From Chloroflexota bacterium (GTDB lineage: Bacteria; Chloroflexota; Anaerolineae; Anaerolineales; E44-bin32): DNA of 64,000 bases. Of the stretch, positions 1-64,000 are shown in pieces. Below the pieces are notes generated by a model, which saw only the letters and a list, made by a program, of their open reading frames with translations, searched no databases and was not told the origin of the DNA. Location of the stretch: positions 1-64,000 of the forward strand of contig JADFRQ010000005.1 in assembly GCA_022561215.1 (NCBI GenBank), in the 5' to 3' direction. The translations under genes and the position numbers were made by a program. The stretch's first letter is position 1. Each line of letters starts with the position of its first letter.

Positions 1-506
1 ATTTGGACATGCGGCCCATCGGCAGCAATCGAGGTATGCGCCGATGCTCCACTAGCGCTAAGGGTCATGACATCCCCCCAACTTGACCCCCGATCCGTCG
101 ATCGTCGAAAAGCAATGCTGCTGCCACGAGGATGAAATTCATGCCAAACGACATAGATCTTCCTTCCCGAAGCTGCGATGGAGGGATGCTCGCTCCCGGT
201 GGGATTTTCGGCAAGTTCGATCTCCTGTTCCCAAGTTGTCCCACCATCTGTTGATCGCTTGTAGAAGATTCGCGATGGGCTATCCCCTGACTCGTACCAG
301 ACCACATGCACACCACCCTCGTCATCCGCGGCGACACTCCATGCAAAATTAAAGCTCAATTGCGTGCTGGCTTGATCGAATGTTAGGCGGATATCTTCCT
401 CCCAATCCTGCTGAAGACCTTCAGCGGATTGATCTAGAATTGCACATCCAGTCAACAACAGAAATGAAAATCCAAAGAGAATTCCTCCTTTGGAGATCTT
501 ACTCAT
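1..506 (-). CDS. BNR/Asp-box repeat lipoprotein (sialidase-like), 3' end outside window
   Basis: Exported, membrane-anchored beta-propeller-like protein; substrate unknown. The frame is open from ATG at 506 to the window edge (168 codons seen) and is absent from the ORF track because it has no stop here. The N-terminus is a lipoprotein signal: MSKISK, a hydrophobic stretch, then the lipobox LLTGC. Two Asp-box motifs follow (STDGGTTW and STDRGSSW), each after a strand of the V-V-W type, as in sialidase/BNR proteins. A GGAG-like ribosome site is not obvious. It is divergent from the cyclase gene at 799. Catalytic sialidase residues cannot be judged because most of the protein is missing, so only the repeat family is claimed. 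Confidence 0.75.
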   Translation of the reverse strand, partial: MSKISKGGILFGFSFLLLTGCAILDQSAEGLQQDWEEDIRLTFDQASTQLSFNFAWSVAADDEGGVHVVWYESGDSPSRIFYKRSTDGGTTWEQEIELAENPTGSEHPSIAASGRKIYVVWHEFHPRGSSIAFRRSTDRGSSWGDVMTLSASGASAHTSIAADGPHVQ

Positions 507-798
507 TTTCTTAGCCCTCTTTCACCATCAATATATTTTTTTCTCCTTAAATAATTAAGGCGAAATATTAAGTAAAGATTAATTGTATGAAAAATTCTTA
601 ATAAATTTATGCTTACGGTGATTATGATCAAGTGCCTCGCACCCAGGCTCAGAATACATGACTGAATGCGATCGGAGATAGTACCTGGCAGTTCGAGCGC
701 ATTAGGTCTTAAACCTTCGCCGATGATAAAATCATCTCGAATGCGATGACTGATTTCAGCGAGGAAAGTAGACCCGCTGCTCCCTGCCTATAAATGAA
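507..798. promoter_or_regulatory. AT-rich divergent intergenic region
   Basis: This is the only spacer between two divergent genes in the left part of the window, and positions about 525-625 are strikingly A/T rich. It must carry the promoters for the lipoprotein (minus) and for the cyclase block (plus). No clear -10/-35 pair or palindrome could be singled out. Confidence 0.35.
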
Positions 799-3700
799 GT
801 GAATATGCAATCGAAGTCCCAGGTTTGTCCCAATTGCTCCTCGGAAAACCCTGCTGACGCGAAGTTCTGTCAACAATGCGGGCAACCTCTTGCGTTGCTC
901 TGCCATAACTGCAGCACTTCAAACGACAGCAACGCGAAATTTTGTAAAAATTGCGGCTTCGAACTAAGGGCGGCCGTCGATAACAATCAGGAAACTAGGT
1001 TAAGTTCGCTGCAACAATCTGCGCCGAGCAGTTTTCGGGAAAAGATGCGTGCGGCGACGACTGCACTCGAAGGCGAGCGCAAACATGTCAGCATCCTGTT
1101 TGTCGACATCGTTGGCTCCACGTCGATTGCCGAGAAACTCGATCCGGAAGAGTGGAAGGAAGTAGTCACCGGTGTCCATCGCCGCGTAGGAGAAGCGATT
1201 TATCGCTACGAGGGTACTATTGCTCAACTTCTCGGCGACGGCGTGTTGGCATTCTTTGGGGCGCCGGTGACGCATGAAGACGACCCCGTGCGGGCGGTGC
1301 GCGCCGGACTGGATTTGCTCGAAAGCATCCAATCATACCGTGAGGAACTCACCGGCTATATCGAGGATTTTCATGTTCGTGTGGGGATCAATACTGGCAC
1401 AGTCGTCATCGGCAATATCGGCTCCGATATGCACATGGAGTACACCGCGTTGGGCGATGTCGTCAACGTCGCCAGCCGGATCGAATCATCCGCCTACGCG
1501 GGAACCGTATTGGTTTCTGAAGAAACTTTTCGGCTTGCAACAGATCAAATCGAGTTCAAGGATTACCGTGAGATCAGCGCCAAGGGGAAAAGAGAAGCGG
1601 TCAAGGTTTTTGAAGTCATTGGCCTGCGCAACTCGCTCGTGGGGCAAACACCGGTAATCGAATCGAGTTTCGTCGGTCGTGAGAAGGAATTGGCTGTGAT
1701 GCAAGATGTTCTGCTCTCATTGAGCAGCGGCCGCGGCCAAGTTGTCGTCGTATTGGGAGAAGCAGGCATTGGGAAGAGCCGCTTTATGAGGGAAGCGCGT
1801 GCTCACAGTGCGCGAAATTACAATATGAGGCAGGCTGAAATTGATAGCGAATCGCTTTTGGTGCCTCCTTCGGGATTACGCTGGTTGGTTGGCCGATCTG
1901 TCTCCTATGGCGAATCATTGTCTTTTCGGGTGATCACCCAGCTTTTGCTCGCCGATCTAAGTCTACCAGAAGGCACACCTGAAGCAAGAGTAGAAATCGC
2001 TCTGCGTAAACGCGTAAAAGAACTCTTTAATTCCGATGGCGGCGACATCCTGCCTTTATTAACCAACCTCCTGGGGCTGAAACTTGGATCAAAGGCCAGA
2101 GAACTTATCCAATCCGCAAGTGGTGAAACCTTAAGACGGCGCACCCTGGACGCCATTGCGGCCTACTTCTCGGCGGTTGCTGAAGAACAACCGATCGCGC
2201 TTGTGTTTGAAGACATGCATTGGGCTGATCCCTCGAGCATGCAGACCCTGGAGAAGCTCATTGAGCTAACCGACCGTCTGCCGTTATTGATCCTGTGTGT
2301 GATGCGCATCGAAAAGGAACATCGCTCATGGAAGATTAAACTGCTTGCCGAAACTGATTATGCTCATCGTTATATGGAAATTCAACTCCTTTCGCTTACG
2401 CAAGGTGAGTCTGCAGCCTTGGTCGATGGGTTGTGGGGTTACTCAGAGCTACCGCAAGATATCCAGAAATTGGTGATGATGAAGTCAGAAGGTAATCCAC
2501 TTTACATTGAGGAGGTGAGCCATCATCTAGTTGAGCTGGGCGTTCTCGTTAAAAGCAATGGAAAATGGGAGGCGGCGGAGAAAATCAGTGAGATCGGCAT
2601 TCCGGAAACATTGCAGGGCGTGCTTTTAGCGCGTATCGATCGCCTGGAGAAGGACGTGCGCCAAACACTTCAATTAGCATCGGTTATTGGCAGAAGTTTC
2701 CTCTACAAAGTGTTGCATGCCATTTCCGCATCCGAAGAGCAGCTTGACGCCCACCTGACACAGTTGCAGCGGTCTGATCTGGTGCGAGAAAACACACGCT
2801 TGCCTGAACTGGAATACATCTTCAAACATGCACTCACCCAGGAGGCGGCTTACAATTCACTGCTGATCGAGCGTCGTACGGAATTTCACCGCCTTGTTGG
2901 CCAGGCGCTCGAAAATCTGTTTCCGGAGCAGGCGGATGAATTTACCGGGCTCCTGGCGCACCATTGGGATCGTGCTGGTGATGTCAAAAAGGCCTCGAAG
3001 TACCTCACCCTTGCGGGCGAGCGCGCGCGCCGATTGCACGCCCATCATGAAGCCCTTGTCCATTTTGACCGGGCGATTGAGCTTTCGGATAAAGGGACGC
3101 ATGAATACATCGCGCTACTCCGCAAGAGAGCTCAAGTGTACGTCGATTTGTTTCAAGGTAAACCGGCCGTTGCTGACTTTGATGAAATTAATTCCTTTGC
3201 CCATGCAGAAGATAATCACACCATCGAGTTAGAAGCGCTATTGGGCCTTGGCCGTGCGTATTACATTGTTGCTTTGGACGAGCCCGGGGCCGATGTTCCC
3301 GAAAATTCACGCAAGAATTATGAACTAGCCTACGATCTTGCAAAGAGCCTCGACGATAAGGCCGGAATGGTTAAAGCGCTTTTGCCAACCATTTACCTTG
3401 CAGATTTCTGGCCTGATTATGAGGATCAGGTCGAGGCGAATATGAAGGAGGCCGCGGAGCTTAGCTTGAGCATTGACGATGATGATCTTGCTCTAGAAAA
3501 CGAATTGGCTCAGTTTCAGATTGCTCCTACCACACAAAAAATAGAATTATTTTCGGGGTTGCGATCCAAGCTCGAGACAAAGCAAGACTTGACGCGCTTA
3601 AACATGGTTCATTTTTTCATGATGTGGGCTTATCTCGAACAAGGACTTTTCGAGCGCGCAGTTGAAACATGTGATTCCGGGATCGCGTTAGCGAAAAGAA

Positions 3701-4479
3701 TCGGCGTGCCGCCGGTCCAATATCCCACCCTGAAAGGTTGGGCCTTAATGCGGCTCGGTCGCTTTGACCAGGCATTCGGCTCATTTCAGCAAGAAGTATC
3801 GGACGAGGATCACCGCTTCGGAAGGGTATTCAGGGATTTTGGTTATGCCATCACTTATCTTCAATTACTCGATCACGACCAGGCCAGAATAATGTTGGAG
3901 GTCGTGCTCAAGGAAGCACAGCTCCTCAACCGCGCCTGGCTTATCAGCAGAGCAAACGCCTATATTATCCCCGCTATGCTCGGGGGTAGGAACAGCGAGC
4001 CTCAGGTACCGAATGATATTCTCGATCAATTAGAAGAAGGGAATTTGCCGAAAGCGAGTATCGCGAGCGGTGCTTACCTTCTTTCCAAGGGGAAGCACAA
4101 GGAGGCCCTAGAAAAGGCCGATGCTGCTTATGCCCTGGCAACAGAATACACACACCAACCCGATAAAGTAAACGCGATCCTGCTCAAAGCTCGAGTTCTT
4201 ACCCAAATCGGTGACCATGGAAAATCCCTCGCTGCTGCGCAGGAGGGCATCCGCATTGCAACAGAAATTGAATATGTACCTCTGCTCTGGCAGTTGCATG
4301 CGATCAAAGCCGAAACTCACTCCGCATTGGGTGATGCAACAGAAGCTTCTCATTCGAATAAGCAAGCGGGAGAAGTCATTCAGCAGCTCGCAGATACTAT
4401 TTCCGATGAACAACTCAAGGCCGGTTTTCTTGGACACCCCAGGATCTCCTCCATCCTGGGAGCGATCGGCAATCCCTAA
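799..4479 (+). CDS. Zinc-ribbon / class III cyclase / AAA (STAND-type) ATPase / TPR fusion
   Basis: Predicted cytoplasmic signalling protein of 1226 residues. Two CxxC-type zinc ribbons lie at about residues 10-55 (CPNC, CQQCG, CHNC, CKNCG). A class III nucleotide cyclase domain covers about 90-270, with the metal aspartates visible in LFVDIVGST and GDGVLAFFG and the catalytic Asn/Arg in DVVNVASR. A P-loop ATPase follows (Walker A GEAGIGKS near 320, Walker B VFEDMHWAD near 475). Helical TPR-like repeats fill the second half. The architecture is common in Chloroflexota, cyanobacteria and proteobacteria; the signal and targets are unknown. Translation may start at GTG 799 or ATG 805; neither has a strong ribosome site and an in-frame stop lies upstream. 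The first serine hydrolase begins 21 bases after its stop, suggesting co-transcription. Confidence 0.9.
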   Translation: MNMQSKSQVCPNCSSENPADAKFCQQCGQPLALLCHNCSTSNDSNAKFCKNCGFELRAAVDNNQETRLSSLQQSAPSSFREKMRAATTALEGERKHVSILFVDIVGSTSIAEKLDPEEWKEVVTGVHRRVGEAIYRYEGTIAQLLGDGVLAFFGAPVTHEDDPVRAVRAGLDLLESIQSYREELTGYIEDFHVRVGINTGTVVIGNIGSDMHMEYTALGDVVNVASRIESSAYAGTVLVSEETFRLATDQIEFKDYREISAKGKREAVKVFEVIGLRNSLVGQTPVIESSFVGREKELAVMQDVLLSLSSGRGQVVVVLGEAGIGKSRFMREARAHSARNYNMRQAEIDSESLLVPPSGLRWLVGRSVSYGESLSFRVITQLLLADLSLPEGTPEARVEIALRKRVKELFNSDGGDILPLLTNLLGLKLGSKARELIQSASGETLRRRTLDAIAAYFSAVAEEQPIALVFEDMHWADPSSMQTLEKLIELTDRLPLLILCVMRIEKEHRSWKIKLLAETDYAHRYMEIQLLSLTQGESAALVDGLWGYSELPQDIQKLVMMKSEGNPLYIEEVSHHLVELGVLVKSNGKWEAAEKISEIGIPETLQGVLLARIDRLEKDVRQTLQLASVIGRSFLYKVLHAISASEEQLDAHLTQLQRSDLVRENTRLPELEYIFKHALTQEAAYNSLLIERRTEFHRLVGQALENLFPEQADEFTGLLAHHWDRAGDVKKASKYLTLAGERARRLHAHHEALVHFDRAIELSDKGTHEYIALLRKRAQVYVDLFQGKPAVADFDEINSFAHAEDNHTIELEALLGLGRAYYIVALDEPGADVPENSRKNYELAYDLAKSLDDKAGMVKALLPTIYLADFWPDYEDQVEANMKEAAELSLSIDDDDLALENELAQFQIAPTTQKIELFSGLRSKLETKQDLTRLNMVHFFMMWAYLEQGLFERAVETCDSGIALAKRIGVPPVQYPTLKGWALMRLGRFDQAFGSFQQEVSDEDHRFGRVFRDFGYAITYLQLLDHDQARIMLEVVLKEAQLLNRAWLISRANAYIIPAMLGGRNSEPQVPNDILDQLEEGNLPKASIASGAYLLSKGKHKEALEKADAAYALATEYTHQPDKVNAILLKARVLTQIGDHGKSLAAAQEGIRIATEIEYVPLLWQLHAIKAETHSALGDATEASHSNKQAGEVIQQLADTISDEQLKAGFLGHPRISSILGAIGNP

Positions 4480-4500
4480 ATCATAGTAGGATCATGAACG

Positions 4501-5670
4501 ATGAAACTTCGCCATGGAACACCAGAGGAAGCAGGCGTTTCGGCTACTGCCACTAAGCTGATCGTAGCGCGCGGACAGCAATGGATTGACAAGGGCATTC
4601 ACCCCGCGCTGGTAGTGCTCGCCGCGCGCAAAGGCGTTATCTTTCTCCAGGAAGCCTACGGAAAGCTGACGCCAGCGGAAGATGCTCCGCATCTCTCGCT
4701 GGATGCGATTTTCGGTCTTGCTTCGCTCACCAAGCCCATCACTGCCACGTGTGCGATGCTCCTTGTGGAGGATGGTCTCTTGGGATTGAACCGTCCCCTG
4801 CAAGAATACATCCCCGAGTTTGTTGGCGAGGGCAAAGAGCAGGTGATGGTGCATCATTTGCTGACGCACACCTCCGGGCTTGCCCAGGATGATGTGATTT
4901 GGGATGACGTCGTCACGCAGGGGCTGAACTTTGATGAAATTTCTGACCTTGCGAAAAACGAACATTCCGCAATTCATTATTACCTGCAATATGCGATCGA
5001 AGCTGCTGCCGTCCGCAGACCTGGGGAATGGATGGAATACAGCAACGCGGGCATTTACCTACTCGGCGAAATTGTGCGCCGGGTGAGCGGTAATTCTTTG
5101 GACGCGTTTGCCACCCATCGGATTTTCGAGCCCTTAGGAATGAAAAGCACACGCTACATCCTGCCGCTCGAGCTGCAGCAGCGCGTATGTCTGAGTCCCG
5201 ATAACGCCCCAGGCGATTTCTTAAATGACATCGAATTCATGGAACGGCCCTCACCCGCAGCGGGTGTCTATTCATCCGCAAGGGATATGGCGATCTTTGG
5301 CCAGATGTTCCTAAACCAAGGCCATTACGGCGATGTACAGATTTTGAGCCCGATCACTGTCGCGGCGATGACCCGTAACCAACTGCCGGGTGTTAGAGCG
5401 AAATACTTTGGGGATGAGTTCCCTGAAGCCTCATGGGGGTTGGGGTGGAGCGTGACTGCCGAATTCAAAGGTGAAATTTATGGCGAACAACTGCTCTCGC
5501 CGATCTCTTACGGTCATGGCGGCGGGGGAGGTACCGTCCTGTGGATGGATCCCGAAAAAGAACTCCTTTTGGTTTATTTCTCGATCGAAACGCAAACCTC
5601 GGAGGATCGACCGATACTCAGCGCCGATTTATTTATGAACATGGTCGTCGCGGCGATTAAGGATTATTAA
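4501..5670 (+). CDS. Serine hydrolase, beta-lactamase class C fold (array copy 1)
   Basis: Member of the class C beta-lactamase / esterase / D-Ala-D-Ala peptidase-like fold. The catalytic triad motifs are complete: SLTK at residues 75-78 (nucleophile serine and general-base lysine), YSN at 180-182, and the third motif HGGGGG starting at 339. The 389 residues match the usual length of this family. There is no signal peptide, so it is probably cytoplasmic; a penicillin-degrading role is not implied and most such proteins are esterases or peptidases of unknown substrate. It is the best-preserved of four tandem paralogues, all beginning with a MKLR-like sequence followed by G-T/S-x-E-E/Q. AGGA precedes the ATG at suitable distance. 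Confidence 0.9.
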   Translation: MKLRHGTPEEAGVSATATKLIVARGQQWIDKGIHPALVVLAARKGVIFLQEAYGKLTPAEDAPHLSLDAIFGLASLTKPITATCAMLLVEDGLLGLNRPLQEYIPEFVGEGKEQVMVHHLLTHTSGLAQDDVIWDDVVTQGLNFDEISDLAKNEHSAIHYYLQYAIEAAAVRRPGEWMEYSNAGIYLLGEIVRRVSGNSLDAFATHRIFEPLGMKSTRYILPLELQQRVCLSPDNAPGDFLNDIEFMERPSPAAGVYSSARDMAIFGQMFLNQGHYGDVQILSPITVAAMTRNQLPGVRAKYFGDEFPEASWGLGWSVTAEFKGEIYGEQLLSPISYGHGGGGGTVLWMDPEKELLLVYFSIETQTSEDRPILSADLFMNMVVAAIKDY

Positions 5671-5713
5671 ACCCGAGCATAGGTTGGCTGGTGTTGCAAA
5701 TGGACATAACAAC

Positions 5714-6436
5714 ATGAAACTTCGATCAGGCACCCCGGAAGAAGGAGGCGTGTCACCTGGCGCGATCGTGCGCATTCGTGAACGCTGTGAGGGTTGGGTC
5801 AAAGACGGGCTGCATTCCGCATTGGTGGTCATCGCCGCACATAGAGGTGTTATCTTCCTGGAGGAAGCCTATTGGAAACTTTCGCCCGCGCATGATGCGC
5901 CTGATCTAAAAATAGACGCGATTTTCGGCCTCTCATCGCTCAGCAAACCCATCACTTCCACTTGTGCGATGATCCTCGTGGAGGATGGTCTCTTGGGCTT
6001 GAACCGGCCTCTGCAGGAATATATTCCTGAATTTGTTGGCGAGGGAAAAGAGCAGGCGATGGTGCATCAATTGCTCACACATACCGCGGGTCTCAGTGAT
6101 GATGCCGTGGTCGAGGTGATCACCAAGAAAATCGAGGATAAAATTGATCTTCCCGAAATGGATGAAACTCAACATCCGCGCAATCACGGCACCCTGCACT
6201 ATGGATATGACACGCCACTTTCAACCTGTCCTGGTGAAGTTATGGTATACGGCGAGCAGCTGCTTTCACCCTCCTATTCTGTACATGGAGGTTCCGGCGG
6301 CGTGGTGTTGTGGATCGATCCTATCCAGGAGATCGTGGGCGTGTTTTTTTCGATTTTAACTCAGACTCTAGATGATCGACCATTATTGGGAGCAGACCTC
6401 TTCATGAACATTTTTGCCGCCGCGGTCGAGGACTAG
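5714..6436 (+). CDS. Internally deleted beta-lactamase-fold paralogue (array copy 2)
   Basis: Closest to copy 1 in sequence, but only 240 residues long. The N-terminal half is intact, including SLSK at residues 75-78. It then jumps from PGEVMVY (where copy 1 has PGEWMEYSN) straight to GEQLLSP and the HGGSGG third motif near 191. About 147 residues, including the YxN catalytic loop and most of the helical subdomain, are missing, yet the frame is kept. Hydrolase activity is therefore unlikely; this is either a pseudogene in the making or a binding-only remnant. I chose ATG 5714 because it aligns with the starts of the other copies; the track start at 5684 (TTG) adds ten residues with no counterpart. 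Confidence 0.85.
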   Translation: MKLRSGTPEEGGVSPGAIVRIRERCEGWVKDGLHSALVVIAAHRGVIFLEEAYWKLSPAHDAPDLKIDAIFGLSSLSKPITSTCAMILVEDGLLGLNRPLQEYIPEFVGEGKEQAMVHQLLTHTAGLSDDAVVEVITKKIEDKIDLPEMDETQHPRNHGTLHYGYDTPLSTCPGEVMVYGEQLLSPSYSVHGGSGGVVLWIDPIQEIVGVFFSILTQTLDDRPLLGADLFMNIFAAAVED

Positions 6437-6443
6437 GCGATCG

Positions 6444-7613
6444 ATGAAGCTGCATGCTGGCACACCAGAGCAGGCGGGTATTTCGCCGTCGGCTGTTGAT
6501 TTAATTCATGAGCGCGGGCAGGAATGGATTGACAAGGGGATGCACTCTGCGCTTGTGCTTCTGGCCGTTCGCAAAGGCGTTATCTTTTTAAATGATGCTT
6601 TTGGACAGCGGTCACAGGGCGATGAACCAGGATCGCTGCCGCTCAATACTATTTTCCCGCTGGCCTCAATTACCAAAATTATCACCGTAACCGCGGCGAT
6701 GACGCTCGTCGAGGAGGGCCGCCTCGGCCTTAACCGACCGGTCCAAGAATACATCCCGGAGTTTCAGGGCAAAAACAAAGAGAAGGTGATGGTGCATCAG
6801 TTAATGACCCACACCGCGGGGATCGACGATGAAGCTGTTTTTCAAGCGATCAACAAGAAAGAAGACGAGGAAATCGATCTCCCAGCAAGGGAAGCGAGCG
6901 CGCATCCGACGCTCCACCGCTGGCTGCATATCGGGCTCTCCATTCCGCTTATCCTTTATCCCGGCACTGAAATGTTGTACAGCGGCTTCGGGATCCAGTT
7001 GCTCGGCGAGATTCTGCGCCGCCTGAGTGGGCAATCACTGGACGATTACGCTCGCGATAGAATTTTTCATCCATTGGGAATGCGCGACACCTTTTACAGC
7101 ATTCCTGAGGATGTTCGCCAACGCGTGGTAATACACGCGGAAGAAGGCCCATACGCCGAGGAGAATGATCCCTCAATCCAGGAGCGTCCGTCTCCGTCGG
7201 GCGGCGCGTTTTCAACCGCTATGGACGCCGCCGTGTTCGGACAAATGTTCCTTAACAAGGGTACCTATGATGGGAAGCGCGTGCTGAGCCCTGCAGGTGT
7301 CTCCGTAATGACGCGCAATCAACTGCCCGGAATCTCAGCCCGACTGCTTACCGAGGTCTACCCGGAGGCGAGTTGGGGGTTGGGCTGGAGCGTGAATCAT
7401 GCCTACAAAGGGCAAGTGTATGGCGAGGCCTTGCCATCAAATTCAACCTTTCTTCACACCGGCGGAGGTGGTGTTTTGCTCTGGGTCGATCCTGCGCTGG
7501 AGATCGTGGGTGTATACTTTTCGACTGAGTTAAGCACCAACGAAGACGGTTTGCATGTTTGGAATGCGGATTTATTTATGAACATGGTCAGCGCAAGTGT
7601 GGAAGACACGTAA
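6444..7613 (+). CDS. Serine hydrolase, beta-lactamase class C fold (array copy 3)
   Basis: Full-length paralogue, 389 residues from ATG 6444, which aligns exactly with copy 1; the track start 30 bases earlier overlaps copy 2 and was rejected. The nucleophile motif SITK is conserved at residues 75-78. The second motif reads YSG instead of YSN and the third reads HTGGGG, so the asparagine normally expected in the active site is missing. It starts 8 bases after the stop of copy 2, indicating one transcript. Substrate unknown. The altered YxN motif suggests changed or weakened catalysis, but tyrosine, the key base in this fold, remains. Confidence 0.88.
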   Translation: MKLHAGTPEQAGISPSAVDLIHERGQEWIDKGMHSALVLLAVRKGVIFLNDAFGQRSQGDEPGSLPLNTIFPLASITKIITVTAAMTLVEEGRLGLNRPVQEYIPEFQGKNKEKVMVHQLMTHTAGIDDEAVFQAINKKEDEEIDLPAREASAHPTLHRWLHIGLSIPLILYPGTEMLYSGFGIQLLGEILRRLSGQSLDDYARDRIFHPLGMRDTFYSIPEDVRQRVVIHAEEGPYAEENDPSIQERPSPSGGAFSTAMDAAVFGQMFLNKGTYDGKRVLSPAGVSVMTRNQLPGISARLLTEVYPEASWGLGWSVNHAYKGQVYGEALPSNSTFLHTGGGGVLLWVDPALEIVGVYFSTELSTNEDGLHVWNADLFMNMVSASVEDT

Positions 7614-7641
7614 TGTGTTATCTTCAGCAGGGAAGTTCGAC

Positions 7642-8805
7642 TTGAAACTAAGGGAAGGCTCGACAGAAGAAGTCGGGGTCTCTATGGACCGAGTGCAGAA
7701 GGTCCGCGACATGGCGCAAGGCTGGGTTGATGATGGCATCCATCCCTCGCTCGTGGTAATTGCCGCTCGCCGGGGTGTGGTCTTCCTGCACGAGGCATTT
7801 GGCCGACTGGGTCCGGAGGAAGGCGCACCCCCGCTGCAAAAGGACACCATCTTCCCGCTGGCCTCGATCTCGAAACCGATCACCGCCACTGCAGCGATGA
7901 TCCTGGTTGAGGAAGGACTGTTAGGTCTCAACCGACCGGTGAAAGACTATGTCCCTGAGTTCGAGGGTGAAGACAAAAACCAGGTTCTTATTCGCCAACT
8001 GCTCACCCACACCTCGGGACTCAGCGACAGCGACCTTATCAAACACGCAAATGGGGAAGGCATCGAACTGGATGAGGAGTCGAGTATTCCATGGATTACT
8101 AAAAATGTGAATGCCTATCTGGACCTGGTCTGCCAAATGCCTCTGGGAAATCCACCTGATACAGAAATGATCTACGCCGACCTTAATTACAACTTGCTGG
8201 GAGCGGTAATCCATCGCGTCTCGGGAATAAGTCTTTCCGATTTTGCGGAACAGCGGATTTTTCAACCGTTGGGCATGAAAGACACCAGCTACATCGTATC
8301 CGATACAGCGCTAGATCGGGTCGTACAGCGTTCTCCCGATGTCCCAGATTACGACCTAACTTCCAGCTTAATGAAGTCAAGTCTGGGGAGCGCCGGCGCG
8401 TACTCCACGGTAATGGACATAGCGTTATTCGGGCAGATGTTCCTTAATCACGGACGTTATGGCGGCACACGCATTCTAAGCCGAGCTTCTATCGAGGCGA
8501 TGACGCACAACCAAATCCCGGGGATTGGAGCGCAGTTTTTGGGGGATAAGCTTAGCGAAGCGGAATGGGGTCTCGGTTGGAGCACGCATATCAATAAGAA
8601 GACCTGGCGATGGGACGAGGCCCTGCAATCGCCGACATCCTACTCGCATGGCGGATCCGGCGGCGTGATGTTGTGGGTCGACCCTGTATACGAATTCGTT
8701 GCCGCTTACTTCGCAGTTTGTCCAGGCTTCCGAAAGAATGGTTGGCCAATAACGAATGCGGATCTTTTCATCAATGCCGCGTTGGCAACAATCGTTGATC
8801 TATAA
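7642..8805 (+). CDS. Serine hydrolase, beta-lactamase class C fold (array copy 4)
   Basis: Fourth and most divergent paralogue. The motifs are SISK at residues 75-78, YAD where copy 1 has YSN, and HGGSGG near the C-terminus. The chosen start is TTG 7642 (reads L-K-L-R-E-G), because it aligns with the N-termini of the other copies and sits behind an AGGGAAG ribosome site; the track's GTG 7597 would overlap copy 3 and add 15 residues without counterpart. GTG 7615 is a further option. No signal peptide. The four genes share segments such as GLLGLNRP and the C-terminal NADLFMN / GADLFMN type ending, evidence for recent tandem duplication. Confidence 0.87.
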   Translation: MKLREGSTEEVGVSMDRVQKVRDMAQGWVDDGIHPSLVVIAARRGVVFLHEAFGRLGPEEGAPPLQKDTIFPLASISKPITATAAMILVEEGLLGLNRPVKDYVPEFEGEDKNQVLIRQLLTHTSGLSDSDLIKHANGEGIELDEESSIPWITKNVNAYLDLVCQMPLGNPPDTEMIYADLNYNLLGAVIHRVSGISLSDFAEQRIFQPLGMKDTSYIVSDTALDRVVQRSPDVPDYDLTSSLMKSSLGSAGAYSTVMDIALFGQMFLNHGRYGGTRILSRASIEAMTHNQIPGIGAQFLGDKLSEAEWGLGWSTHINKKTWRWDEALQSPTSYSHGGSGGVMLWVDPVYEFVAAYFAVCPGFRKNGWPITNADLFINAALATIVDL

Positions 8806-9161
8806 CATATCGTTTCTCTTCAGCGCCAGCCATTTCCCTCGCTCGCAATCTATTATCAGCGTATTTACCTGTTGAACCATAGTTGATTCCAATTGATTTA
8901 TCTCCACAACCAACAATATCCTGAATCCTGCAAAGTGTTACGAAACCGAGCATCTCAAATTTATCGTAAGGTCTTTGAGATGTAAGCTGCATTAGCGAAA
9001 TTATAAGGCACTGCCGCTATAACAGGATAAGGCTTGTGAGCTAATCGTGATCCAATTGCATTCAATTTGTGTACCCCCGGCAGAATTTATTATGATCAGA
9101 GGGTGTCGTCGCGGTAAACTTAAAACGATGCCTGATTCCATTTTTATCTCATGGAGTTGCT
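8806..9161. other. Intergenic gap between hydrolase array and the giant regulator
   Basis: About 356 bases without a convincing gene. A 73-codon minus-strand frame overlapping the end of copy 4 has no recognisable sequence. A promoter for the next gene probably lies here; GGAG sits five bases before its TTG start. No hairpin terminator with a T-run was found. Confidence 0.5.
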
Positions 9162-12100
9162 TTGTCTGAATATACGATCTCGCTTTTCGGCCAGGTGCGC
9201 CTGGCGCAGAACGGCCAGCCGATCGAAATCCCCCATCGCAAGGGCTTGGCGCTGCTAGCCTTTCTTGCGCTCGAGAAACAGCGGAGTCCCAGGATCGATC
9301 TTGCCACCATGTTCTGGCCCGAATATAAATCGACTCGCGCTTTGGCCAATCTACGCCGAACATTGTGGATACTGGAGCAATCCAAGTTCAGTACAGTATT
9401 AATTGTTTCCGACGATCACGTCCAGCTTAATACCGATAGTAAGTTGGTGATTGATGTTGATCAATTCCGAAATGCTCTAGAACCATGGCGCAACTCGGAT
9501 GAAACAAGCAGCAAACTACAACAAGAGCACTACGACTCGCTGGTGCAATCCACCGAAATTTATGAGGATGACTTCCTTGCGGATTTACATCTTCCCGATA
9601 GCAAAACCTTCGAGGATTGGGCTTCCCAACAGCGCCAGGATCTTCGCCGGGATATGCTCGAAGCCTTGGCTGCACTTACGCGCCATCACCTTGCGCACGA
9701 AGAATATGACCCTGCCCAAACTTTTGGCTGGCGACAGTTAGAAATCGACCCGCTATCTCAGATCGCTCTACGGCAGTTGATGATTACCTTATCAAAAAGC
9801 AATCATCCGCGCGCGGCGCTCGCATTATTTGAAAACTTCCGCAAACTGGCCGAACGAGAAAGCGTGGACTTGGACGAGAAAACGCGCAAACTCCAGGAAC
9901 AGATTCATGATCAAATGCAAGCGAGTCAACTAGCGGCCGCGAGTGAGCGCGAGGCCGAACTCGCTCCTGATCGTCATGCTCCCATTCCAATGCCAGTTTT
10001 TTTGTTTACGGATATTGAGGACTCCACTCGACTTTGGGATGAGCACCGCGAAGCGATGCTGCCAGCATTATTGAAGCATAACGCAATTATTGAAGACACT
10101 ATTACAGAATACGGTGGTCAGATACTCGAGATGCGTGGAGACGGCTTTTGGGCGGTGTTTGAGCGAGGGGATCCCTTAGCAAGTGCATTGGCTATTCAAG
10201 TAGCTTTCGGAAGTACTGATTGGGGCGCACTGGACGAACTGCGCATCCGCATTGGTTTGCACGGTGTTTCGAGGGATTGGGAAGGGTATGACTTCTTTAA
10301 AAGCAACGATTCCTATTACGGCTCAGTCCTCAATCAAGCCGCTCGATTAATGCAAGCTGGCTGGGGTGGTCAAATTTTGAGCTCCTCAAGTATCAGAGAT
10401 GCGTTGCCAATGCCTGATCGCGGTTCCTGGCAAGAGTTCGGCGAACATGATCTCGAAGGCCTAGAGGAACCGCTTCACATTTTTGGTTTACTCCACCCTG
10501 AGTTACCCCATCAAACTTTCCCCGAACTACGCACGTTAACCTCAGGATCCGGATTAGGACAAGGCGGGATTGAATCGACAAGTCCTTATCGTGGTTTGTT
10601 TGCATTTCGGGAGGAAGACTCCCCCTATTTCTTTGGTCGCGAAAGCTTCACGGAATTACTCTCTGAATCCGTCCATCAACGCTCAATGGTGGCGGTAGTT
10701 GGTCCATCTGGAAGTGGGAAATCATCCGTGGTCCACGCGGGTCTGCTTGCCCAACTGCGTCGAGAAGGGAAATGGCTCATTACATCCTTTCGACCGGGCA
10801 ATCGGCCCTTCCATGCTCTTGCAGCTGCCCTAATCTCCCGCCTCGAGCCACAATTGAGCGAAACCGATCGTTTGGTGGAGACCAACAAACTAGCCCAAGC
10901 TTTTCAGCAAGGCGATGCCTCGCTAATGGACGTGATCCAGCGCATTCTTGACAAACAAGAGCCCGGTACCCGCTTCCCGCTGGTGGGTGATCAATTTGAA
11001 GAGCTTTATACCCTTGTCCCGGAAGCCGAGATCAGGGCGCGCTTTATGGATACCCTGACCGATGCGGTCTTTGAGCAGCAGTATCGTAGTGCTCCAGTTT
11101 TTTCACTGATCCTCACGCTGCGTGCGGATTTCATGGGCCAGGCTCTCGCACATCGTCCATTTGCAGATGCGCTTCAGGAATCAGACGTCAAATTGGGACC
11201 AATGACGGATCCTGAGCTCAGGCGAGCAATTGTCGATCCTGCAAGGAAATTAGGTGTTGCCTTCGAGCCCGGCCTAAGCGCGCGCATTTTAGATGATGTG
11301 GGCGACGAACCCGGGAACTTGCCTTTGTTGGAATTCGCCTTAGCGATGCTGTGGGAAAAAAGAGAAGGCGCATCGTTGACGCATTCTGCCTATGAGGCAA
11401 TAGACCGCGTGGATGGGGCCTTGGCCCGCCATGCGGACGCAGTCTTTTCGGATCTTTCTCCAGACGAGAAAGACTTGGCGCGGCATGTATTTACGCAAGT
11501 AGTTCGACCTGGCGAGGGGACCGAAGACACTCGACGCCTGGCGACACGGTCTGAATTAGGCGATAAAAGTTGGAAGCTCGTTCAGCGCCTTGCTGATTCC
11601 CGCCTCCTGGTTACCAGTCGAGACACATCAGGCGTAGAAACCGTCGAAGTGGTGCATGAAGCCTTGATCCGTGGTTGGGCGCGCTTACGCGACTGGATGC
11701 GCATCGATCGCTCGTTTCGTGTGTGGCAAGAACGCTTGCGCGCCGCCATTCGTCAATGGGATTCAACGGAGAGAGACGATGGAGCACTCTTGCGCGGTGT
11801 GAGCCTGAGCTCCGCAGAAGAATGGTTGAATGAACGATCGGATGCTCTCAGCGGAGAAGAGGTGAAATTTATCCAAACAAGCCTCAACTTGCGTGACGCG
11901 CGTCAAGCAGCACGTGAACGCCAGCGGCGTCGTATCACGATCGGGCTTGTTTCTGGACTTGTGGTGACCCTTATCCTGGCAGGATTAGCAATCGTGCAAT
12001 GGCAAACGGCTTCCGAGGAACGCGATATTGCACAGTTCGCCAGATCACGTCAATTAGTCGCCCAAGCCCTGACGTTGAGGGATCGACAACTAGACTTGGC

Positions 12101-14216
12101 ATTGCTCTTGGCAAATGAGGCCGCGCGCATCACAGATACGAAAGAAACGCAATCGAGCCTGAGAACCGTGCTCGAATCAAATCTCAGGCTGGTGCAGTAT
12201 TTACCACCCATTGTCCCTGACTTCGATGCGGTATTCAGGTCTTCAAGCTTTGGAACCAATATTGATAGGAGCATCCTTGCATTGGGAGATACCGACGGCG
12301 AGATTACACTTTGGGATCTGGTTGCTGGAGAGCTGCTTGAACTAACGCTTCAACGTATCGGAATTCCTATTGGCGAGATGGTATTTAGCCCGGACGGAAT
12401 GCTTTTAGCATCAGGGGGTGATGATGGCGTCATATTCGTTTGGAATCTGACATCTGGCGGGCTATATACCACTCCCCTTAAAGGGCATCAAGGGATTATT
12501 ACGGATTTGGCCTTTAGCCCAGATAGCAAAATTTTAGCCTCCGGAGGCGAGGATACGGAGGTCCTGCTGTGGGAGATGGAGAGTGGTACACGTATTGGAT
12601 CCGCGCTTATCGGTCATAGAGCGGATGTGACGGACCTGAAGTTCAGTCCGGACGGTCAATATCTGGTCTCAGCTGGGGAAGACGGATTAATCCTGCTTTG
12701 GGATCTTTCTACTGAAGAGGCTACAAGCACCCCTTTCATTGGGCATCCTGTATCCTCAGTAATTGAAGTCTTATTCAGTCCTGACGGAAAAATCATCGCC
12801 TCCGCTGGCCAGGATCGTCAGGTGATTCTTTGGGATGTTTCCACGGCGCGGCCCTCCAACATACCCCTCATTGGTCATGAAGATGACCTCACCAGCTTAG
12901 CCTTTGGCCCTGAAAGCCGATTCCTGGCATCCGCAGACGAAGGCGGAACTATTTACCTTTGGGATGTTGCTACAGGGAATGCGCTAGGTCCGCCATTGAT
13001 CGATGAAAATAACCCGATTCGCGATCTGTGGTTCAGCGATGATGGAGAATACGTATTCTCTTTTAGGGGGAATGCAGGCATCCAATGGAAATTTACAGAG
13101 GCTGGTATTATCACGCAGACGGCCGCCTTGGACTTGGATCGTGACGTGGTAACTTTGGCCATTAGCCAGGATAAATCTCAATTATTTGCAGCTATTTGTG
13201 ACGTAACACGGTGCGATGAAGTAGAGGCCTCCGCTTGGAGCGTGAGTACCGGCGAGGAGATAGACTCAACCATCATCGTCTCAGGGGGAGATCCTTTCTG
13301 GATTCGGAAATTTAGCTCTGGTGGGGAATACTTGGCGCTGGGCACCGTTGAAGGACCAGTGTTTCTATTCGATAGGAAACGTGGAGAAACGCGCACATTA
13401 AGCGGACCACAATTGCCGATTGCTAGCCTTGCTTTCAGTGCTGATGGAAGCACGTTGGTTGGAGGCGGATGCGGGCAAGGAAATCTATCAACCGGGATAT
13501 GCTCGCAAGGTGAGATCTGGTTCTGGGATCTTGCAACTGGTGAAGCCAACGGTCCCCCTCTCGGCGGTCACGAGCAGGGAATCAATGGCGTCGCCCTGAG
13601 CTCGGACGGCCGTACGTTGGTATCTGGAGACGGCGATGGCAAGATCCTTGTCTGGGATCTTGAGACGGGACTACCAAACGGTGTGTCAATCATGATAGAG
13701 GCCGGATTGATTGGAATGGCGCTTAGCCCCGAAGGGAATGTGCTCGCAACCTATTCAAATGGTCCCCTAATATTTTTATGGGATTTAAGTACGGGCAATC
13801 AGATTGGTCGTCCGTTAGCCGACCCTGGCGGTATTGTAAGCGAGATTGCCTTCAGTCCGGACGGCTCGATCATGGCATCGGTAAATGCGGGCAACCAGGT
13901 GACATTATGGGATATCTCCAGCGGGCGCGTGATCGGCGATCCACTTGGCGGTCATACAGATGACGTAATTAGCCTCGCCTTCAGCACTGATGGAAAGATG
14001 CTGGCGACAGGCAGCAGGGATCAAAGAGTTATTTTGTGGAGTCTAGCTGGAGGTGAATTGGCGTTCAGCTTTCTGGGATTGGATCTTAAACAGCTGAGCG
14101 CTGAAGCCTGCCGCCGGGCCAATCGCAATTTGACGCTTGATGAATGGGAGCAATATTTCCCGGGCGAGGATTATCACGCTACTTGTCCTGAACTTCCGAT
14201 CCCTACTGCCAGCTGA
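9162..14216 (+). CDS. SARP/BTAD - class III cyclase - STAND NTPase - TM - WD40 multidomain regulator
   Basis: A 1684-residue signalling protein with five modules in order. An OmpR-type winged-helix DNA-binding domain plus BTAD helical domain covers about 1-245 (LSEYTISLFGQV; FWPEYKSTRALANLRRTLW). A class III cyclase covers about 275-440, with metal aspartates in FTDIEDSTRLW and MRGDGFWAVF. An nSTAND1-like NTPase follows, with Walker A VVGPSGSGKSS near 512 and Walker B-like DQFEELYT. One membrane helix lies at about 925-947 (GLVSGLVVTLILAGLAIVQW). About 13 WD40 repeats (x-x-LWDL endings) run from 1035 to 1630, enough for two propellers. A protein with a DNA-binding head and a single membrane span would place the WD40 part outside the cell. 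Start is TTG 9162 behind GGAG. Ligand and targets are unknown. Confidence 0.9.
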   Translation: MSEYTISLFGQVRLAQNGQPIEIPHRKGLALLAFLALEKQRSPRIDLATMFWPEYKSTRALANLRRTLWILEQSKFSTVLIVSDDHVQLNTDSKLVIDVDQFRNALEPWRNSDETSSKLQQEHYDSLVQSTEIYEDDFLADLHLPDSKTFEDWASQQRQDLRRDMLEALAALTRHHLAHEEYDPAQTFGWRQLEIDPLSQIALRQLMITLSKSNHPRAALALFENFRKLAERESVDLDEKTRKLQEQIHDQMQASQLAAASEREAELAPDRHAPIPMPVFLFTDIEDSTRLWDEHREAMLPALLKHNAIIEDTITEYGGQILEMRGDGFWAVFERGDPLASALAIQVAFGSTDWGALDELRIRIGLHGVSRDWEGYDFFKSNDSYYGSVLNQAARLMQAGWGGQILSSSSIRDALPMPDRGSWQEFGEHDLEGLEEPLHIFGLLHPELPHQTFPELRTLTSGSGLGQGGIESTSPYRGLFAFREEDSPYFFGRESFTELLSESVHQRSMVAVVGPSGSGKSSVVHAGLLAQLRREGKWLITSFRPGNRPFHALAAALISRLEPQLSETDRLVETNKLAQAFQQGDASLMDVIQRILDKQEPGTRFPLVGDQFEELYTLVPEAEIRARFMDTLTDAVFEQQYRSAPVFSLILTLRADFMGQALAHRPFADALQESDVKLGPMTDPELRRAIVDPARKLGVAFEPGLSARILDDVGDEPGNLPLLEFALAMLWEKREGASLTHSAYEAIDRVDGALARHADAVFSDLSPDEKDLARHVFTQVVRPGEGTEDTRRLATRSELGDKSWKLVQRLADSRLLVTSRDTSGVETVEVVHEALIRGWARLRDWMRIDRSFRVWQERLRAAIRQWDSTERDDGALLRGVSLSSAEEWLNERSDALSGEEVKFIQTSLNLRDARQAARERQRRRITIGLVSGLVVTLILAGLAIVQWQTASEERDIAQFARSRQLVAQALTLRDRQLDLALLLANEAARITDTKETQSSLRTVLESNLRLVQYLPPIVPDFDAVFRSSSFGTNIDRSILALGDTDGEITLWDLVAGELLELTLQRIGIPIGEMVFSPDGMLLASGGDDGVIFVWNLTSGGLYTTPLKGHQGIITDLAFSPDSKILASGGEDTEVLLWEMESGTRIGSALIGHRADVTDLKFSPDGQYLVSAGEDGLILLWDLSTEEATSTPFIGHPVSSVIEVLFSPDGKIIASAGQDRQVILWDVSTARPSNIPLIGHEDDLTSLAFGPESRFLASADEGGTIYLWDVATGNALGPPLIDENNPIRDLWFSDDGEYVFSFRGNAGIQWKFTEAGIITQTAALDLDRDVVTLAISQDKSQLFAAICDVTRCDEVEASAWSVSTGEEIDSTIIVSGGDPFWIRKFSSGGEYLALGTVEGPVFLFDRKRGETRTLSGPQLPIASLAFSADGSTLVGGGCGQGNLSTGICSQGEIWFWDLATGEANGPPLGGHEQGINGVALSSDGRTLVSGDGDGKILVWDLETGLPNGVSIMIEAGLIGMALSPEGNVLATYSNGPLIFLWDLSTGNQIGRPLADPGGIVSEIAFSPDGSIMASVNAGNQVTLWDISSGRVIGDPLGGHTDDVISLAFSTDGKMLATGSRDQRVILWSLAGGELAFSFLGLDLKQLSAEACRRANRNLTLDEWEQYFPGEDYHATCPELPIPTAS

Positions 14217-14284
14217 AGATGGTTACGATTTTTACTATTCGCAATAATGAATAATAGAGGGAAATCCAACGAGCTGGGCGCTGC

Positions 14285-14758
14285 TTATTTCCAAAATTCC
14301 TGATGAACGCGGGCGGCTTCATGCTTAAGATTAGGTCCAAGCACTTCAACCTCGCGCGATCCCCGAGCGAGCACTTCACGGCAAGAAATTCGCAAACCCT
14401 CACCTTCATTTCCACCCGGAACCATTGCGTACAGTTGCTCCTGACTCAGACCGTAAACCACGCGTGAGATGTTTCCCCAATAAATAGCCCCAGCACACAT
14501 CGCGCAAGGTTCGGTGCTTGCATACAGCGTGCATCCCGCAAGAAAGTCGGCATCGTACTGCCTGCTAGCGGCGCGCACCAGATTCGTTTCTGCGTGAGCC
14601 GTGACATCCCCATCTGTAACCACCGTATTCTCGGCTTCGAGGAGAACCTTCCCCTCTCGATCAACCAATAGCGCACCGAAAGGATGATTTCCCTTTTCAA
14701 CGGCATCTCTGGCGAACTGTATAGCTGCGCGCAGGTGGACTTCATCGATTTTATTCAA
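14285..14758 (-). CDS. Nucleoside/cytidine deaminase-like zinc hydrolase
   Basis: Member of the cytidine/guanine deaminase superfamily, which deaminates free bases or nucleosides. The zinc and proton-shuttle motif HAE (in TAHAETNLV) and the second zinc motif PCAMCAGA are both present. The fold start LRAAIQFARDAVEKGNHPFGA matches guanine-deaminase/TadA-like proteins. The chosen start is TTG 14758, behind a GGCGGAGAG ribosome site and giving 157 residues, the family's usual length; the track's longer start would extend back across the stop of the upstream TfoX gene. It lies 14 bases after that gene and is last in the SlyD-TfoX-deaminase run. The exact substrate cannot be told from sequence. Confidence 0.85.
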   Translation of the reverse strand: MNKIDEVHLRAAIQFARDAVEKGNHPFGALLVDREGKVLLEAENTVVTDGDVTAHAETNLVRAASRQYDADFLAGCTLYASTEPCAMCAGAIYWGNISRVVYGLSQEQLYAMVPGGNEGEGLRISCREVLARGSREVEVLGPNLKHEAARVHQEFWK

Positions 14759-14772
14759 AGACTCTCCGCCGC

Positions 14773-15098
14773 TCACTTTGCTGGCAAGGATCGCGCGAAC
14801 GCAAGCCCGCGATCGACCCATTTCTCCAGATCTGGGTCGCTTTCGAAACCTGGCGGGCGAACCAATAACCAGCCCTTCATTGGGCGGCCGGTAATGTCGA
14901 ATGGGGAGGTAAAGGGCTCATCCATGGCTTGTGCATGCGATTCGGGGCCGACTCTCACGACGAGTTGATCCTTGTGCACACCACAAGCCATATTTCCGCG
15001 CGCAAGAAAAGCAATCCCCGCAAACATTTTATCTCTGCAATACCTTTGTTTCTGCATTAACACGCGCAGGCGTAGAGCGAGGACTTCTTCATAGGCAC
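14773..15098 (-). pseudogene. TfoX N-terminal domain protein, frameshifted at codon 2
   Basis: The body is a clear TfoX_N domain: KMFAGIAFLARGNMACGV, LVVRVGPESH, ITGRPMKGWLLV, WVDRGLAFARSLPAK. Family members begin with M-(A/P)-Y-(D/E)-E. Here an open frame reads AYEEVLALRLRVLMQKQ just upstream of the track's start (GTG 15063), but has no start codon. A GTG at 15098, directly after the SlyD stop, would be in frame if CC at about 15094-15095 were CCC, giving M-P-Y-E-E. I infer a one-base deletion near the start. Translation from GTG 15063 could still make 96 residues. The family is linked to competence regulation in Haemophilus, but most stand-alone TfoX_N proteins are uncharacterised. Confidence 0.65.
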
Positions 15099-15578
15099 TT
15101 AATGCGCACCACCAGGCCCGTGCACATGGCCATGAGTTAACTCATCAGACGTAGGCTCCCTAACTTCTGCAACATCGATCTCAAAAGTTAGCACTTCGCC
15201 TGCCAGCGGGTGGTTGCCATCAATCGTGACATTCCCGCCTTCAATTGCAGTGACGGTTACCATCTTTGATCCGCTTGGGAATTCGACCTCAAATTCAGTA
15301 CCTACGCCAATCTTCGCCGTTCCCTTAATTTCATCCCGCGGCATCGTCTTCACGAGATTTTCATCGCGCTCACCATAACCTTCAGCAGGCTGAAGGGTCA
15401 ACGTAAAGTTGTCCCCTTCTTCTTTCCCCGTCAACACCTTCTCCAGCCCGGGCAAGATGTTTCCCTGACCGTGAATGTACATCATCGCCGGATGATCTTC
15501 AGAACTATCGATCAGCTCACCTTTGTCATTCGTCAGCTTGAAATGGAACCCAACGACCTTTTTATCAGCGATCTGCAT
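15099..15578 (-). CDS. FKBP-type peptidyl-prolyl isomerase, SlyD-like
   Basis: Catalyses cis-trans isomerisation of prolyl bonds and acts as a folding helper. The SlyD pattern is visible: MQIADKKVVGFHFKLTNDKG, SSEDHPAMMYIHGQGNILPGLEKVL, then the insert-in-flap domain (PAEGYGERDENLV, GSKMVTVTAIEGGNVTIDGNHPLAGE) and return to the FKBP core (LTFEIDVAEVREPT). The C-terminus ends in histidines (HGHVHGPGGAH), a short version of the metal-binding tail of SlyD. ATG 15578 is chosen over 15584 and the longer track start because GGAG lies eight bases before it. First gene of a three-gene run; its stop abuts the intended start of the TfoX gene. Confidence 0.9.
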   Translation of the reverse strand: MQIADKKVVGFHFKLTNDKGELIDSSEDHPAMMYIHGQGNILPGLEKVLTGKEEGDNFTLTLQPAEGYGERDENLVKTMPRDEIKGTAKIGVGTEFEVEFPSGSKMVTVTAIEGGNVTIDGNHPLAGEVLTFEIDVAEVREPTSDELTHGHVHGPGGAH

Positions 15579-15787
15579 CTTCATTTCTCCATTGTGTATG
15601 GGTGGCAATGTAACTTCAATTGCACGAAAGAATTTAAGTCTCAACGTCCAAAAATTATACTAAACTGACTAGGGCAAAGATTCGGAATTCAAACTAACGA
15701 TCGTCACATCTCATTATCTTCACTAATGAAGAATTAAAGGCTCGAAACTTCCTCATTTCAAATTCTCCTAAAGTCATTCATCTAGAT

Positions 15788-16741
15788 TCATCCCGCTCCG
15801 TTCTTTATGCTCATCAGAAAATACCTGATATTGGCAGGATAAAAAATCGCATAATCCCACGCCGCAAAGGGATCTGGAATCTCAAGATTGGCAATTTGCG
15901 CTTCGGCATCTTCTTTATCAAGAATGGATTCGGCGGCCTGCTCGCAATGATCGCTGTAATCACGCAGCAGATCCAAATCGTTCTTAGACCCTGGAGGGCC
16001 GTGGCCCGGGATGAGAACATCGCCTCGCAAGGTTTTGATTTCATCAAGAATTTCTTTCAGATGAACGGGGTCGCCATCCGCCAGATAAGGATGCGAGTCG
16101 ACAAACAGGAGATCAGCCAGAAAAAGAATCCCCTCGTCCGGAAGAAATAAGATCGTGTCGCTCCCTGTATGACCATCCGTATAGGTTAGTAACTCAAGCT
16201 CTCTTTTCGTTCCATGGATTCGCATGCGGGATTGAAAGGTGATATTCGGCAATCGAACAGAAAGCCCGGGTAATGTTGCCACCAATCCCTCGTGGTAGCT
16301 GCTCCACAATTCCAGTTCCTTTTTTTTCCTCTCGTCCTTTTCATCCTCAATTTGTGCGCGCAATTCCTTCAATCGTACAGGGGAATATTCCTTATACTGC
16401 GCAACCTCATCCTGGCCCTTGGTGGCGATGTTTGCACGCGTCTCCGTACTTGAGATGATCGTGGTTTGCGTATCAAATGCCTGGTTCCCCCAAATATGGT
16501 CATTGTGAAAATGACTGTTAATCACAATGCTCACCGCATTGCCTGTTAATTCCTGCGCCGCGTATCGCAGATCAGTTCCCGCCTCGACTGTGATAAAAGT
16601 GTCGAACACCAAAGTACTCTCACCAAGATCTATGATCCCGGCATTGGCAATTGCCCAGCCACCTTCTTTATGGATCAGGGCAAATACACCATCTGCAAGC
16701 TGCTCAACCCGGAAATGTCTAGAAGACCTGCTTCTGTTCAA
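15788..16741 (-). CDS. Metallo-beta-lactamase-fold hydrolase
   Basis: MBL-fold enzyme, probable hydrolase with a two-metal centre. The signature HxHxDH is seen as SHFHNDH near residue 80, followed by GHTGSD as the next metal ligand, LADLLFVDSHP, and the last histidine in VLIPGHGPPGS. A charged helical insertion (RAQIEDEKDERKKKELEL) sits between the first two ligand groups. I chose TTG 16741, five bases after GGAG, giving 317 residues that start just before the fold; the track start adds 19 residues. It has no signal peptide. It resembles quinoprotein-relay/class B3-like MBL proteins, but substrate cannot be assigned. Confidence 0.88.
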   Translation of the reverse strand: MNRSRSSRHFRVEQLADGVFALIHKEGGWAIANAGIIDLGESTLVFDTFITVEAGTDLRYAAQELTGNAVSIVINSHFHNDHIWGNQAFDTQTTIISSTETRANIATKGQDEVAQYKEYSPVRLKELRAQIEDEKDERKKKELELWSSYHEGLVATLPGLSVRLPNITFQSRMRIHGTKRELELLTYTDGHTGSDTILFLPDEGILFLADLLFVDSHPYLADGDPVHLKEILDEIKTLRGDVLIPGHGPPGSKNDLDLLRDYSDHCEQAAESILDKEDAEAQIANLEIPDPFAAWDYAIFYPANIRYFLMSIKNGAG

Positions 16742-16797
16742 AGTTGCTCCTTCCTTTTTCACCGGGCGGACGTCGAATTCTTGCCTGCACATTGACA

Positions 16798-16924
16798 AGC
16801 TGTAGGGCGCGTTTCCAACCCCGGCCCTTCTCTTGCTTCACCGGGCGCCTGCGTGAACAGAGTTCAGGTTGAAGCCCGCCTTGCCTGGTCAAACTGTAGG
16901 CCAGGTTTCCAACCCTGGCCGTTC
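16798..16924. repeat. Two diverged copies of a ~33-base repeat
   Basis: Copies at about 16798-16830 and 16892-16924 share CTGTAGGNC followed by GTTTCCAACCC and GGCC. The second copy is also an inverted repeat (GGCCAGG, 8-base loop, CCTGGCC), and the first is a degraded version. The region from 16742 to 17094 holds no gene on either strand; this looks like a small REP-type intergenic element. Confidence 0.5.
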
Positions 16925-17094
16925 ATTCTCATGCTGCATTAGGCAGCAATAGAATTGGCACTCCCTCGCCAATCTCCTGGATGAAAAGCCGCTGATCCTG
17001 CAGGGTTACGAATCTTGAACTGCTTTGATGTATCATGCTCCGATTTATTCCTTACAAAATTATTTTTTTGGGGGGCGGGGTCAGGGCGCATTGA

Positions 17095-18297
17095 TTATCC
17101 CGGCGTGATATCGCGTCCATCCTTGATCACAACGCGCGGCGCCTCATGGCTCCAAATGGCTTCCCAAATATTGTGCGCATTAAGCACCACCAGGTTGGCG
17201 CGATTGCCTTCTTTAAGTTCGTAGTTTTCCAGCCCAAGCGCCTGCGCCGCGCGTGTGGTAATCATATCGTAAAGGATTTCCATATCATCAAATGTCGTCA
17301 TCCAGAGCAAATGGGCGGCCAGGAAGGCAACTTCCAGCATGTTGTTGCGGCCAAAGGCATAGTAGGCATCGGCAATATCATCCTGGCCCAGCGCGATCCC
17401 AATTCCAGCATCATAAAGCTCGCGCACCCTGGCATGCAGTGGCCCAGTTTGTGGATCACTGACCACTCCAATGCGCGCCTTTTTAAGCAGCGATTCAAGT
17501 TTGCGATAGGTCGGCTCCGGATAAAGCGCCATCGCACGCGCATGTTGCGCCGTCACGCGCCCTTCCCACCCTTCTTCGATAGTTTTTACGGCCAGCATCT
17601 CGAGCGTCCGCAGACCAGGATCGCCGGCATCGTCAACCAACATGGAGATATCTTTGTCGTATTGTTTGGCGATGGCAAACATCCTGTCAATATGCTCCTT
17701 GGCATCAGCATCGGTATATTCGATCCAGGGGATCCCACCCACGACATCCGCACCCATTTCGATCGCCTGACGAACATAGTCCTCGGCACCAGGGTCGCGG
17801 ATAACACCCTGCTGAGGGAAGGCAATCACCTTGATTTCCACGCGATCTTTGTACTCGTCACGCGCTTTGAGCACCGCCTTGACCCCCTCCAGCTTCGCCG
17901 CAGTATCCGTGTCTACAAATGCATGGATGTACGTATTCCCGAATTTGACTGCCAAATCAAGCGCCTGGCGCACGTTGTCGATGATCCAGCTTTCATCATA
18001 GGAATCTTTCACGCTTGCCGCCTGCTCAATGGCCGTCATCGCCCCACCCATCGATCCACTGGTGTATGTGCTCAGCGCTTCATCACCGATCATCGATAAC
18101 GTATAAACTTTATCGAGGTGCAGGTGTGCGTTGACAAAAGATTCGGTGACCAGGCTTCCACCTGCATCAAGGATACTTTTCGCATCACCCTTAAGGTTCT
18201 TGCCAATCTTCCGAATTTTTCCATCCTGAATGGCGATATCCAAAAGCTCGCCATCAGAGAACCGGGTTCGCGCTTCCGTGATCACTAAGTCAAACAT
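17095..18297 (-). CDS. Amidohydrolase, cytosine-deaminase-like
   Basis: Member of the metal-dependent amidohydrolase superfamily, close in pattern to CodA-type deaminases. The first metal motif is NAHLHLDKVY (CodA: HxHLDK). TAQHARAMA is the later histidine and GQDDIADAYYAFG matches the catalytic-aspartate region that reads NDDIxDPWxPxG in CodA. Between them LVDDAGDP replaces the HCDE-type motif, a notable change for a deaminase, so the substrate may differ. An N-terminal composite beta domain (FDLVITEARTRFSDGELLDIAIQDGKI) and C-terminal LVVLNAHNIWEAI complete the fold. The start ATG 18297 lies eight bases after GGAGG and gives 400 residues; it overlaps the end of the upstream frame by eight bases. 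Confidence 0.88.
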   Translation of the reverse strand: MFDLVITEARTRFSDGELLDIAIQDGKIRKIGKNLKGDAKSILDAGGSLVTESFVNAHLHLDKVYTLSMIGDEALSTYTSGSMGGAMTAIEQAASVKDSYDESWIIDNVRQALDLAVKFGNTYIHAFVDTDTAAKLEGVKAVLKARDEYKDRVEIKVIAFPQQGVIRDPGAEDYVRQAIEMGADVVGGIPWIEYTDADAKEHIDRMFAIAKQYDKDISMLVDDAGDPGLRTLEMLAVKTIEEGWEGRVTAQHARAMALYPEPTYRKLESLLKKARIGVVSDPQTGPLHARVRELYDAGIGIALGQDDIADAYYAFGRNNMLEVAFLAAHLLWMTTFDDMEILYDMITTRAAQALGLENYELKEGNRANLVVLNAHNIWEAIWSHEAPRVVIKDGRDITPG

Positions 18298-18673
18298 GCT
18301 GCCTGCCTCCAAACCAATCAACTACTGCCGTGCCATCGACGTCGATAGCTACTTCCGCAGCAAACGCTTGCAATCCATTTTCCGTCCCAAAGGACTCATA
18401 CTCACCGACGAAATCGAATACTTCGGTAGAAGGCGACAAATCGGAGCTTGGTCCATTAACATCCGCGTTGCATCCAATGATGATCAATGGGAAAATCGAC
18501 AATCTTACTACCGCTCGCAGACGGATTGCCACGGGTCAATTCGTCCCAATTTCAAGAATCGAGTAAGGAAATTGACCAATTTTTTGCAAGAACGTCGCCA
18601 CGCTATCGACCTCCAATCCTATTCGGAAATGGTGCGATTGTTTCTCTTCTCCGCTGCGGATCAAAATGCACAT
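18290..18673 (-). pseudogene. Possible split gene with one in-frame TGA (unrecognised protein)
   Basis: From ATG 18673 a frame reads MCILIRSGEEKQSHHF ... PYSILEIGTN, meets TGA, and continues in the same frame as PVAIRLRAVVRLSIF ... VVDWFGGRQHV to a stop at 18290. The track reports only the second part (80 codons, GTG 18532). If joined it is 128 codons with protein-like composition, overlapping the end of the upstream lipoprotein gene (13 bases) and the start of the amidohydrolase (8 bases), as real genes in an operon do. The TGA would be a CGA-to-TGA change. An alternative is a short 80-codon lipoprotein with lipobox-like IIIGC. No family recognised, so coding status is uncertain. Confidence 0.4.
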
Positions 18674-19191
18674 CCGTCCGGCTGCGGGTCCAACATCTCG
18701 ACCTCGTCCGCAAAATCGGGGTTTAGCACATATTCACGAAAACCTTGTTCAACGGATCCCTTGAATGCCACGCCTCCATAGCCGGCAGGATGCAAATGCA
18801 CCCTCACGATGAGAACATCACTCGCTCCAACGACCACTGGCCCTCCCGAACGTGTAAAGGGCTGCTCATCAACATGGCTATGCAGCAGAATACGCCGATA
18901 CAATAACTCTCCTTTTTCGTTGAGCACCTCCCACCAATCGGCATACTGATCGCATCCCGTATCCGGGCTCTCAATCTCAACCGCGAACACATAATTCGTC
19001 GCCCCCCCAGAAACGTTAATAACGCGAATATCCGCAGCTAGAGCTTTATCTTCAAGGATTGCCTTTTGCGTTGTGGTCACCCCAACTCCACCCTGATCCT
19101 CATTCGGTCGAGCTTCAGCAGAGCAACCGCTAAGAACCAGGCTGCAAAAAATCAACGCCCGAGCGAGGAACCCAGCCGCACCCCGCTGCAT
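18661..19191 (-). CDS. Lipoprotein of unknown function
   Basis: Predicted exported lipid-anchored protein. From ATG 19191 it starts MQRGAAGFLARALIFCSLVLSGCSAEA, a good signal with lipobox VLSGC. The mature part carries VFAVEIESPDTGCDQYADWWEVL and VIVRVHLHPAGYGG, a beta-rich pattern with two further cysteines. The track's longer start at 19263 would put 46 residues before the lipobox, too long for such a signal, so the internal ATG is preferred although its ribosome site is weak. No family recognised. It is encoded between YjjX and the amidohydrolase on the same strand. Confidence 0.7.
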   Translation of the reverse strand: MQRGAAGFLARALIFCSLVLSGCSAEARPNEDQGGVGVTTTQKAILEDKALAADIRVINVSGGATNYVFAVEIESPDTGCDQYADWWEVLNEKGELLYRRILLHSHVDEQPFTRSGGPVVVGASDVLIVRVHLHPAGYGGVAFKGSVEQGFREYVLNPDFADEVEMLDPQPDGCAF

Positions 19192-19309
19192 GCAGCGGGC
19201 AGCTTCCGAGAAAAAGGCACGATGGGCGCTGCTCCCCTTAAAAACGCGCTTGGATTCATCCACTCAACTTTTTTCGCATCTGCAAACTCCACCACCCTTC
19301 GAACAGCAT

Positions 19310-19849
19310 TCAAACATTTTCTGCATAAAGTTCTTTGTTTCTAAAAGGGACAAGGGCAAGCACCATGCCGTGTTCATACAATCGGGCGCGATCGATCACA
19401 TTCCCAGACAGAATCCCGATTGCTCCCTCTTCCTTTTTTGAGTTTTTCCTTCTGAAGACGATGTCATCGGCTTCGCCTAATTCCATTCCGCCACGAATGA
19501 GATCAGCCACTTTCTGTGGAAGATAAAAAGAACCTGTGCGCGCTTTTCCCATACGATTTCCCGAAAGTACTACAACCCAGGCAAAGGCTTGCATTCCCTG
19601 GTTCGCGTCTTCAATGCCTCCTTCGATACCAACCCAATAATCCGCGTTCGTTACCTGTTCCCTGGCCGTGCGTGCACGGGCTATTGCACCCTGAAATGTT
19701 TCCTCATCCGTCAACGGCTGATCCTTTACCCCTGAATTAACTTGCAGGCCATCAATCTCGAAATGCTCTTCAGGAAACATTTTTTGGAAACCGTTCTCGA
19801 CCGCCTGTTTCTTAACCGGGTTCAGTGAGGCAATAACAACTTTCTTCAT
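19310..19849 (-). CDS. yjjX: Inosine/xanthosine triphosphatase
   Basis: House-cleaning enzyme that hydrolyses non-canonical purine triphosphates (ITP/XTP) to keep them out of nucleic acids. The 179 residues match the YjjX length. The N-terminus KKVVIASLNPVKKQAVENGF is the nucleotide-binding start typical of YjjX/NTPase proteins. The conserved segments VKDQPLTDEETFQGAIARA, YWVGIEGGIED, AWVVVLSG and KKEEGAIGILSGNVIDR follow in order. ATG start and both ends agree with family limits. The neighbouring VOC and methyltransferase genes lie on the same strand with short gaps; no functional link is obvious. Confidence 0.9.
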   Translation of the reverse strand: MKKVVIASLNPVKKQAVENGFQKMFPEEHFEIDGLQVNSGVKDQPLTDEETFQGAIARARTAREQVTNADYWVGIEGGIEDANQGMQAFAWVVVLSGNRMGKARTGSFYLPQKVADLIRGGMELGEADDIVFRRKNSKKEEGAIGILSGNVIDRARLYEHGMVLALVPFRNKELYAENV

Positions 19850-19912
19850 TCAGATGGCTCCAAAATATTCAACACGCTTGCTGCAATTTCAATGGCGCTC
19901 TACTTTTGTGAG

Positions 19913-20296
19913 TCACGCAGCAGGTTTCACCTGTTCTTTCTGCCAAAGTTCATAGAGAAAACCATCCGGACCGACAAAATAGGTCCAGGCATTGTTTCCC
20001 GAAGGCGTGGTTTCTATTTCGGTCACAAAATGGATTCCCTTCCCTTCCAGTTCTTCACGCGCCTCTTCAATATCCTCAACATCAAAAGCGATGGCAGGCG
20101 TTTTCATAAAGTTATGTTCCTTACTCTTAGGGCCAAAAATTTCGAAAACCTGCCCGCTCGGCAGTCGAAACATGGCGAAGTCGATCTTCTCCATGCGCCG
20201 GGCCAGATGCAGTCCCAAGACGTTTTCGAAGAAATCCAATGTTGAGGCAAATGTCTCCGTCGGCGCGCCAGCCCATGAAATGCCATGTATCTTCAT
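19913..20296 (-). CDS. VOC (glyoxalase/bleomycin-resistance fold) family protein
   Basis: Small single-domain VOC protein, 127 residues. Two beta-alpha-beta-beta-beta modules are seen: ISWAGAPTETFASTLDFFENVLGLHL ... FAMFRLPSGQVFEIFGP, then PAIAFDVEDIEEAREELEGKGIHFV ... WTYFVGPDGFLYELWQ. The metal-ligand positions usually filled by His/Glu include E in VFEIFG and E in LYELWQ, so metal binding is possible. Substrate unknown. The gene lies between YjjX and a methyltransferase on the same strand. Confidence 0.85.
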   Translation of the reverse strand: MKIHGISWAGAPTETFASTLDFFENVLGLHLARRMEKIDFAMFRLPSGQVFEIFGPKSKEHNFMKTPAIAFDVEDIEEAREELEGKGIHFVTEIETTPSGNNAWTYFVGPDGFLYELWQKEQVKPAA

Positions 20297-20354
20297 CTAT
20301 AGTTCCTCCAAATGATATTGTCCCAAATTCACCGTGTTGAATTTCAATCAGAAC

Positions 20355-21176
20355 TCAAACTTCGATCGCGATAATATGCGCCGCATAGGGAAGTGCAAAT
20401 CCGGCAGACGTCCTAAACTCCTGCACAGCATTTTCGATTTGATTTTGGATGGCCCGCAGAACTTCCGGTTCTTGTTTTGCCAATACTGCTGCAGTACGCA
20501 CGCCGGCATCGCGTTCGATCTCATAAAGGTACGCGGCACTGGGAACCGTCCATTCAACGGTCGCGGTATGGAATTGAAAGGTCTCTGACTTGAAACCCAA
20601 TTCGCCAAGATTGGTGCGTGTCATATCAGGATCACCATAACCAAAATAATCAGGACCCTTCGGCAATGCCACGCTTAAATCAGCATGCGCGCTGAGCGCG
20701 TCTTCGACGATCTTGGCAGCCGGACTTTGGTCCGGACCAGCCCAAACTGTAAATCCATAGCGGCCTCCGCGACGCAGCACCCGCCGGGCCTCCGCAAAGG
20801 CTGCTGCAGGATCAGATAAATGCAGCGCGGCGAAGTTCATCACCACAATATCAAAGTGATTATCTTCAAACTCAAGAGCCTGAGCATCCCCTTCATGAAA
20901 TTCGATCCCTGGATTTCGATCGCGCGCTATGCGAACCATCTCGGCGGAGAAATCAACTCCAACGGGGACTGCGCCCAATTTCGTCGCCGCCTGAGCTACA
21001 AAACCAGGACCACTCGCTACATCCAATAGCAGGTTGCCTTCTTCGACTTTTACCGCATCCAGCAGATGCGGAATGAAAAGTCGCGTCAATCTGCCCCAAG
21101 CATCCTCATAGCGATCGGCTATCGTATTCCACGCCTTATGTTCGAACTTCTTAAAGGCTTCGAGATCTGATTTCAT
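20355..21176 (-). CDS. Class I SAM-dependent methyltransferase
   Basis: Rossmann-type methyltransferase of 273 residues. Motif I reads LLLDVASGPGFVAQAATKLGA, followed by VGVDFSAEMVRIARDR (the acidic SAM-ribose ligand), FHEGDAQALEFEDNHFDIVVMNFAALHL, and the motif VLRRGGRYGFTVW. The N-terminal segment FKKFEHKAWNTIADRYEDAWGRLTR is the usual lid of UbiE-like enzymes. GGAAAGGA precedes the ATG. Small-molecule substrate likely but unknown. It shares strand and spacing with the VOC gene downstream, so co-transcription is possible. Confidence 0.88.
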   Translation of the reverse strand: MKSDLEAFKKFEHKAWNTIADRYEDAWGRLTRLFIPHLLDAVKVEEGNLLLDVASGPGFVAQAATKLGAVPVGVDFSAEMVRIARDRNPGIEFHEGDAQALEFEDNHFDIVVMNFAALHLSDPAAAFAEARRVLRRGGRYGFTVWAGPDQSPAAKIVEDALSAHADLSVALPKGPDYFGYGDPDMTRTNLGELGFKSETFQFHTATVEWTVPSAAYLYEIERDAGVRTAAVLAKQEPEVLRAIQNQIENAVQEFRTSAGFALPYAAHIIAIEV

Positions 21177-21354
21177 GAAGAATCCTTTCCCCGAGATCGA
21201 AGGAGCAATTAAGTATGAATGCCCGTCGGCGCAATTGTCCAGGAAAATAAAGCCTATTTACCTTCGTTCGGACAGCACCTTTGCTTGCAGGCAAATTGAA
21301 GTCTCTTGCTCCCTTGAAACAACCCCTTTTTTGCGAACCCTTCAAATGAGAAAT

Positions 21355-21672
21355 TTAATTCGAAGCCTGTCCCTTTTTCGATAGGGCCTTATCCAAGAAG
21401 AGCACGCTCCCATAACGTTTCGCCGCATTTGCGCGCGCCTTTGCGACCTCCACCTCTCGATTCCGTGCTGGTGCCTTGGTGACAAGCGAAGAGAGCAATT
21501 TCTCGGCAGCCACGGCGAATTCATCAACTGCATTTATAAAGACGGCTTCATTGGCACGGGAAGGCGTCCTAAAGCCACTGAGCTTGCGAACAAATTGCAG
21601 GGAGGCCTCGCGGATCTCCTCCTCCGTTGCCGGCGGTTCAAAGTTGAATAATGTCTTAATGCTTCGGCACAT
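21355..21672 (-). CDS. DUF2277 family protein
   Basis: Small protein of unknown function. MCRSIKTLFNFEPPATEEEI, LQFVRKLSGFRTPSRANEAVF, VDEFAVAAEKLLSSLVTKAPARNREVE and the C-terminal KARANAAKRYG are the hallmark of DUF2277. I moved the start from the track's 21813 to ATG 21672, where the family always begins (M-C-R-x-I-K) and where a strong GAGGAGGG site sits just upstream; this gives 105 residues. No membrane segment. The upstream 178 bases before the methyltransferase hold nothing recognisable. Confidence 0.92.
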   Translation of the reverse strand: MCRSIKTLFNFEPPATEEEIREASLQFVRKLSGFRTPSRANEAVFINAVDEFAVAAEKLLSSLVTKAPARNREVEVAKARANAAKRYGSVLFLDKALSKKGQASN

Positions 21673-21900
21673 ATCTACCCTCCTCGTATTGTTCAATGTC
21701 TCCAGATTCATTCGTGCCTGGGTGATAAAAAATATTCCCTCAATCGCCTTATTAAATCTGTATTTATGCCCTATCCTTGCGGCAAACAGCCCGAAGCGCG
21801 CGCAGCTGATCATCGTGAATGATCTCTAGATTCGGGGCATGTTCGTTTCCAATAATTATAACTTTGTCGCAGTACAATGGATGTTAGGGAAATCATGTAG

Positions 21901-22578
21901 ATGCTTACAAACACCATTACATTCAAGGTGCCTTCCGGGGATCTAAGTGGATATTATGCGCGTCCCGAAGATAAAGGCCGGCGCGCAGCGATTATTGTGA
22001 TTCATGAGCTCCTGGGCCTAAATGACAATATTCTCGAGACGGCGCGCAGGTTTGCCAATCAAGGCTATGCTTGTTTAGCTGTTGACTTATTCCACAACCG
22101 CAACGTAGCAATTTGTTTGGCACGTTTTTTTAGCGGAATGTTGTTAAACTCATTGAATCACGGTGCAATTCGAGATTTAAAAGCGTCGCTTACCTATCTG
22201 GCAGGTCTTCCAGGGGTAAATGCGGATCGTCTTGGCGCAATTGGATTTTGCATGGGGGGAAGTTTTGCAATTGCCTGGGCATGCACAGACGAACGCCTAA
22301 AGGTCATTGCCCCTTATTACAGCACGAACCCACGGCCGATTGATGCTGTCGCGCGCGCATGTCCGGTTGTGGGATCGTTTCCGGAAAAAGATTATATATC
22401 GCGGGGCGCCGAGAAACTCAGGGAGGCCCTCGATCGCCATAATGTCCCCAATGACATTAAATTGTACCCCGGGTCAAAGCACTCATTTTTCAACAAGGAC
22501 CGCGGGGTCTACAACGCCGCAGCGGCAGAAGATTCTTGGCAGCGCACAATAGAATTTTTCCAGGAATACCTATCCTGA
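21901..22578 (+). CDS. Dienelactone hydrolase family protein
   Basis: Alpha/beta hydrolase of the dienelactone hydrolase type, which opens lactone or ester bonds using a Cys-Asp-His triad. The nucleophile elbow GFCMGG (near residue 120) carries the cysteine; HSFFNKDRG supplies the histidine (SKHSFF), and the aspartate probably lies in the FPEKDYIS region. The strand VIHELLGLNDNI is the oxyanion region. 225 residues, no signal peptide. It is the only plus-strand gene between 14.2 and 41.6 kb and thus has its own promoter. A second, only distantly similar DLH gene lies at 38.5-39.2 kb. Confidence 0.88.
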   Translation: MLTNTITFKVPSGDLSGYYARPEDKGRRAAIIVIHELLGLNDNILETARRFANQGYACLAVDLFHNRNVAICLARFFSGMLLNSLNHGAIRDLKASLTYLAGLPGVNADRLGAIGFCMGGSFAIAWACTDERLKVIAPYYSTNPRPIDAVARACPVVGSFPEKDYISRGAEKLREALDRHNVPNDIKLYPGSKHSFFNKDRGVYNAAAAEDSWQRTIEFFQEYLS

Positions 22579-22957
22579 AACAATATCATCTTTCAGTAAC
22601 TTCCAAAAGGCATTTCACACATGCGCCTCTCGCTGCTGAAAGTTAGTGGAATTATTCTGGGTAAGCGTTGTTAGCGCGCTGCGCGTGCGATGCTTGACGT
22701 ATGTCAGGCTGATTGCGAGGGCAATTACATCAAGCAACGAATTTAATACTTTATCATGCGCAGAACTTCTTCGCTCAGAACACATCTGTTCTGCAAAAGT
22801 GCTACATGAGGAGTTTCAATCTGTTCTTGCTATTTCGCTCATGACGTAACTACGGAGAAAAAGAGGGGTTTGCTTATGCGTTTGATCAGAAATCGCAACT
22901 GCTACGAAAAATGACCTCGCAGCGACCGCAGATTCGAATGGATTATGTGGCCCGCGC
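22579..22957. other. Intergenic region between convergent genes
   Basis: About 380 bases. The 67-codon plus-strand frame inside has no recognisable sequence and an unlikely composition. No terminator with a T-run or repeat was identified. Confidence 0.4.
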
Positions 22958-23887
22958 TTATTCTGGAAGCAACTTATTCAGGTATGCCGCAGCCCCATCA
23001 GACATCAGATCTTGCTGCAAACGATGGGGATCATTGAACAGCTCAATCGAAGCACGTTGATCGATGATATGGCGTGCCAATAAATCCAGGGCGGCGTCCA
23101 CGTCGTGAATATGCTCGGCGTAGATCACCCGATCTTCCCTGTCTGCCCCCAGGCTTTCTCTCTCATGCAACAAGCGCTGAAAATATTGCTGCGTGGCCTC
23201 CCGGTAGCGGCCTTGGTGCCCGGCACAGATAACAACGTATATCTCTTTCCAATTGCTGGGCCCTATTTGATCCTTCCACTTCATTACTCTAGCATGCAGA
23301 ACATCAAGCTCAAGGATGCTGCCCAGGGCGGCGTTCTCAAGGTACAAGGGAACATTCTCTTTCCCAAACGCGCGCACCCTTGCTTCCTCGACTCTTCCCG
23401 AAGATAACACATCGTCAATGATCGCCAGCGCATTTTGTAATGTTTTGCGCTGAACCCCCATGTAGTTTGCCGGAATCGGCTCATCATCCAGGATGGCTAG
23501 TGCCTTTTCAATAAGCGTTTTTTTGTGCCCGAGATCCTCACGGTTTTCATCCTTAACTTCACCATAGCCGTTATTCGCCAGGGTGATATATACGCCAAAT
23601 GATACGTGGCTGATGGCTTTCACACGATGGTAGAGATCAGGAATGACTTCTGCTTCTTCTTTTTTATCATCGTGAAAGAGCATCACGCGATCGCCAAACA
23701 TGATGATCACGGGCGTATCTTGCTTCCCCAGCGTCTCATGTGTGTCATGAATCAAATGATTGTAACTGTGATGGAATGCCTGGTTGAGTTCCTTGATCTC
23801 ACTCTCGTACGGATCGTAGGTGTGGATGGCCTCAAATTTCTTTTTCGTGTAAGGATTGAAATCTTCATGGATGTCAGTCTTTCTCAT
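22958..23887 (-). CDS. Conserved-looking hypothetical protein, 309 residues
   Basis: Not recognised. Soluble, no signal peptide or membrane helix. Visible features: an aromatic/histidine-rich segment HHSYNHLIHDTHETLG near residue 40; a strand-rich stretch TPVIIMFGDRVMLFHDDKK; SHVSFGVYITLANNGYGEV; helices with ALAILDDEPIPANYMGVQR; and a C-terminal half with EIYVVICAGHQGRYREATQQYF, which looks like a conserved active or binding loop. It follows the decayed LtrA gene by 40 bases on the same strand and may have shared its transcript. Confidence 0.75.
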   Translation of the reverse strand: MRKTDIHEDFNPYTKKKFEAIHTYDPYESEIKELNQAFHHSYNHLIHDTHETLGKQDTPVIIMFGDRVMLFHDDKKEEAEVIPDLYHRVKAISHVSFGVYITLANNGYGEVKDENREDLGHKKTLIEKALAILDDEPIPANYMGVQRKTLQNALAIIDDVLSSGRVEEARVRAFGKENVPLYLENAALGSILELDVLHARVMKWKDQIGPSNWKEIYVVICAGHQGRYREATQQYFQRLLHERESLGADREDRVIYAEHIHDVDAALDLLARHIIDQRASIELFNDPHRLQQDLMSDGAAAYLNKLLPE

Positions 23888-23927
23888 TTTTCACCTCTGA
23901 CTTGCGTGATCTCTCCCTTGCTCGCTT

Positions 23928-25135
23928 CTACAATTCTTGCATCTGATCTTCCGCATGCCCGCTTTCTTCATTGAGCACAAATAATTCTCCGAGAACCTGC
24001 CCAAAGGAAACGACAGACAGTAAGGCCATCAGGAGCAGGCCCGTCCCCTCGATCGAATAGATCAGCAATCCGATGAGGATTACGAGAATGGCGGAGCTAA
24101 TACGCCATCGGCTTTTTTGAGGATTGAGAGTCTCCGGCTTTTTAACAGAAACCACAACGTGGGTCACACCGATGGCGAACAAGGAAACGGAGAACGCACC
24201 CGCCGTGAGAGCGATTATCGAGGGCTCAGGATGCGCACTGCCTTCCGAAACCAAGTGCTCAATGCTTATCCCCAGCACAGTCAGACTCATGACCAATGGC
24301 AAATGGACATAGAGCCAGAATACGGGTGTCCAACCCCCCAAACCTTTAAGCGCGCTGCCATCCAAGTTTTCAAAGTAGATCCACCAATAACCAAATACGA
24401 GCATCACACCCAGCGCGCCAATTGCCGTCGTTTCCAATTGAAATTGCACTTCTGTAAGACCGGAGACGATCCCGGCCACTGATTCCCCAAGCACAATGAT
24501 CGTAAAGAGCCCAAAACGTTCGACAACATGTGACTCGGTTAACGGCATAACTGCATATTTCATACGCGTAGATCGATGAAAAACGACTACAAATTCGAAA
24601 ACAACCGCCAAAGCCCAAAGCCAAAATCTTCCCGGTGTTGAAACGAATAGCGAAGCAAGCCATAGACTGCCGGAGACGAAAAATACGCTTGAGAGCCGTC
24701 TCGCTAAGGGCAGTGCCACCTCAATGTGATAGCAGCGCCTGTAAAGCACAATCATGACCAACTTTACAATCACAAAGGAATCTGCAAAGGCCTGCGAGGT
24801 CTCGCCGAACGCTCCATGAACATTCGCCGCAATACCGGCAACGCCCAGCATCTGAATGAACGTCAGAAATCGATGGGCAAAATTATCGGCGTCGAATCGA
24901 TCCGCATAAAGCGTATGGTGAAACCAGGCATACCAAACCGGGATAAAAAGCCCCGTAAACTTGGCCAACCCAGAGACGGACAGATCATGCGCGAGCGCTT
25001 GGCCGAGCTGGGCAACGGCCACCACAAACACAAGATCATAAAAAGCTCAAGCCAGGTTGCATGCCTTTCTTTCTTCCTCGTCCGCAGATAGGGCAGGCTC
25101 CATAATTGGCGAGCTGTATTTGCTACTTTCGTCAT
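23928..25135 (-). pseudogene. Low-temperature-requirement A (LtrA) family membrane protein, frameshifted
   Basis: The track shows only the distal 367 codons starting FVVAVAQLGQAL. LtrA proteins begin with a conserved W-L-E-L-F-F/Y-D-L-V-F-V motif. Here RHATWLELF ends one reading frame (the N-terminus of the 90-codon track ORF at 25135) and YDLVFVVAVAQLG continues in another. The joint is a run of five T (coding strand, 25040-25044) where six would restore the frame. The remaining protein is normal for the family: many hydrophobic helices, HHTLYADRFDADN, FGLFTIIVLGESV. So this is one gene with a one-base deletion in a homopolymer, or a sequencing error. An intact relative lies at 59.7-60.9 kb. 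Confidence 0.85.
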
Positions 25136-25428
25136 TCATGCTCCTTGGAAAAAGGGCAGCGGCATTTCGATGCACATACGAACCTGTGGTTCACACTTTT
25201 GTTTTTAGTTCATAATGCTGGTTGAATTGGCACGCGCTACATCACAAATTGCTGATCTATTTTACAAATATTCTTATCAAAGGGGAGCAATAAGCGTAGG
25301 AGATTACCGACAATCTATTGTTATATGGGCAAATAATGGAAACGAATTGATGTAGGATTTTTCGCACCTTGTACCGACGGCTTCATCCAGGAAGTAGGAT
25401 GGGGTTTTAATGAACGTTAACGCTTAAA

Positions 25429-25950
25429 TTAATTGGTTGCGGTAAGTGCAAAGGAATCTAGATAGGTTGTGATCTCATCGGAGGAGAATCGTTCTGCTGG
25501 CATCAATGCCATCACCTGGTACAAACGATTATTTACAAGGAATATGCGGCTCACTGCAGTCATCTTGGCATCCGGAATCTCAATTCGCAGCTCTCTCCCG
25601 GGATTGCCGCCAATGAAAATTACATGTTCGCTGACCAATTTTCCCTCCACATTCGCCACAGCACCGTCGCGCGCTCCATCCAGAATTATTACGGGATTGC
25701 TCTGTGCGACAAATGCCGCGGGATAATCTGAATACGCGACCATGTAAACAGTGTCAGCAAGTTCAGCCGAAAAGAATTGGATCTCTATCGGGCCCAGCGA
25801 TGTATCCACCGTTTGTGTTTCACGCGATGGCTTTTTCGGCATTAAGACTGAAAATGCACCTTCGGTTGAAGTGAACTCCTCCCATGAACCTCCCGCACAT
25901 GCAGCCAGCAGAACAGACACGAGAAAGAATTGAAAGAGCTTGGCCTTCAT
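25429..25950 (-). CDS. Small lipoprotein of unknown function
   Basis: Predicted secreted and lipid-anchored: MKAKLFQFFLVSVLLAACAGG, lipobox LLAAC. The mature part begins SWEEFTSTEGAFSVLMPKKPSRETQTV, a pattern seen in small secreted proteins with a PsbP/DUF1795-like fold (E-G-x-F-S-V-x-x-P), then VYMVAYSDYP and a C-terminal RFLVNNRLYQVMAL-type beta segment. AGGAGG lies before ATG 25950, so the track's longer N-terminus was trimmed, leaving 173 residues. Function unknown. Upstream 25951-26103 holds no gene. Confidence 0.8.
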   Translation of the reverse strand: MKAKLFQFFLVSVLLAACAGGSWEEFTSTEGAFSVLMPKKPSRETQTVDTSLGPIEIQFFSAELADTVYMVAYSDYPAAFVAQSNPVIILDGARDGAVANVEGKLVSEHVIFIGGNPGRELRIEIPDAKMTAVSRIFLVNNRLYQVMALMPAERFSSDEITTYLDSFALTATN

Positions 25951-26103
25951 TGGAGACCTCCTGCTACGCTTTCGGATGATAACATGCTCGGAGGAATTTG
26001 CGTTCGATGCGTATAAATCGATCGACGGCGTTCTGCCTGAGCGTGATTTCGCCGATGGCCGGCAAACACCCATTTGACTGAATTTTTCAATTAAGTGACC
26101 AAA

Positions 26104-27094
26104 TTATGGATGGGACTGTGAATTATGATCCTCCTGCGCGTGGCCGTCGATGCGCTTAAAGCTATCGCCGGAGGCATTTGCAGGATCGATATGAATGACA
26201 ATATTGGCGAGGTAAGGAAGAATGATGCAAAATTTCATGCCGGGCCATCTGCGCCATCTCATGACCTTCGCTGATCAGTAAATCAGGAGAAACCGCAAGG
26301 TTGAGCTCTCCGTGTAGCGAACGGCCAACTCAGCGCACGCGCACATGTGATACCTCTTCGATCCCTTGAACATGCAGCGCAGCGTGTTCAATCTGCTCCG
26401 CAATCTCTGGGGCCACACGACCCACCAAACGCAAGATCACCGTTTTCGCCGATGACCATAAGATGTGTAGGATGAAGAGCATAATAAGCAATCCGATGAT
26501 TGGATCAGCGATCGGATATCCCAACCTAATCCCGGCTACGCCGCCCAAGATGGCAAGGCTGGTAATTCCATCGAGGCGCGCATGATAACCACCCGCGATC
26601 AGCGCCGGGCTGTGGATTTCTTTGCCCACGCGAATACGAAGTCTAGCCACTAGTTCATTACCGACGAATCCAATAATCGAAGCGGTAATAACTGCTCCCA
26701 AGTAGGAAACGGGTTGCGGATCAAGAATTCGTCGGATCGATTCGTAAGCGGCCGCAATAACACCCGATACGATGATGAAGAGAATCGCAACACCAGCTAA
26801 ATCTTCAACTCTTCCATATCCGTAGGGGAAATTTTTATTTGGCCGCAGGGGGGCGAGACGGTAGGCAATCCAAAGCGGGATGACAGCGGATGCATTTCCA
26901 AAATTATGAATCGTGTCCGCCAGCAAAGCGACGCTGCCCGAGACGGCAAGGATGGCCACCTGGAATAAGGCGGTGATCATCAGGCCGATGAATGACCATT
27001 TGACCGCCCAAATTCCACGCTGCGTTGTGATGATTGAGGGGTCGGTGAAAGCATGTGAATAACCATGTTCCAAAGATGACCTTCCCTTGAACAT
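26104..27094 (-). pseudogene. Cation diffusion facilitator transporter, broken C-terminus
   Basis: CDF-type metal/proton antiporter. The membrane part is intact: ADTIHNFGNASAVIPLW, FPYGYGRVEDLAG, GGYHARLDGITSLAIL (metal-site motif), and IADPIIGLLIML. The track stops at TGA 26330, but the same frame continues VGRSLHGELNLAVSPDLLISEGHEMA, the expected cytoplasmic ferredoxin-like domain, where families have tryptophan (VRW-VG) at the stop. Further on, near 26228, the frame shifts to one reading ILPYLANIVIHIDPANAS and ends EDHNSQSHP at 26104. So one TGG-to-TGA change and one indel remove the C-terminal dimer domain. A truncated transporter could still be made. Confidence 0.85.
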
Positions 27095-27148
27095 TAGGTA
27101 ATCAATAATCCTTCATCTTGATCCCTTTATCCCAGCGTGATCTAGGGA

Positions 27149-27781
27149 TCAGGGTTTTGTTCCCAGGGCCAAGAAGATCTCGATTTCTGCGAGCTCTTGG
27201 GAACCTACTGAAGAGCTGCTGCACTTCTCTTCAGCATTTTCGACCTTAATGCTCTCCAGCCCTGCGCTGGCGAACCAGGTGCGAAGTTCATCATGCATAA
27301 ACCCCAACCAGCGGTCATGCTGTTCGCTGCGCAAGAATTCAAAAGTATGCGAATTCATATCCGTGACTACGAGTCTGCCATTGGGCTTAAGGATTCTCAC
27401 CATCTCCTGCACTGCCATTTCTGGGTTGCCGACGTGATGGAGAAACATATTGGCGAAAACATAATCCATTTCACTATCGGCAATCGGCAGTTTCTCAGCC
27501 TGTCCGACGCGGTAATCAATTCCGGGATTGTTTCCGAATGCAGCCCTCATCTGATCAAGCATCCCCGCAGACTGATCCACGGCGATTACCTTCAGGCCCC
27601 GATCAATCAACCCCCTGGTGATGAAACCGGCACCGGCGCCAATGTCCGCAGCTAGTTTTCCGGGTGCAACGCCTGCAGCCGCGAATGCCTTGCCTTTGAC
27701 AGAATCGGAAAAGAAGCTTTTCTGCATTTCATCCCACTGGGCAGCGACGTCATCAAAATACTCCTTGCTTCCGGAACCCAA
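27149..27781 (-). CDS. Class I SAM-dependent methyltransferase
   Basis: UbiE-like methyltransferase, 210 residues. KLAADIGAGAGFITRGLID is motif I, IAVDQSAGMLDQMR the acidic-ligand strand, YRVGQAEKLPIADSEMDYVFANMFLHHV motif II region, and MVRILKPNGRLVVTDMN motif III. It begins with TTG, behind a GAGGTAG site, giving GSGSKEYFDDVAAQWDEM. ArsM/UbiE-type enzymes share this start, but the cysteines needed for arsenic methylation are not obvious, so no substrate is assigned. It is 54 bases upstream of the decayed CDF gene on the same strand, so metal-related function is a possibility only. Confidence 0.88.
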   Translation of the reverse strand: MGSGSKEYFDDVAAQWDEMQKSFFSDSVKGKAFAAAGVAPGKLAADIGAGAGFITRGLIDRGLKVIAVDQSAGMLDQMRAAFGNNPGIDYRVGQAEKLPIADSEMDYVFANMFLHHVGNPEMAVQEMVRILKPNGRLVVTDMNSHTFEFLRSEQHDRWLGFMHDELRTWFASAGLESIKVENAEEKCSSSSVGSQELAEIEIFLALGTKP

Positions 27782-27809
27782 TGCACTACCTCACCGATCC
27801 GTCTATAGA

Positions 27810-28037
27810 TCAGAATATCGTTCCTGTTCGTAGAATTCGAAGTCTAAATTTTCTGCTCGCGTAATCCGTTTGCGCAGCAGCGCTGAATGCCCAGAAAGGC
27901 CCGCTGCGCCAAAGGAGCATAGAAAGTAAAGTCCAGGGCATTATAAAGCCAATGCCCGCGGCAAGCACCATTCCCATTCCAGATACCAGAATAAGACCAT
28001 AGGCAGGATTTGGAACACGCTTCTCGATCGACTTCAT
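27810..28037 (-). CDS. Possible small membrane protein
   Basis: A 75-codon frame from ATG 28037 reads MKSIEKRVPNPAYGLILVSGMGMVLAAG and contains two hydrophobic stretches, then a basic tail. The ribosome site is weak, the track's start 26 codons earlier is no better, and no family is recognised. The region 27782-28229 otherwise holds nothing. Confidence 0.3.
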   Translation of the reverse strand: MKSIEKRVPNPAYGLILVSGMGMVLAAGIGFIMPWTLLSMLLWRSGPFWAFSAAAQTDYASRKFRLRILRTGTIF

Positions 28038-28229
28038 TCCGGGTAATGAAAAGTTAAGCATGCATAATTGCCATGCCGTGCTGAATACAAATCGCACAAA
28101 TGAAATTTGCTCCAACGGCCGTCATCGAGAGAGAAAGACGATACTAAATCGGAATTTGGAAGTGACTGATTATTTTCTGCAATCGAAAGTTACATCGTGT
28201 CCGCCGCAGCCTATATTTTGACAGCATAG

Positions 28230-29492
28230 TCAGGAATCCAGCTGCTCAAGAATATCTTCGGCAGCCTGGATAAATTCCGGGTCGAGGCCAAGATTCATCG
28301 CCATCTTCAGGTCGGCAAATGCCCTTTCGCTCTCATCCAATTCATTGTAGGTGAGCCCGCGATAGAAATAGGCAGATGCCTCCTCCGGCCGCAGGAAAAT
28401 CACCTGGGTCCAATCATCAATTGCCTTCTCTAAATCTCCCAAATTTCGATAGGTGATGCCGCGATTGTAATAAGCCAAGAAACGTTGAGGATTAAGTTCG
28501 AGGGCGCGGTTAAAATCGGCAATGGCAAGTCCATATTCGCCGACTTTGTCATACGCGTTCCCACGGTTCACATACGTTCCTCCGAATTCTGGATCCAGTG
28601 CGATGGCACGCTCATAGTCCGCAATCGCAAGTTGGTATTGCTCTGATCGCAAATAGGCATTTCCTCGATTGTAGAGCGCGGTTGAAAAATCTGGGAAGAT
28701 CTGGATCGCGCGCGTGTAATCCCTGATCGCTTGTTCGAGATCATCCTGATCATCATAGGCTTTTGCGCGGTTATAGTAGGCCAGTACGTTTTGGGGATCA
28801 AGTTCGAGCACGCGATCGTGATCGGCGATTGCCTTGCCAAAATCCCCCAATTCTGTATAAGCGGTCGCGCGATCAAAATACGCTTGTGTAAACTGAGGAT
28901 CAAGTGCTACGGCCGTGTCAAAATCGGCGATTGCCCCATCGTAATCTTCCAACTGCGCTTTTGCAAATCCTCGTTTCTGATAGGCTAGCGCCGAGCTTCG
29001 ATCCAAGGCGATCGCTTGGTCTAAATCCGAGATCGCGAGTAGGATTTCGCCAAGCGATGTATAGACATGCCCACGTCGAAGGTAAGCTTCACTGTGATTG
29101 GGCGCAATCGAGATAGCTTCATTAAAATCCTCGAGTGCACGCTCAAAATTTCCGCCTATCGAGTAGGCGCGCCCACGTTTAACAAACATATCCGCCGAAG
29201 TTGGCTCAAAGCCTGACTCAAAAGCCTTCTCAAAATCAGCGTTGGCCTGCTCATGCAAACGCAAGCCATAGTAAGCCAGCCCTCGGTTAAGCCAGGCCTC
29301 AGCGTCTTCGGCATCATCGGCAATAATTTCTGTGAAAACATCCACAGCCAGGCCAAATTGCTCCTGTTCGAGATATTTCAACCCTTGATTTATGGACGGA
29401 GAGGATTGCAATTCCAGCTTAATTTGAGAAGATGCACAGGCGTTGAGAGCCAGCAAGGTAAATCCCAGTGGAAGGAAGAATTTATTTAGCAT
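28230..29492 (-). CDS. TPR-repeat lipoprotein
   Basis: Exported, lipid-anchored repeat protein of 420 residues. The signal MLNKFFLPLGFTLLALNACASS has lipobox LNAC. About eleven 34-residue tetratricopeptide units follow, with the classic A-Y-x-x-R-G / A-I-x-D-x-x-x-A-I-x-L-D-P pattern (e.g. AYYNRGITYRNLGDLEKAID). Such TPR arrays act as scaffolds for protein-protein contacts; partners are unknown. The start ATG 29492 is preferred to the track start since it places the lipobox correctly and has AAGGTG upstream. The repeats are highly regular at the protein level but diverged at DNA level. Confidence 0.9.
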   Translation of the reverse strand: MLNKFFLPLGFTLLALNACASSQIKLELQSSPSINQGLKYLEQEQFGLAVDVFTEIIADDAEDAEAWLNRGLAYYGLRLHEQANADFEKAFESGFEPTSADMFVKRGRAYSIGGNFERALEDFNEAISIAPNHSEAYLRRGHVYTSLGEILLAISDLDQAIALDRSSALAYQKRGFAKAQLEDYDGAIADFDTAVALDPQFTQAYFDRATAYTELGDFGKAIADHDRVLELDPQNVLAYYNRAKAYDDQDDLEQAIRDYTRAIQIFPDFSTALYNRGNAYLRSEQYQLAIADYERAIALDPEFGGTYVNRGNAYDKVGEYGLAIADFNRALELNPQRFLAYYNRGITYRNLGDLEKAIDDWTQVIFLRPEEASAYFYRGLTYNELDESERAFADLKMAMNLGLDPEFIQAAEDILEQLDS

Positions 29493-29631
29493 CGCGGTCA
29501 CCTTTATCCTACATTGACTGAAAAAGGGTGCGGCATTCGGGCTATGCGTCAAGCGGCTACCAGCGATTCGCCTGCCAACTTATTGGCCAAGAAGCGATTT
29601 ACGAAACGTCGTAGATGACCACGTTACGGAT

Positions 29632-30804
29632 TTATTGCTCACTGCGCGTGTACTGAATGCGATAAATAAAACCACCTTCATCGTCACTGATATACAATGC
29701 CCCATCTCGGCCAACGGCAAGACCAACCGGCCTGCCGGTTACCTTTTCATACCCTTCTTCCAGCCACCCACTTGCAAAATCAACGACCTCGGCACCGGCC
29801 TGCGTGCCGTCGAAGGGCAGTCGAACCACTTTATAGCCAGTGGGAATGCTGCGGTTCCACGAGCCATGATAGGCGATAAAAAGATCTCCCCAGTATTCTT
29901 CTGGAAATGTGTCCCCGGTATAAAAGACAAGCCCAAGGGGTGCCGAATGCGCTTGCAGATCAACTACCGCAAGTTCGACGCCCTCACAAGCACCCGGAGT
30001 TCCAAATTTCGGATCTTCAATCACACCACTGTGACAACTGGGCCAACCGTAATTAGCTCCTTCCCGAATGAGATAGATATTATCCGGAGGCAGATTATCG
30101 CCCATTAGATCTCGGCCATTGTTCGTGGCCCATAGCTGTCCTGTCTGAGGATGAATGGCCAATCCAACTGCATTGCGTAATCCGCTGGCAAATATACGCT
30201 CGCCATCGTTGTCGTAGATTAGCACACTTGCGCGGCGTGGGTCGTCCTCTTCACACACATTACAACTCGATCCGACAGACACCACCATTCGCCCGTCCGG
30301 CAAAAATTCCACCGTCCGTGTGTTGTGTCCGTTCGTAGGATAATTGCCAATCACTGTCACGCGCTCATCTACTACATCATCCCCATCCTGGTCTATGAGG
30401 CGCACAATGCCATTTGGCAATCCGACGTACCAGGCACCGGAATGGAATACCAAACTATGCGGGCTGTTTAAGCCTGCGGCAAAGATTTTTTTCGTATCCG
30501 CTACCCCGTCGCCATCTTCATCGACCAGAATGACAACTTGATCCGCACCTCGTTCGGCTACAAAGAGTCTGCCTTGCGGATCAAAATGGATAAAACGCGG
30601 CCCATTAAGGCCTTCGGCAAAGACATTGATCTTGAATCCGTCGGGCAGAAAGACCGTCGCCTCACTGCCATCCACGAAGAAGCCGATCAGGTTTACTTGC
30701 CTGGCTATTTGACGGTAAAGCACAGCCCCACCAATGAGCAATAGAACAGCGAGTACGGCGATCAACCGTTTCCAATTTAGTCCGCTCCTGGTTTTAGCAT
30801 CCAT
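29632..30804 (-). CDS. PQQ-dependent sugar dehydrogenase-like beta-propeller, membrane-anchored
   Basis: Six-blade beta-propeller of the soluble glucose/sorbosone dehydrogenase superfamily, probably facing the outside: one N-terminal membrane helix (LIAVLAVLLLIGGAVLY) then the propeller. Family segments are FKINVFAEGLNGPRFIHFDPQGRLFVAERG, GLNSPHSLVFHSG, GNYPTNGHNTRTVEFLPDGRMVVSVGSS, ASGLRNAVGLAIHPQTGQLWATNNGRD, NYGWPSC and AYHGSWNRSIPTGYKV. GHNTR and ASGLRN are the places that bind PQQ/calcium in characterised enzymes. Two cysteine pairs (CNVCEE, GACEGV) suit an oxidising location. Substrate unknown. 390 residues, ATG start. Confidence 0.88.
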   Translation of the reverse strand: MDAKTRSGLNWKRLIAVLAVLLLIGGAVLYRQIARQVNLIGFFVDGSEATVFLPDGFKINVFAEGLNGPRFIHFDPQGRLFVAERGADQVVILVDEDGDGVADTKKIFAAGLNSPHSLVFHSGAWYVGLPNGIVRLIDQDGDDVVDERVTVIGNYPTNGHNTRTVEFLPDGRMVVSVGSSCNVCEEDDPRRASVLIYDNDGERIFASGLRNAVGLAIHPQTGQLWATNNGRDLMGDNLPPDNIYLIREGANYGWPSCHSGVIEDPKFGTPGACEGVELAVVDLQAHSAPLGLVFYTGDTFPEEYWGDLFIAYHGSWNRSIPTGYKVVRLPFDGTQAGAEVVDFASGWLEEGYEKVTGRPVGLAVGRDGALYISDDEGGFIYRIQYTRSEQ

Positions 30805-30993
30805 GCAATAAGCTTACCAATTCTCGGAAAGAAATCGCGGAAATGCTCTGCTAAGATTGCACGGTCGAAGCTGAAATTTCATCCCGTATTCGTACAGTTC
30901 ATTCCCAAGCAAGGAACTTCAATTCATCCTCTTGACCGTGTTCTGCATTTGAAATGTGACGACGGTTGCAATCAAACATTACACGTACTTAAT

Positions 30994-32226
30994 TCAACTG
31001 CCCGCACTAACAGCCAGCCAATCGATATTTGCTTCACGTGCCGCTCTTTTTTCAATGTGCAGTTCTTCGGCACCCAGGAATTTAATAAATTGTTGGAAAC
31101 AGCGCAGCAAATCCCTCCGCAGCGCAGTTGTCTGATTTACGGTTGCTTCCCACCACCAGCGCTTGATGATTATTGCTCTGCTTTTCTTATCCCTCCCCGG
31201 CTCAAAACGCGCAATGAACCGATCGCCATACAGGATGGGAAGCACGTAATAACCGTACCGTCTCTCGGAGACCGGCTTGTAAACTTCCCAAACATACGAA
31301 AAATCAAACAACTGCTCCACCAGTCGCCGATCCCAGAGCAGATTATCCAATGGCGCGATGATGATCGCTTGAGGCGCCTTGCGCTTCGAATTCAAAGAAG
31401 CATCGAGGATCATCTTGTCCTCACGCCTCATATAAAGCGGCAACTTCACATCTTCAACGGTTAGTTCGAGAACCTTGCCCTGCCTGAGCAGTCGGCCCAA
31501 CGTTGCCTTGCGTTCGTCGCTGCGCTTGCCGTACATGCCCAACCATGCATCGCTTGCTCTATTCCAAATCAGGCCAACACCGCCAATACGTCGAAGAAGA
31601 TACCAATCATGGAATTGCCGTTTGGTTCGATTCGGGTCAGGAGCCGAAAGGATCTCTTTAGCTATATGGCGGCTGGCGAAGTCATACACCTTGCGGGTGT
31701 GAATGCGATGGTGAATGACCAGTTCGCCCCAGTTGTACATACTATCCAACCCAGCACGCGCGAGGCGCGTTGGCGCCCATGACCAATCTACGGTTTTGTC
31801 AAGATCCAGATCAATCGAAGAGAGTGGTCCGCGCCGCTTAATTGCTCTACGAATTATTGGCAGGACGGATTTTACGTGATCCGCGCTCCGTCCAGGGTTG
31901 TTCTTGGCCGCTCGCTTGCGGCGTCGAAAATAAGGCCAATCATGCATTGGGTAAATGGACATATTCTTGTCCCAGCCGTCAACCAGCATCCGCTCTTCAT
32001 AGAGCAGTTCTTGCAACATTTCTGGTCGAAAATCACGCACGCGTGCCTGGAGTACCAATTCCGGGTTGTTGCCAACGATGTTCAGCGGATCATACTGAAT
32101 GCAACCCACGCGCCGAATGTGCGCCAGCACCCCGGATTTCCCTGCCAGGTTATTTCCTAGATAAAGATTTTGCTGAGCCAAGATAAATTGGCGTGCTTGT
32201 TTCTTGTTAATCATTAATGAAGCCAT
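30994..32226 (-). CDS. Winged-helix DNA glycosylase, YcaQ-like (HTH_42 family)
   Basis: YcaQ proteins unhook interstrand crosslinks and bulky alkyl lesions in DNA. The family pattern is clear: QARQFILAQQNL, VLAHIRRVGCIQYDPLNIVGNNPELVLQARVRDFRPEML, LLYEERMLVDGWDKNMSIYPMHDWPYF, and near the C-terminus PLDNLLWDRRLVEQLFDFSYVWEVYKP. The QYDPLN motif corresponds to the catalytic QxD region in YcaQ. Length 410 from ATG 32226 (ATG 32214 is also possible; the track start at 32283 overlaps the upstream nucleotidase end and has no homologous sequence). It lies 28 bases after that nucleotidase gene on the same strand, so a shared nucleic-acid-maintenance transcript is likely. Confidence 0.88.
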   Translation of the reverse strand: MASLMINKKQARQFILAQQNLYLGNNLAGKSGVLAHIRRVGCIQYDPLNIVGNNPELVLQARVRDFRPEMLQELLYEERMLVDGWDKNMSIYPMHDWPYFRRRKRAAKNNPGRSADHVKSVLPIIRRAIKRRGPLSSIDLDLDKTVDWSWAPTRLARAGLDSMYNWGELVIHHRIHTRKVYDFASRHIAKEILSAPDPNRTKRQFHDWYLLRRIGGVGLIWNRASDAWLGMYGKRSDERKATLGRLLRQGKVLELTVEDVKLPLYMRREDKMILDASLNSKRKAPQAIIIAPLDNLLWDRRLVEQLFDFSYVWEVYKPVSERRYGYYVLPILYGDRFIARFEPGRDKKSRAIIIKRWWWEATVNQTTALRRDLLRCFQQFIKFLGAEELHIEKRAAREANIDWLAVSAGS

Positions 32227-32254
32227 TGGCTTTTTATTACCTATTCGGGGAAGT

Positions 32255-32770
32255 TCACAATTGACCTTGCAGAGCGCTTTCAATGTACATCCAGTTTTTC
32301 AACTTCGTACCTCCCCAGTTTGCGTTCCATGGTCTATCCATTGCAATGGTCCGTTTTCCATGCTTATGCGCTACACGAAGATAACGCTTTTGATCATCGA
32401 TCATTAGCTCGTAACGCTCTGTGCGCAAGAGTTTTTTCTTTGCATCCCGACCTACACTATGCAGCACGGCTTTTGGAAAACCCCATTCATCGAGCCACTC
32501 TTGGGTTAACTGCTGAAGTTCTGGAGCACGGGCAGTTAAATACTGCAAATGATGCCCCGCATCGAACAACCAGTTGACTCCCTGCACTGCGCCATCCAGC
32601 GGTAGCATCTCCCGGTGAAAATCATCGCTTTCGAGATAATGCACGAGTTCATTTCCCGGGAACATCAGCCCCAGATTTTCGATTGAATCATCAACTGCCG
32701 GGCCCAATCGTTCCTCCATTGCACCAAAGAAATCAGCTAATGTGTCATCAATATCGAGGAGAATCCTCAT
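32255..32770 (-). CDS. HAD-superfamily 5'-(deoxy)nucleotidase, NT5C type
   Basis: HAD phosphatase that probably dephosphorylates (deoxy)nucleotides. The catalytic motif is LLDIDDTLADF (D-x-D-x-T), followed by the NT5C-like pattern GNELVHYLESDDFHREMLPLDGAV, motif II YLTARAPE, and motif IV LMIDDQKRYL with AMDRPWNANW as the family's last loop. 171 residues match this branch. ATG start at the beginning of the fold. Upstream of the YcaQ-like gene, probably one transcript. Confidence 0.85.
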   Translation of the reverse strand: MRILLDIDDTLADFFGAMEERLGPAVDDSIENLGLMFPGNELVHYLESDDFHREMLPLDGAVQGVNWLFDAGHHLQYLTARAPELQQLTQEWLDEWGFPKAVLHSVGRDAKKKLLRTERYELMIDDQKRYLRVAHKHGKRTIAMDRPWNANWGGTKLKNWMYIESALQGQL

Positions 32771-32862
32771 GACCCGTTCCCCACTTTTCCATTCAGAGCT
32801 TATTAATCTAGAAACCTGCGCTTTTACCTAAATGATTTGTATGCGAAGAGTGAAAAAATAGG

Positions 32863-33216
32863 CTACTGAATCTGAATGCTCTCGAAGATCGCGTTCCAGA
32901 AAAAACCATTTTGGAACGCCAGAATTGTGGTGGGAACATCCACCTTAAGGCTCCCGAGGCTGCCATAAATTCCTCCAAAAACAATGGGGGAAATAATGGC
33001 GGCAATTCCAAGGCTTGTCCAATTAAAAGTCTTTTGATTGACTAGTGCGTTAAATCCCTCCCTTGCCAGCATTCCCAACAGCATCAAACCAAAGAACAAG
33101 ACAACCCTGCCCCAATCCGTACCCTCTTCTGCCGACTCAACTCTCTTATGTCTGACGGTATACGCGGTGATGGCAAAGGAGACCAATAGCGCCACGAGCG
33201 CTAAGGTGGTGGACAT
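32863..33216 (-). CDS. Small membrane protein of unknown function
   Basis: 117 residues with three predicted membrane helices: LALVALLVSFAITAYTV, VVLFFGLMLLGMLA and LGIAAIISPIVFGGIYGSLG; a charged loop (RHKRVESAEEGTDWGR) joins the first two. No family recognised. Follows the DUF3224 gene by 37 bases on the same strand. Confidence 0.7.
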   Translation of the reverse strand: MSTTLALVALLVSFAITAYTVRHKRVESAEEGTDWGRVVLFFGLMLLGMLAREGFNALVNQKTFNWTSLGIAAIISPIVFGGIYGSLGSLKVDVPTTILAFQNGFFWNAIFESIQIQ

Positions 33217-33253
33217 GATTTCAATCCTTCCTTCTCGTGTCGAACATCAAGCA

Positions 33254-33652
33254 CTAATCAAAATAATAATCGAGGGTGAAAGGATACTCGTCGCCGTGTC
33301 CAAAATCAAAACCGCCTTCTCCGCGCAAGCCGACGAGTTCTTCCGTCGCCGATCCGGGGACAATAGTGAGGCTTACTGTCGAGATGCCATCGACAAACGT
33401 TCCCACATGCTGCATCATAAAACTCCCGATCAGTTTTCCAAAACCGCCAATAAAGAACTCCATACCTACAAATGATGCGTTTCCATCGGCCGTGTATGCC
33501 ATCAAGTATTCGAGCGAGCCTTCACCGTGTAGATCGCCTTCGAAAGATTTTTTGATGGTGGCGCGCGCGAATTTGCGCCCATCATCAAATTCTTCATAAA
33601 TCGCCTCTTCCCAGGAATCGACTTTAAATGTTGCCTCTGCTTGAAGATTCAT
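33254..33652 (-). CDS. DUF3224 family protein
   Basis: Single-domain beta-barrel-like protein of unknown function. MNLQAEATFKVDSWEE, IKKSFEGDLHGEGSLEYLMAY, ASFVGMEFFIGGFGKLIGSFMMQHVGTF and LVGLRGEGGFDFGHGDEYPFTLDYYFD are the sequence landmarks of DUF3224 (also called allene-oxide-cyclase-barrel-like). The start is ATG 33652 with AAGGAG upstream, giving 132 residues; the track's extra 26 residues were rejected. The family is scattered through soil bacteria. It shares strand and short spacing with the membrane protein after it. Confidence 0.92.
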   Translation of the reverse strand: MNLQAEATFKVDSWEEAIYEEFDDGRKFARATIKKSFEGDLHGEGSLEYLMAYTADGNASFVGMEFFIGGFGKLIGSFMMQHVGTFVDGISTVSLTIVPGSATEELVGLRGEGGFDFGHGDEYPFTLDYYFD

Positions 33653-34047
33653 CGTTGGTACTCCTTCTTGGCTCACCCAGTAGACACGAATTCGACGTTT
33701 AAATAAAGGCATCCTGCCCTCATTCGGCAATAGCGGATGAGAAAAGATTGTCCAATTTGGTGGACTTCACATTATCACCAAAGTTAAGGATAAAGATACG
33801 CGCAGCTTGTTTTCGCGCAAATCTAAGATACTGTCATCGACTTTCGGCCAATAACTTAATCGCCTTCAGGTGTATGGCTTGAACCTCGAGACGGATGAAG
33901 TTTTCCATTTTTGCCACATCATCTTAGGGCGCTGCTAAAAATCTTCAGGATTCTGACTGCATAACCTCGAATGCATTAATCCGCCGCCATAAAAAAAACC
34001 AGGGCACAGCATTGGCTGTGCCCTGGAATTCAGCTTTCAGGCTCGGA
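33653..34047. other. Intergenic region with a terminator
   Basis: About 395 bases without a gene. The only structure noticed is the hairpin at 33991-34026, listed separately. The rest is A/T-rich and probably carries the promoter of the DUF3224/membrane-protein pair. Confidence 0.5.
33991..34026 (-). terminator. Rho-independent terminator
   Basis: On the minus strand the sequence is CCAGGGCACAG, a six-base loop, CTGTGCCCTGG, then a run of eight T. The perfect 11-base stem and T-run, 22 bases after the stop of the secreted acidic/basic protein gene, make a standard intrinsic terminator. Confidence 0.95.
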
Positions 34048-34791
34048 TTATATGTTCGTATTCGAATTTTGGTTGGAGTCTGTTTCTGGCGCGCGATGCC
34101 AGGGATGATCTTTAAATCTGAAGCGCCCATCTCGGTGAAATCTGAATCCTGGACGACCACCGAAGATCCTGTCTCCACTCAGAAATTGATCGGCTTGATC
34201 CTGCGTGATGACACCATCAAGCACGGCTTGGCCAACTGCACTTTCATAGGCAGCCTGCAGCGCTTGCCTAAATTCCTCACCATCTAAACCCAAATCATCC
34301 AGCAGAGTCCACAATTTCTGGCCCTCATCACGCGCTGCCTGTAATTCATCGGCTGAGATCCCCAGTGCCTCAGCAAGCAGTTCATCCCTGTCGATGGCTT
34401 GCTTAAGGGCACTGCGTGCCTTCATCAGTTCAGCCTGATCTTCAGAGAGCAGCCCTTCCGCAACTGCCCGATCGAGCGCAGCTGAAGACGCCGCCGCGTA
34501 CGCATCTCGAAGTTCATCGACGGTGATCCCCAGGGCTTCGGCTAACAAGACATCATACTCACCGGACCGTCCTTGCCGGAAACGTCCGAATCCATGAAAA
34601 CCCTCTGATCCTTCTTGTTTGTGTAAGAAGGGGACTTTTGGATCATCATCATCATGAAGACTGAGCTGTTGATCCTCCGCTCTGGCGCGCGCCGAAACCA
34701 CCAGGGTCCCGGTGACAACCAGCCCAATAATCAGAATAACAACCACTGCACGTGATAGTAGATTTGGCGTTCTTGCGCCTTCATTTTCCAT
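34048..34791 (-). CDS. Secreted/membrane-anchored protein with repeated ALGI-x-x-xEL motifs
   Basis: Predicted to sit at the membrane: N-terminal helix LLSRAVVVILIIGLVVTGTLVVSARARA, then HDDDD and a charged linker. Two similar units follow: LLAEALGITVDELRDAYAAA and LLAEALGISADELQAARDEG, each next to a segment of the type A-V-x-G-L-L-S-E-D-Q-A / AVLDGVITQDQADQ. This ALGI-EL module recurs in secreted proteins of Chloroflexota and actinobacteria (DUF2680-like); function unknown. The C-terminus is rich in Phe/Arg/His (FRFHRDGRFRFKDHPWHRAP) and ends Asn-rich. The start ATG 34791 has GGAG upstream, so the track's 16 extra residues were dropped. 247 residues; a strong terminator follows. Confidence 0.82.
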   Translation of the reverse strand: MENEGARTPNLLSRAVVVILIIGLVVTGTLVVSARARAEDQQLSLHDDDDPKVPFLHKQEGSEGFHGFGRFRQGRSGEYDVLLAEALGITVDELRDAYAAASSAALDRAVAEGLLSEDQAELMKARSALKQAIDRDELLAEALGISADELQAARDEGQKLWTLLDDLGLDGEEFRQALQAAYESAVGQAVLDGVITQDQADQFLSGDRIFGGRPGFRFHRDGRFRFKDHPWHRAPETDSNQNSNTNI

Positions 34792-35114
34792 TATCGATCT
34801 CCATTTAACGATTGTATTTAAGCTTCTACCAAAATACATTACTTCTGGGAAATGTTACCCGAAGTTTAGCAAAATGTTGTTGGGAAATTATGAAGATGTG
34901 ATAAGAAGATTGTTTGGATTCGGGGTTGGATTCGCAGTAGGTCCAACAGCGGACCTTCCTTCAGGTTGGATGCCCCACCGAAGCACGAAACAATTCCCCC
35001 GGGGTGTTCATGCAAACCAAAGGCTAGCCCCCGACCCCCGTGGGTTAATATAGAATATCTATAGGGGCGCGGGCTGCCAAGCCTCACTCGAAATAAATTC
35101 TCTTTCCAGAGTGG
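34792..35114. other. Intergenic region
   Basis: Roughly 320 bases between a class V aminotransferase gene and the secreted protein gene, both minus strand. It probably contains the promoter of the latter. A small inverted repeat GGTCC-AACAGC-GGACC lies near 34938-34953; the ORFs listed here by the track show no protein-like pattern. Confidence 0.4.
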
Positions 35115-36614
35115 TTACGCGCTATCATGCATCCACGCGCGGCTCTCGGGCGGTGCTTTGAATACGCCAACATCCTGGATGGATTTGTTCAGGAAGCCCT
35201 GCGCAAATTGAAGAAAAGCAAATGCATCGGCAAAATTGGATGAAAGGCCGACGGATATGCGTGTGGCGCCGTACTCCTTATCATAGGTTGTGCGGATTCG
35301 AGAGCGAAGTTCATCGAAACTCATGCCGCGCGTGTCCTTAAAAAATGCGCCGATTTCGGATTTGCTCAGATGATAGGCCATCTCCGCCGCGCCTGGATTG
35401 CAGAAACATCCCGCTCGCAGCGAGATCATTTCCTCGTTCGCCAGGTGCTCGATCTGGCGAATATCAAAGCCGGCACCTTTCACATCTACAAAATTAAAAG
35501 CAATCGTGCCCCCGCGCCCAATCATATCTAGTGGTCCGTGGATCTCAACCAGCGCTTTCCCGTTGCTGTGATGCAGTTGGTTAAGATTATCGAGCAGCCA
35601 GCCCGTCAGGCAATGCACACGTTCATGGATCACATCGATGCCCACATTTGCAATGTGGCGCAGGCCATCTTCCACGGCGGGAAGGTTCAGGTAGTCGACC
35701 GTTCCATCTTCAAACGCCGCCGGGCCCTCGACCAGATAATGACCATCGCCTTGCACAGATGCGATCTGGATCGTTCCCCCAGCAAACCACGGCCGCTTGA
35801 TCTTGGATAACATCTGTCGACGCATGAGCAGACAACCAACACCCGATGGATAACCAAACATCTTGTAAAATGAGATGGCAACAAAATCCGGCTTCCACTG
35901 ACTCAGGTCGAACGGGTTGGTGGAGACATACGCTGCGGCATCAAGCAATACATCCCAGCCGAGCGCTCGCGCCTCCGCAATCATCTCTAAGGGATACTGA
36001 ACACCGGTGAAATTGGATTGTGCCGGAAATGCAAAGAGGTTGTTCTGGTCTGGCCGAGAGTGTTCCAGCTGCATTATTAATTGACTGCGATCAACGTGCA
36101 TTGTGGGTGGTATCGCGGGGACATAAATAATTTTTGCCCCCTTCGTGCGTGCGAACTCGCGGATGCCGTTAACCGAGTTGTGATTATCAAATGTCAGTAA
36201 ATAGCGGCCTCCAGGGCCAAAGGGATAGGATTCACCAACAAGTTTGAGCGCACCACTGGCATTTAGTGTGAATATTGCATCATACTCATCCGCTGAGGCG
36301 TTGAAATATTCGAGAACATACGCCCGCGCACTCTCCACCAATTCTGTCATGGCCAACGAAGTAGGATTGTTCGAATGCGGATTACCGAAAACGCTTTCTT
36401 TCAATCTATCAAAGTGCTGCTGCAGCTGGCGGGAACTGTACATGCCACCGCCAGTGAAATCGAGATAGACATGTCCCAGGCGATCAAGCCTTTCGTATTC
36501 GTTTGCGCGCAGCTCATCGAGGATCGTGGTTTCGACATAGGCGGGATAGATCTCGAGAAATGCCGAGAATTCCGTCTCCATTTGTGGGCTTAATCGCTTA
36601 TTCATCATGACCAT
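35115..36614 (-). CDS. Class V aminotransferase, MoCo-sulfurase/cysteine-desulfurase-like
   Basis: PLP-dependent enzyme of the NifS/molybdenum-cofactor-sulfurase group, 499 residues. The PLP lysine is in AISFYKMFGYPSGVGCLL. Other family segments: YLDFTGGGMYSSRQLQ, NPHSNNPTSLAMT, FTLNASGALKLVGESYPF, TFDNHNSVNGIREFAR, WDVLLDAAAYVSTNPFDLS, and RAGCFCNPGAAE, whose cysteine matches the sulfur-carrying residue of MOCOS-type enzymes. The C-terminal MOSC domain of true sulfurases is absent. Three ATGs lie at the start (36614, 36608, 36605) without a decisive ribosome site. Sulfur transfer or desulfuration is likely; substrate unknown. Confidence 0.87.
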   Translation of the reverse strand: MVMMNKRLSPQMETEFSAFLEIYPAYVETTILDELRANEYERLDRLGHVYLDFTGGGMYSSRQLQQHFDRLKESVFGNPHSNNPTSLAMTELVESARAYVLEYFNASADEYDAIFTLNASGALKLVGESYPFGPGGRYLLTFDNHNSVNGIREFARTKGAKIIYVPAIPPTMHVDRSQLIMQLEHSRPDQNNLFAFPAQSNFTGVQYPLEMIAEARALGWDVLLDAAAYVSTNPFDLSQWKPDFVAISFYKMFGYPSGVGCLLMRRQMLSKIKRPWFAGGTIQIASVQGDGHYLVEGPAAFEDGTVDYLNLPAVEDGLRHIANVGIDVIHERVHCLTGWLLDNLNQLHHSNGKALVEIHGPLDMIGRGGTIAFNFVDVKGAGFDIRQIEHLANEEMISLRAGCFCNPGAAEMAYHLSKSEIGAFFKDTRGMSFDELRSRIRTTYDKEYGATRISVGLSSNFADAFAFLQFAQGFLNKSIQDVGVFKAPPESRAWMHDSA

Positions 36615-36696
36615 CAGACCATTTGAAACAAGATCACACCAAGAGTAGGTCGGGAATTATACTACCCGATATTCGCTACGAGGTCGGCCAATACCC

Positions 36697-37413
36697 TTAT
36701 TCCTCTAGCTTGATCCAAACTGCTTCCGCGCGAGCAACAACTTCTCCGCCTTCGCCACACAACGCTGTCCCTACAAAATATTTGCGGCCTTCGTTGCTCC
36801 GATGCCATCCCATTGCAACCAGTTTCATTCCCGGACGGACACTCGCCATTACATCCGCCGTCATTCTCCCCAGCACCTTGAGGCTGTCATCAACCTCGAG
36901 AGTGGCATAATATCCCGGACAATCTAAAGCCGCCCACAAATATTTCTCCTGGATAAAGCCGTGCTCATCAGCAATCCAGGTGGGCGGAATCCATGCTGCT
37001 GCGACAAGTTGCCTCCCCGGCACTGGGCCGGCGAAAATTCGCAGTCCATCCGATCGTCCCGGACCACACACAAAACATGTCGTAAAATTATGGTTCTCAT
37101 GTTCTTCATAAGCGCGCGACGCTAGCTGAGCGGCTTCAAAGGATAAGCAGCGCGGCGCCTCCACCTGGACCTGACCAGGGCGTCCTTCGGCGATCAGTGT
37201 TTCGTTGTCCAGCAAATGAAATTGCCCCTCCGCTAGCTGCTTGATGCATAGCTCTTTCTCCAGGGGAGGCGGCTGCCGAAGAGTTACTTCGGCCGGTCCC
37301 TCCATATGCGCGGCCAGAAGGCCGGAGACATAACCGCCATTCCCTGAATCAGGCGGACCGCGGAAGCGTCGTTCGACGATCACAATTTCATCGCAATCTA
37401 CTGGATGATTCAT
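36697..37413 (-). CDS. Hypothetical protein, possible hotdog-fold thioesterase
   Basis: 238 residues, soluble. The N-terminus RRFRGPPDSGNGGYVSGLLA resembles the helix-start of double-hotdog acyl-CoA thioesterases (N-G-G-Y-x-x-G-L-x-A); later CFVCGPGRSDGLRIFAGPV matches the C-x-x-CG-x-x-x-x-x-GL segment of related proteins, and LWAALDCPGYYA plus RKYFVGTALCGEGGEVVARAEAVWI looks like the second hotdog strand block. These points suggest a double-hotdog thioesterase/dehydratase, unproven. Upstream neighbour (minus strand) is a membrane protein gene that stops just before this gene's start. Confidence 0.7.
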   Translation of the reverse strand: MNHPVDCDEIVIVERRFRGPPDSGNGGYVSGLLAAHMEGPAEVTLRQPPPLEKELCIKQLAEGQFHLLDNETLIAEGRPGQVQVEAPRCLSFEAAQLASRAYEEHENHNFTTCFVCGPGRSDGLRIFAGPVPGRQLVAAAWIPPTWIADEHGFIQEKYLWAALDCPGYYATLEVDDSLKVLGRMTADVMASVRPGMKLVAMGWHRSNEGRKYFVGTALCGEGGEVVARAEAVWIKLEE

Positions 37414-37416
37414 AAA

Positions 37417-38070
37417 TCATTCCTGGTCGGGTGTGAAGCTATCGTTCTCAATAGCAGCGCTTGGATCAAATGTGGGCTTCACGTTCATTACCTGATTGGA
37501 TAAACTCAAGTGCTGGATAGCAGTTATGCTACAAGCCGCTGCGCCGCCAAAAAAGAACCAGCTTTTGTCCAGGAAAAATAGTAGCAAGTACAGAAGAGAA
37601 AATCCGGCAAATTCAATCCCCGAGACCCTCAGCGTCACCCAGCGTGGATAATGGACCCGGCCGCGCGCTCCTTTTTCTCCATGTGCAATGATAAAAAGAG
37701 CAATACTGCGGATATGCATTAAGTAAATTGCAGCTTCTCTCAAGAACAATCCACCAATCAAAGCTGAGAACACCTCCTCGTAGCGCAGCAAGCGCACAGC
37801 TACAAGCCAGACAATGAGGATGATTCCTATGGAACTTAAGAGGTAGCGCAGCAATAGCGGACTGAACATGCGCAGCGCCTTCACATCTTCGTGAAATTCA
37901 GGCGTTATTTCATAACTCCCTTCAAAAACAAAATGCTGCTTCCCCTCAGCAGCATAAATACGCGCACCAAGAATCGTCAGATAGTAATCCAACGCATAAG
38001 TGATTGCCCACAGGATGATCACAGTCCCGACATTGTTCGCCAACAGTATTTCAATGTTCGTCATGGTCAA
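37417..38070 (-). CDS. Multi-helix membrane protein of unknown function
   Basis: 217 residues with about five hydrophobic helices: VGTVIILWAITYALDYYLTILGA, LLLRYLLSSIGIILIVWLVAV, ALIGGLFLREAAIYLMHIRSIALFIIAHG, GIEFAGFSLLYLLLFFL and SWFFFGGAAACSIT. A loop carries FEGSYEITPEF. No family recognised. The gap to the downstream hotdog-like gene is only three bases, so the two are probably translated from one message. Confidence 0.75.
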   Translation of the reverse strand: MTMTNIEILLANNVGTVIILWAITYALDYYLTILGARIYAAEGKQHFVFEGSYEITPEFHEDVKALRMFSPLLLRYLLSSIGIILIVWLVAVRLLRYEEVFSALIGGLFLREAAIYLMHIRSIALFIIAHGEKGARGRVHYPRWVTLRVSGIEFAGFSLLYLLLFFLDKSWFFFGGAAACSITAIQHLSLSNQVMNVKPTFDPSAAIENDSFTPDQE

Positions 38071-38145
38071 CTAGATATTTGAAAATCCCTTCGGTTCGAT
38101 TGCGTTTGCATAGTATCCGTCATCGGAAAATTCCACCACACACGA

Positions 38146-38415
38146 TCACTCTAAATGACCACCATCCCGAGCTTCATCCAACACCGCCAGGATGGTATCC
38201 ACCAGTGCGCGCGCAGCCTGCTCACTGAGTTCAACGGCAACACGTGCATCCAGCCCTTGCGCTTCATTCACGAAATCGAGGTTGAGCGCATGTTCCATCG
38301 GGGCATTGAATGGATGGTCGTAGGAGACGTTGGCCTCACGCAAGGTAAACCAACCATCTGATCCCTTGCCACTCCCATCGATTTTTACCTGTTTTGTAAT
38401 CAACGTACACATCAC
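38146..38415 (-). CDS. DUF6295-like small protein
   Basis: 89 residues: MCTLITKQVKIDGSGKGSDGWFTLREANVSYDHPF then ALNLDFVNEAQGLDARVAVELSEQAARALVDTI. This order (M-C-T, G-S-x-K-G-x-x-G-W, DHP, AxLNIDF, ARVAVELS-x-x-x-ARxLVxxI) corresponds to my recollection of the small DUF6295 group; the family name is moderately certain. Two adjacent ATGs with AAAAGGAG ahead. Function unknown. A dienelactone hydrolase follows 38 bases after its stop in the next direction of the same strand's upstream side. Confidence 0.7.
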   Translation of the reverse strand: MMCTLITKQVKIDGSGKGSDGWFTLREANVSYDHPFNAPMEHALNLDFVNEAQGLDARVAVELSEQAARALVDTILAVLDEARDGGHLE

Positions 38416-38453
38416 AGTACTCCTTTTCTAAAATCGGCGTTAGAGAAAAATCG

Positions 38454-39218
38454 CTACGAAGCAAGCTTAAGATGATTTTCCAGAAAGGTGAATATTTTTT
38501 GCCATCCGTCTACTGCTTGCTGCTGCCGATAGTTTGGGCGGTGATAATAGAAGAATCCGTGGCCCGCATCAGGATATGTCTGGAATTCGAAGGACTTGCC
38601 GTGTTTTTTCAGTTCCTGTTCATGTTGCGCCACTTGTTCCAGAGTGGGACTTGTATCGTCTTCGCCAAATATCCCCAACAGCGGACAGGAAAGATCTTTT
38701 GTGTAATCGATAGGCGCAACGGGGCGTTTTGGCGAGAGATCTTCCTCCTTCATCACCACGCCTCCGCCCCAGCAATCAACGGCGGCATCAAAACCATCAA
38801 TTCGACATGCTGCCAGAACCGTATGACGGCCCCCAGAACATGTGCCAAATATACCAACTTTGCCATTGTTATTCGGGAGAGAACGCAAGTACTGCATGGC
38901 TCCTTCCAGGTCGCCCAGCGCTTGATCGTCTGCAATTCCCCCTTCGGCTCTCACTTTGGCCGCCACATTTTCTGGGGTTCCATGGCCCGTTCGAAAATAA
39001 AGATTTGGAGATAGGGCCGCATAGCCATGATGGGCAAACTTGCGCGTTGTTTCTCGATACCATTCATCCCATCCCGGCATGTGGTGGACAATAACAATCC
39101 CCGGGAAGGGGCCTGGCCCGAGGGGGCGCGCGAAGTAGGCGTTGATGAGCTCCCCATTTTTTGTCGACATCGTGATGATTTCCGCTAACATACCCTCATA
39201 CTTGTTGGTTTCAACCAT
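38454..39218 (-). CDS. Dienelactone hydrolase family protein
   Basis: Alpha/beta hydrolase, 254 residues. The elbow FGTCSGGRHTV has a cysteine nucleophile, as in carboxymethylenebutenolidase; DAGHGFFYYHRP gives the histidine and the aspartate is in FGEDDTSPT. The segment YFARPLGPGPFPGIVIVHHMPGWDEWYRETTRKFAHHGYAALSPNLYFRTG is the usual DLH start. Starts with ATG after GGAGGGCGAA. Substrate unknown. It is only distantly like the gene at 21.9 kb; ring-cleavage pathway genes are not nearby. Confidence 0.88.
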   Translation of the reverse strand: MVETNKYEGMLAEIITMSTKNGELINAYFARPLGPGPFPGIVIVHHMPGWDEWYRETTRKFAHHGYAALSPNLYFRTGHGTPENVAAKVRAEGGIADDQALGDLEGAMQYLRSLPNNNGKVGIFGTCSGGRHTVLAACRIDGFDAAVDCWGGGVVMKEEDLSPKRPVAPIDYTKDLSCPLLGIFGEDDTSPTLEQVAQHEQELKKHGKSFEFQTYPDAGHGFFYYHRPNYRQQQAVDGWQKIFTFLENHLKLAS

Positions 39219-39302
39219 ATTCGCCCTCCTGGGGAGTTTAAATGCTGCTCAATATTTGGTAAACGATTGCTGGCTATTGGATTTGACGTGTCGGTACGCA
39301 GA

Positions 39303-39782
39303 TCATCCAATCCGGCTATCAACTGCTAATCCGAAGATCGTTGATACAACCAAGGACAATATAATGGCGATGGCGGATATCATCCCTGTCAAAACAAATT
39401 TCTCAAACGCGCCCATTTCAGATCGAAAAACGCGCATGTTTATCCAAAATGCCACAGCACCTATTGCGCCGCCAATCCCCCCGCCAATAAAAATCAATAC
39501 CATAGGTATTGCGCTCCAGATCCATTGCAATGCATTCAAAGGTTTTGCCAGTCGAATTAATTGCCCATCAACAACAAGTTTTGGGATAGGATCAACAAAA
39601 CTTTGCTTCAGCTGAACAACAACTTTAAATCCATTGTTGTCGAAGATCACGTATTGATCGCGCTTCGATCCCTTGGAAGCAACTTTGCCGCCAACGATAA
39701 TTTTTGCAGGCTTGAAGAAACCAGCGGTCTGGAGCGTCAAATTTTGGCCTTCAAAACCCACCAACTTAAGTGGAATATTCAT
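39303..39782 (-). CDS. Membrane protein of unknown function
   Basis: 159 residues. The N-terminal soluble half (MNIPLKLVGFEGQNLTLQTAGFFKPAKIIVGGKVASKG) is a beta-rich domain. Two membrane helices follow, WIWSAIPMVLIFIGGGIGGAIGAVAFWINM and KFVLTGMISAIAIILSLVVSTIFG. Glycine-rich helix one suggests helix packing in a complex. ATG 39782 is chosen over the track TTG two codons upstream; GAGGGA precedes it. No family recognised. Confidence 0.7.
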   Translation of the reverse strand: MNIPLKLVGFEGQNLTLQTAGFFKPAKIIVGGKVASKGSKRDQYVIFDNNGFKVVVQLKQSFVDPIPKLVVDGQLIRLAKPLNALQWIWSAIPMVLIFIGGGIGGAIGAVAFWINMRVFRSEMGAFEKFVLTGMISAIAIILSLVVSTIFGLAVDSRIG

Positions 39783-40578
39783 TGCCAATCCCTCACTTCA
39801 CTTTATTAAGTTAAAACCCGGGTAAGTTTAGAATTGCTCGTTGGCGAGTGTTTCGACGACAATTGAATCATGCCTCGCTAAATTCCTGAACCCTCGGGTG
39901 GCACACGAGGCATCCCGCTCTGGACATTATGCTCCTATATTGGAGTAGCTTTATCACTTAGCTTATCCATGTTTGTCCTTTGCCCGCCCATTCAATAATG
40001 GAATGTAAAATAAATGCCGAGCAAATGCAACTCTGACAAATATCACGGTTGGAATAATAATGATGATCTCGATCCTATAAGATACACAACATCAAAGGCG
40101 AATCATACGTGGTCCAGACGACATTATCGAGAAATCCAGGAAAAATACTTCGCCCGGACACATCCCCCGAATCTGACCATTCAGATCATCGTTGTGCATG
40201 CTTTTACATTTTACCCTCGCCAAGGTTTAATCTGCTGAAGGTTGGCAACCTCAAAGGGTAACCGCATAACGCCTCCTGCAAGGTCTCTTCTCGACCCGTC
40301 TGTAGGGGCACTGCTTGCGGGCGGTATTCTCTGTTCCCACGCTTCTCTTGTTCCCACGCTCCCGCGTGGGAACAAGAGAAATAGACCAATTAAGCGCGGA
40401 TTAGTGCACGAGCCGGTTCATTAGACATATTCCAGTGCTGCTAATGATGAGGGAATCCCTGGATTGATGGATGTGGGGAAATATTGGTGATGCCTTCGAC
40501 GTACCCGCGCAGAGCGTAGGTACGAGAGAACAACCATGGCCTCATCCGATAAAGGACAATAAGGTTAAATGGTAAATC
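39783..40578. other. Long gene-free stretch
   Basis: Nearly 800 bases without a supportable gene. It contains the perfect palindrome at 40343-40380 and, before it, a half copy (CTGTTCCCACGC). Several short frames exist on both strands, none with recognisable sequence. Confidence 0.5.
40343..40380. repeat. Perfect 17-base inverted repeat
   Basis: TTCTCTTGTTCCCACGC, loop TCCC, GCGTGGGAACAAGAGAA. The core GTTCCCACGC...GCGTGGGAAC is of the kind found in dispersed bacterial intergenic palindromes. It may form a stable RNA hairpin, but no T-run follows on either strand, so a terminator role is uncertain. A partial third arm (GTTCCCACGC) precedes it at about 40333-40342. Confidence 0.85.
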
Positions 40579-41019
40579 CTATCCCTCACCGACCGGTTCG
40601 AGAATTACAACCGGTATCTGGCGCTTGGTTCGCTTCTGATATTCGTTATAGCTACCCTCCTGCGCGCCGGTCTCAGACCATAGTTTTTCACGCTCATCAG
40701 CCAAGGCGATACGCGCGGCAGCACGAAATTTCCTGCTGCCGATTTGCACATCTACGTCGGGATCAGACTGGAGATTAAGGTACCATGCCGGATGGCGATC
40801 GCTCCCTGCATTGGAAGCAATCACTACCGGGTTTTCTTGAGGTGTGAAATAATAGAGCAGGATCGCGCGCGGCTTTCCCGATCGGCGGCCTTTCGTGGTT
40901 AACTTGAGCATCTTATTCCCAAAAACGGTTGATCCGATTCGCCCATCACTGAGGCGATAAATCCATCGATGGACCCGCCAAAAATAGACGAGCGCTTGTG
41001 ATCTTCTTGTGGCGGGCAT
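40579..41019 (-). CDS. Nitroreductase/deazaflavin-dependent oxidoreductase (DUF385/Ddn-like)
   Basis: Member of the F420-linked split-barrel group whose best known member, Ddn, reduces nitroimidazoles and quinones. RIGSTVFGNKMLKLTTKGRRSGKPRAILLYYF, NPVVIASNAGSDRHPAWYLNLQSDPDVDVQIGSRKFRAAARIA and the C-terminal YNEYQKRTKRQIPVVILEPV follow the family pattern, including the G-R-x-S-G-x-x-R and N-x-G-x-x-x-x-P-A-W-Y-x-N-L motifs. The start is ATG 41019 (MPATRR) with AAAGGAAAC upstream; the long track extension has no homologous pattern. 146 residues. Confidence 0.9.
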   Translation of the reverse strand: MPATRRSQALVYFWRVHRWIYRLSDGRIGSTVFGNKMLKLTTKGRRSGKPRAILLYYFTPQENPVVIASNAGSDRHPAWYLNLQSDPDVDVQIGSRKFRAAARIALADEREKLWSETGAQEGSYNEYQKRTKRQIPVVILEPVGEG

Positions 41020-41631
41020 TATCAAACGTTTCCTTTCAATATTCTTCCGTTGCTCCTCTTCCGTGACCAGCCTATTGCTATTGTACTCAAGGCAGAATCC
41101 CGTCGTCCATGGCATCTGCCGAATGGCCATTCCATTCATTCGGTAAACCTGGAGCAATGCGATCGCGGGCACCATTTTTGCCCCTTCACCACGCATCTTC
41201 AAAATCTTGAGATGGCAAGCCCGGTGCATTTTTTTGGTGGGTATAGAAGGTTGCTTGGAATGCGTGCGCCATAATCGAGGGTAAATTATTCGGCTTGGTC
41301 ATGTTTATGCCGCTCGCCGATTGCAGCAAAACTTCGGCCGCCGCTCTCCGTCCGTCCATGCGCATGGTCCTCAATATTGCCAGCACAATCTAATCCTATC
41401 CTCGCCGGGATGGGTTTCAGCCCAAAGGCACTTCCCCTGAGCGCTGCTTTTCACAGCTTGCTCACCCCCCACGTGGATCCCGGAAGTGAATGCCCGTTTC
41501 CACCTGATTGCAACGGGCCATTGATCCAGAGCTTGTGGGATAATGGTATCCATGCTCATGGTACCGAAATGGCTTTGTGTCAACATAAAATTAACATCGA
41601 ATAATTTTCAGACCAAGGAAGGAGCTCTCAA
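41020..41631. other. Gene-free stretch between divergent genes
   Basis: About 600 bases separating the minus-strand DUF385 gene and the plus-strand pair at 41.6-43.1 kb. Promoters for both directions must be here. No repeat, RNA or hairpin stood out; the listed ORFs look like noise. Confidence 0.45.
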
Positions 41632-41916
41632 ATGACGCGCTATTTAATCGAAGTTCCGCATGATAATTCGAAGCAAGCCTGTGACCGGGCGGTTCGGGCT
41701 TTCGTGGAAACTGGATCACACTTTATGACCAATGCCGACTGGGGATGCGATGATGACGAACACAAAGCCTGGTTTATCGCCGACCTGGACAGCAAAGAGG
41801 AAGCATTAAGCATCCTGCCACCCTCCTTCCGCATTAATGCCAAAATCATAACGCTGCGTAAATTCTCCATGGAAGACGCCGAGAAAACCATCGAGCAGCA
41901 TGCCGATCAGGCCTAA
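41632..41916 (+). CDS. Small conserved-looking protein of unknown function
   Basis: 94 residues beginning MTRYLIEVPHDNSKQACDRAVRAFVETGSHFMTNADWGCDDDEHKAWFIAD and ending with KIITLRKFSMEDAE. Beta-alpha-beta pattern like a small ferredoxin-like (muconolactone-isomerase-type) domain. GGAAGGAGC lies 10 bases before the ATG, an excellent ribosome site. No family name can be given. The FAD enzyme gene starts 42 bases downstream on the same strand, implying a shared transcript. Confidence 0.75.
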   Translation: MTRYLIEVPHDNSKQACDRAVRAFVETGSHFMTNADWGCDDDEHKAWFIADLDSKEEALSILPPSFRINAKIITLRKFSMEDAEKTIEQHADQA

Positions 41917-41958
41917 GAATTTGCCTGAGGCCATTAATAGAATTTTTCCTTCCCTATT

Positions 41959-43068
41959 ATGAACGTAGACGCGAGAGAATACGATGTGATTATTATCGGA
42001 TCACGCGTCGCCGGCTCCATTTTGGCGAGTCTTCTTGGGGAAGCAGGCTATCGAGTGCTTGTGCTCGATCGATCCACCTTCCCCAGCGACACGCTCTCCA
42101 CCCATTTCTTCCGAGCCCCCGCATTACGCGCCTTTGATCAGATTGGCGCATTGGATGAGATCCTGGCAACTGCCCCGCGTCTCACGGTTAATTTCAACGT
42201 TATCGATGGAATTGTCTTCCCGGAACCCGTCGATCGGCCAGAGGACTACCCCTATTACATGTGCGTGCGTCGTGTGACGCTAGATGCTATTCTTGTGCGC
42301 CGCGCCAGACTATTCGCAGATTTGCGTGAAGGCGCAATAGCAACTGATCTGCTACAAGAAGAGGGTCGCATTGTCGGTGTGCGTTGGCGCGGCAGCGATG
42401 ACGAGGAAGAGGCCATGGCACGCGTAGTTGTTGGCGCCGATGGGCTGTACTCATTCGTTGCCAAGCAAGTTGAGCCCGAAACAGAGCATATAGAGGCGGT
42501 GCATCGCATCATGTACTACGCTTACTTTCGGGGTGTTCCCGCGAATGAAGGTCCTGCGGCCGAGTTTCATTATGAGGGGAACAGCCTCGCCTACTGCATC
42601 CCCTGCGATAATAATCTCACCCTGTTGGCCGCGTCAGTCCCCGTCGAACGCTTTGCTGAATTCAAACGCGATCCCGAGGGGGAATTGCTGCGGGAGCTAG
42701 AAGCCATGCCCGAGATTCGCGCGCGCTTGACTGACGCACAGCGCGAAGGACCTGTTTTCGGTTCTGGAAACATTCCCGGTTATTTGCGAATTCCCTACGG
42801 AAACGGTTGGGCCCTGGTAGGAGATGCGGCGATGGTGATGGACCCATGGTCGGGGCAAGGCATCGATCAAGCCTCGACCCACGCGAGCATACTCGCACGT
42901 TATCTAGGAGAATTTCTATCGGGTGAAAGTGAATGGGAGAATGCGATGCAAACCTATCATGCTGAACGCAACGAATTCAGCCAGAAAATATATCGACGGA
43001 CGTGCAAGTTCGGCGCTGATTTACGCCCGATGACACGTGCGGCACTGGCGAAAAGAGGGCTCATATGA
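41959..43068 (+). CDS. FAD-dependent oxidoreductase, geranylgeranyl-reductase/monooxygenase-like
   Basis: Flavoprotein of 369 residues. The FAD/NAD-binding start is DVIIIGSRVAGSILASLLGEAGYRVLVLDR, a GxxxxG variant of the dinucleotide motif. STHFFRAPALRAFDQIGALDEIL, RRVTLDAILVRRA and the second FAD motif GDAAMVMDPWSGQGIDQASTHA (G-D-A-A-x-x-x-D-P-x-x-G-x-G) complete the pattern of the p-hydroxybenzoate hydroxylase/geranylgeranyl reductase superfamily. No membrane segment. Substrate unknown. Sits after the 94-residue protein in one run. Confidence 0.88.
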   Translation: MNVDAREYDVIIIGSRVAGSILASLLGEAGYRVLVLDRSTFPSDTLSTHFFRAPALRAFDQIGALDEILATAPRLTVNFNVIDGIVFPEPVDRPEDYPYYMCVRRVTLDAILVRRARLFADLREGAIATDLLQEEGRIVGVRWRGSDDEEEAMARVVVGADGLYSFVAKQVEPETEHIEAVHRIMYYAYFRGVPANEGPAAEFHYEGNSLAYCIPCDNNLTLLAASVPVERFAEFKRDPEGELLRELEAMPEIRARLTDAQREGPVFGSGNIPGYLRIPYGNGWALVGDAAMVMDPWSGQGIDQASTHASILARYLGEFLSGESEWENAMQTYHAERNEFSQKIYRRTCKFGADLRPMTRAALAKRGLI

Positions 43069-43096
43069 TCCGCTTGTGAGTATTCGGCGGATCAGT

Positions 43097-43459
43097 TTAA
43101 GATTTCCTCTTTGTAGCTTTGGGCTTCAAACTTTTGACATATGCAAAGCTGATATCAAGGTATTTCTTCATTTTATTTGTATCCTCCAACAAACTGGAGG
43201 GAACGGTAACATATTCCTTCATGATGGCTCCATATTGCTCAAAGAGGGTTGTATCGTACTTCCCCAGAAAATTCTCCCGCTCTTCCTTTGGGAGGCGGAT
43301 CCCCATGGTCCCAGATTTGTCGAGGTAAGTAAACATGTTCCCATTTAAGGAAGTGTATGGGGTGGTTACTCCTTTGCGTTCGATAGCAGGATTGCTCTCG
43401 ATTAGCTTGTCGTACAATTTCAATTTATCCTTGGGGATTTCAACAGAACGCTTGCTCAT
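43097..43459 (-). CDS. TfoX-like (or YjbR-like) small protein
   Basis: 120 residues from ATG 43459 (MSKRSVEIPKDKLKLYDKLIESN). The segment LNGNMFTYLDKSGTMGIRLPKEERENFL followed by LLEDTNKMKKYLDISFAYVKSLKPK resembles the TfoX_N/MmcQ fold (G-N-M-F then G-x-R-L-P). Family assignment is tentative. The C-terminus is lysine-rich (KPKATKRKS). Convergent with the FAD enzyme gene, 28 bases apart. Confidence 0.65.
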   Translation of the reverse strand: MSKRSVEIPKDKLKLYDKLIESNPAIERKGVTTPYTSLNGNMFTYLDKSGTMGIRLPKEERENFLGKYDTTLFEQYGAIMKEYVTVPSSLLEDTNKMKKYLDISFAYVKSLKPKATKRKS

Positions 43460-43635
43460 GATTGCGTCTTCCAAATGATTATTTATATACCTTTATCTTA
43501 TTCCTATTCGCTCAGCATAAATGAATTTTCTTTGTTTTTTTCTTAAGCATTTTAGGAATCGAAGCGACTGCTAGTCATCAAAGTGATGGTTTACGCTCTT
43601 TTTTTTCTGAACACCAAATTGCTGATCCTGTACAG

Positions 43636-44718
43636 TTATTGAGCGCCTATGCGGATTACAACGAGCTTATCAGTTCCCGACTCAGCTCCCCAAATTTCGC
43701 CCGGTCGGCCTAGAATTTGGCGAACTTTCGCGGAGGGACTTGGCAGCCCGAATACAGTAAACGTCTCTTCCTGGGGATCGAAACGCACAATTGCGTTGGC
43801 GCCAAAATCACTCAGCCAAATGATATCGTTCTCATCAACATAGATGGCATACGCTTGAGGCTGATTTCCAGGCAGCTTCCACTCGCGCCAGGTATCATCC
43901 TTCGGATTGTATACGGCGACTTTGCCGGCATTCCACTCGCTGACCCAAATACGCCCTAAAGAATCAGCCCATACCCTGCGCGCGCCCTGGTTTGGCGTTG
44001 GAGGCTCTAAGATCGTCGCCTCCCGCGTATCAGAATCGATGCGTCCCACATAACTGTTTGCCAGCGAGGCATAATAAACAGTCCCATCAGGTGCACTGGC
44101 GATGCCATAGGGGCCTCGACCGCGCGGTGCGGAGAAGACTTCTAACGTGGCGCTTGCGGGGTCAAAACGACCATAAACACCATTCTGGCCGGTAAACCAT
44201 AGAATGCCCATATCGTCGAAGACAGCGGTGTTGAGATTGGCATTCCCTCCTCCTGCAGGCAGGTGAAAGACATCCACTTTTTCCGTGTCGGGATCTACAC
44301 GTACGATGGCATTAAGTCCACTATCGGTCACCCATGCTGCGCCATCGGGTCCGACAATCACGCCATGCGGAGCTGAGCCAACACCAAGGGCGATATGATG
44401 CGTTTCGCCAGTCTCCGGATCGAGGCGGCCCAGTGCGCCGAGTCGCTGCGCTGTGTACCAGACTGAGCCATCCGGGGCAGGTGCTACATCGTGAGGGTGA
44501 GATCCAGCGGGGACTGGATACTCCTGGAGAGTGGTTTCAATGGTTGGTGGATCGCTTGGTGGATCTTCTGAAGTTGGTATCGCCTCATTTTCAACAGAAG
44601 GTGGGACTGGGCTTGGTTCGCGGGTTGCTACAACCACACCGAGGGATTGCGTGGGTCCACTTGTACAAGCCGCCAGGGCATATACTAAAATTATGCCGGG
44701 TATCATTCGCAGGATCAT
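43636..44718 (-). CDS. Streptogramin (virginiamycin) B lyase-like beta-propeller lipoprotein
   Basis: Exported propeller. The signal MILRMIPGIILVYALAACTSG has lipobox ALAAC, followed by a Pro/Ser/Glu-rich linker. The propeller units have the Vgb repeat style: GSHPHDVAPAPDGSVWYTAQRLGALGRLDPETGE, GSAPHGVIVGPDGAAWVTDSGLNAIVRVDP, GRGPYGIASAPDGTVYYASLANSYVGRID, WKLPGNQPQAYAIYVDENDIIWLSDFGANAIVRFDP. Intracellular Vgb cleaves the depsipeptide ring; this secreted relative could act on another ligand or merely bind. 360 residues. No obvious partner nearby. Confidence 0.85.
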   Translation of the reverse strand: MILRMIPGIILVYALAACTSGPTQSLGVVVATREPSPVPPSVENEAIPTSEDPPSDPPTIETTLQEYPVPAGSHPHDVAPAPDGSVWYTAQRLGALGRLDPETGETHHIALGVGSAPHGVIVGPDGAAWVTDSGLNAIVRVDPDTEKVDVFHLPAGGGNANLNTAVFDDMGILWFTGQNGVYGRFDPASATLEVFSAPRGRGPYGIASAPDGTVYYASLANSYVGRIDSDTREATILEPPTPNQGARRVWADSLGRIWVSEWNAGKVAVYNPKDDTWREWKLPGNQPQAYAIYVDENDIIWLSDFGANAIVRFDPQEETFTVFGLPSPSAKVRQILGRPGEIWGAESGTDKLVVIRIGAQ

Positions 44719-44852
44719 TCGTAGTCTTTCCTCTTTACATTGCGCGTTCCCTGTTTAGTAATATTCTCATCGACATCTTCGCCAATTGCATTAGAAAAGA
44801 CCTTAGCTTTCCCGAAAATTATGGACAGCGAACGAAGATCAGCAGATTTGCT

Positions 44853-45785
44853 TCATTCAGAGTTCGGATTTTTACGAAACAGCGATTCGGTCCAAGTCTT
44901 TTGACTGCTATCAAAATGCGCCTTGGCCGTCTGCAAGAACGGGCGCATATGTTCGCGAATATAGCCGTCCAATCCCAATTCTGACGTCTTCGCTAACGTG
45001 TTTCGATAGCTATCGAGGATCTTTTCGTCCAGCAATTCCACACCTGTTTGGCCAGCCGCCATCACCAGGCCGGCACCCTTTTTGCTCAACGAAATGGCTT
45101 CGTATGCCATGACGCCCCCCAGTCTATCCAGCGATATGTTTTCTTGCTTGTTCAATTGCTGCATGCGCGCCCAGATCTCATCCATCTTCGGCAGTAGATC
45201 AAGCGTGCTTGCAAATGCCTTGGCGTAACCAGCCTGCATCTCTTCTGCCAGCTCTTCCAAACTTTCACGCGAGAGTGGTGGTATGTCGATCGCTAGCGCA
45301 CTTCGGTTCGCAGCGCTTTGCAGCGCTTCGAGAACATCTACCAATTCTGTCGCTTCATCATCCTCGGCCAAAACGCCGTTCTCCTTCAAACGTTTGATGA
45401 GGCGTTTCAGATACACTTTGCTTCCACCGGCTGCATCACCTGCGATGGCAAATACCCAAAGCGGAGAGAAACCCATCGTAAATAACCCCGCAGCTTCCAA
45501 CACCGTACCCGCCAGTTTGCGCTGCGCAAAGTCGGCGCTGAGGTCTACCTCCCCTACAGGATGATGACCCTCCATTTGGGCAACTTTCTCAAGGATGTAT
45601 TGCTGCATCATGCCAATGGTGACCTTGAAGGTCGTCGTTTCGCGCAGCGATTCTGGAAATACAGTTTCTGTGAAAAGGGTGCTCGCACCCACAGCAATCG
45701 CCGCCAAGGAGCGCAACGTGCGCTCCGGCATAGATAACAACTGGACCAACCGCTGGTGCACCGCATCCGAAAATGACTTTCTCAT
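44853..45785 (-). CDS. Helical hypothetical protein, 310 residues
   Basis: Not recognised. An amphipathic N-terminal helix (MRKSFSDAVHQRLVQLLSMPERTLRSLAAIAVGAST), a weakly hydrophobic middle (LFTMGFSPLWVFAIAGDAAGG) and long charged helices (LEELAEEMQAGYAKAFASTL, MQQLNKQENIS) suggest an all-alpha peripheral membrane protein, perhaps of the EcsC-like type; this is only an impression. ATG start; no signal peptide. Surrounded by unrelated genes. Confidence 0.7.
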   Translation of the reverse strand: MRKSFSDAVHQRLVQLLSMPERTLRSLAAIAVGASTLFTETVFPESLRETTTFKVTIGMMQQYILEKVAQMEGHHPVGEVDLSADFAQRKLAGTVLEAAGLFTMGFSPLWVFAIAGDAAGGSKVYLKRLIKRLKENGVLAEDDEATELVDVLEALQSAANRSALAIDIPPLSRESLEELAEEMQAGYAKAFASTLDLLPKMDEIWARMQQLNKQENISLDRLGGVMAYEAISLSKKGAGLVMAAGQTGVELLDEKILDSYRNTLAKTSELGLDGYIREHMRPFLQTAKAHFDSSQKTWTESLFRKNPNSE

Positions 45786-45916
45786 CCAGCAACACTCCTG
45801 GGAACAAGGTGATGATGTTTACTGCTCATGGCAAATAGTGCGTCATGCGCAGGGCCGGAGTGAGCGATGGCCGGCGCCATCAAAGTACAATAATAAACCT
45901 ACCATCAATCCGAGTT

Positions 45917-46644
45917 TTATTTTCCATACACAGAAATATGTTTTTGGCTCTCTTGGGTGAAGGCGTCCTTCGCCCAGGATCCCCAACGATCCTTGAGCCT
46001 TAAGCCTGCCAGATTCGCCATAAGATCGAATTCCGAGGGCCATGCGTAGCGCAATTTCACAGGATACAAGTTAACCTTGTTGTTCGTAAACAGAACATGT
46101 TGGCTTGTTATCTGCTGCAGAAGCGAATCGTGCAGGGTTACGTCGATACGCACCTGCTCTTCTCCCAGCTGCACAGCGCGCACATTTTGATTCTGATCTT
46201 AACGCGATAAATCAGGCACGAAGGCTTCAATAAGGAAGACACCTCCTGAGCTTAAATATGGTCGGCTGCGCTTTGAAAACAGCGCACCTGTTCTTCCTGG
46301 GTGAGCAGAGCATAGAACGTATTAAAGACCACATAAATTAAGTCAAATTGCTCATCCATTTCAATTTGAGCAAAGCTACCCATTGTGATCTCAATATCCC
46401 TGCCCCGCGGCTTGGTTTTCAATTTCGATACCATCGCTTCCGAACCATCAATACCATAAAGCTCGACGCCTTTTTTCTGCAGAGGCAGCGCCACTCTGCC
46501 GGTACCTATGCCAAGTTCCAGGGCCCGCCCTCCCTCTGCAAACTTATACAGTAGGTCGATGGAGTTCTGGTCAACCTCTTTATAAAACTCATCGTATACC
46601 TCGGCGATTCGTTCACCGTACGTCGTGATTTCAAATTTTTCCAT
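45917..46644 (-). pseudogene. SAM-dependent methyltransferase, frameshift plus nonsense codon
   Basis: Three pieces line up into one protein. The first 130 codons (MEKFEITTYGERIAEVYDEFY, ALELGIGTGRVALPL, YGIDGSEAMVSKLKTK) end prematurely at AADHI. Another frame picks up SSGGVFLIEAFVPDLSR, the expected motif after A-D-H-L-x-P-G-G, so there is an indel at about 46253-46260 (an extra AT). That frame meets TAA at 46199-46201 where family members have Tyr or Phe (R-Y-D-x-x-Q), then continues DQNQNVRAVQLGEEQVRIDVTLHDS ... KHISVYGK. The track lists only the ends as separate ORFs. The function is lost unless the lesions are sequencing errors. Confidence 0.85.
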
Positions 46645-46670
46645 CGCATGAACTCCAATAGCAGACTACT

Positions 46671-47201
46671 TCAGGTTCGAATCAATAAATAAAGCACTAT
46701 CGTGTGGCCGAAGTAAGTTTCCGTTTTGTTCGTGAGCATATCAATGTCAAATTTTTCGCTGAAGCGAAGCTCAACTTCATCATAGGGCAGCCTATTATCA
46801 AAGCACATCAGCAGGTATTGGCTGCCCGGATGGCTCAAGGGCAGCACGTTCGACACATACAAATCGCGATCCTTTCGATTTAGATCATTCAATGCACCAA
46901 AGTCCAGGAGAAAATCAAAGGTTCCGCGCACATTGCGCAGATCGGTGAGGTCGTCGCGGATAAATTCCACCTTCGCTCCCTCCGTCTGCGCGCGCTTACG
47001 GGCGAGTTTGATGGCAGTAGGTGAAAGGTCGATGCCGGTCACATCAAAGCCGTGTTTTGAAAGGTAGATGGATTCGATTCCCGCGCCGCAGCCAAGGTCA
47101 ATCGCACGCCCGGGAGTGATGCGGCCGCTTTCGACGAGTTCTTCAATTTCGGGTTTTGATCCGAAGACCCAATGAATGGGAATGTTGAAGAGCTGAATCA
47201 T
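46671..47201 (-). CDS. Class I SAM-dependent methyltransferase, TehB/thiopurine-like
   Basis: 176 residues. GRAIDLGCGAGIESIYLSKHGFDVTGIDLSPTAIKLARKRA is the SAM-binding core; VEFIRDDLTDLRNVRGTFDFLLDFGALNDLNRKDRDLYVSNVLPL follows. The start MIQLFNIPIHWVFGSKPEI resembles small tellurite-resistance/thiopurine-type methyltransferases. ATG start with no strong ribosome site. It is 26 bases from the decayed methyltransferase on the same strand, so two non-identical methyltransferases formed a pair; only this one is intact. Confidence 0.85.
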   Translation of the reverse strand: MIQLFNIPIHWVFGSKPEIEELVESGRITPGRAIDLGCGAGIESIYLSKHGFDVTGIDLSPTAIKLARKRAQTEGAKVEFIRDDLTDLRNVRGTFDFLLDFGALNDLNRKDRDLYVSNVLPLSHPGSQYLLMCFDNRLPYDEVELRFSEKFDIDMLTNKTETYFGHTIVLYLLIRT

Positions 47202-47383
47202 GCGGTAGATTGGTTCATAGAAGCGTTTTATACTCGTTTTCCCTTCTCACACACTCCGGGGCTCTGCTCGACTTTATTCGGGATTCACGCGTAACGCTCA
47301 TCATAACGAAGCCCAATGAATACAAAAATATTGGGGCTTCGCTCAACCGAATTAAATAATACGAAAACTCCGCCCGATAGTCT

Positions 47384-47947
47384 TCAGGCAACCGAAGAAT
47401 CCACGCGTCCATGCCAATAGTTGCCAAGAGCTTCATCAATTGCTGCGCGATTCCTATCCAATTCAGTTTGATCTTGCTTGTCCTCCAGGTGAGCGACGAT
47501 CGCCTGGGTTTCCGACGCGGTGAGGGCCACAAATCGCTCCCTAGCATAATCAAACCAGATCAGCATGGCGTAGCGTCGTCCATTAACGAGCACTGCTCCT
47601 GATGGTTCCGTCAATCCATGCGTGAGATTGAAGGTTGCATCCGTGTGTAGCAATTGGCCATCGAGAACGACGAGCAAGTAGGCAGGCAGATAGAAGCGGA
47701 ACGCGACATGCGAAAAAAAGCTAAGCGCGGAGGCATTCCCGATTCATGTATCGGGATCGATTTCGGGATAATAATCCCGGGGCAAACCACGCCCGCCATC
47801 CTGCGCGGCCAGTTTTTCTTGCAGCCCTCTGGCTCACAATGCCTCAGGCAAACGACGAACGCCGGATTCACGGATTCGGGCTGTTGGCTTGAACCCGAGT
47901 TTCGAAGGCGCGTCGAGCAGCACAATAGTCTTATCGTGAGAATTCAT
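47384..47947 (-). pseudogene. Arginase N-terminus fused to DUF6714-like C-terminus, two stops
   Basis: Reading on from ATG 47947 gives MNSHDKTIVLLDAPSKLGFKPTARIRESGVRRLPEAL, TGA, ARGLQEKLAAQDGG ... YYPEIDPDT, TGA, IGNASAL, then SFFSHVAFRFYLPAYLLVVLDG ... YARERFVALTASETQAIVAHLEDK. The first part follows arginase-family N-termini (LLDAPSxLG, G-V-R-R-L-P-E-A-L-R, D-P-E-T-x-I-R-N-A). The second half follows DUF6714 (ALSFLxxxAFRFYLPAYLL; YAxxRFxALTxxQxxAIxxFL). Both TGA codons sit where arginine (CGA) is expected. The track shows only the distal 97 codons. Looks like a recombined, decayed gene; the junction is near 47710-47730. Confidence 0.75.
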
Positions 47948-48108
47948 AGCATACTTCAGGTATACCGCGAATAGGCTTTATTAGCGCGAGCTGCGCTCGC
48001 CCAAGCGGTCAAAATCGATGCGCTGGGATTCAACGGGTAGCTGGCCACTTAGCTGCAATTGCCTCTTGGATGCCCGTATATCGCCTGCGCACTCCGCCTC
48101 CACGCCAA

Positions 48109-48258
48109 CAGAAATCTGAAGGATTTCTGTTAAGCAGCTTGACAACGTCGGCCGTAACTCCGCGCAATAATCACTTTCACACTCATCTGCAGGTCTAAAT
48201 TACCCATTTCCCTACTTGCCCACAGAAATCTGGAGGATTTCTGTTAAGCAACTTGACA
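48109..48258. repeat. Two direct copies of a 36-base hairpin-forming repeat
   Basis: Copies at 48109-48144 and 48223-48258 read CAGAAATCTG(A/G)AGGATTTCTGTTAAGCA(G/A)CTTGACA, differing at two positions. Each contains AGAAATC...GATTTCT, an internal inverted repeat. The second copy overlaps the end of the arginase-family gene region. The spacer between them has no gene. Confidence 0.85.
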
Positions 48259-48270
48259 CAGTCAAGTTGC
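48248..48270 (-). terminator. Hairpin overlapping the arginase-family stop codon
   Basis: GCAACTTGA, five-base loop, TCAAGTTGC: a perfect nine-base inverted repeat whose first arm contains the last codons and the TGA stop. On the minus strand no T-run follows directly, so it could be a stabilising 3' hairpin rather than a full terminator. Confidence 0.5.
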
Positions 48271-49095
48271 CATCATCCGTGCAATAATCTCTTTCAACAG
48301 TTTTGCCGCAGCCATCGCCGTGATTCCGACGACATCTTTATCGGGATTGTATTCCACAATATCAGCCCCTATTAATGTCCCCTTCAATCCTTGAATAAGT
48401 TTGATAATTTCGCGGGTCGTCATTCCCCCCGGCTCATGATGTGAGACGCCCGGTGCATACGCCGGATCAAGCACATCCATGTCCAGGGACAGATAAACGT
48501 ATTCTCCAAGCTCAATCTCAACTGCCGGATCCCACTCACGCATCTCAATTACCTGCACCCCAAAATTCTCTGCTTGTGCACGCAGATGCGGCGTCTGTGT
48601 CCTGATCCCCACCTGCACGAGTTGTTTTACAAGCCCTTGCTCCATAATGCGTGCAAAGGGTGAGGCGTGGGAAAACCGTTTCCCCGCGAATTCGTCGTAC
48701 AGATCGGCGTGGGCATCAAGCTGTAAGAGGCTCAATTGGGGATATTTCCCAGCGCACGCTCGCAAGATCGGATAGGTGATGGAATGGTCACCACCAAGCA
48801 CGGCGGCGCGACAATCGCGCTCCATCAATTGGCCAAGTGCTTTTTCGATCTCCCCAAACGCGGCTTTGTCAGAGGAAATTGCCAGGTCGCCAATATCCTT
48901 CCAGCCGGTATGTGCGCTTAGGTCCATTCCGTTCTCGGCACTCAAGTTAGTGGAATCGCTGTATAGACTTTCGCGGATGCGCACGGGTGCTTGCGCCTGA
49001 CCTGCCAGAAAAGTTGCGCCACCATCATACGGAATGCCCAGGACAGCAACCATGCCTGGCTGAAGTTTGTTAATTTCTTCGATGAGATCCGCCAT
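48262..49095 (-). CDS. Arginase/agmatinase/formiminoglutamase family hydrolase
   Basis: Binuclear manganese ureohydrolase, 277 residues. The three metal motifs are intact: GGDHSITYPIL, LLQLDAHADLYDEF, and SLDMDVLDPAYAPG. SHASPFARI and the C-terminal IVEYNPDKDVVGITAMAAAKLL are further family marks (E in V-E-Y-N-P as in agmatinases). Products would be urea plus ornithine or putrescine; the substrate cannot be fixed from the sequence. Next to the decayed arginase N-terminus, so two ureohydrolase genes once stood here. Confidence 0.9.
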   Translation of the reverse strand: MADLIEEINKLQPGMVAVLGIPYDGGATFLAGQAQAPVRIRESLYSDSTNLSAENGMDLSAHTGWKDIGDLAISSDKAAFGEIEKALGQLMERDCRAAVLGGDHSITYPILRACAGKYPQLSLLQLDAHADLYDEFAGKRFSHASPFARIMEQGLVKQLVQVGIRTQTPHLRAQAENFGVQVIEMREWDPAVEIELGEYVYLSLDMDVLDPAYAPGVSHHEPGGMTTREIIKLIQGLKGTLIGADIVEYNPDKDVVGITAMAAAKLLKEIIARMMAT

Positions 49096-49152
49096 TTTTA
49101 CTCCGGACTGAACTCAGTAAAATCCCCACGAACCTGACAGCAAATCGCTTAT

Positions 49153-49491
49153 TCACGCTTCCTGGAACGCTTTCAGACATTTTTCACCTTCATTATTGAG
49201 GGTTCCACCGAAGATCGAATCGACGTCCTTTTGGGCAAGGTCTAAACCGCTGCCATACGCGTAGCGAACCTCCTGGCTAGCGTGCTCAGCAAATGCTGCT
49301 TCTCGAAACTGCATGGGAACCGGGAATGTATAGATATAGTTGCCTTTGCCAAAAGCAAAGATCCCATACGTTTCAAGATGAATCAATACGGGTTTTGCAA
49401 ACACAACCCAGAGGTAATCCGTCGGTATTCTGGACGTGAGCTTCTCCAAGTCCCTGATCAAAACCGTCGGCTTTGCAGGTGCTGGTTGCAT
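49153..49491 (-). CDS. Hypothetical protein, 112 residues
   Basis: Unrecognised small protein: VLIRDLEKLTSRIPTDYLWVVFAKPVLIHLETYGIFAFGKGNYIYTFPVPMQ then EVRYAYGSGLDLAQKDVDSIFGG. Predicted mostly beta, no signal or membrane helix. Weak ribosome site before ATG 49491. Sits between the exporter and ureohydrolase genes, on the same strand. Confidence 0.55.
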   Translation of the reverse strand: MQPAPAKPTVLIRDLEKLTSRIPTDYLWVVFAKPVLIHLETYGIFAFGKGNYIYTFPVPMQFREAAFAEHASQEVRYAYGSGLDLAQKDVDSIFGGTLNNEGEKCLKAFQEA

Positions 49492-49550
49492 GATGTTGCC
49501 AATCGGAAGAAATTTCCACTTAGTACGTACATCGGATGTCGTTTTCAGGG

Positions 49551-50729
49551 CTAAAACGTGACGTAATTCCCGAGCAGGGATATGGCAATGAAGCTGACAC
49601 CGCCAACCGCTAGGGACGAACTCAAACCGACAATAAAAGGCTTAATGCCCAACTCCTTGAAGGATCGAAAGTTCGTACTCAACCCCACACCCGCCAATGC
49701 AACCACCAGGAAGTCGGCTGCCCAGGATTTTATGATTGAAATCAGCGAGCCCCAAGCAACGTCATCCCAAATTCCAAAGGCGGAAGCGCCCAGATTAATC
49801 CCCGCATCCCCAATCGATCGGAGGATCGCCAGGGTGATAAAACCAAGGATGAAGAGGGGTAAAAACTTTAAAATATTGGACTGCCTTCTCTCGCCGCTTA
49901 TTGAAGTATTTGTTCTGCGCGTGTAGGAGAAGGCCATCAAGGGAATGACCAGCGCCATAAAAACATTGCGCACCAGTTTTGTGACCGTGGCAACATCCAG
50001 CGCCAGCGATTGCCCAAAAACATCGGCATACACACTTGCTGATCCGACAACCTGTGAGGTGTCATGCACGGAGGTGCCCAGAAAGAGCCCCGCGCGTACT
50101 GCGTCACCCGCGAAAATTGCGTTGGCCAAGTAGGGATAAAAAATCGTCGCTACCAGTCCAAAAACGGTGATCACGGCGACGGCATAAGCCGACTCCTTCT
50201 CGTCGGCATCAATCGCTGGCCCCGTCGCCAGGATCGCGGAAACACCGCAGATCGCAGTTCCCACAGCGATGAGGATGCCCAGCCGATCAGGCAAATTCAG
50301 TCGCCTGCTGACAGTCGTCGTGATCAACAAAGCCCCAGCGATACATAACATAACGATGGGCACACCGATGGCCCCAAGTTTGAACACGTCAAAAATTGTC
50401 AGCCGGATCCCCAGCAGGATGATCCCCAGTCTTAGGACTTTCCTCACGGCAAAACGAATTCCCGGGGTGAAAACCTTGGGGATCGTCAGGATTGCACTAA
50501 GGATAAGCCCCATCAAAAGTGCCAACATGACCGCTGATATGGGCGATTTAGCGTAGCCGAGAAGATTGACGCCGAGGAATATACTCAATCCTTTGCTCAG
50601 CCAGGCCAGGGAAACAACGGCGATCAAACCTGGAAGCAGGCTTGGCGCCTCAGCAATACGCATGCCGAGCAAATTGCGCTCCAGGAAACCTAATGCTCCC
50701 GGTGATTTGGCTGAAGTGGGCTGGGACAT
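49551..50729 (-). CDS. Putative sulfate exporter family (YeiH/UPF0324) membrane protein
   Basis: Multi-helix inner-membrane protein of 392 residues. The UPF0324 pattern is plain: LLGYAKSPISAVMLALLMGLILSA, KVFTPGIRFAVRKVLRLGIILLGIRLTIFDVFKLG, GTAICGVSAILATGPAIDADEKESAYAVAVITVFGLVATIFYPYL, FLGTSVHDTSQVVGSASVY and DFLVVALAGVGLSTNFRSFKELGIKPFIVGL. The start ATG 50729 (MSQPTS) has GGAG six bases upstream; the track's 20-residue extension was dropped. Members may export sulfate or other small anions; the role is unproven. About 290 bases of upstream spacer hold its promoter. Confidence 0.9.
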   Translation of the reverse strand: MSQPTSAKSPGALGFLERNLLGMRIAEAPSLLPGLIAVVSLAWLSKGLSIFLGVNLLGYAKSPISAVMLALLMGLILSAILTIPKVFTPGIRFAVRKVLRLGIILLGIRLTIFDVFKLGAIGVPIVMLCIAGALLITTTVSRRLNLPDRLGILIAVGTAICGVSAILATGPAIDADEKESAYAVAVITVFGLVATIFYPYLANAIFAGDAVRAGLFLGTSVHDTSQVVGSASVYADVFGQSLALDVATVTKLVRNVFMALVIPLMAFSYTRRTNTSISGERRQSNILKFLPLFILGFITLAILRSIGDAGINLGASAFGIWDDVAWGSLISIIKSWAADFLVVALAGVGLSTNFRSFKELGIKPFIVGLSSSLAVGGVSFIAISLLGNYVTF

Positions 50730-51016
50730 ATACGGCTCCATCTTGCGTGATTTCATTGTTGCTGCGCGTGGAATAGTGCTTGCGCACAAGCCATTTCTAA
50801 CGAAACAGGATTGGCTTGCCCCAGTCTAAGGTCCCTTAATCGACGGCTTTCTCCAGGAGCATGCCTCCTCCAGTGCGGTAACAATAACATGCCCCACTCA
50901 CAGGGTGCGAGATTAAAATTTAATCAGTTTCCAAAATACCCTCAGTTGAAAACTATTTTTCTTTGCTGATCTTGATGCGCCAAATAAGCTCGGCGATTTA
51001 GGTGCGGAAATTTCGC

Positions 51017-51379
51017 TTAGTAGGTAAACATGCGGTCGTGTTCGACGGCAAGACGCACAAGATCTTTAGGACTCGCAAATTCGTACGACTTCCCTTCCAG
51101 GTCCTTCTCACTCAAACCTCTGCTCTTCGAGGACATACCAGAAAGATAGATCTTCACTCCGCTGGAAGCCACTGCATCATAAGGCTCTCGAAGGACCCCC
51201 GTTCCCAGTCCGCGCAGGTGATCGATTGCCCCCTCTCGCATGAGCTGCACACCATCCCCCGCGAGAAACAGGGTGACAGAATGACCCTCTTCAATTGCTG
51301 CCTTGGCAATATGAAAGCCCAGGGCCGCGCGGGTCGGGTGTTCTGGTCCATGGGTGATATGCACCAATATCTTCGCCAT
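51017..51379 (-). CDS. DsrE/DsrF-like sulfur-relay family protein
   Basis: DsrE-fold protein, 120 residues: MAKILVHITHGPEHPTRAALGFHIAKAAIEEGHSVTLFLAGDGVQLMREG, then LREPYDAVASSGVKIYLSGMSSKSRGLSEKDLEG. The fold pattern (x-T-x-G-x-x-x-x-x-R-A, FLxGDGVxL) is typical, but the cysteine that carries sulfur in DsrE proteins at the C-G/C-x-x position is replaced by serine (Y-L-S-G-M-S-S), so sulfur transfer by this route is doubtful. The ATG has AAAGGAGAAA ahead. Sits between the YeiH exporter and the sensor-like membrane protein. Confidence 0.85.
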   Translation of the reverse strand: MAKILVHITHGPEHPTRAALGFHIAKAAIEEGHSVTLFLAGDGVQLMREGAIDHLRGLGTGVLREPYDAVASSGVKIYLSGMSSKSRGLSEKDLEGKSYEFASPKDLVRLAVEHDRMFTY

Positions 51380-51466
51380 TCTATTTCTCCTTTTAACAAA
51401 ATTTGCTTGCCGGTTGGGAAAGCCTCGCTTACCAAGCGGAATTCTACACGTTATCACACACGATCT

Positions 51467-52543
51467 CTATCGCTTCCAAACACACCAGGGGGAATGGTGG
51501 CTATCGCGCAACCACAGTGAGAGATGCTGCGGCTGGATCGTTTCACGAATTACGTTGAGCAAGCTTTCGGAAATAGCCTCCTGATCGACTCCGTCACGCA
51601 AACTCGCGCCAAAGGCGGCCAAGATTTGCTGCATGTCGTACTTGCTACGGTAGAAACGGCGGTCGAAGAGCAATTGAACGCGCCGTCGCAGCGGTCGAAA
51701 TAAGGCGGCGATGAAAAGCGTAGATGCCGCAATCGCTGCCGAAGATTGTCCGCCCGCCAATCTGCTAAAGGTGCTATGAAGAATTGTGATGCACGTAAGG
51801 TACGTCAGAGCAAAGATCAGCGTGATCAAGCCGTAAACCAGCGTGCGATTGATGATCAGATTGATGTCATAAGGGCGGTAAAGCACAATCGCGATTGCGG
51901 CTGCTGCGAGAAGAATTAACAAAATTAGGCCTAGGCCCAGCTGCCCAATCATCTCCCCCACTGTGCCCATCAACAACAGCGAGATTATCGTGAAATAGAT
52001 AGACCACTTGAGCTGGTGTCGCTGCGTATCGCAGGCTTTTCGATAGCGAGCGATCGGAGCGAAGATCGATATTAGAACGACCGCCAGTCCAACAAAATAG
52101 CCCATGCCTAAAAAATCCTTGATCCAAGGTGGGAGGAGCATACCCGTTGGATTCCACATTGGAAGCTGTACTGCGGGTGAGCGCGCGTACACATAGATCG
52201 GTCCATAATCAAGCATCTGATTCAGCGTACCTAGAACAATTGCTAGCGCGATTATGCCGATTGCCGGACGCCAGCGTGGCGATGGAAGTTGGCCGTTCGG
52301 AAATAGCAAATAGGGCAGTGCGATCAAGGCGGGAAAATAAATTGGTTCGCCCCACGATTGCAACCACCCCATGAAACGCGCGCCTGTAAGTTCCCTCGGG
52401 GCTATGGTTACCAGCCCGTAGACAGAATATTGAATTGCGAAACCCATGACAGTGCTTATCAAAGCCAGTCCGAGCAACAGCCAGCCAATCGAATGCTGGG
52501 GTTTGCTGCGGACGATAAACGCGCCAACCGTGGCATAGCTCAA
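51467..52543 (-). CDS. Multi-helix sensor-like membrane protein, probably missing its N-terminus
   Basis: A 358-codon ORF with several membrane helices (VGAFIVRSKPQHSIGWLLLGLALI, FPALIALPYLLFPNGQLPS, FLGMGYFVGLAVVLISIFA, LILLILLAAAAIAIVLYRPYDINLIINRTLVYGLI) and a C-terminal region LLFDRRFYRSKYDMQQILAAFGASLRDGVDQEAISESLLNVIRETIQPQHLSLWLR, common in membrane-bound histidine-kinase-like proteins. No kinase domain is present. In the same frame upstream of TTG 52543 an N-terminal helix is encoded (RRLGIVWLFCIVGTALTALIYYL) with no start codon; ATG 52720 is in frame but TAA follows at codon 4 (52709-52711). The gene may be truncated by that stop. Confidence 0.75.
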   Translation of the reverse strand: MSYATVGAFIVRSKPQHSIGWLLLGLALISTVMGFAIQYSVYGLVTIAPRELTGARFMGWLQSWGEPIYFPALIALPYLLFPNGQLPSPRWRPAIGIIALAIVLGTLNQMLDYGPIYVYARSPAVQLPMWNPTGMLLPPWIKDFLGMGYFVGLAVVLISIFAPIARYRKACDTQRHQLKWSIYFTIISLLLMGTVGEMIGQLGLGLILLILLAAAAIAIVLYRPYDINLIINRTLVYGLITLIFALTYLTCITILHSTFSRLAGGQSSAAIAASTLFIAALFRPLRRRVQLLFDRRFYRSKYDMQQILAAFGASLRDGVDQEAISESLLNVIRETIQPQHLSLWLRDSHHSPWCVWKR

Positions 52544-52963
52544 GTTAAATACGAGGCCAACTACCGGGCCTACTTCCAGGCCCCGTAGTATTGGCTGATT
52601 TAAATAGTAGATGAGCGCGGTTAAAGCGGTGCCGACTATGCAAAAGAGCCAGACGATGCCCAGGCGACGGTTTGCTCCGACGAAAAGCCGGAGCCAAAAT
52701 CCTTGTGATTACGCTATCATGCTAGATTGTTTTGCTCCCGAATCGAAAACCCTTTGGCCGATCCATTTTACCCTTAGAAGCGTCCAAGAAGCGTTACGAG
52801 ATTGGTTGAAACTGCGAGCACGGGATCGGAATCAGGGCGTGGTCCATCCCAGGCTAACTCGATGATTATGACCGATCTTGATGTCTGGATCGAATGCACC
52901 ATCCCCTTTCTGAAGGCACTTTATTATGCAGCCAACCAAACCCAACCTGCTGATGTTAAACTA

Positions 52964-53725
52964 ATGCCCATGAGTCCGCTAATCACGCTACTAATCCTTG
53001 CCTTCATCGGCAGCGTTGCCGGCCTAATCGGCGGCGTAATTCTGCTCTTTAGAAAGAAATGGGCAAAGAGCTTAGCTGCCGACGCGATCCCTCTGGCAGC
53101 CGGCGTTTTATTAGCAGTTTCTCTATTGGATTTACTTCCACAGGCGGTGGATAAAGTTGGTGATCTCGCTTTCACGATTGTACTCGGTGTATTTGTAACG
53201 TTGTACTTGGTCGAGCGTTTTCTCTTTTTCCTGCACCACCACGACGTGGAGGACGGCCACGAAGCCCACCGAAAGGAAACTGTTCCCCTAATAATTTTTG
53301 GCGATACGATTCATAATTTTCTGGACGGCGTCGCCATTGCCGCAGGATTTTTGGTAAGTCCTTCCCTGGGGGCTATTGTGGCTCTCTCAACTTTCTTGCA
53401 CGAAACGCCGCACGAAATCGCCGATTTCGGAATTTTACTTGCCAACGGTTGGAGTCCAAAAAAAGCGTTTGCGGCAAATTTTCTATCCGCCATAGCAACT
53501 TTTCCAGGCGCGCTATTAACCTACTATTTTGCAGCTTTTATTGAGCCTGCGGTAGGAATCCTTTTAGCAGTTGCCGCAGGACTTTTCCTTTATATCGCCG
53601 CAACTGACTTTTTACCAGAAACTGAGCACGCTCCCAAAGAAAAAATGGGGCGCCAGGCCCTTTTCCTAATCATCGGTGTCTTGGCAATCGCAGCTCTTAA
53701 ATTGGTAGCGCCAGAGCTACCCTGA
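52964..53725 (+). CDS. ZIP-family metal transporter
   Basis: Eight-helix ZIP transporter, which brings zinc or other divalent metals into the cytoplasm. The metal-binding motifs HNFLDGVAIAAGF (helix 4) and FLHETPHEIADFGILL (helix 5) are textbook. A histidine loop HHHDVEDGHEAHRKE between helices is typical. I set the start at ATG 52964 (MPMSPLITLLILAFIGSVAGL) where the first helix begins, giving 253 residues; the track's longer start adds an unconserved segment and the ribosome site is weak for all. It runs opposite to the sensor gene. Confidence 0.9.
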   Translation: MPMSPLITLLILAFIGSVAGLIGGVILLFRKKWAKSLAADAIPLAAGVLLAVSLLDLLPQAVDKVGDLAFTIVLGVFVTLYLVERFLFFLHHHDVEDGHEAHRKETVPLIIFGDTIHNFLDGVAIAAGFLVSPSLGAIVALSTFLHETPHEIADFGILLANGWSPKKAFAANFLSAIATFPGALLTYYFAAFIEPAVGILLAVAAGLFLYIAATDFLPETEHAPKEKMGRQALFLIIGVLAIAALKLVAPELP

Positions 53726-53925
53726 TCCGTGATTATTCGAGCCTTAATCTAAGCCTTAATTAGCAGCTCTATTTTGGAGCCCAAATCTCGCGAAAGTGTC
53801 GAACCAGCTGGCCTTCCACCCTCAATAAGTGGTTGGGCTGTCTTCAAGTGAGAATAGAGCGACCCTTGCTCTCGACCAGTAGTTCACTTTCGTGGGTATT
53901 GTTAACCAGGTTTTAGCTGAGGTAC

Positions 53926-54366
53926 CTAATCCCGCTGCTTAGGCAGGGGCTCGCCCTCTGGAATGAATTCGAGAGCCAACCCATTATTGCACCAGCGCTG
54001 CCCCGTTGGTTGCGGACCATCGCTGAACACATGGCCCTGATGCCCACCGCAGCGTCTGCAATGGTATTCGGTTCTGGGTAATACAAGTTTAAAATCGCGC
54101 TTCTTCTTGATGTTCCCTTGAATGGGTTCGGTGAAGCTCGGCCAGCCCGTGCCGCTTTCAAACTTCGCTTTGGAGGTGAAGAGCGGCAGATGGCACGCGG
54201 CACAGATAAACATCCCCGTTCGCTTCTCGTCATTAAAGTCATTGGAAAATGCGCGCTCGGTGGAATTCTCGAACAGCACCGCGTAGCGGTCAGGCGTGAT
54301 TAGAGAACGCCACTCAGAAGGTGGTTTTGATAATTTGTCATTCGAGCTTGAATCTGATTTGGACAT
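53926..54366 (-). CDS. msrB: Peptide-methionine (R)-S-oxide reductase
   Basis: Repairs oxidised methionine (R isomer). 146 residues contain the zinc pairs CAAC and CRRC, KFESGTGWPSFTEPI, YHCRRCGGHQGHVFSDGPQPTGQRWCNNGLALEFIP. The catalytic cysteine is in RWCNNGLALEF. N-terminal residues NDKLSKPPSEWRSLITPDRYAVL fit MsrB start. ATG start, no signal peptide. MsrA is not in the window. Confidence 0.95.
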   Translation of the reverse strand: MSKSDSSSNDKLSKPPSEWRSLITPDRYAVLFENSTERAFSNDFNDEKRTGMFICAACHLPLFTSKAKFESGTGWPSFTEPIQGNIKKKRDFKLVLPRTEYHCRRCGGHQGHVFSDGPQPTGQRWCNNGLALEFIPEGEPLPKQRD

Positions 54367-54746
54367 GGCATCCTCCTAACCAGAGGATAACACGGACACG
54401 CCAACGATTCGTCCGATGACAATCTCGCCTCTCGGCTCCTCGCGAATTATCTCGATCTGTTCGGCGCAAACGCTGAGGTCGCTTGACTTCGTCTTGCATA
54501 CGCGCGGGCGCTGTACCCTACCTTACGCGGCGTCCTTACTTATGGCGTGGGATTACGCTCCAGTTGCGGCAGTAATGATGGCAACTTAGTTTCAGCAAGT
54601 TGCTTGCACTTCTGCAAAGCAATCGAAGATAGCACGCGGTATGAATATAGGGAGGTAGCGCTGCTGCTGTGTACCAGGGAACAGCCTGGTACACATGATC
54701 GAAGTTCGCACGCTATAGGAGGCGGTTGGGCGCAAGAAACGGATGA
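54367..54746. other. Gene-free stretch
   Basis: About 380 bases between msrB and the epimerase. The only structure is the hairpin at 54668-54695. Promoter of msrB presumably near 54400-54500. Confidence 0.45.
54668..54695 (-). terminator. Perfect inverted repeat after the epimerase gene
   Basis: TGTGTACCAGG, six-base loop, CCTGGTACACA: eleven-base perfect stem about 50 bases beyond the epimerase stop on the minus strand. No T-run follows, so an intrinsic terminator is possible but not certain; an operator is an alternative. Confidence 0.5.
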
Positions 54747-55640
54747 TCAACTCGCGTATGAGCCGGTTCTCAGTTCGTCCAAAAGAGAAGGACCTGAGGG
54801 AATCCAAGATAAAACGCGCTTAGCCTTTTCGATCGACACAACCATCTTGGTCCCAATGATTCGCCCGAGGAAGCCCGCCTTTTCCAGCTCATCGTGCGGA
54901 ATCGAAACGGTCTTGCCTCCAAGGCCAGCGGCATGGCTTATCGCCTCCGCTACAACTTTTGCCTCCAATATCGAACCGTCCGCGGCGTTATAGGCCTCGC
55001 CCGGATCGGACTTCTCCAATGCCAAACGATACAGATCGGCCAAGTCATCGATATAGACCGAGCTTATCAGAGCATCACCCTCTCCGATGTAAACTCCGCC
55101 GCCCATCTGCCGGGACAGATTGAACCAGGCCATGATGGGGTTGCTGGCGCCATAGCCGTAAGCTATCGTCGGGCGTATGACGATCGATCGGACACCGTCC
55201 GCAGTAGCTCCCAATACCTTCTGCTCATTGGGTGCGTGAGTAGGCGCAACGATCGGCATGCTCTCATCTACAGGAGTAGTACCGGTGTCGCCGTAGCCGC
55301 CGGCACCACTCGTGAGAATGAACGTCTTATCGGTACCCTTGAGAGAATCGACCATCGCCGCTACGGCGGCCGTCATCATTTTCAAGAGTTCGTCAAAATT
55401 TACGTCTGGGCCCATTTGAGGAAAGGCTGTGTGAATTACCGCATCCGCCCGCTTGACGCCCTCGACCATGCTCTCCGGGTCGGCCAGCTCTCCGCGGTGA
55501 ACCTCGTATCCCTGTTCCGTGAGTTTTGCCGCCGATTCATTGGAACGTGCCATTCCCAACACGGTGTGTCCTGCACCCGTCAGATTTTTGGCGATCGCCG
55601 CGCCAATATATCCCGTTGCTCCTGTTATGAAAACTTTCAT
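54747..55640 (-). CDS. NAD(P)-dependent epimerase/dehydratase (extended SDR-like)
   Basis: Rossmann-fold SDR of 297 residues. MKVFITGATGYIGAAIAKNLTGAGHTVLGMAR is the NAD(P)-binding start (G-x-T-G-Y-I-G). VKRADAVIHTAFP, LKGTDKTFILTSGAGGYGDTG (serine of the active site) and GVRSIVIRPTIAYGYG follow; the usual Y-x-x-x-K is replaced by N-E-Q-K in THAPNEQKVL, so the catalytic Tyr is missing in the normal place, typical of atypical SDRs that act in binding or sensing. SVYIDDLADLYRLALEK is a common C-terminal motif. Single gene; ATG start with GGAGAG upstream. Confidence 0.88.
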   Translation of the reverse strand: MKVFITGATGYIGAAIAKNLTGAGHTVLGMARSNESAAKLTEQGYEVHRGELADPESMVEGVKRADAVIHTAFPQMGPDVNFDELLKMMTAAVAAMVDSLKGTDKTFILTSGAGGYGDTGTTPVDESMPIVAPTHAPNEQKVLGATADGVRSIVIRPTIAYGYGASNPIMAWFNLSRQMGGGVYIGEGDALISSVYIDDLADLYRLALEKSDPGEAYNAADGSILEAKVVAEAISHAAGLGGKTVSIPHDELEKAGFLGRIIGTKMVVSIEKAKRVLSWIPSGPSLLDELRTGSYAS

Positions 55641-55912
55641 TTTAAGTCTCTCCTTTCAAAAAAATAATCGCCATGGCGGGAGCCGTGACGCCGATCACGA
55701 AGTCACCAACGAGGGCCACTGTGCGGGATGGTATCGCCCAGATTAGGCACCAAGGTAATCGCGAGGATTTGGTAGTTCATCCACGCGGTATTTACGAGCA
55801 CCGCATTGACACCGCGCGGCCCGCGGATCCATTCATTGACAGTTGTCCTTGGATTACCGCCCTAAATGCAGACAATTCCGAATCCTCTCATCGATTTTTG
55901 AATATAAGGTAA

Positions 55913-56605
55913 TCAATTGGGAAATTCCAGAGGTTGAATGTTCGCAGCGATACCCTCATCCGCATCGGTGAACCCAATTCGTCTATGTGTCATATCGCAG
56001 AAAGGTTTGTTGCGGGACCCTCCGCATCGACATAGTTCTGCTTTTGTGCCATGGTAGCTTGTTTGCCGATCAGTGCTGTAGAGTTCAAAGCTACCTCGTA
56101 ACAGTAGTGGACCGTTGGGGAGGGGCGCTACAGTCAACAACCCCTGTTCAGCAACGGCTTTCCGGTTTGCGCTTAACTTTCCCGCATCTTGGAATTCAAT
56201 CCGGAGGTGAGAGTTATCACAATACGGCTTGTTTGCGGATGCACCGCAGCGGCACAGTGCCAGGCGCGTTTCCTTAGATACGGTCTCGCCGCTTACAGTC
56301 CGGATCTCGACATTTCCACGCACGTACAGAGGACCGTCTTCCACAAGTTTGATGGTGTTTTCTCCTGCAATCGGCTCGGCCTCACCCCCATCATTGCGTT
56401 CGAAATGCAGCGCCCCAGTGGGGCAGCGCCCGACAACCATAGCCACATCATCGGCAGGCGCGTTTCCCGGCTGTGCCCACGGCCTCTTATTGCGATCGAA
56501 CACTGCCGGGAGTCCGCGCACGCACTCGGCGGCGTGGATACATCGCTTCGCGTCGAAGGTCACGTCAATGGCTTCGCTCATGTAGCGGTGAATTTTGCTG
56601 GTCAT
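55913..56605 (-). CDS. Ferredoxin-like plus two CDGSH iron-sulfur domains
   Basis: 230 residues, three modules. An N-terminal divergent 4Fe-4S-like (Fer4_19) domain: VTFDAKRCIHAAECVRGLP ... VVGRCPTGALHFER. Two CDGSH-type zinc-finger-like 2Fe-2S motifs: CRCGASANKPYCDNSH and CRCGGSRNKPFCDMTHRRIGF, each with the C-x-C-x-x-(S)-x-x-K-P-x-C-D-x-x-H layout. Probably an electron-transfer or redox-sensing protein. The start ATG 56605 overlaps the GNAT gene's stop as ATGA, so translation is coupled. Last gene in the MFS-GNAT-CDGSH operon. Confidence 0.9.
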   Translation of the reverse strand: MTSKIHRYMSEAIDVTFDAKRCIHAAECVRGLPAVFDRNKRPWAQPGNAPADDVAMVVGRCPTGALHFERNDGGEAEPIAGENTIKLVEDGPLYVRGNVEIRTVSGETVSKETRLALCRCGASANKPYCDNSHLRIEFQDAGKLSANRKAVAEQGLLTVAPLPNGPLLLRGSFELYSTDRQTSYHGTKAELCRCGGSRNKPFCDMTHRRIGFTDADEGIAANIQPLEFPN

Positions 56606-56901
56606 AGATCTTGGTAATCTCTAGATACCAACGTTCGATACTCCGGATGCTTTTCGATGTAACCGCGCACAAACGGGCACAGTGGAACAACTTCCAGGCG
56701 CTCAGTTTTGGCGTATGCGAGCGCAGCATGCGCAATGGCGCTGCCGATGCCGTTCCCCTCCATGGTTTGCGGGACGCCCGTGTGAATAAATGTCACGTGC
56801 TTGCCTTCTTTCACATAGTTGAGCACGGCAACCTGATCGCCGATGCGCACTTCAAACTGTTGAAGGGCGATGTTGTTAGTGACGGTCCACTCGATGTTCA
56901 C
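56602..56901 (-). CDS. GNAT-family N-acetyltransferase, YjdJ-like
   Basis: Short one-domain acetyltransferase, 99 residues. NIALQQFEVRIGDQVAVLNYVKEGKHVTFIHTGVPQTMEGNGIGSAIAHAALAYAKTERLEVVPLCPFVRGYIEKHPEY contains the acetyl-CoA loop (Q/E-G-x-G-I/A-G) and the final VPxCPFVxxYIxxHPEY of the YjdJ-type family. GTG 56901 is chosen as the start because it overlaps the MFS stop (GTGA) and has AGGAAG ahead; the track start at 57156 lies inside the MFS gene. Both ends overlap neighbours by four bases, so all three are translationally coupled. Confidence 0.88.
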   Translation of the reverse strand: MNIEWTVTNNIALQQFEVRIGDQVAVLNYVKEGKHVTFIHTGVPQTMEGNGIGSAIAHAALAYAKTERLEVVPLCPFVRGYIEKHPEYRTLVSRDYQDL

Positions 56902-58118
56902 GATGTTTCTTCCTGCAGATCTCCCTCTTTGACCTGAGCTGTCGGCCCGGCCGGTCGGAGGATCATCCACGCAAGGAACACCACGCCAAGCAGCAATGAA
57001 ATCCCGCCGGCCACGGCAAAAGCAGCGGAGAAGCCTGCCTCTGAAGCAATGGGTTGGATCGCGATAGGTGAGAGGAACTGCCCAAGGAATACCGCCGTTA
57101 TTAAGCCGCCCACAGCTCGACCGCGCGCGGCTGCGGGAATGACGGTGAGCAGCCACAGGTTAAAGTTCGGTAACGAGAGGCCGACACCGATACCCGACAC
57201 CACCAATCCCAGAATGATACCGGCAAACTCGGACGATAGTCCAATGATCAATGAGCCCAGGCCGATCGCTAGAAAGACCACTACGTTGATGCCCTGGAAC
57301 GATAGGCGCTGCTTGAGGCGCTGATATTGCAGCGAAAAGACACCGCCGACAAGCACCGATACCGCCAGAGCCAGTCCTATCTGGCTGTTGCTGATTTCGC
57401 CCAGGTCGGTAAGCAGGAAAGGCAATAACACAGGCCCTATAAAGAACAACATCGTGAGGGCAAAAGCCAACACATAAATAGGCGCAACGCTCCGATAGGG
57501 CACTGCGGCTGTGTCATCCTGAGATTGCTGCTCGCCTGCTGTTTTCTGAGCCTGAGGTTCGTCAATGGCAAAGAGGACGCCGAGCAATATGCCAAACGCG
57601 TAAAGATAAAGCAGGAACGGAAGCCTCCAATCAATATCTGCTAGTATTCCACCGACAAGCAGAAATACCGCGCCGCCAAATGCCATGAAGGCGGCCTGAT
57701 ATCCCAAGAACTTACTGAGTTTGCGGCCGGAGAAATAGTCTGCGATAAGCGTAGTAAAGCCGCTCGTCGTGCCGGCGACTGCAAGACCCAAAAGCGCCCG
57801 GCTGGCCAAAATGCCGTACAGCGAGCCAATCACGTAGCCTGACGCTCCAGCTAAGCCGTACAGGATCACGGCCACGACCAGCACGGGTTTTCGTCCCCAT
57901 CGATCGAGCAGAAAACCCGAGAAGGGCGCGCCAATGGCCGAGAACAGGGCGGGAACCGTCAACAGCATCCTGACCAGAAAGTCGGCGTTCGGAATGTCCT
58001 GGAAGGCTCGGCTCATCGCCGGCAGTGCCGGGGCGATGGTCGCGCCGGCCAGCACCGTCATGGCACTGCCCAGCAAGAGTGTTGCATTCCGATATTGGAT
58101 CTTATTCCCGTTTGGCAT
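56898..58118 (-). CDS. MFS drug-type transporter
   Basis: Twelve-helix major facilitator, 406 residues. Motif A reads GAPFSGFLLDRWGRKPVLVVAVILYGLAG; motif C-like LGLAVAGTTSGFTTLIADYF and MPNGNKIQYRNATLLLGSAMTVLAGATIAPALPAM at the N-terminus are typical of DHA1/YbjJ-like efflux pumps. The start ATG 58118 has GGGAG upstream. It is the first gene of the operon with GNAT and CDGSH, directly after the putative MarR operator. Role is probably efflux of a small toxic compound. Confidence 0.9.
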   Translation of the reverse strand: MPNGNKIQYRNATLLLGSAMTVLAGATIAPALPAMSRAFQDIPNADFLVRMLLTVPALFSAIGAPFSGFLLDRWGRKPVLVVAVILYGLAGASGYVIGSLYGILASRALLGLAVAGTTSGFTTLIADYFSGRKLSKFLGYQAAFMAFGGAVFLLVGGILADIDWRLPFLLYLYAFGILLGVLFAIDEPQAQKTAGEQQSQDDTAAVPYRSVAPIYVLAFALTMLFFIGPVLLPFLLTDLGEISNSQIGLALAVSVLVGGVFSLQYQRLKQRLSFQGINVVVFLAIGLGSLIIGLSSEFAGIILGLVVSGIGVGLSLPNFNLWLLTVIPAAARGRAVGGLITAVFLGQFLSPIAIQPIASEAGFSAAFAVAGGISLLLGVVFLAWMILRPAGPTAQVKEGDLQEETS

Positions 58119-58137
58119 ATCGAATCTCCCAACAAAC

Positions 58138-58166
58138 TATATAGCTATATAACTAAGCCGGCTAAG
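58138..58166. promoter_or_regulatory. Palindromic operator region upstream of the MFS gene
   Basis: Two motifs in a row: TATATAGCTATATA (58138-58151, perfect palindrome) and CTAAGCCGGCTAAG (58153-58166, near-palindrome with AGCCGGCT centre), 20-48 bases before the MFS start and after the MarR gene. The second motif recurs upstream of MarR (58648-58664). Confidence 0.7.
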
Positions 58167-58188
58167 TAAATGATTCAAAAAAAAAGAT

Positions 58189-58626
58189 TTAATCTCCAGA
58201 TTTAAGATTTTGATACACCTGTAGAAGAAGGCGGCGGAGCAAGATCCGCTCGTCCGCGGTCAGGTTGGCCATGCTGATAGTCTCGAGCTCTTCCCACACA
58301 TCGAGAACTGGCTCGCGCAATTCACGGCCTTTCAGCGTGAGGAATATTCGTGATACACGTCCATCTTCGCTATCTTGGCGGCGCTTGACCAATTCCTCCG
58401 CCTCCAATCGACCAACCATCCGGCTGGCCGTAGCTGGTTGCACATGAACTAGCTCTGCCATCTCCGACAGGCTAAGCCCGTCTCTCTGCCACAGCTGTAG
58501 CAAAAACATCTCCTGGCCAACATACAGGTCGATGGCCGCAAGCAGTTCGCCAGCTTTGTTGCGATGTGTCTTGCACACATGCGCCAACAAGTATCCCGTG
58601 CTTTCAGTAATTGCTTCTTGTTTCAT
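58189..58626 (-). CDS. MarR-family transcription regulator
   Basis: Winged-helix repressor, 145 residues. TGYLLAHVCKTHRNKAGELLAAIDLYVGQEMFLLQLWQRDGLSLSEMAELVHVQPATASRMVGRLEAEELVKRRQDSEDGRVSRIFLTLKGRELREPV holds the MarR helix-turn-helix, the E-x-L-V-x-R-R-x-D-x-x-D-x-R wing and the dimer helices. ATG start. It is encoded upstream of the MFS gene on the same strand, 70 bases before it. By family habit it should repress the MFS operon and itself; the repeated operator-like motif on both sides supports that. Confidence 0.92.
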   Translation of the reverse strand: MKQEAITESTGYLLAHVCKTHRNKAGELLAAIDLYVGQEMFLLQLWQRDGLSLSEMAELVHVQPATASRMVGRLEAEELVKRRQDSEDGRVSRIFLTLKGRELREPVLDVWEELETISMANLTADERILLRRLLLQVYQNLKSGD

Positions 58627-58647
58627 CGTAGATGACCTAATTTTTGT

Positions 58648-58664
58648 TTAGCTGGCTAAGTAAG
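58648..58664. promoter_or_regulatory. MarR operator-like site upstream of the marR-type gene
   Basis: TTAGCTGGCTAAGTAAG; compared with TAAGCCGGCTAAGTAA in front of the MFS gene, 14 of 16 positions match. Located about 22 bases upstream of the MarR start codon, a sensible place for autoregulation. Confidence 0.65.
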
Positions 58665-59074
58665 TATACCGCAGTTTACACGGCACAAGAAAGATCATCC
58701 AGGATGGCCTTTGCCTAGGGTTGGGATAGGTTATTGGAGGCTATTGCCCGCGCGATCTGGCTCGCATCTGCTTGGGATATTGGTCTAATTCCCGGATAAC
58801 AGCTTATTTCGATAAGCATATTTTAATATTCCCAGCCTGACCCAACATGCCGGTCATATAGCAGGGTCCTTTGCGCTTTGAAAAGAATCGTTGGAGGGCG
58901 GCCGACTTATAGCTGCAGGCAAACATAATGATACGCCGACGATGAGGTGCAGTTACGCCAGGTTCTGCATCCGCAGTGCTCTTGGAGTTCAGAAAGCCCG
59001 ATTGACCAAGTTTTCTGTGACGCGCGCTTTGTGGGGACGTTGTGCATCATAGTGCGACAACTACCCCCGTGTAC
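58665..59074. other. Gene-free stretch upstream of marR
   Basis: About 410 bases. Contains the promoter for the marR gene; no other gene, repeat or hairpin was recognised. A plus-strand 80-codon frame at 58947 has no protein-like pattern. Confidence 0.4.
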
Positions 59075-59653
59075 TCATGGCACATTTTGGCTCGACCCCA
59101 AATCAGAAACGGTCAGGTTTTGCCCTGTGACAAAATTGTACGAGTCAACTACCAATTGCAGCACTGTTTCCAGCTCTTCAAGGGTCTGAGGTGTATAGAT
59201 CATCACAAGCCCTGGAATTCCTAGCTGCACAGCGATAGGCTGCGATTCGACCCATCCGGCTTCATTCGCTTCGAGTGCTCGATCGAGTGGAAGGGAGGCA
59301 TGCAGGCTTCCATCAGGGTGGATATGAGCAAACTCGCGCCCAGAGACGATTTGATCGGGTCGAGTAATCTGCACTTCCTCGCCTATCCAAATGCCACGCG
59401 CTCCCGGAAGCGAAAAGGCAGAGGGTCGGTTTTCTACGCCCGGCAGCGAGAAGGCACGCCGAAAAAGTTCTGCGTTGACCTCTGGCACTGCATCCACATC
59501 GATTTGCTGGTGGGGCACTGATCCCGTCGTGGCTGGGCGCGGGCTTTGTCGTTTGGGGAGTTGAGGGTATTTCACGTAGAGCTCCTTATCGGGAATACAT
59601 GCACTGATGCCAATTCCGGAAATGATGGCAGCTATGAAAATCCCGGAGTGCAT
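59075..59653 (-). CDS. DUF5519 (luciferase-domain) lipoprotein
   Basis: 192 residues. The signal MHSGIFIAAIISGIGISACIPDKE has lipobox GISAC. The mature part follows DUF5519: LPGVENRPSAFSLPGARGIWIGEEVQIT, GREFAHIHPDGSLHASLPLDRALEANEAGWVESQPIAVQLGIPGLVMIYTPQTLEEL. The AHIHPDGSLH core is the diagnostic motif. Function is not established. The ORF track's start at 59737 overlaps the LtrA gene's stop; the lipoprotein signal supports the later ATG 59653. Confidence 0.85.
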   Translation of the reverse strand: MHSGIFIAAIISGIGISACIPDKELYVKYPQLPKRQSPRPATTGSVPHQQIDVDAVPEVNAELFRRAFSLPGVENRPSAFSLPGARGIWIGEEVQITRPDQIVSGREFAHIHPDGSLHASLPLDRALEANEAGWVESQPIAVQLGIPGLVMIYTPQTLEELETVLQLVVDSYNFVTGQNLTVSDLGSSQNVP

Positions 59654-59736
59654 CCTTTTCACAGATAGGCGTCTGGACAATTGGGCGGTACCCTTACTTT
59701 CAATTTTCGTCGGGCTCCATCTTCGGCGATCCGACA

Positions 59737-60879
59737 CTACGTACGCTCAGCTACAATCAGGCTTCCCGTTCGTTGCTCCAGCACCAAGATCGCGAGGATG
59801 CCTGTAAGAGCAATCATGAGGGTGACTACTGCGCTAACGCCAGAGAAAGCCACGATCCCAATTGCTGTCGCCATGCTCAAAAGCACACGCGCCCTCATCA
59901 GGATGCCGGTCGCTCGCCATACGGCAGCCGCCATCCCAGCAACAAAAAGGACCAGACCGAGTGCAAGAGCTATCCTTCCCACTAAGGGAAGAGGTCCAAC
60001 CGGATGTGCCACGGCGGTTTCCACTAATGCAGCATAAGCGATTACCCCAAAGAGCATGGGGAAATGCAGCAGGCTGTAGACGCTTCTCGCCATCGTCGAT
60101 TGCTCAGCACCCCGAGAAGATTCTAGTGCATGGTCAAGTGCGGGCTTGGCGCGCACGAAGTAGCTCCACCAGAGGGCGCAAGTGATTGCGACTACTAGAA
60201 CTCCCACAGCGACAAGGTCGATGCTCAAGATCGCGTCCGTAACTTCACTCGCCGCGACAATCAAAGTCTCACCCAGCGCGATGATGACAAACAGTCCATG
60301 GCGTTCACTAAAGTGATCGGGGTGGATGTTCCACCCCTCTGCCTGGCCGCCGACGGCCGCGGCAAAGATGTCCAGGAGTATTGCGAAGCCCCAGAGCCAA
60401 TACTGCGCTGCGCCTCCCATATACCCCCCTACTAGTACCGCGATCAGCCCACTAATCGATAAGACGATCCAGGTTCTAAGAGCTGCAACCAGTGCAGAAG
60501 CTTCTAAGGCTACAAGGGAGAACAGTATCAGTCCAATCACTCTCACCGAAATGTAGGTGATGGCGAACCATAACGCACGATCCTGAAATGCCTGCGGAAG
60601 ACTGATGCCCATGAAAAGGGCAATTGCTGCTGCCACCAGCACACCGAACTGGACTAGATGGTGGTTCGTATTTGCAGCATTCAGAGCCCACGTGAGCTGA
60701 GTCCACCCCCACCAAACGAGCCAGAACACAAGGATCGCTTGACCTACCGTGATCCAAACAAGGTCATTGTGCAACAGGCTGACGACCTGTGTTACAGAGA
60801 ACACGAACACGAGGTCGAAGAATAGTTCAACGAATGTCACCTTCTGATCTTCTGGGGAAACGATGGAAATCCGTTTCAT
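59737..60879 (-). CDS. Low-temperature-requirement A (LtrA) family membrane protein
   Basis: Intact LtrA protein, 380 residues and roughly eleven helices. VTFVELFFDLVFVFSVTQVVSLL is the diagnostic start; then WWGWTQLTWALNAANTNHHLVQFGVLVAAAIALFMG, HPDHFSERHGLFVIIALGETLIVAAS and DHALESSRGAEQSTMARSVYSLLHFPMLFGVIAYAALVE. The start ATG 60879 has GGAGGAAG upstream. Family function is unknown despite the name. It is the useful comparator for the broken copy at 23.9-25.1 kb, to which it is only distantly similar. Confidence 0.9.
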   Translation of the reverse strand: MKRISIVSPEDQKVTFVELFFDLVFVFSVTQVVSLLHNDLVWITVGQAILVFWLVWWGWTQLTWALNAANTNHHLVQFGVLVAAAIALFMGISLPQAFQDRALWFAITYISVRVIGLILFSLVALEASALVAALRTWIVLSISGLIAVLVGGYMGGAAQYWLWGFAILLDIFAAAVGGQAEGWNIHPDHFSERHGLFVIIALGETLIVAASEVTDAILSIDLVAVGVLVVAITCALWWSYFVRAKPALDHALESSRGAEQSTMARSVYSLLHFPMLFGVIAYAALVETAVAHPVGPLPLVGRIALALGLVLFVAGMAAAVWRATGILMRARVLLSMATAIGIVAFSGVSAVVTLMIALTGILAILVLEQRTGSLIVAERT

Positions 60880-61226
60880 GGGGATACTTCCTCCACGCAT
60901 GCCAATCTGAACTCCCTTGAGTATAAATTAAATTGTTGCCTAAGAGCTGCGAGGCTGTGGAGAATTGAACCCGACAAGTCATGTAACCCCGGGAGGGGAG
61001 AGTAAGACCGACTCTTTCCCCTACCTTGTACTCGCAGCATTACCCTGATAATGAGTGACAACGAGATAGCGCATCATCCAAGCGTGCTCGGGGCATCATT
61101 CTTGGCTGTTCCTGCTGAGTATTTGGCGGTTGTTCACTATGCGCTTAGCTGGAAGGCTCAACTCGATGGTTTTTTATTGTCCTATCTAGCAAGTCACGCT
61201 CTTGAGGGCTTTGGTTCGGCAGTCAT
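60880..61226. other. Gene-free stretch upstream of LtrA
   Basis: About 347 bases. Promoter of the LtrA gene likely here. A 60-codon plus-strand frame starting at 61051 has ATG but no ribosome site and no recognised sequence. Confidence 0.4.
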
Positions 61227-61640
61227 TCACTGAGAATTTCCACGGGTTTCATAGATTGAGAATGTACTCGACGCCCTGTCCACAATCCCCTCTTGGCTTT
61301 TAACTTCGGCCTCCAAATAGCCAAGCCTCTTGCTTCTATGGACGACTGTCACTGTGCAATTGAGAATGCCGGAGGTGATAGGTTTGAAAGAAGCGATCTT
61401 CATCTCGACCGTTGCGCATCTCTCACTCTCGTCCATGGTTGAATAAAAGGCTGCGCCCATCGCTGCGTCTGCCAAAGAGTAAATCACGCCTCCATGCAGC
61501 ATACCGTATGGGTTGAGCAGACTTTCTTCAACGTTAAGCTGGCACTTGCTCCATCCGGATTCTTGTTTGGTGAAGCTCAAGCCAATCAAATCAGCAAAAG
61601 GGTTGAATCCCTTAGATCCTTGGGGAACATGCTTCGGCAT
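61227..61640 (-). CDS. PaaI-type hotdog thioesterase
   Basis: Single hotdog domain of 137 residues. ESLLNPYGMLHGGVIYSLADAAMGAAF contains the N-P-x-G-x-x-H-G-G-x-x-x-x-x-A-D catalytic loop, with the Asn/His/Asp region that positions water and thioester. CATVEMKIASFKPITSGILNCTVTVVHRSKRLGYLEAEV gives the sheet. Hydrolyses a CoA thioester, aryl or acyl unknown. ATG start. Confidence 0.9.
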   Translation of the reverse strand: MPKHVPQGSKGFNPFADLIGLSFTKQESGWSKCQLNVEESLLNPYGMLHGGVIYSLADAAMGAAFYSTMDESERCATVEMKIASFKPITSGILNCTVTVVHRSKRLGYLEAEVKSQEGIVDRASSTFSIYETRGNSQ

Positions 61641-61740
61641 CTATTACCTCAGATCTGACTTTGCAATTCTTGGAGAGCGCCTGACGCCTTCAGTACTACT
61701 AGGTGATACGAATGCAACCTCTGCTGCGCAGATCAGCTCA

Positions 61741-62178
61741 TCAAATACTTGCCAGCAAACCTAAACTAATCACAAAAACGAAGAACAGCACAATGGAAAT
61801 GATAACCAAAAAACAGCCCCCACCTGCCACCAGTGCAACGGATTGCCAACTTCCAGACCCGCTCTGCGTTTTTAGATAGGTCCGTGCCTGAATTCCCGAG
61901 ATTATGGGGACTGCTATGTACAGCGGAACTAACAGGCAAGCTCCGATTCCAAGAGTGATCCAGGCGAGAAACCACGCGAAACCGATAAAGACCCACCAGC
62001 CGATCATCAGGCCAATTCCCAGCACAGTTCGGCCGCCGTAAACATGACCGATGCCTAAGATGGAAAAAAATCCGAATACTATCTCGAGCACAAGCGCAGT
62101 TGTCGCCGCGCCTTCTGTCTCCGGTGAAACTTCTTTCACAACATACTGCGGCGGTTGATCTGGGGGCTTGTCACTCAT
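61741..62178 (-). CDS. Small membrane protein, TM2-like
   Basis: 145 residues: proline-rich cytoplasmic N-tail (MSDKPPDQPPQYVVKEVSPE) then four helices: VLEIVFGFFSILGIGHVYGG, VLGIGLMIGWWVFIGFAW, LGIGACLLVPLYIAVPIIS and VALVAGGGCFLVIISIVLFFVFV. The G-I-G-H-x-Y-x-G-R turn is like TM2-domain proteins. Function unknown. GGAGAGCCTAATG gives a good ribosome site. Confidence 0.75.
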   Translation of the reverse strand: MSDKPPDQPPQYVVKEVSPETEGAATTALVLEIVFGFFSILGIGHVYGGRTVLGIGLMIGWWVFIGFAWFLAWITLGIGACLLVPLYIAVPIISGIQARTYLKTQSGSGSWQSVALVAGGGCFLVIISIVLFFVFVISLGLLASI

Positions 62179-62395
62179 TAGGCTCTCCTCGTAAACTGCG
62201 GGTGCGAGTCGTATCTTCGGTCTTAAAATAAACCTGCGGCGTATTCGACCGGCCAGTCTCCGCCGCCGGGTTGCGCAGTGAAAGCACGCGTATCACATTA
62301 AGCGAAGAAGTGTAAAGCAAAAGTGCTCCTGCCCGTTCAGGGGATCGGCTGCCTGCGCTAAATTTACGGGCTTTTCGGACCGCGCAGGTAGTTTG

Positions 62396-63268
62396 TCACG
62401 GAATATCAGAAAATACATCTAGCGACGCGTACGCGATGCCCACCATGCTTGGCCCTGTATGGCCGCCCAGCACCAGTGACATAGGTCCCTCAGGTAACCA
62501 GGTGCAATCATAGCGTTGATCTATTTGCTCATGCAGCATGGCTTGCCCCCTCGGGGTTATGGGAATGGAGAACCTGTACTCGCAAGGCACTGCCTGGCGC
62601 ATGATGGCGAGCTATCAGATCCGCCAACCTTTTGACAGCTCCCTTGAATGTTCGTACCTGGCCGAGCTGCGTATAGGTCCCGTTTTCTTTCTCCACCCCA
62701 ATGAGCGGCTCGAGATTTATCACCGATGCTATCAATCCCTCCATATGACTGATGCGTCCCCCCTGGATCAAGTACTTTAGCTCATTCAGCGTATACGCGC
62801 TCTCTGTAGCAGCGCCAATGCGCTTCATCATTTCCTGAATCCGCTCTTTCGACCAGCCTGCTTTTCCTGCTCTGGCCGCCGCCTCTACTTGCCATCCTGC
62901 CGCGGCTGATAAGGTTTTTTGGTGTCTACGAGAGTGAGCTTTGCCTCCGGGACCATCTCTGCCCCTGCTTGCGCCGAGTTGAACATCCCGCTCAGGCCGG
63001 ATGTCATATGGATGGACAATATGTCTGCATCGGTGGCTGCCAGGCGCTGATACGTCTCAGCAAAGTCTCCCGCCGATGGCTGCGACGTGATGGGTAAGCT
63101 GTCCGTCTCCGCCAACAAGCGATAGAATTCCTCCGGTTTAATATCCACACCTTCACGATAGGATTTACCATCAAGCGTGACAATGAGGGGCATGATATGA
63201 ATGTTCAGATCCGCCATTTGTTCAGGAGGCAGCTATAGATCAGTTCCGCTATCCGTAACAATTTGCAT
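62396..63268 (-). pseudogene. DegV-family fatty-acid-binding protein with one nonsense and two frameshifts
   Basis: Reassembled from ATG 63268: MQIVTDSGTDL, TAG, LPPEQMADLNIHIMPLIVTLDGKSYREGVDIKPEEFYRLLAET ... LTLVDTK; then a shift at the six-base A run (62915-62920) to TLSAAAGWQVEAAARAGKAGWSKERIQE; MMKRIGAATESAYTLNELKYLIQGGRISHMEGLIAS ... HSHNPEGA; then a second shift near 62540 (extra base) to SMLHEQIDQRYDCTWLPEGPMSLVLGGHTGPSMVGIAY. All segments match DegV (TDSxxDL; SGxxxSA region; EGG/GRI; HTGPGxxG). DegV proteins bind fatty acids for phospholipid synthesis. The track splits it into three ORFs. Three lesions make function impossible. Confidence 0.88.
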
Positions 63269-63439
63269 TCAATTCTCTTTATATAAATCGGTCACTTTCC
63301 CGGTTGCCACGAGCATAAACCATAATTGTGAATCACTCTGGCTGCAATGTGCCCACTTATTGACTGTGAGTTCAATGGCAGAGGTTGTGGAACTGCATCC
63401 CCGCGTATGCTGTGAGCCTGCGGATCTGCTTCGCATTGA

Positions 63440-64000
63440 TCACGTGCGTTCTGCAACCAATTGTTTTCCAATGCGCACAACTTCCTCCGCCAGTACGTCA
63501 AAATCATTCTGTACACTGCGATGATTCGCTATGGCCACTCGCAGACAGTATTGCTCGTTTAAAGTCGTATACGATGGGGCGCTGATCCCTTGTTCTTGTA
63601 ATTGAATAAGAATCTCTTTGTTCAGTGCACTGAGTGTTTCATCATCCAGTGCCCCCGGATTGAAACGAAAACAAACGATGTCCAAACCGATCGGAGCCAT
63701 GAGTTCCATGTCCGGCTCGTTTTCAATCAGCTGACCAAGGTAATGCGCTTGTTCGACGTTGCGTGCGATCATGCGGCCGAAGCGATCCAGACCATGTTCT
63801 TTGAGCGACATCCATACTTTTAACGCACGGAACCGGCGCGACAGTTGCAGACCATAGTCACTGAACCAGAATTGACCCGCTGCCAATCCGCGCGTGCCAT
63901 GCTCAAGATATTCGGGGGTAAGCGAAAACGTTTTTCGATGGGCCGCATCATGGCGTACCAGTACGCAACCCGCCTCAAAAGGAACATGCATCCATTTGTG
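63440..64000 (-). CDS. PLP-dependent decarboxylase (group II), 5' part outside the window
   Basis: The last 187 codons are seen; the frame continues past the edge as HKWMHVPFEAGCVLVRHD, in which HKW carries the PLP lysine of group II decarboxylases (glutamate, aromatic amino acid, histidine). Then LTPEYLEHGTRGLAAGQFWFSDYGLQLSRRFRALKVWMSLKEHG, IENEPDMELMAPIGLDIVCFRFNP and a C-terminal small domain LRVAIANHRSVQNDFDVLAEEV. Substrate cannot be told from this part. The gene is 172 bases upstream of the decayed DegV start on the same strand. Confidence 0.88.
   Translation of the reverse strand, partial: HKWMHVPFEAGCVLVRHDAAHRKTFSLTPEYLEHGTRGLAAGQFWFSDYGLQLSRRFRALKVWMSLKEHGLDRFGRMIARNVEQAHYLGQLIENEPDMELMAPIGLDIVCFRFNPGALDDETLSALNKEILIQLQEQGISAPSYTTLNEQYCLRVAIANHRSVQNDFDVLAEEVVRIGKQLVAERT

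Follow-up and report, generated by a model that had tools for sequence, protein, structure and literature searches.

A tandem array of family VIII-like hydrolases next to a cyclase-AAA_16-TPR gene in a Chloroflexota bacterium: a candidate signalling gene cluster

Family VIII carboxylesterases, among them EstB, EstU1 and EH7, combine the beta-lactamase fold with an SxxK nucleophile. Their second motif is Y-X-X in all subfamilies, and the third motif is H-X-X in subfamily VIII.3 (PMC9795927). Class C beta-lactamases (AmpC) belong to the same superfamily and carry YAN and KTG (PMC9795927). A further beta-lactamase homologue, BmmI, attaches acyl groups from thioesters (PMC12653809), its role being polyketide modification. 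On the side of signalling, Pycsar consists of a PycC cyclase and an effector. Most of the genomes that we examined encode several large proteins of the cyclase- or kinase-AAA-TPR type and, to our knowledge, little is known about the cues to which these respond. The locus described below brings a set of beta-lactamase-fold enzymes together with one protein of this large type.

The window, i.e., the whole stretch of DNA that was analysed, comprises 64,000 nt of a Chloroflexota bacterium (GCA_022561215.1, contig JADFRQ010000005.1, positions 1-64,000, forward strand). Four consecutive open reading frames of the S12/PF00144 family were called on the plus strand at window positions 4501-8805, with possible spans of 4501-5670, 5684/5714-6436, 6414/6444-7613 and 7597/7642-8805, and a large partner gene precedes them:

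799..4479, plus strand: partner gene, GTG start, 1226 aa; double zinc ribbon, class III adenylate/guanylate cyclase, AAA_16 NTPase, C-terminal TPR
4501..5670, plus strand: copy 1, type A, 389 aa; SLTK 75-78, YSN 180-182, HGG 339-341; PF00144 209 bits
5714..6436, plus strand: copy 2, type A, 240 aa; internal in-frame deletion; SLSK 75-78, HGG 191-193; Y-G-E at the junction
6444..7613, plus strand: copy 3, type A, 389 aa; SITK 75-78, YSG 179-181, HTG 338-340
7642..8805, plus strand: copy 4, type B, 387 aa from TTG; SISK 75-78, YAD 178-180, HGG 336-338

All four copies exceed the curated Pfam cut-off of 27 bits for PF00144 (209, 82, 197 and 201 bits for copies 1-4), which supports the tandem array of four paralogous beta-lactamase-fold hydrolases, and the tandem expansion, proposed in a first-pass annotation of this DNA. 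Its description of similar C-termini and of an S-x-x-K motif at residues 75-78 in every copy also holds, provided that copy 4 begins at TTG 7642. The annotation was silent on the third motif (H-G-G or H-T-G) and on the upstream gene 21 bp away. The 3.39 Mb assembly contains no PF00144 gene beyond these four. Identity to copy 1 is 60% for copy 2, 51% for copy 3 and 48% for copy 4. The hydrolase genes are separated by 43, 7 and 28 bp, copy 1 starts 21 bp after the partner gene, no terminator-like site was found in the gaps between the genes of the cluster, and a promoter and terminator scan gave matches at chance level only. The gene cluster is probably an operon, whose members would be co-transcribed. 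Because hydropathy reveals no signal peptide or transmembrane segment in any of the copies, the hydrolases are probably cytosolic, like their partner. The partner itself matches AAA_16 (77.6 bits) and TPR_12 and has Walker A and B motifs (GEAGIGKS, LVFEDMHWAD). A second large signalling gene (window 9162-14216, plus strand, 1684 aa), with a cyclase-like region, an nSTAND1 NTPase and WD40 repeats, lies 356 bp past the array.

Among solved structures, the hydrolases come closest to the acyltransferase BmmI and to two esterases, EstG and EstU1. Copy 1 finds its best PDB sequence match in BmmI (6kjh family, E 4e-36), and the AF2 model of copy 4, a full beta-lactamase/esterase fold (pLDDT 91.2, pTM 0.93), is most similar to BmmI (6kjp, TM 0.81/0.87), followed by EstG and the family VIII carboxylesterase 4ivi (TM 0.80/0.77), with EstB (1ci8) at TM 0.69/0.71 and AmpC-type enzymes further off. 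Identity to BmmI is only about 28%, and the scanned neighbours of the array include no polyketide pathway. The array shares with family VIII the fold, the SxxK nucleophile and the Y-x-x motif, and its H-G-G or H-T-G corresponds to the H-x-x of VIII.3 (PMC9795927); the W-X-G of VIII.1 and VIII.2 is replaced by HGG or HTG. In contrast to the known family VIII carboxylesterases, to which it is 22-26% identical in structure alignments, the array has tandem A and B types and is linked to a cyclase/kinase-AAA_16-TPR gene. Subfamily VIII.3 is also marked by the lack of a G-X-S-X-G nucleophile motif; in the array, the GxSxG string is absent from copies 1 and 3 and occurs at residue 337 of copy 4 and residues 12 and 192 of copy 2, away from the SxxK serine. 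The fold, SxxK and Tyr are also common to class C beta-lactamases, but the array lacks YAN, KTG and a signal peptide, and with the NCBIfam class C model copies 1, 3 and 4 reach 51-62 bits and copy 2 27 bits, far below the cut-off of 415.

The second motif was the basis of the claim, in the first-pass annotation, that active-site motifs are lost by degrees along the array. The catalytic Tyr is nevertheless retained in copy 1 (Y180), copy 3 (Y179) and copy 4 (Y178), the third motif is kept by all four copies, and copies 1, 3 and 4 all possess Ser, Lys, Tyr and His. The residues that follow the Tyr vary in intact relatives (YSN, YSS, YSD, YDD, YCG), while S, K and Y are invariant across an alignment of 27 homologues from which copy 2 was left out. 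Since family VIII is defined by Y-X-X, YSN, YSG and YAD do not form a decay series, and graded decay of this motif was rejected. Copies 1, 3 and 4 are thus equipped with the residues that acyl-enzyme chemistry requires and are predicted to be active.

Copy 2 is the sole damaged copy of the array, and the other three are apparently intact. Its second motif had been noted as absent, which is correct in that the domain bearing this motif has been deleted, though not by drift: about 150 codons are gone in frame between M177 and VYGEQ (240 vs 389 aa). At the junction, near window positions 6240-6250, a Tyr (Y-G-E) lines up with motif 2, derived from a short TAY match shared by both break points, but the motif does not exist there as a domain. 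An assembly collapse of identical repeats is unlikely, as identity to copy 1 reaches only about 60% on either side of the junction. The AF2 model of copy 2 is weak (pLDDT 77, pTM 0.60), with a mean of 51 for the SxxK block and a poorly modelled junction, and copy 2 is probably a truncated, inactive extra copy. By parsimony with copy 3 as outgroup, 21 amino-acid changes fall on the lineage of copy 2 and 28 on that of copy 1; without an excess of changes, the deletion is probably recent or the remainder is still constrained.

Synonymous sites are saturated between the copies, so that rate ratios are rough and the codon-position bias of differences was used instead as a check on constraint. A bias toward third positions is seen in every pair compared, including copies 1 and 3 (142, 116 and 240 differences at codon positions 1, 2 and 3) and copy 4 and the second hydrolase of the related genome G026, G026b (137, 109 and 269). 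In a tree of the C-terminal half, the upstream copies (1, 3, G026a, G003a) form clade A and the last copies (4, G026b, G003b) form clade B; the tree constrained to this split equals the best tree, copy 3 is nearest to G026a, and copy 4 groups with G003b and, in this half, with G026b too. An origin of the copies within each genome is rejected (p-AU 0.001 for the C-terminal half, 1e-7 for the full length). The middle segment rejects both the A/B and the within-genome trees. The unconstrained full-length tree does not recover the A/B split, yet does not reject it, and places G026b beside G026a, probably because of gene conversion: G026a and G026b (L082 3657-6089) are 83-95% identical in DNA over residues ~100-200 and 47-76% elsewhere. 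Between copies 1 and 2, identity is 83-88% in alignment columns 76-125. Gene conversion has likely occurred in the middle segment of the hydrolases, the G026 tract spanning motif 2. An ancient A-B pair is supported in the C-terminal half of the sequences, and A-type and B-type enzymes are probably ancestral in the taxonomic family, acting as a pair. The division of labour suggested earlier gains some support, in that types A (copies 1-3) and B (copy 4) stand in the same order in three genera. In the relatives, one or two hydrolase genes are present and no motif is lost, so that both the additional A copies and the deletion in copy 2 arose locally, in the lineage of the window. This largely corresponds to the outcome that the annotation itself had named as speaking against its reading.

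The order of partner gene followed by hydrolase(s) recurs with tight spacing at five loci in four genomes of two phyla, all of them metagenome-assembled or draft genomes. Within the taxonomic family of the window genome, hydrolases were found in three of 27 genomes (that of the window, G026 and G003), which represent three genera. G026 has two tandem hydrolases that begin 8 bp after a zinc-ribbon/cyclase/AAA_16/TPR gene. In G003 the two hydrolase domains are fused into a single A-B protein of 801 aa, whose gene starts 2 bp past a Ser/Thr-kinase/AAA_16/TPR gene. The available sequence 3' of the G003 hydrolases holds no counterpart of the second signalling gene of the window (9162-14216). The remaining two loci, L030 and L092, belong to one Poribacteria genome: at L030 there is one hydrolase gene, which shares 4 bp with the end of the cyclase gene, and at L092 one intact hydrolase follows a cyclase-type partner whose 3' end looks frame-shifted. 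With one intact hydrolase at each Poribacteria locus, the A-B pair is not obligatory. L092 also contains a broken second tandem hydrolase (8751-9567), with residues 1-114 and ~214-380 in two overlapping frames and without the middle part that includes motif 2, parallel to copy 2 of the window. The cyclases of L030 and L092 have apparently lost the transition-state Asn (DIVVAKR and EIVLAKR vs VVNVASR in the window), both metal-binding Asp being kept, so that cyclase output may not be general; the cyclase of the hydrolase-free paralogue L093 retains this Asn (DINLAKR).

Relatives of the hydrolases also stand alone, in Paenibacillus species and in G885, in genomes without a match to the TPR part, which means that the enzyme does not need the sensor everywhere. 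In all five Paenibacillus species at L014-L018, motif 2 reads YCG and a Cys replaces the His of the third motif (CGG). The hydrolase was found in none of the other genomes among 396 genomes of the class, and the module in no viral contig. The TPR type was not found on plasmids, whose hydrolases are at most 42.5% identical. The open-access literature yielded no description of an operon or gene pair of cyclase-AAA-TPR and hydrolase.

The part of the partner with which the hydrolases are inherited was narrowed down by searching its C-terminal TPR region alone (P0001, window 2899-4476). Three of 101 relatives have this region, and they are the very genomes that carry hydrolases (the chance that two independently drawn sets of three coincide is 6e-6); no further genome of a 301-genome phylum sample has it. 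Two natural domain swaps are seen. Compared with the partner of the window, that in G003 is 22% identical in its AAA part and 46/39% in its TPR part, has a kinase as its N-terminus, and is accompanied by hydrolases, while Poribacteria C99, with 35% in the AAA part (53% to the paralogue in L030) and 21/20% in the TPR part, has none. Other cyclase- or kinase-AAA_16-TPR signalling proteins have the same domain order as the partner, and the other strong AAA_16 genes of these genomes differ in their C-terminus and lack an adjacent S12 hydrolase. Among the 21 strong AAA_16 genes (E below 1e-17) listed across four genomes, an adjacent PF00144 gene accompanies all five of the TPR type and none of the 16 others, a split expected by chance once in 20,349 cases if the loci, which are not fully independent, are treated as such. 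One of these 16, G743 C321, has another PF00144 gene about 7 kb off. The domain swaps thus show that the hydrolases go with the TPR part rather than with the cyclase, kinase or AAA region. TPR and hydrolase together form the unit that stays constant, and the output domain can be exchanged.

The reading that we favour, with a probability of roughly 0.55, is that the array supplies the enzymes of a conserved signalling gene cluster composed of a cyclase/kinase-AAA_16-TPR ATPase and family VIII-like hydrolases. The product of the first gene would be a cytosolic ATPase for signal transduction, in which the AAA_16 domain is the switch, the C-terminal TPR region the sensor and an exchangeable N-terminal domain the output (a cyclase in the window and G026, a Ser/Thr kinase in G003). 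Its gene is followed by those of one or more putative cytosolic serine hydrolases or acyltransferases with SxxK, Y-x-x and H-x-G motifs. In the cytosol, these enzymes may bind a small compound with an acyl, ester or amide group or turn it over, the TPR region would read the hydrolase (free or acylated) or its product, and the AAA_16 domain would then switch the cyclase or kinase output. In the simplest reading, the cue sensed by the TPR region is one that the hydrolases produce, remove or carry, where we infer the substrate, the physical contact and the direction of the signal. Co-inheritance as a linked block could also reflect transfer of the operon without direct interaction.

Alternatively, the hydrolases may be the effectors of an immune-like or conflict system, in which an invader or a stress is detected by the AAA_16/TPR ATPase and some compound of the cell is then destroyed by the co-expressed hydrolases. 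The patchy distribution (three of 27 genomes of the family) is consistent with this, exchangeable cyclase and kinase N-termini, copy-number change, decay and fusion are typical of such systems, and NTPase-peptidase-cyclase conflict systems have been described (PMC7159879). The cyclase domain of the partner also matches the PycC models of PADLOC (1.8e-21) and the kinase of G003 matches the PD-T4-6 models, but these matches span only the general cyclase and kinase domains, and the hydrolases have no PADLOC match. The cluster differs from Pycsar in its additional AAA_16/TPR part and hydrolases and, with no Pycsar effector among the scanned proteins, does not belong to Pycsar; no phage or mobile context was seen, the neighbours with a Pfam match are mostly housekeeping or metabolic, and beta-lactamase-fold enzymes are not mentioned in the text of the eLife survey (PMC7159879). 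We favour processing or direct reading of a cue over an effector role, because an effector should track the ATPase or output domain at least as well as the TPR part, and we consider the conflict system unlikely.

About equally doubtful is an ordinary degradative or detoxifying esterase operon, in which the large protein would be no more than a substrate sensor that acts at a distance on expression or activity, and the extra copies would serve dosage or substrate range. Tandem copies and gene conversion fit selection for dosage, the Paenibacillus relatives stand alone among varied neighbour genes, and family VIII esterases are broad-range hydrolases (PMC9795927). Pfam, however, finds no DNA-binding domain in the putative sensor, and such an operon leaves unexplained both the A-B fusion of G003 and the fact that the hydrolases follow the TPR part rather than the output domain. 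Somewhat less probable again is a specific form of cue reading, in which the hydrolases act as cytosolic covalent receptors: acylation of the A-B pair by a small acyl compound, or deacylation of the pair, would be read directly by the TPR superhelix, after which the cyclase or, in another lineage, the kinase would fire. Stepwise decay of a tandem expansion, in which copies 3 and 4 have become binding proteins as first proposed, is very improbable: extra copies do decay (copy 2 is truncated and the second Poribacteria copy is broken in two frames), but Ser, Lys, Tyr and His are all present in copies 3 and 4, substitutions show a third-position bias, copy 4 models as a full fold, and the third residue of motif 2 is variable both among intact relatives and in the way the family is defined.

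A caution that arises from the array is that the third residue of Y-x-x should not be taken as a sign of decay. In the loci compared here, a defined enzyme pair is co-inherited with one type of TPR in two phyla despite the swap of the output domain, and this persistence suggests that contact with the enzyme or its product is made by the TPR. If the covalent-receptor form were true, an enzyme-TPR pair that stays constant while its output domain is swapped would amount to a soluble equivalent of beta-lactam-type sensing, of a kind not described before. The TPR and the enzyme together offer a testable ligand-sensor pair.
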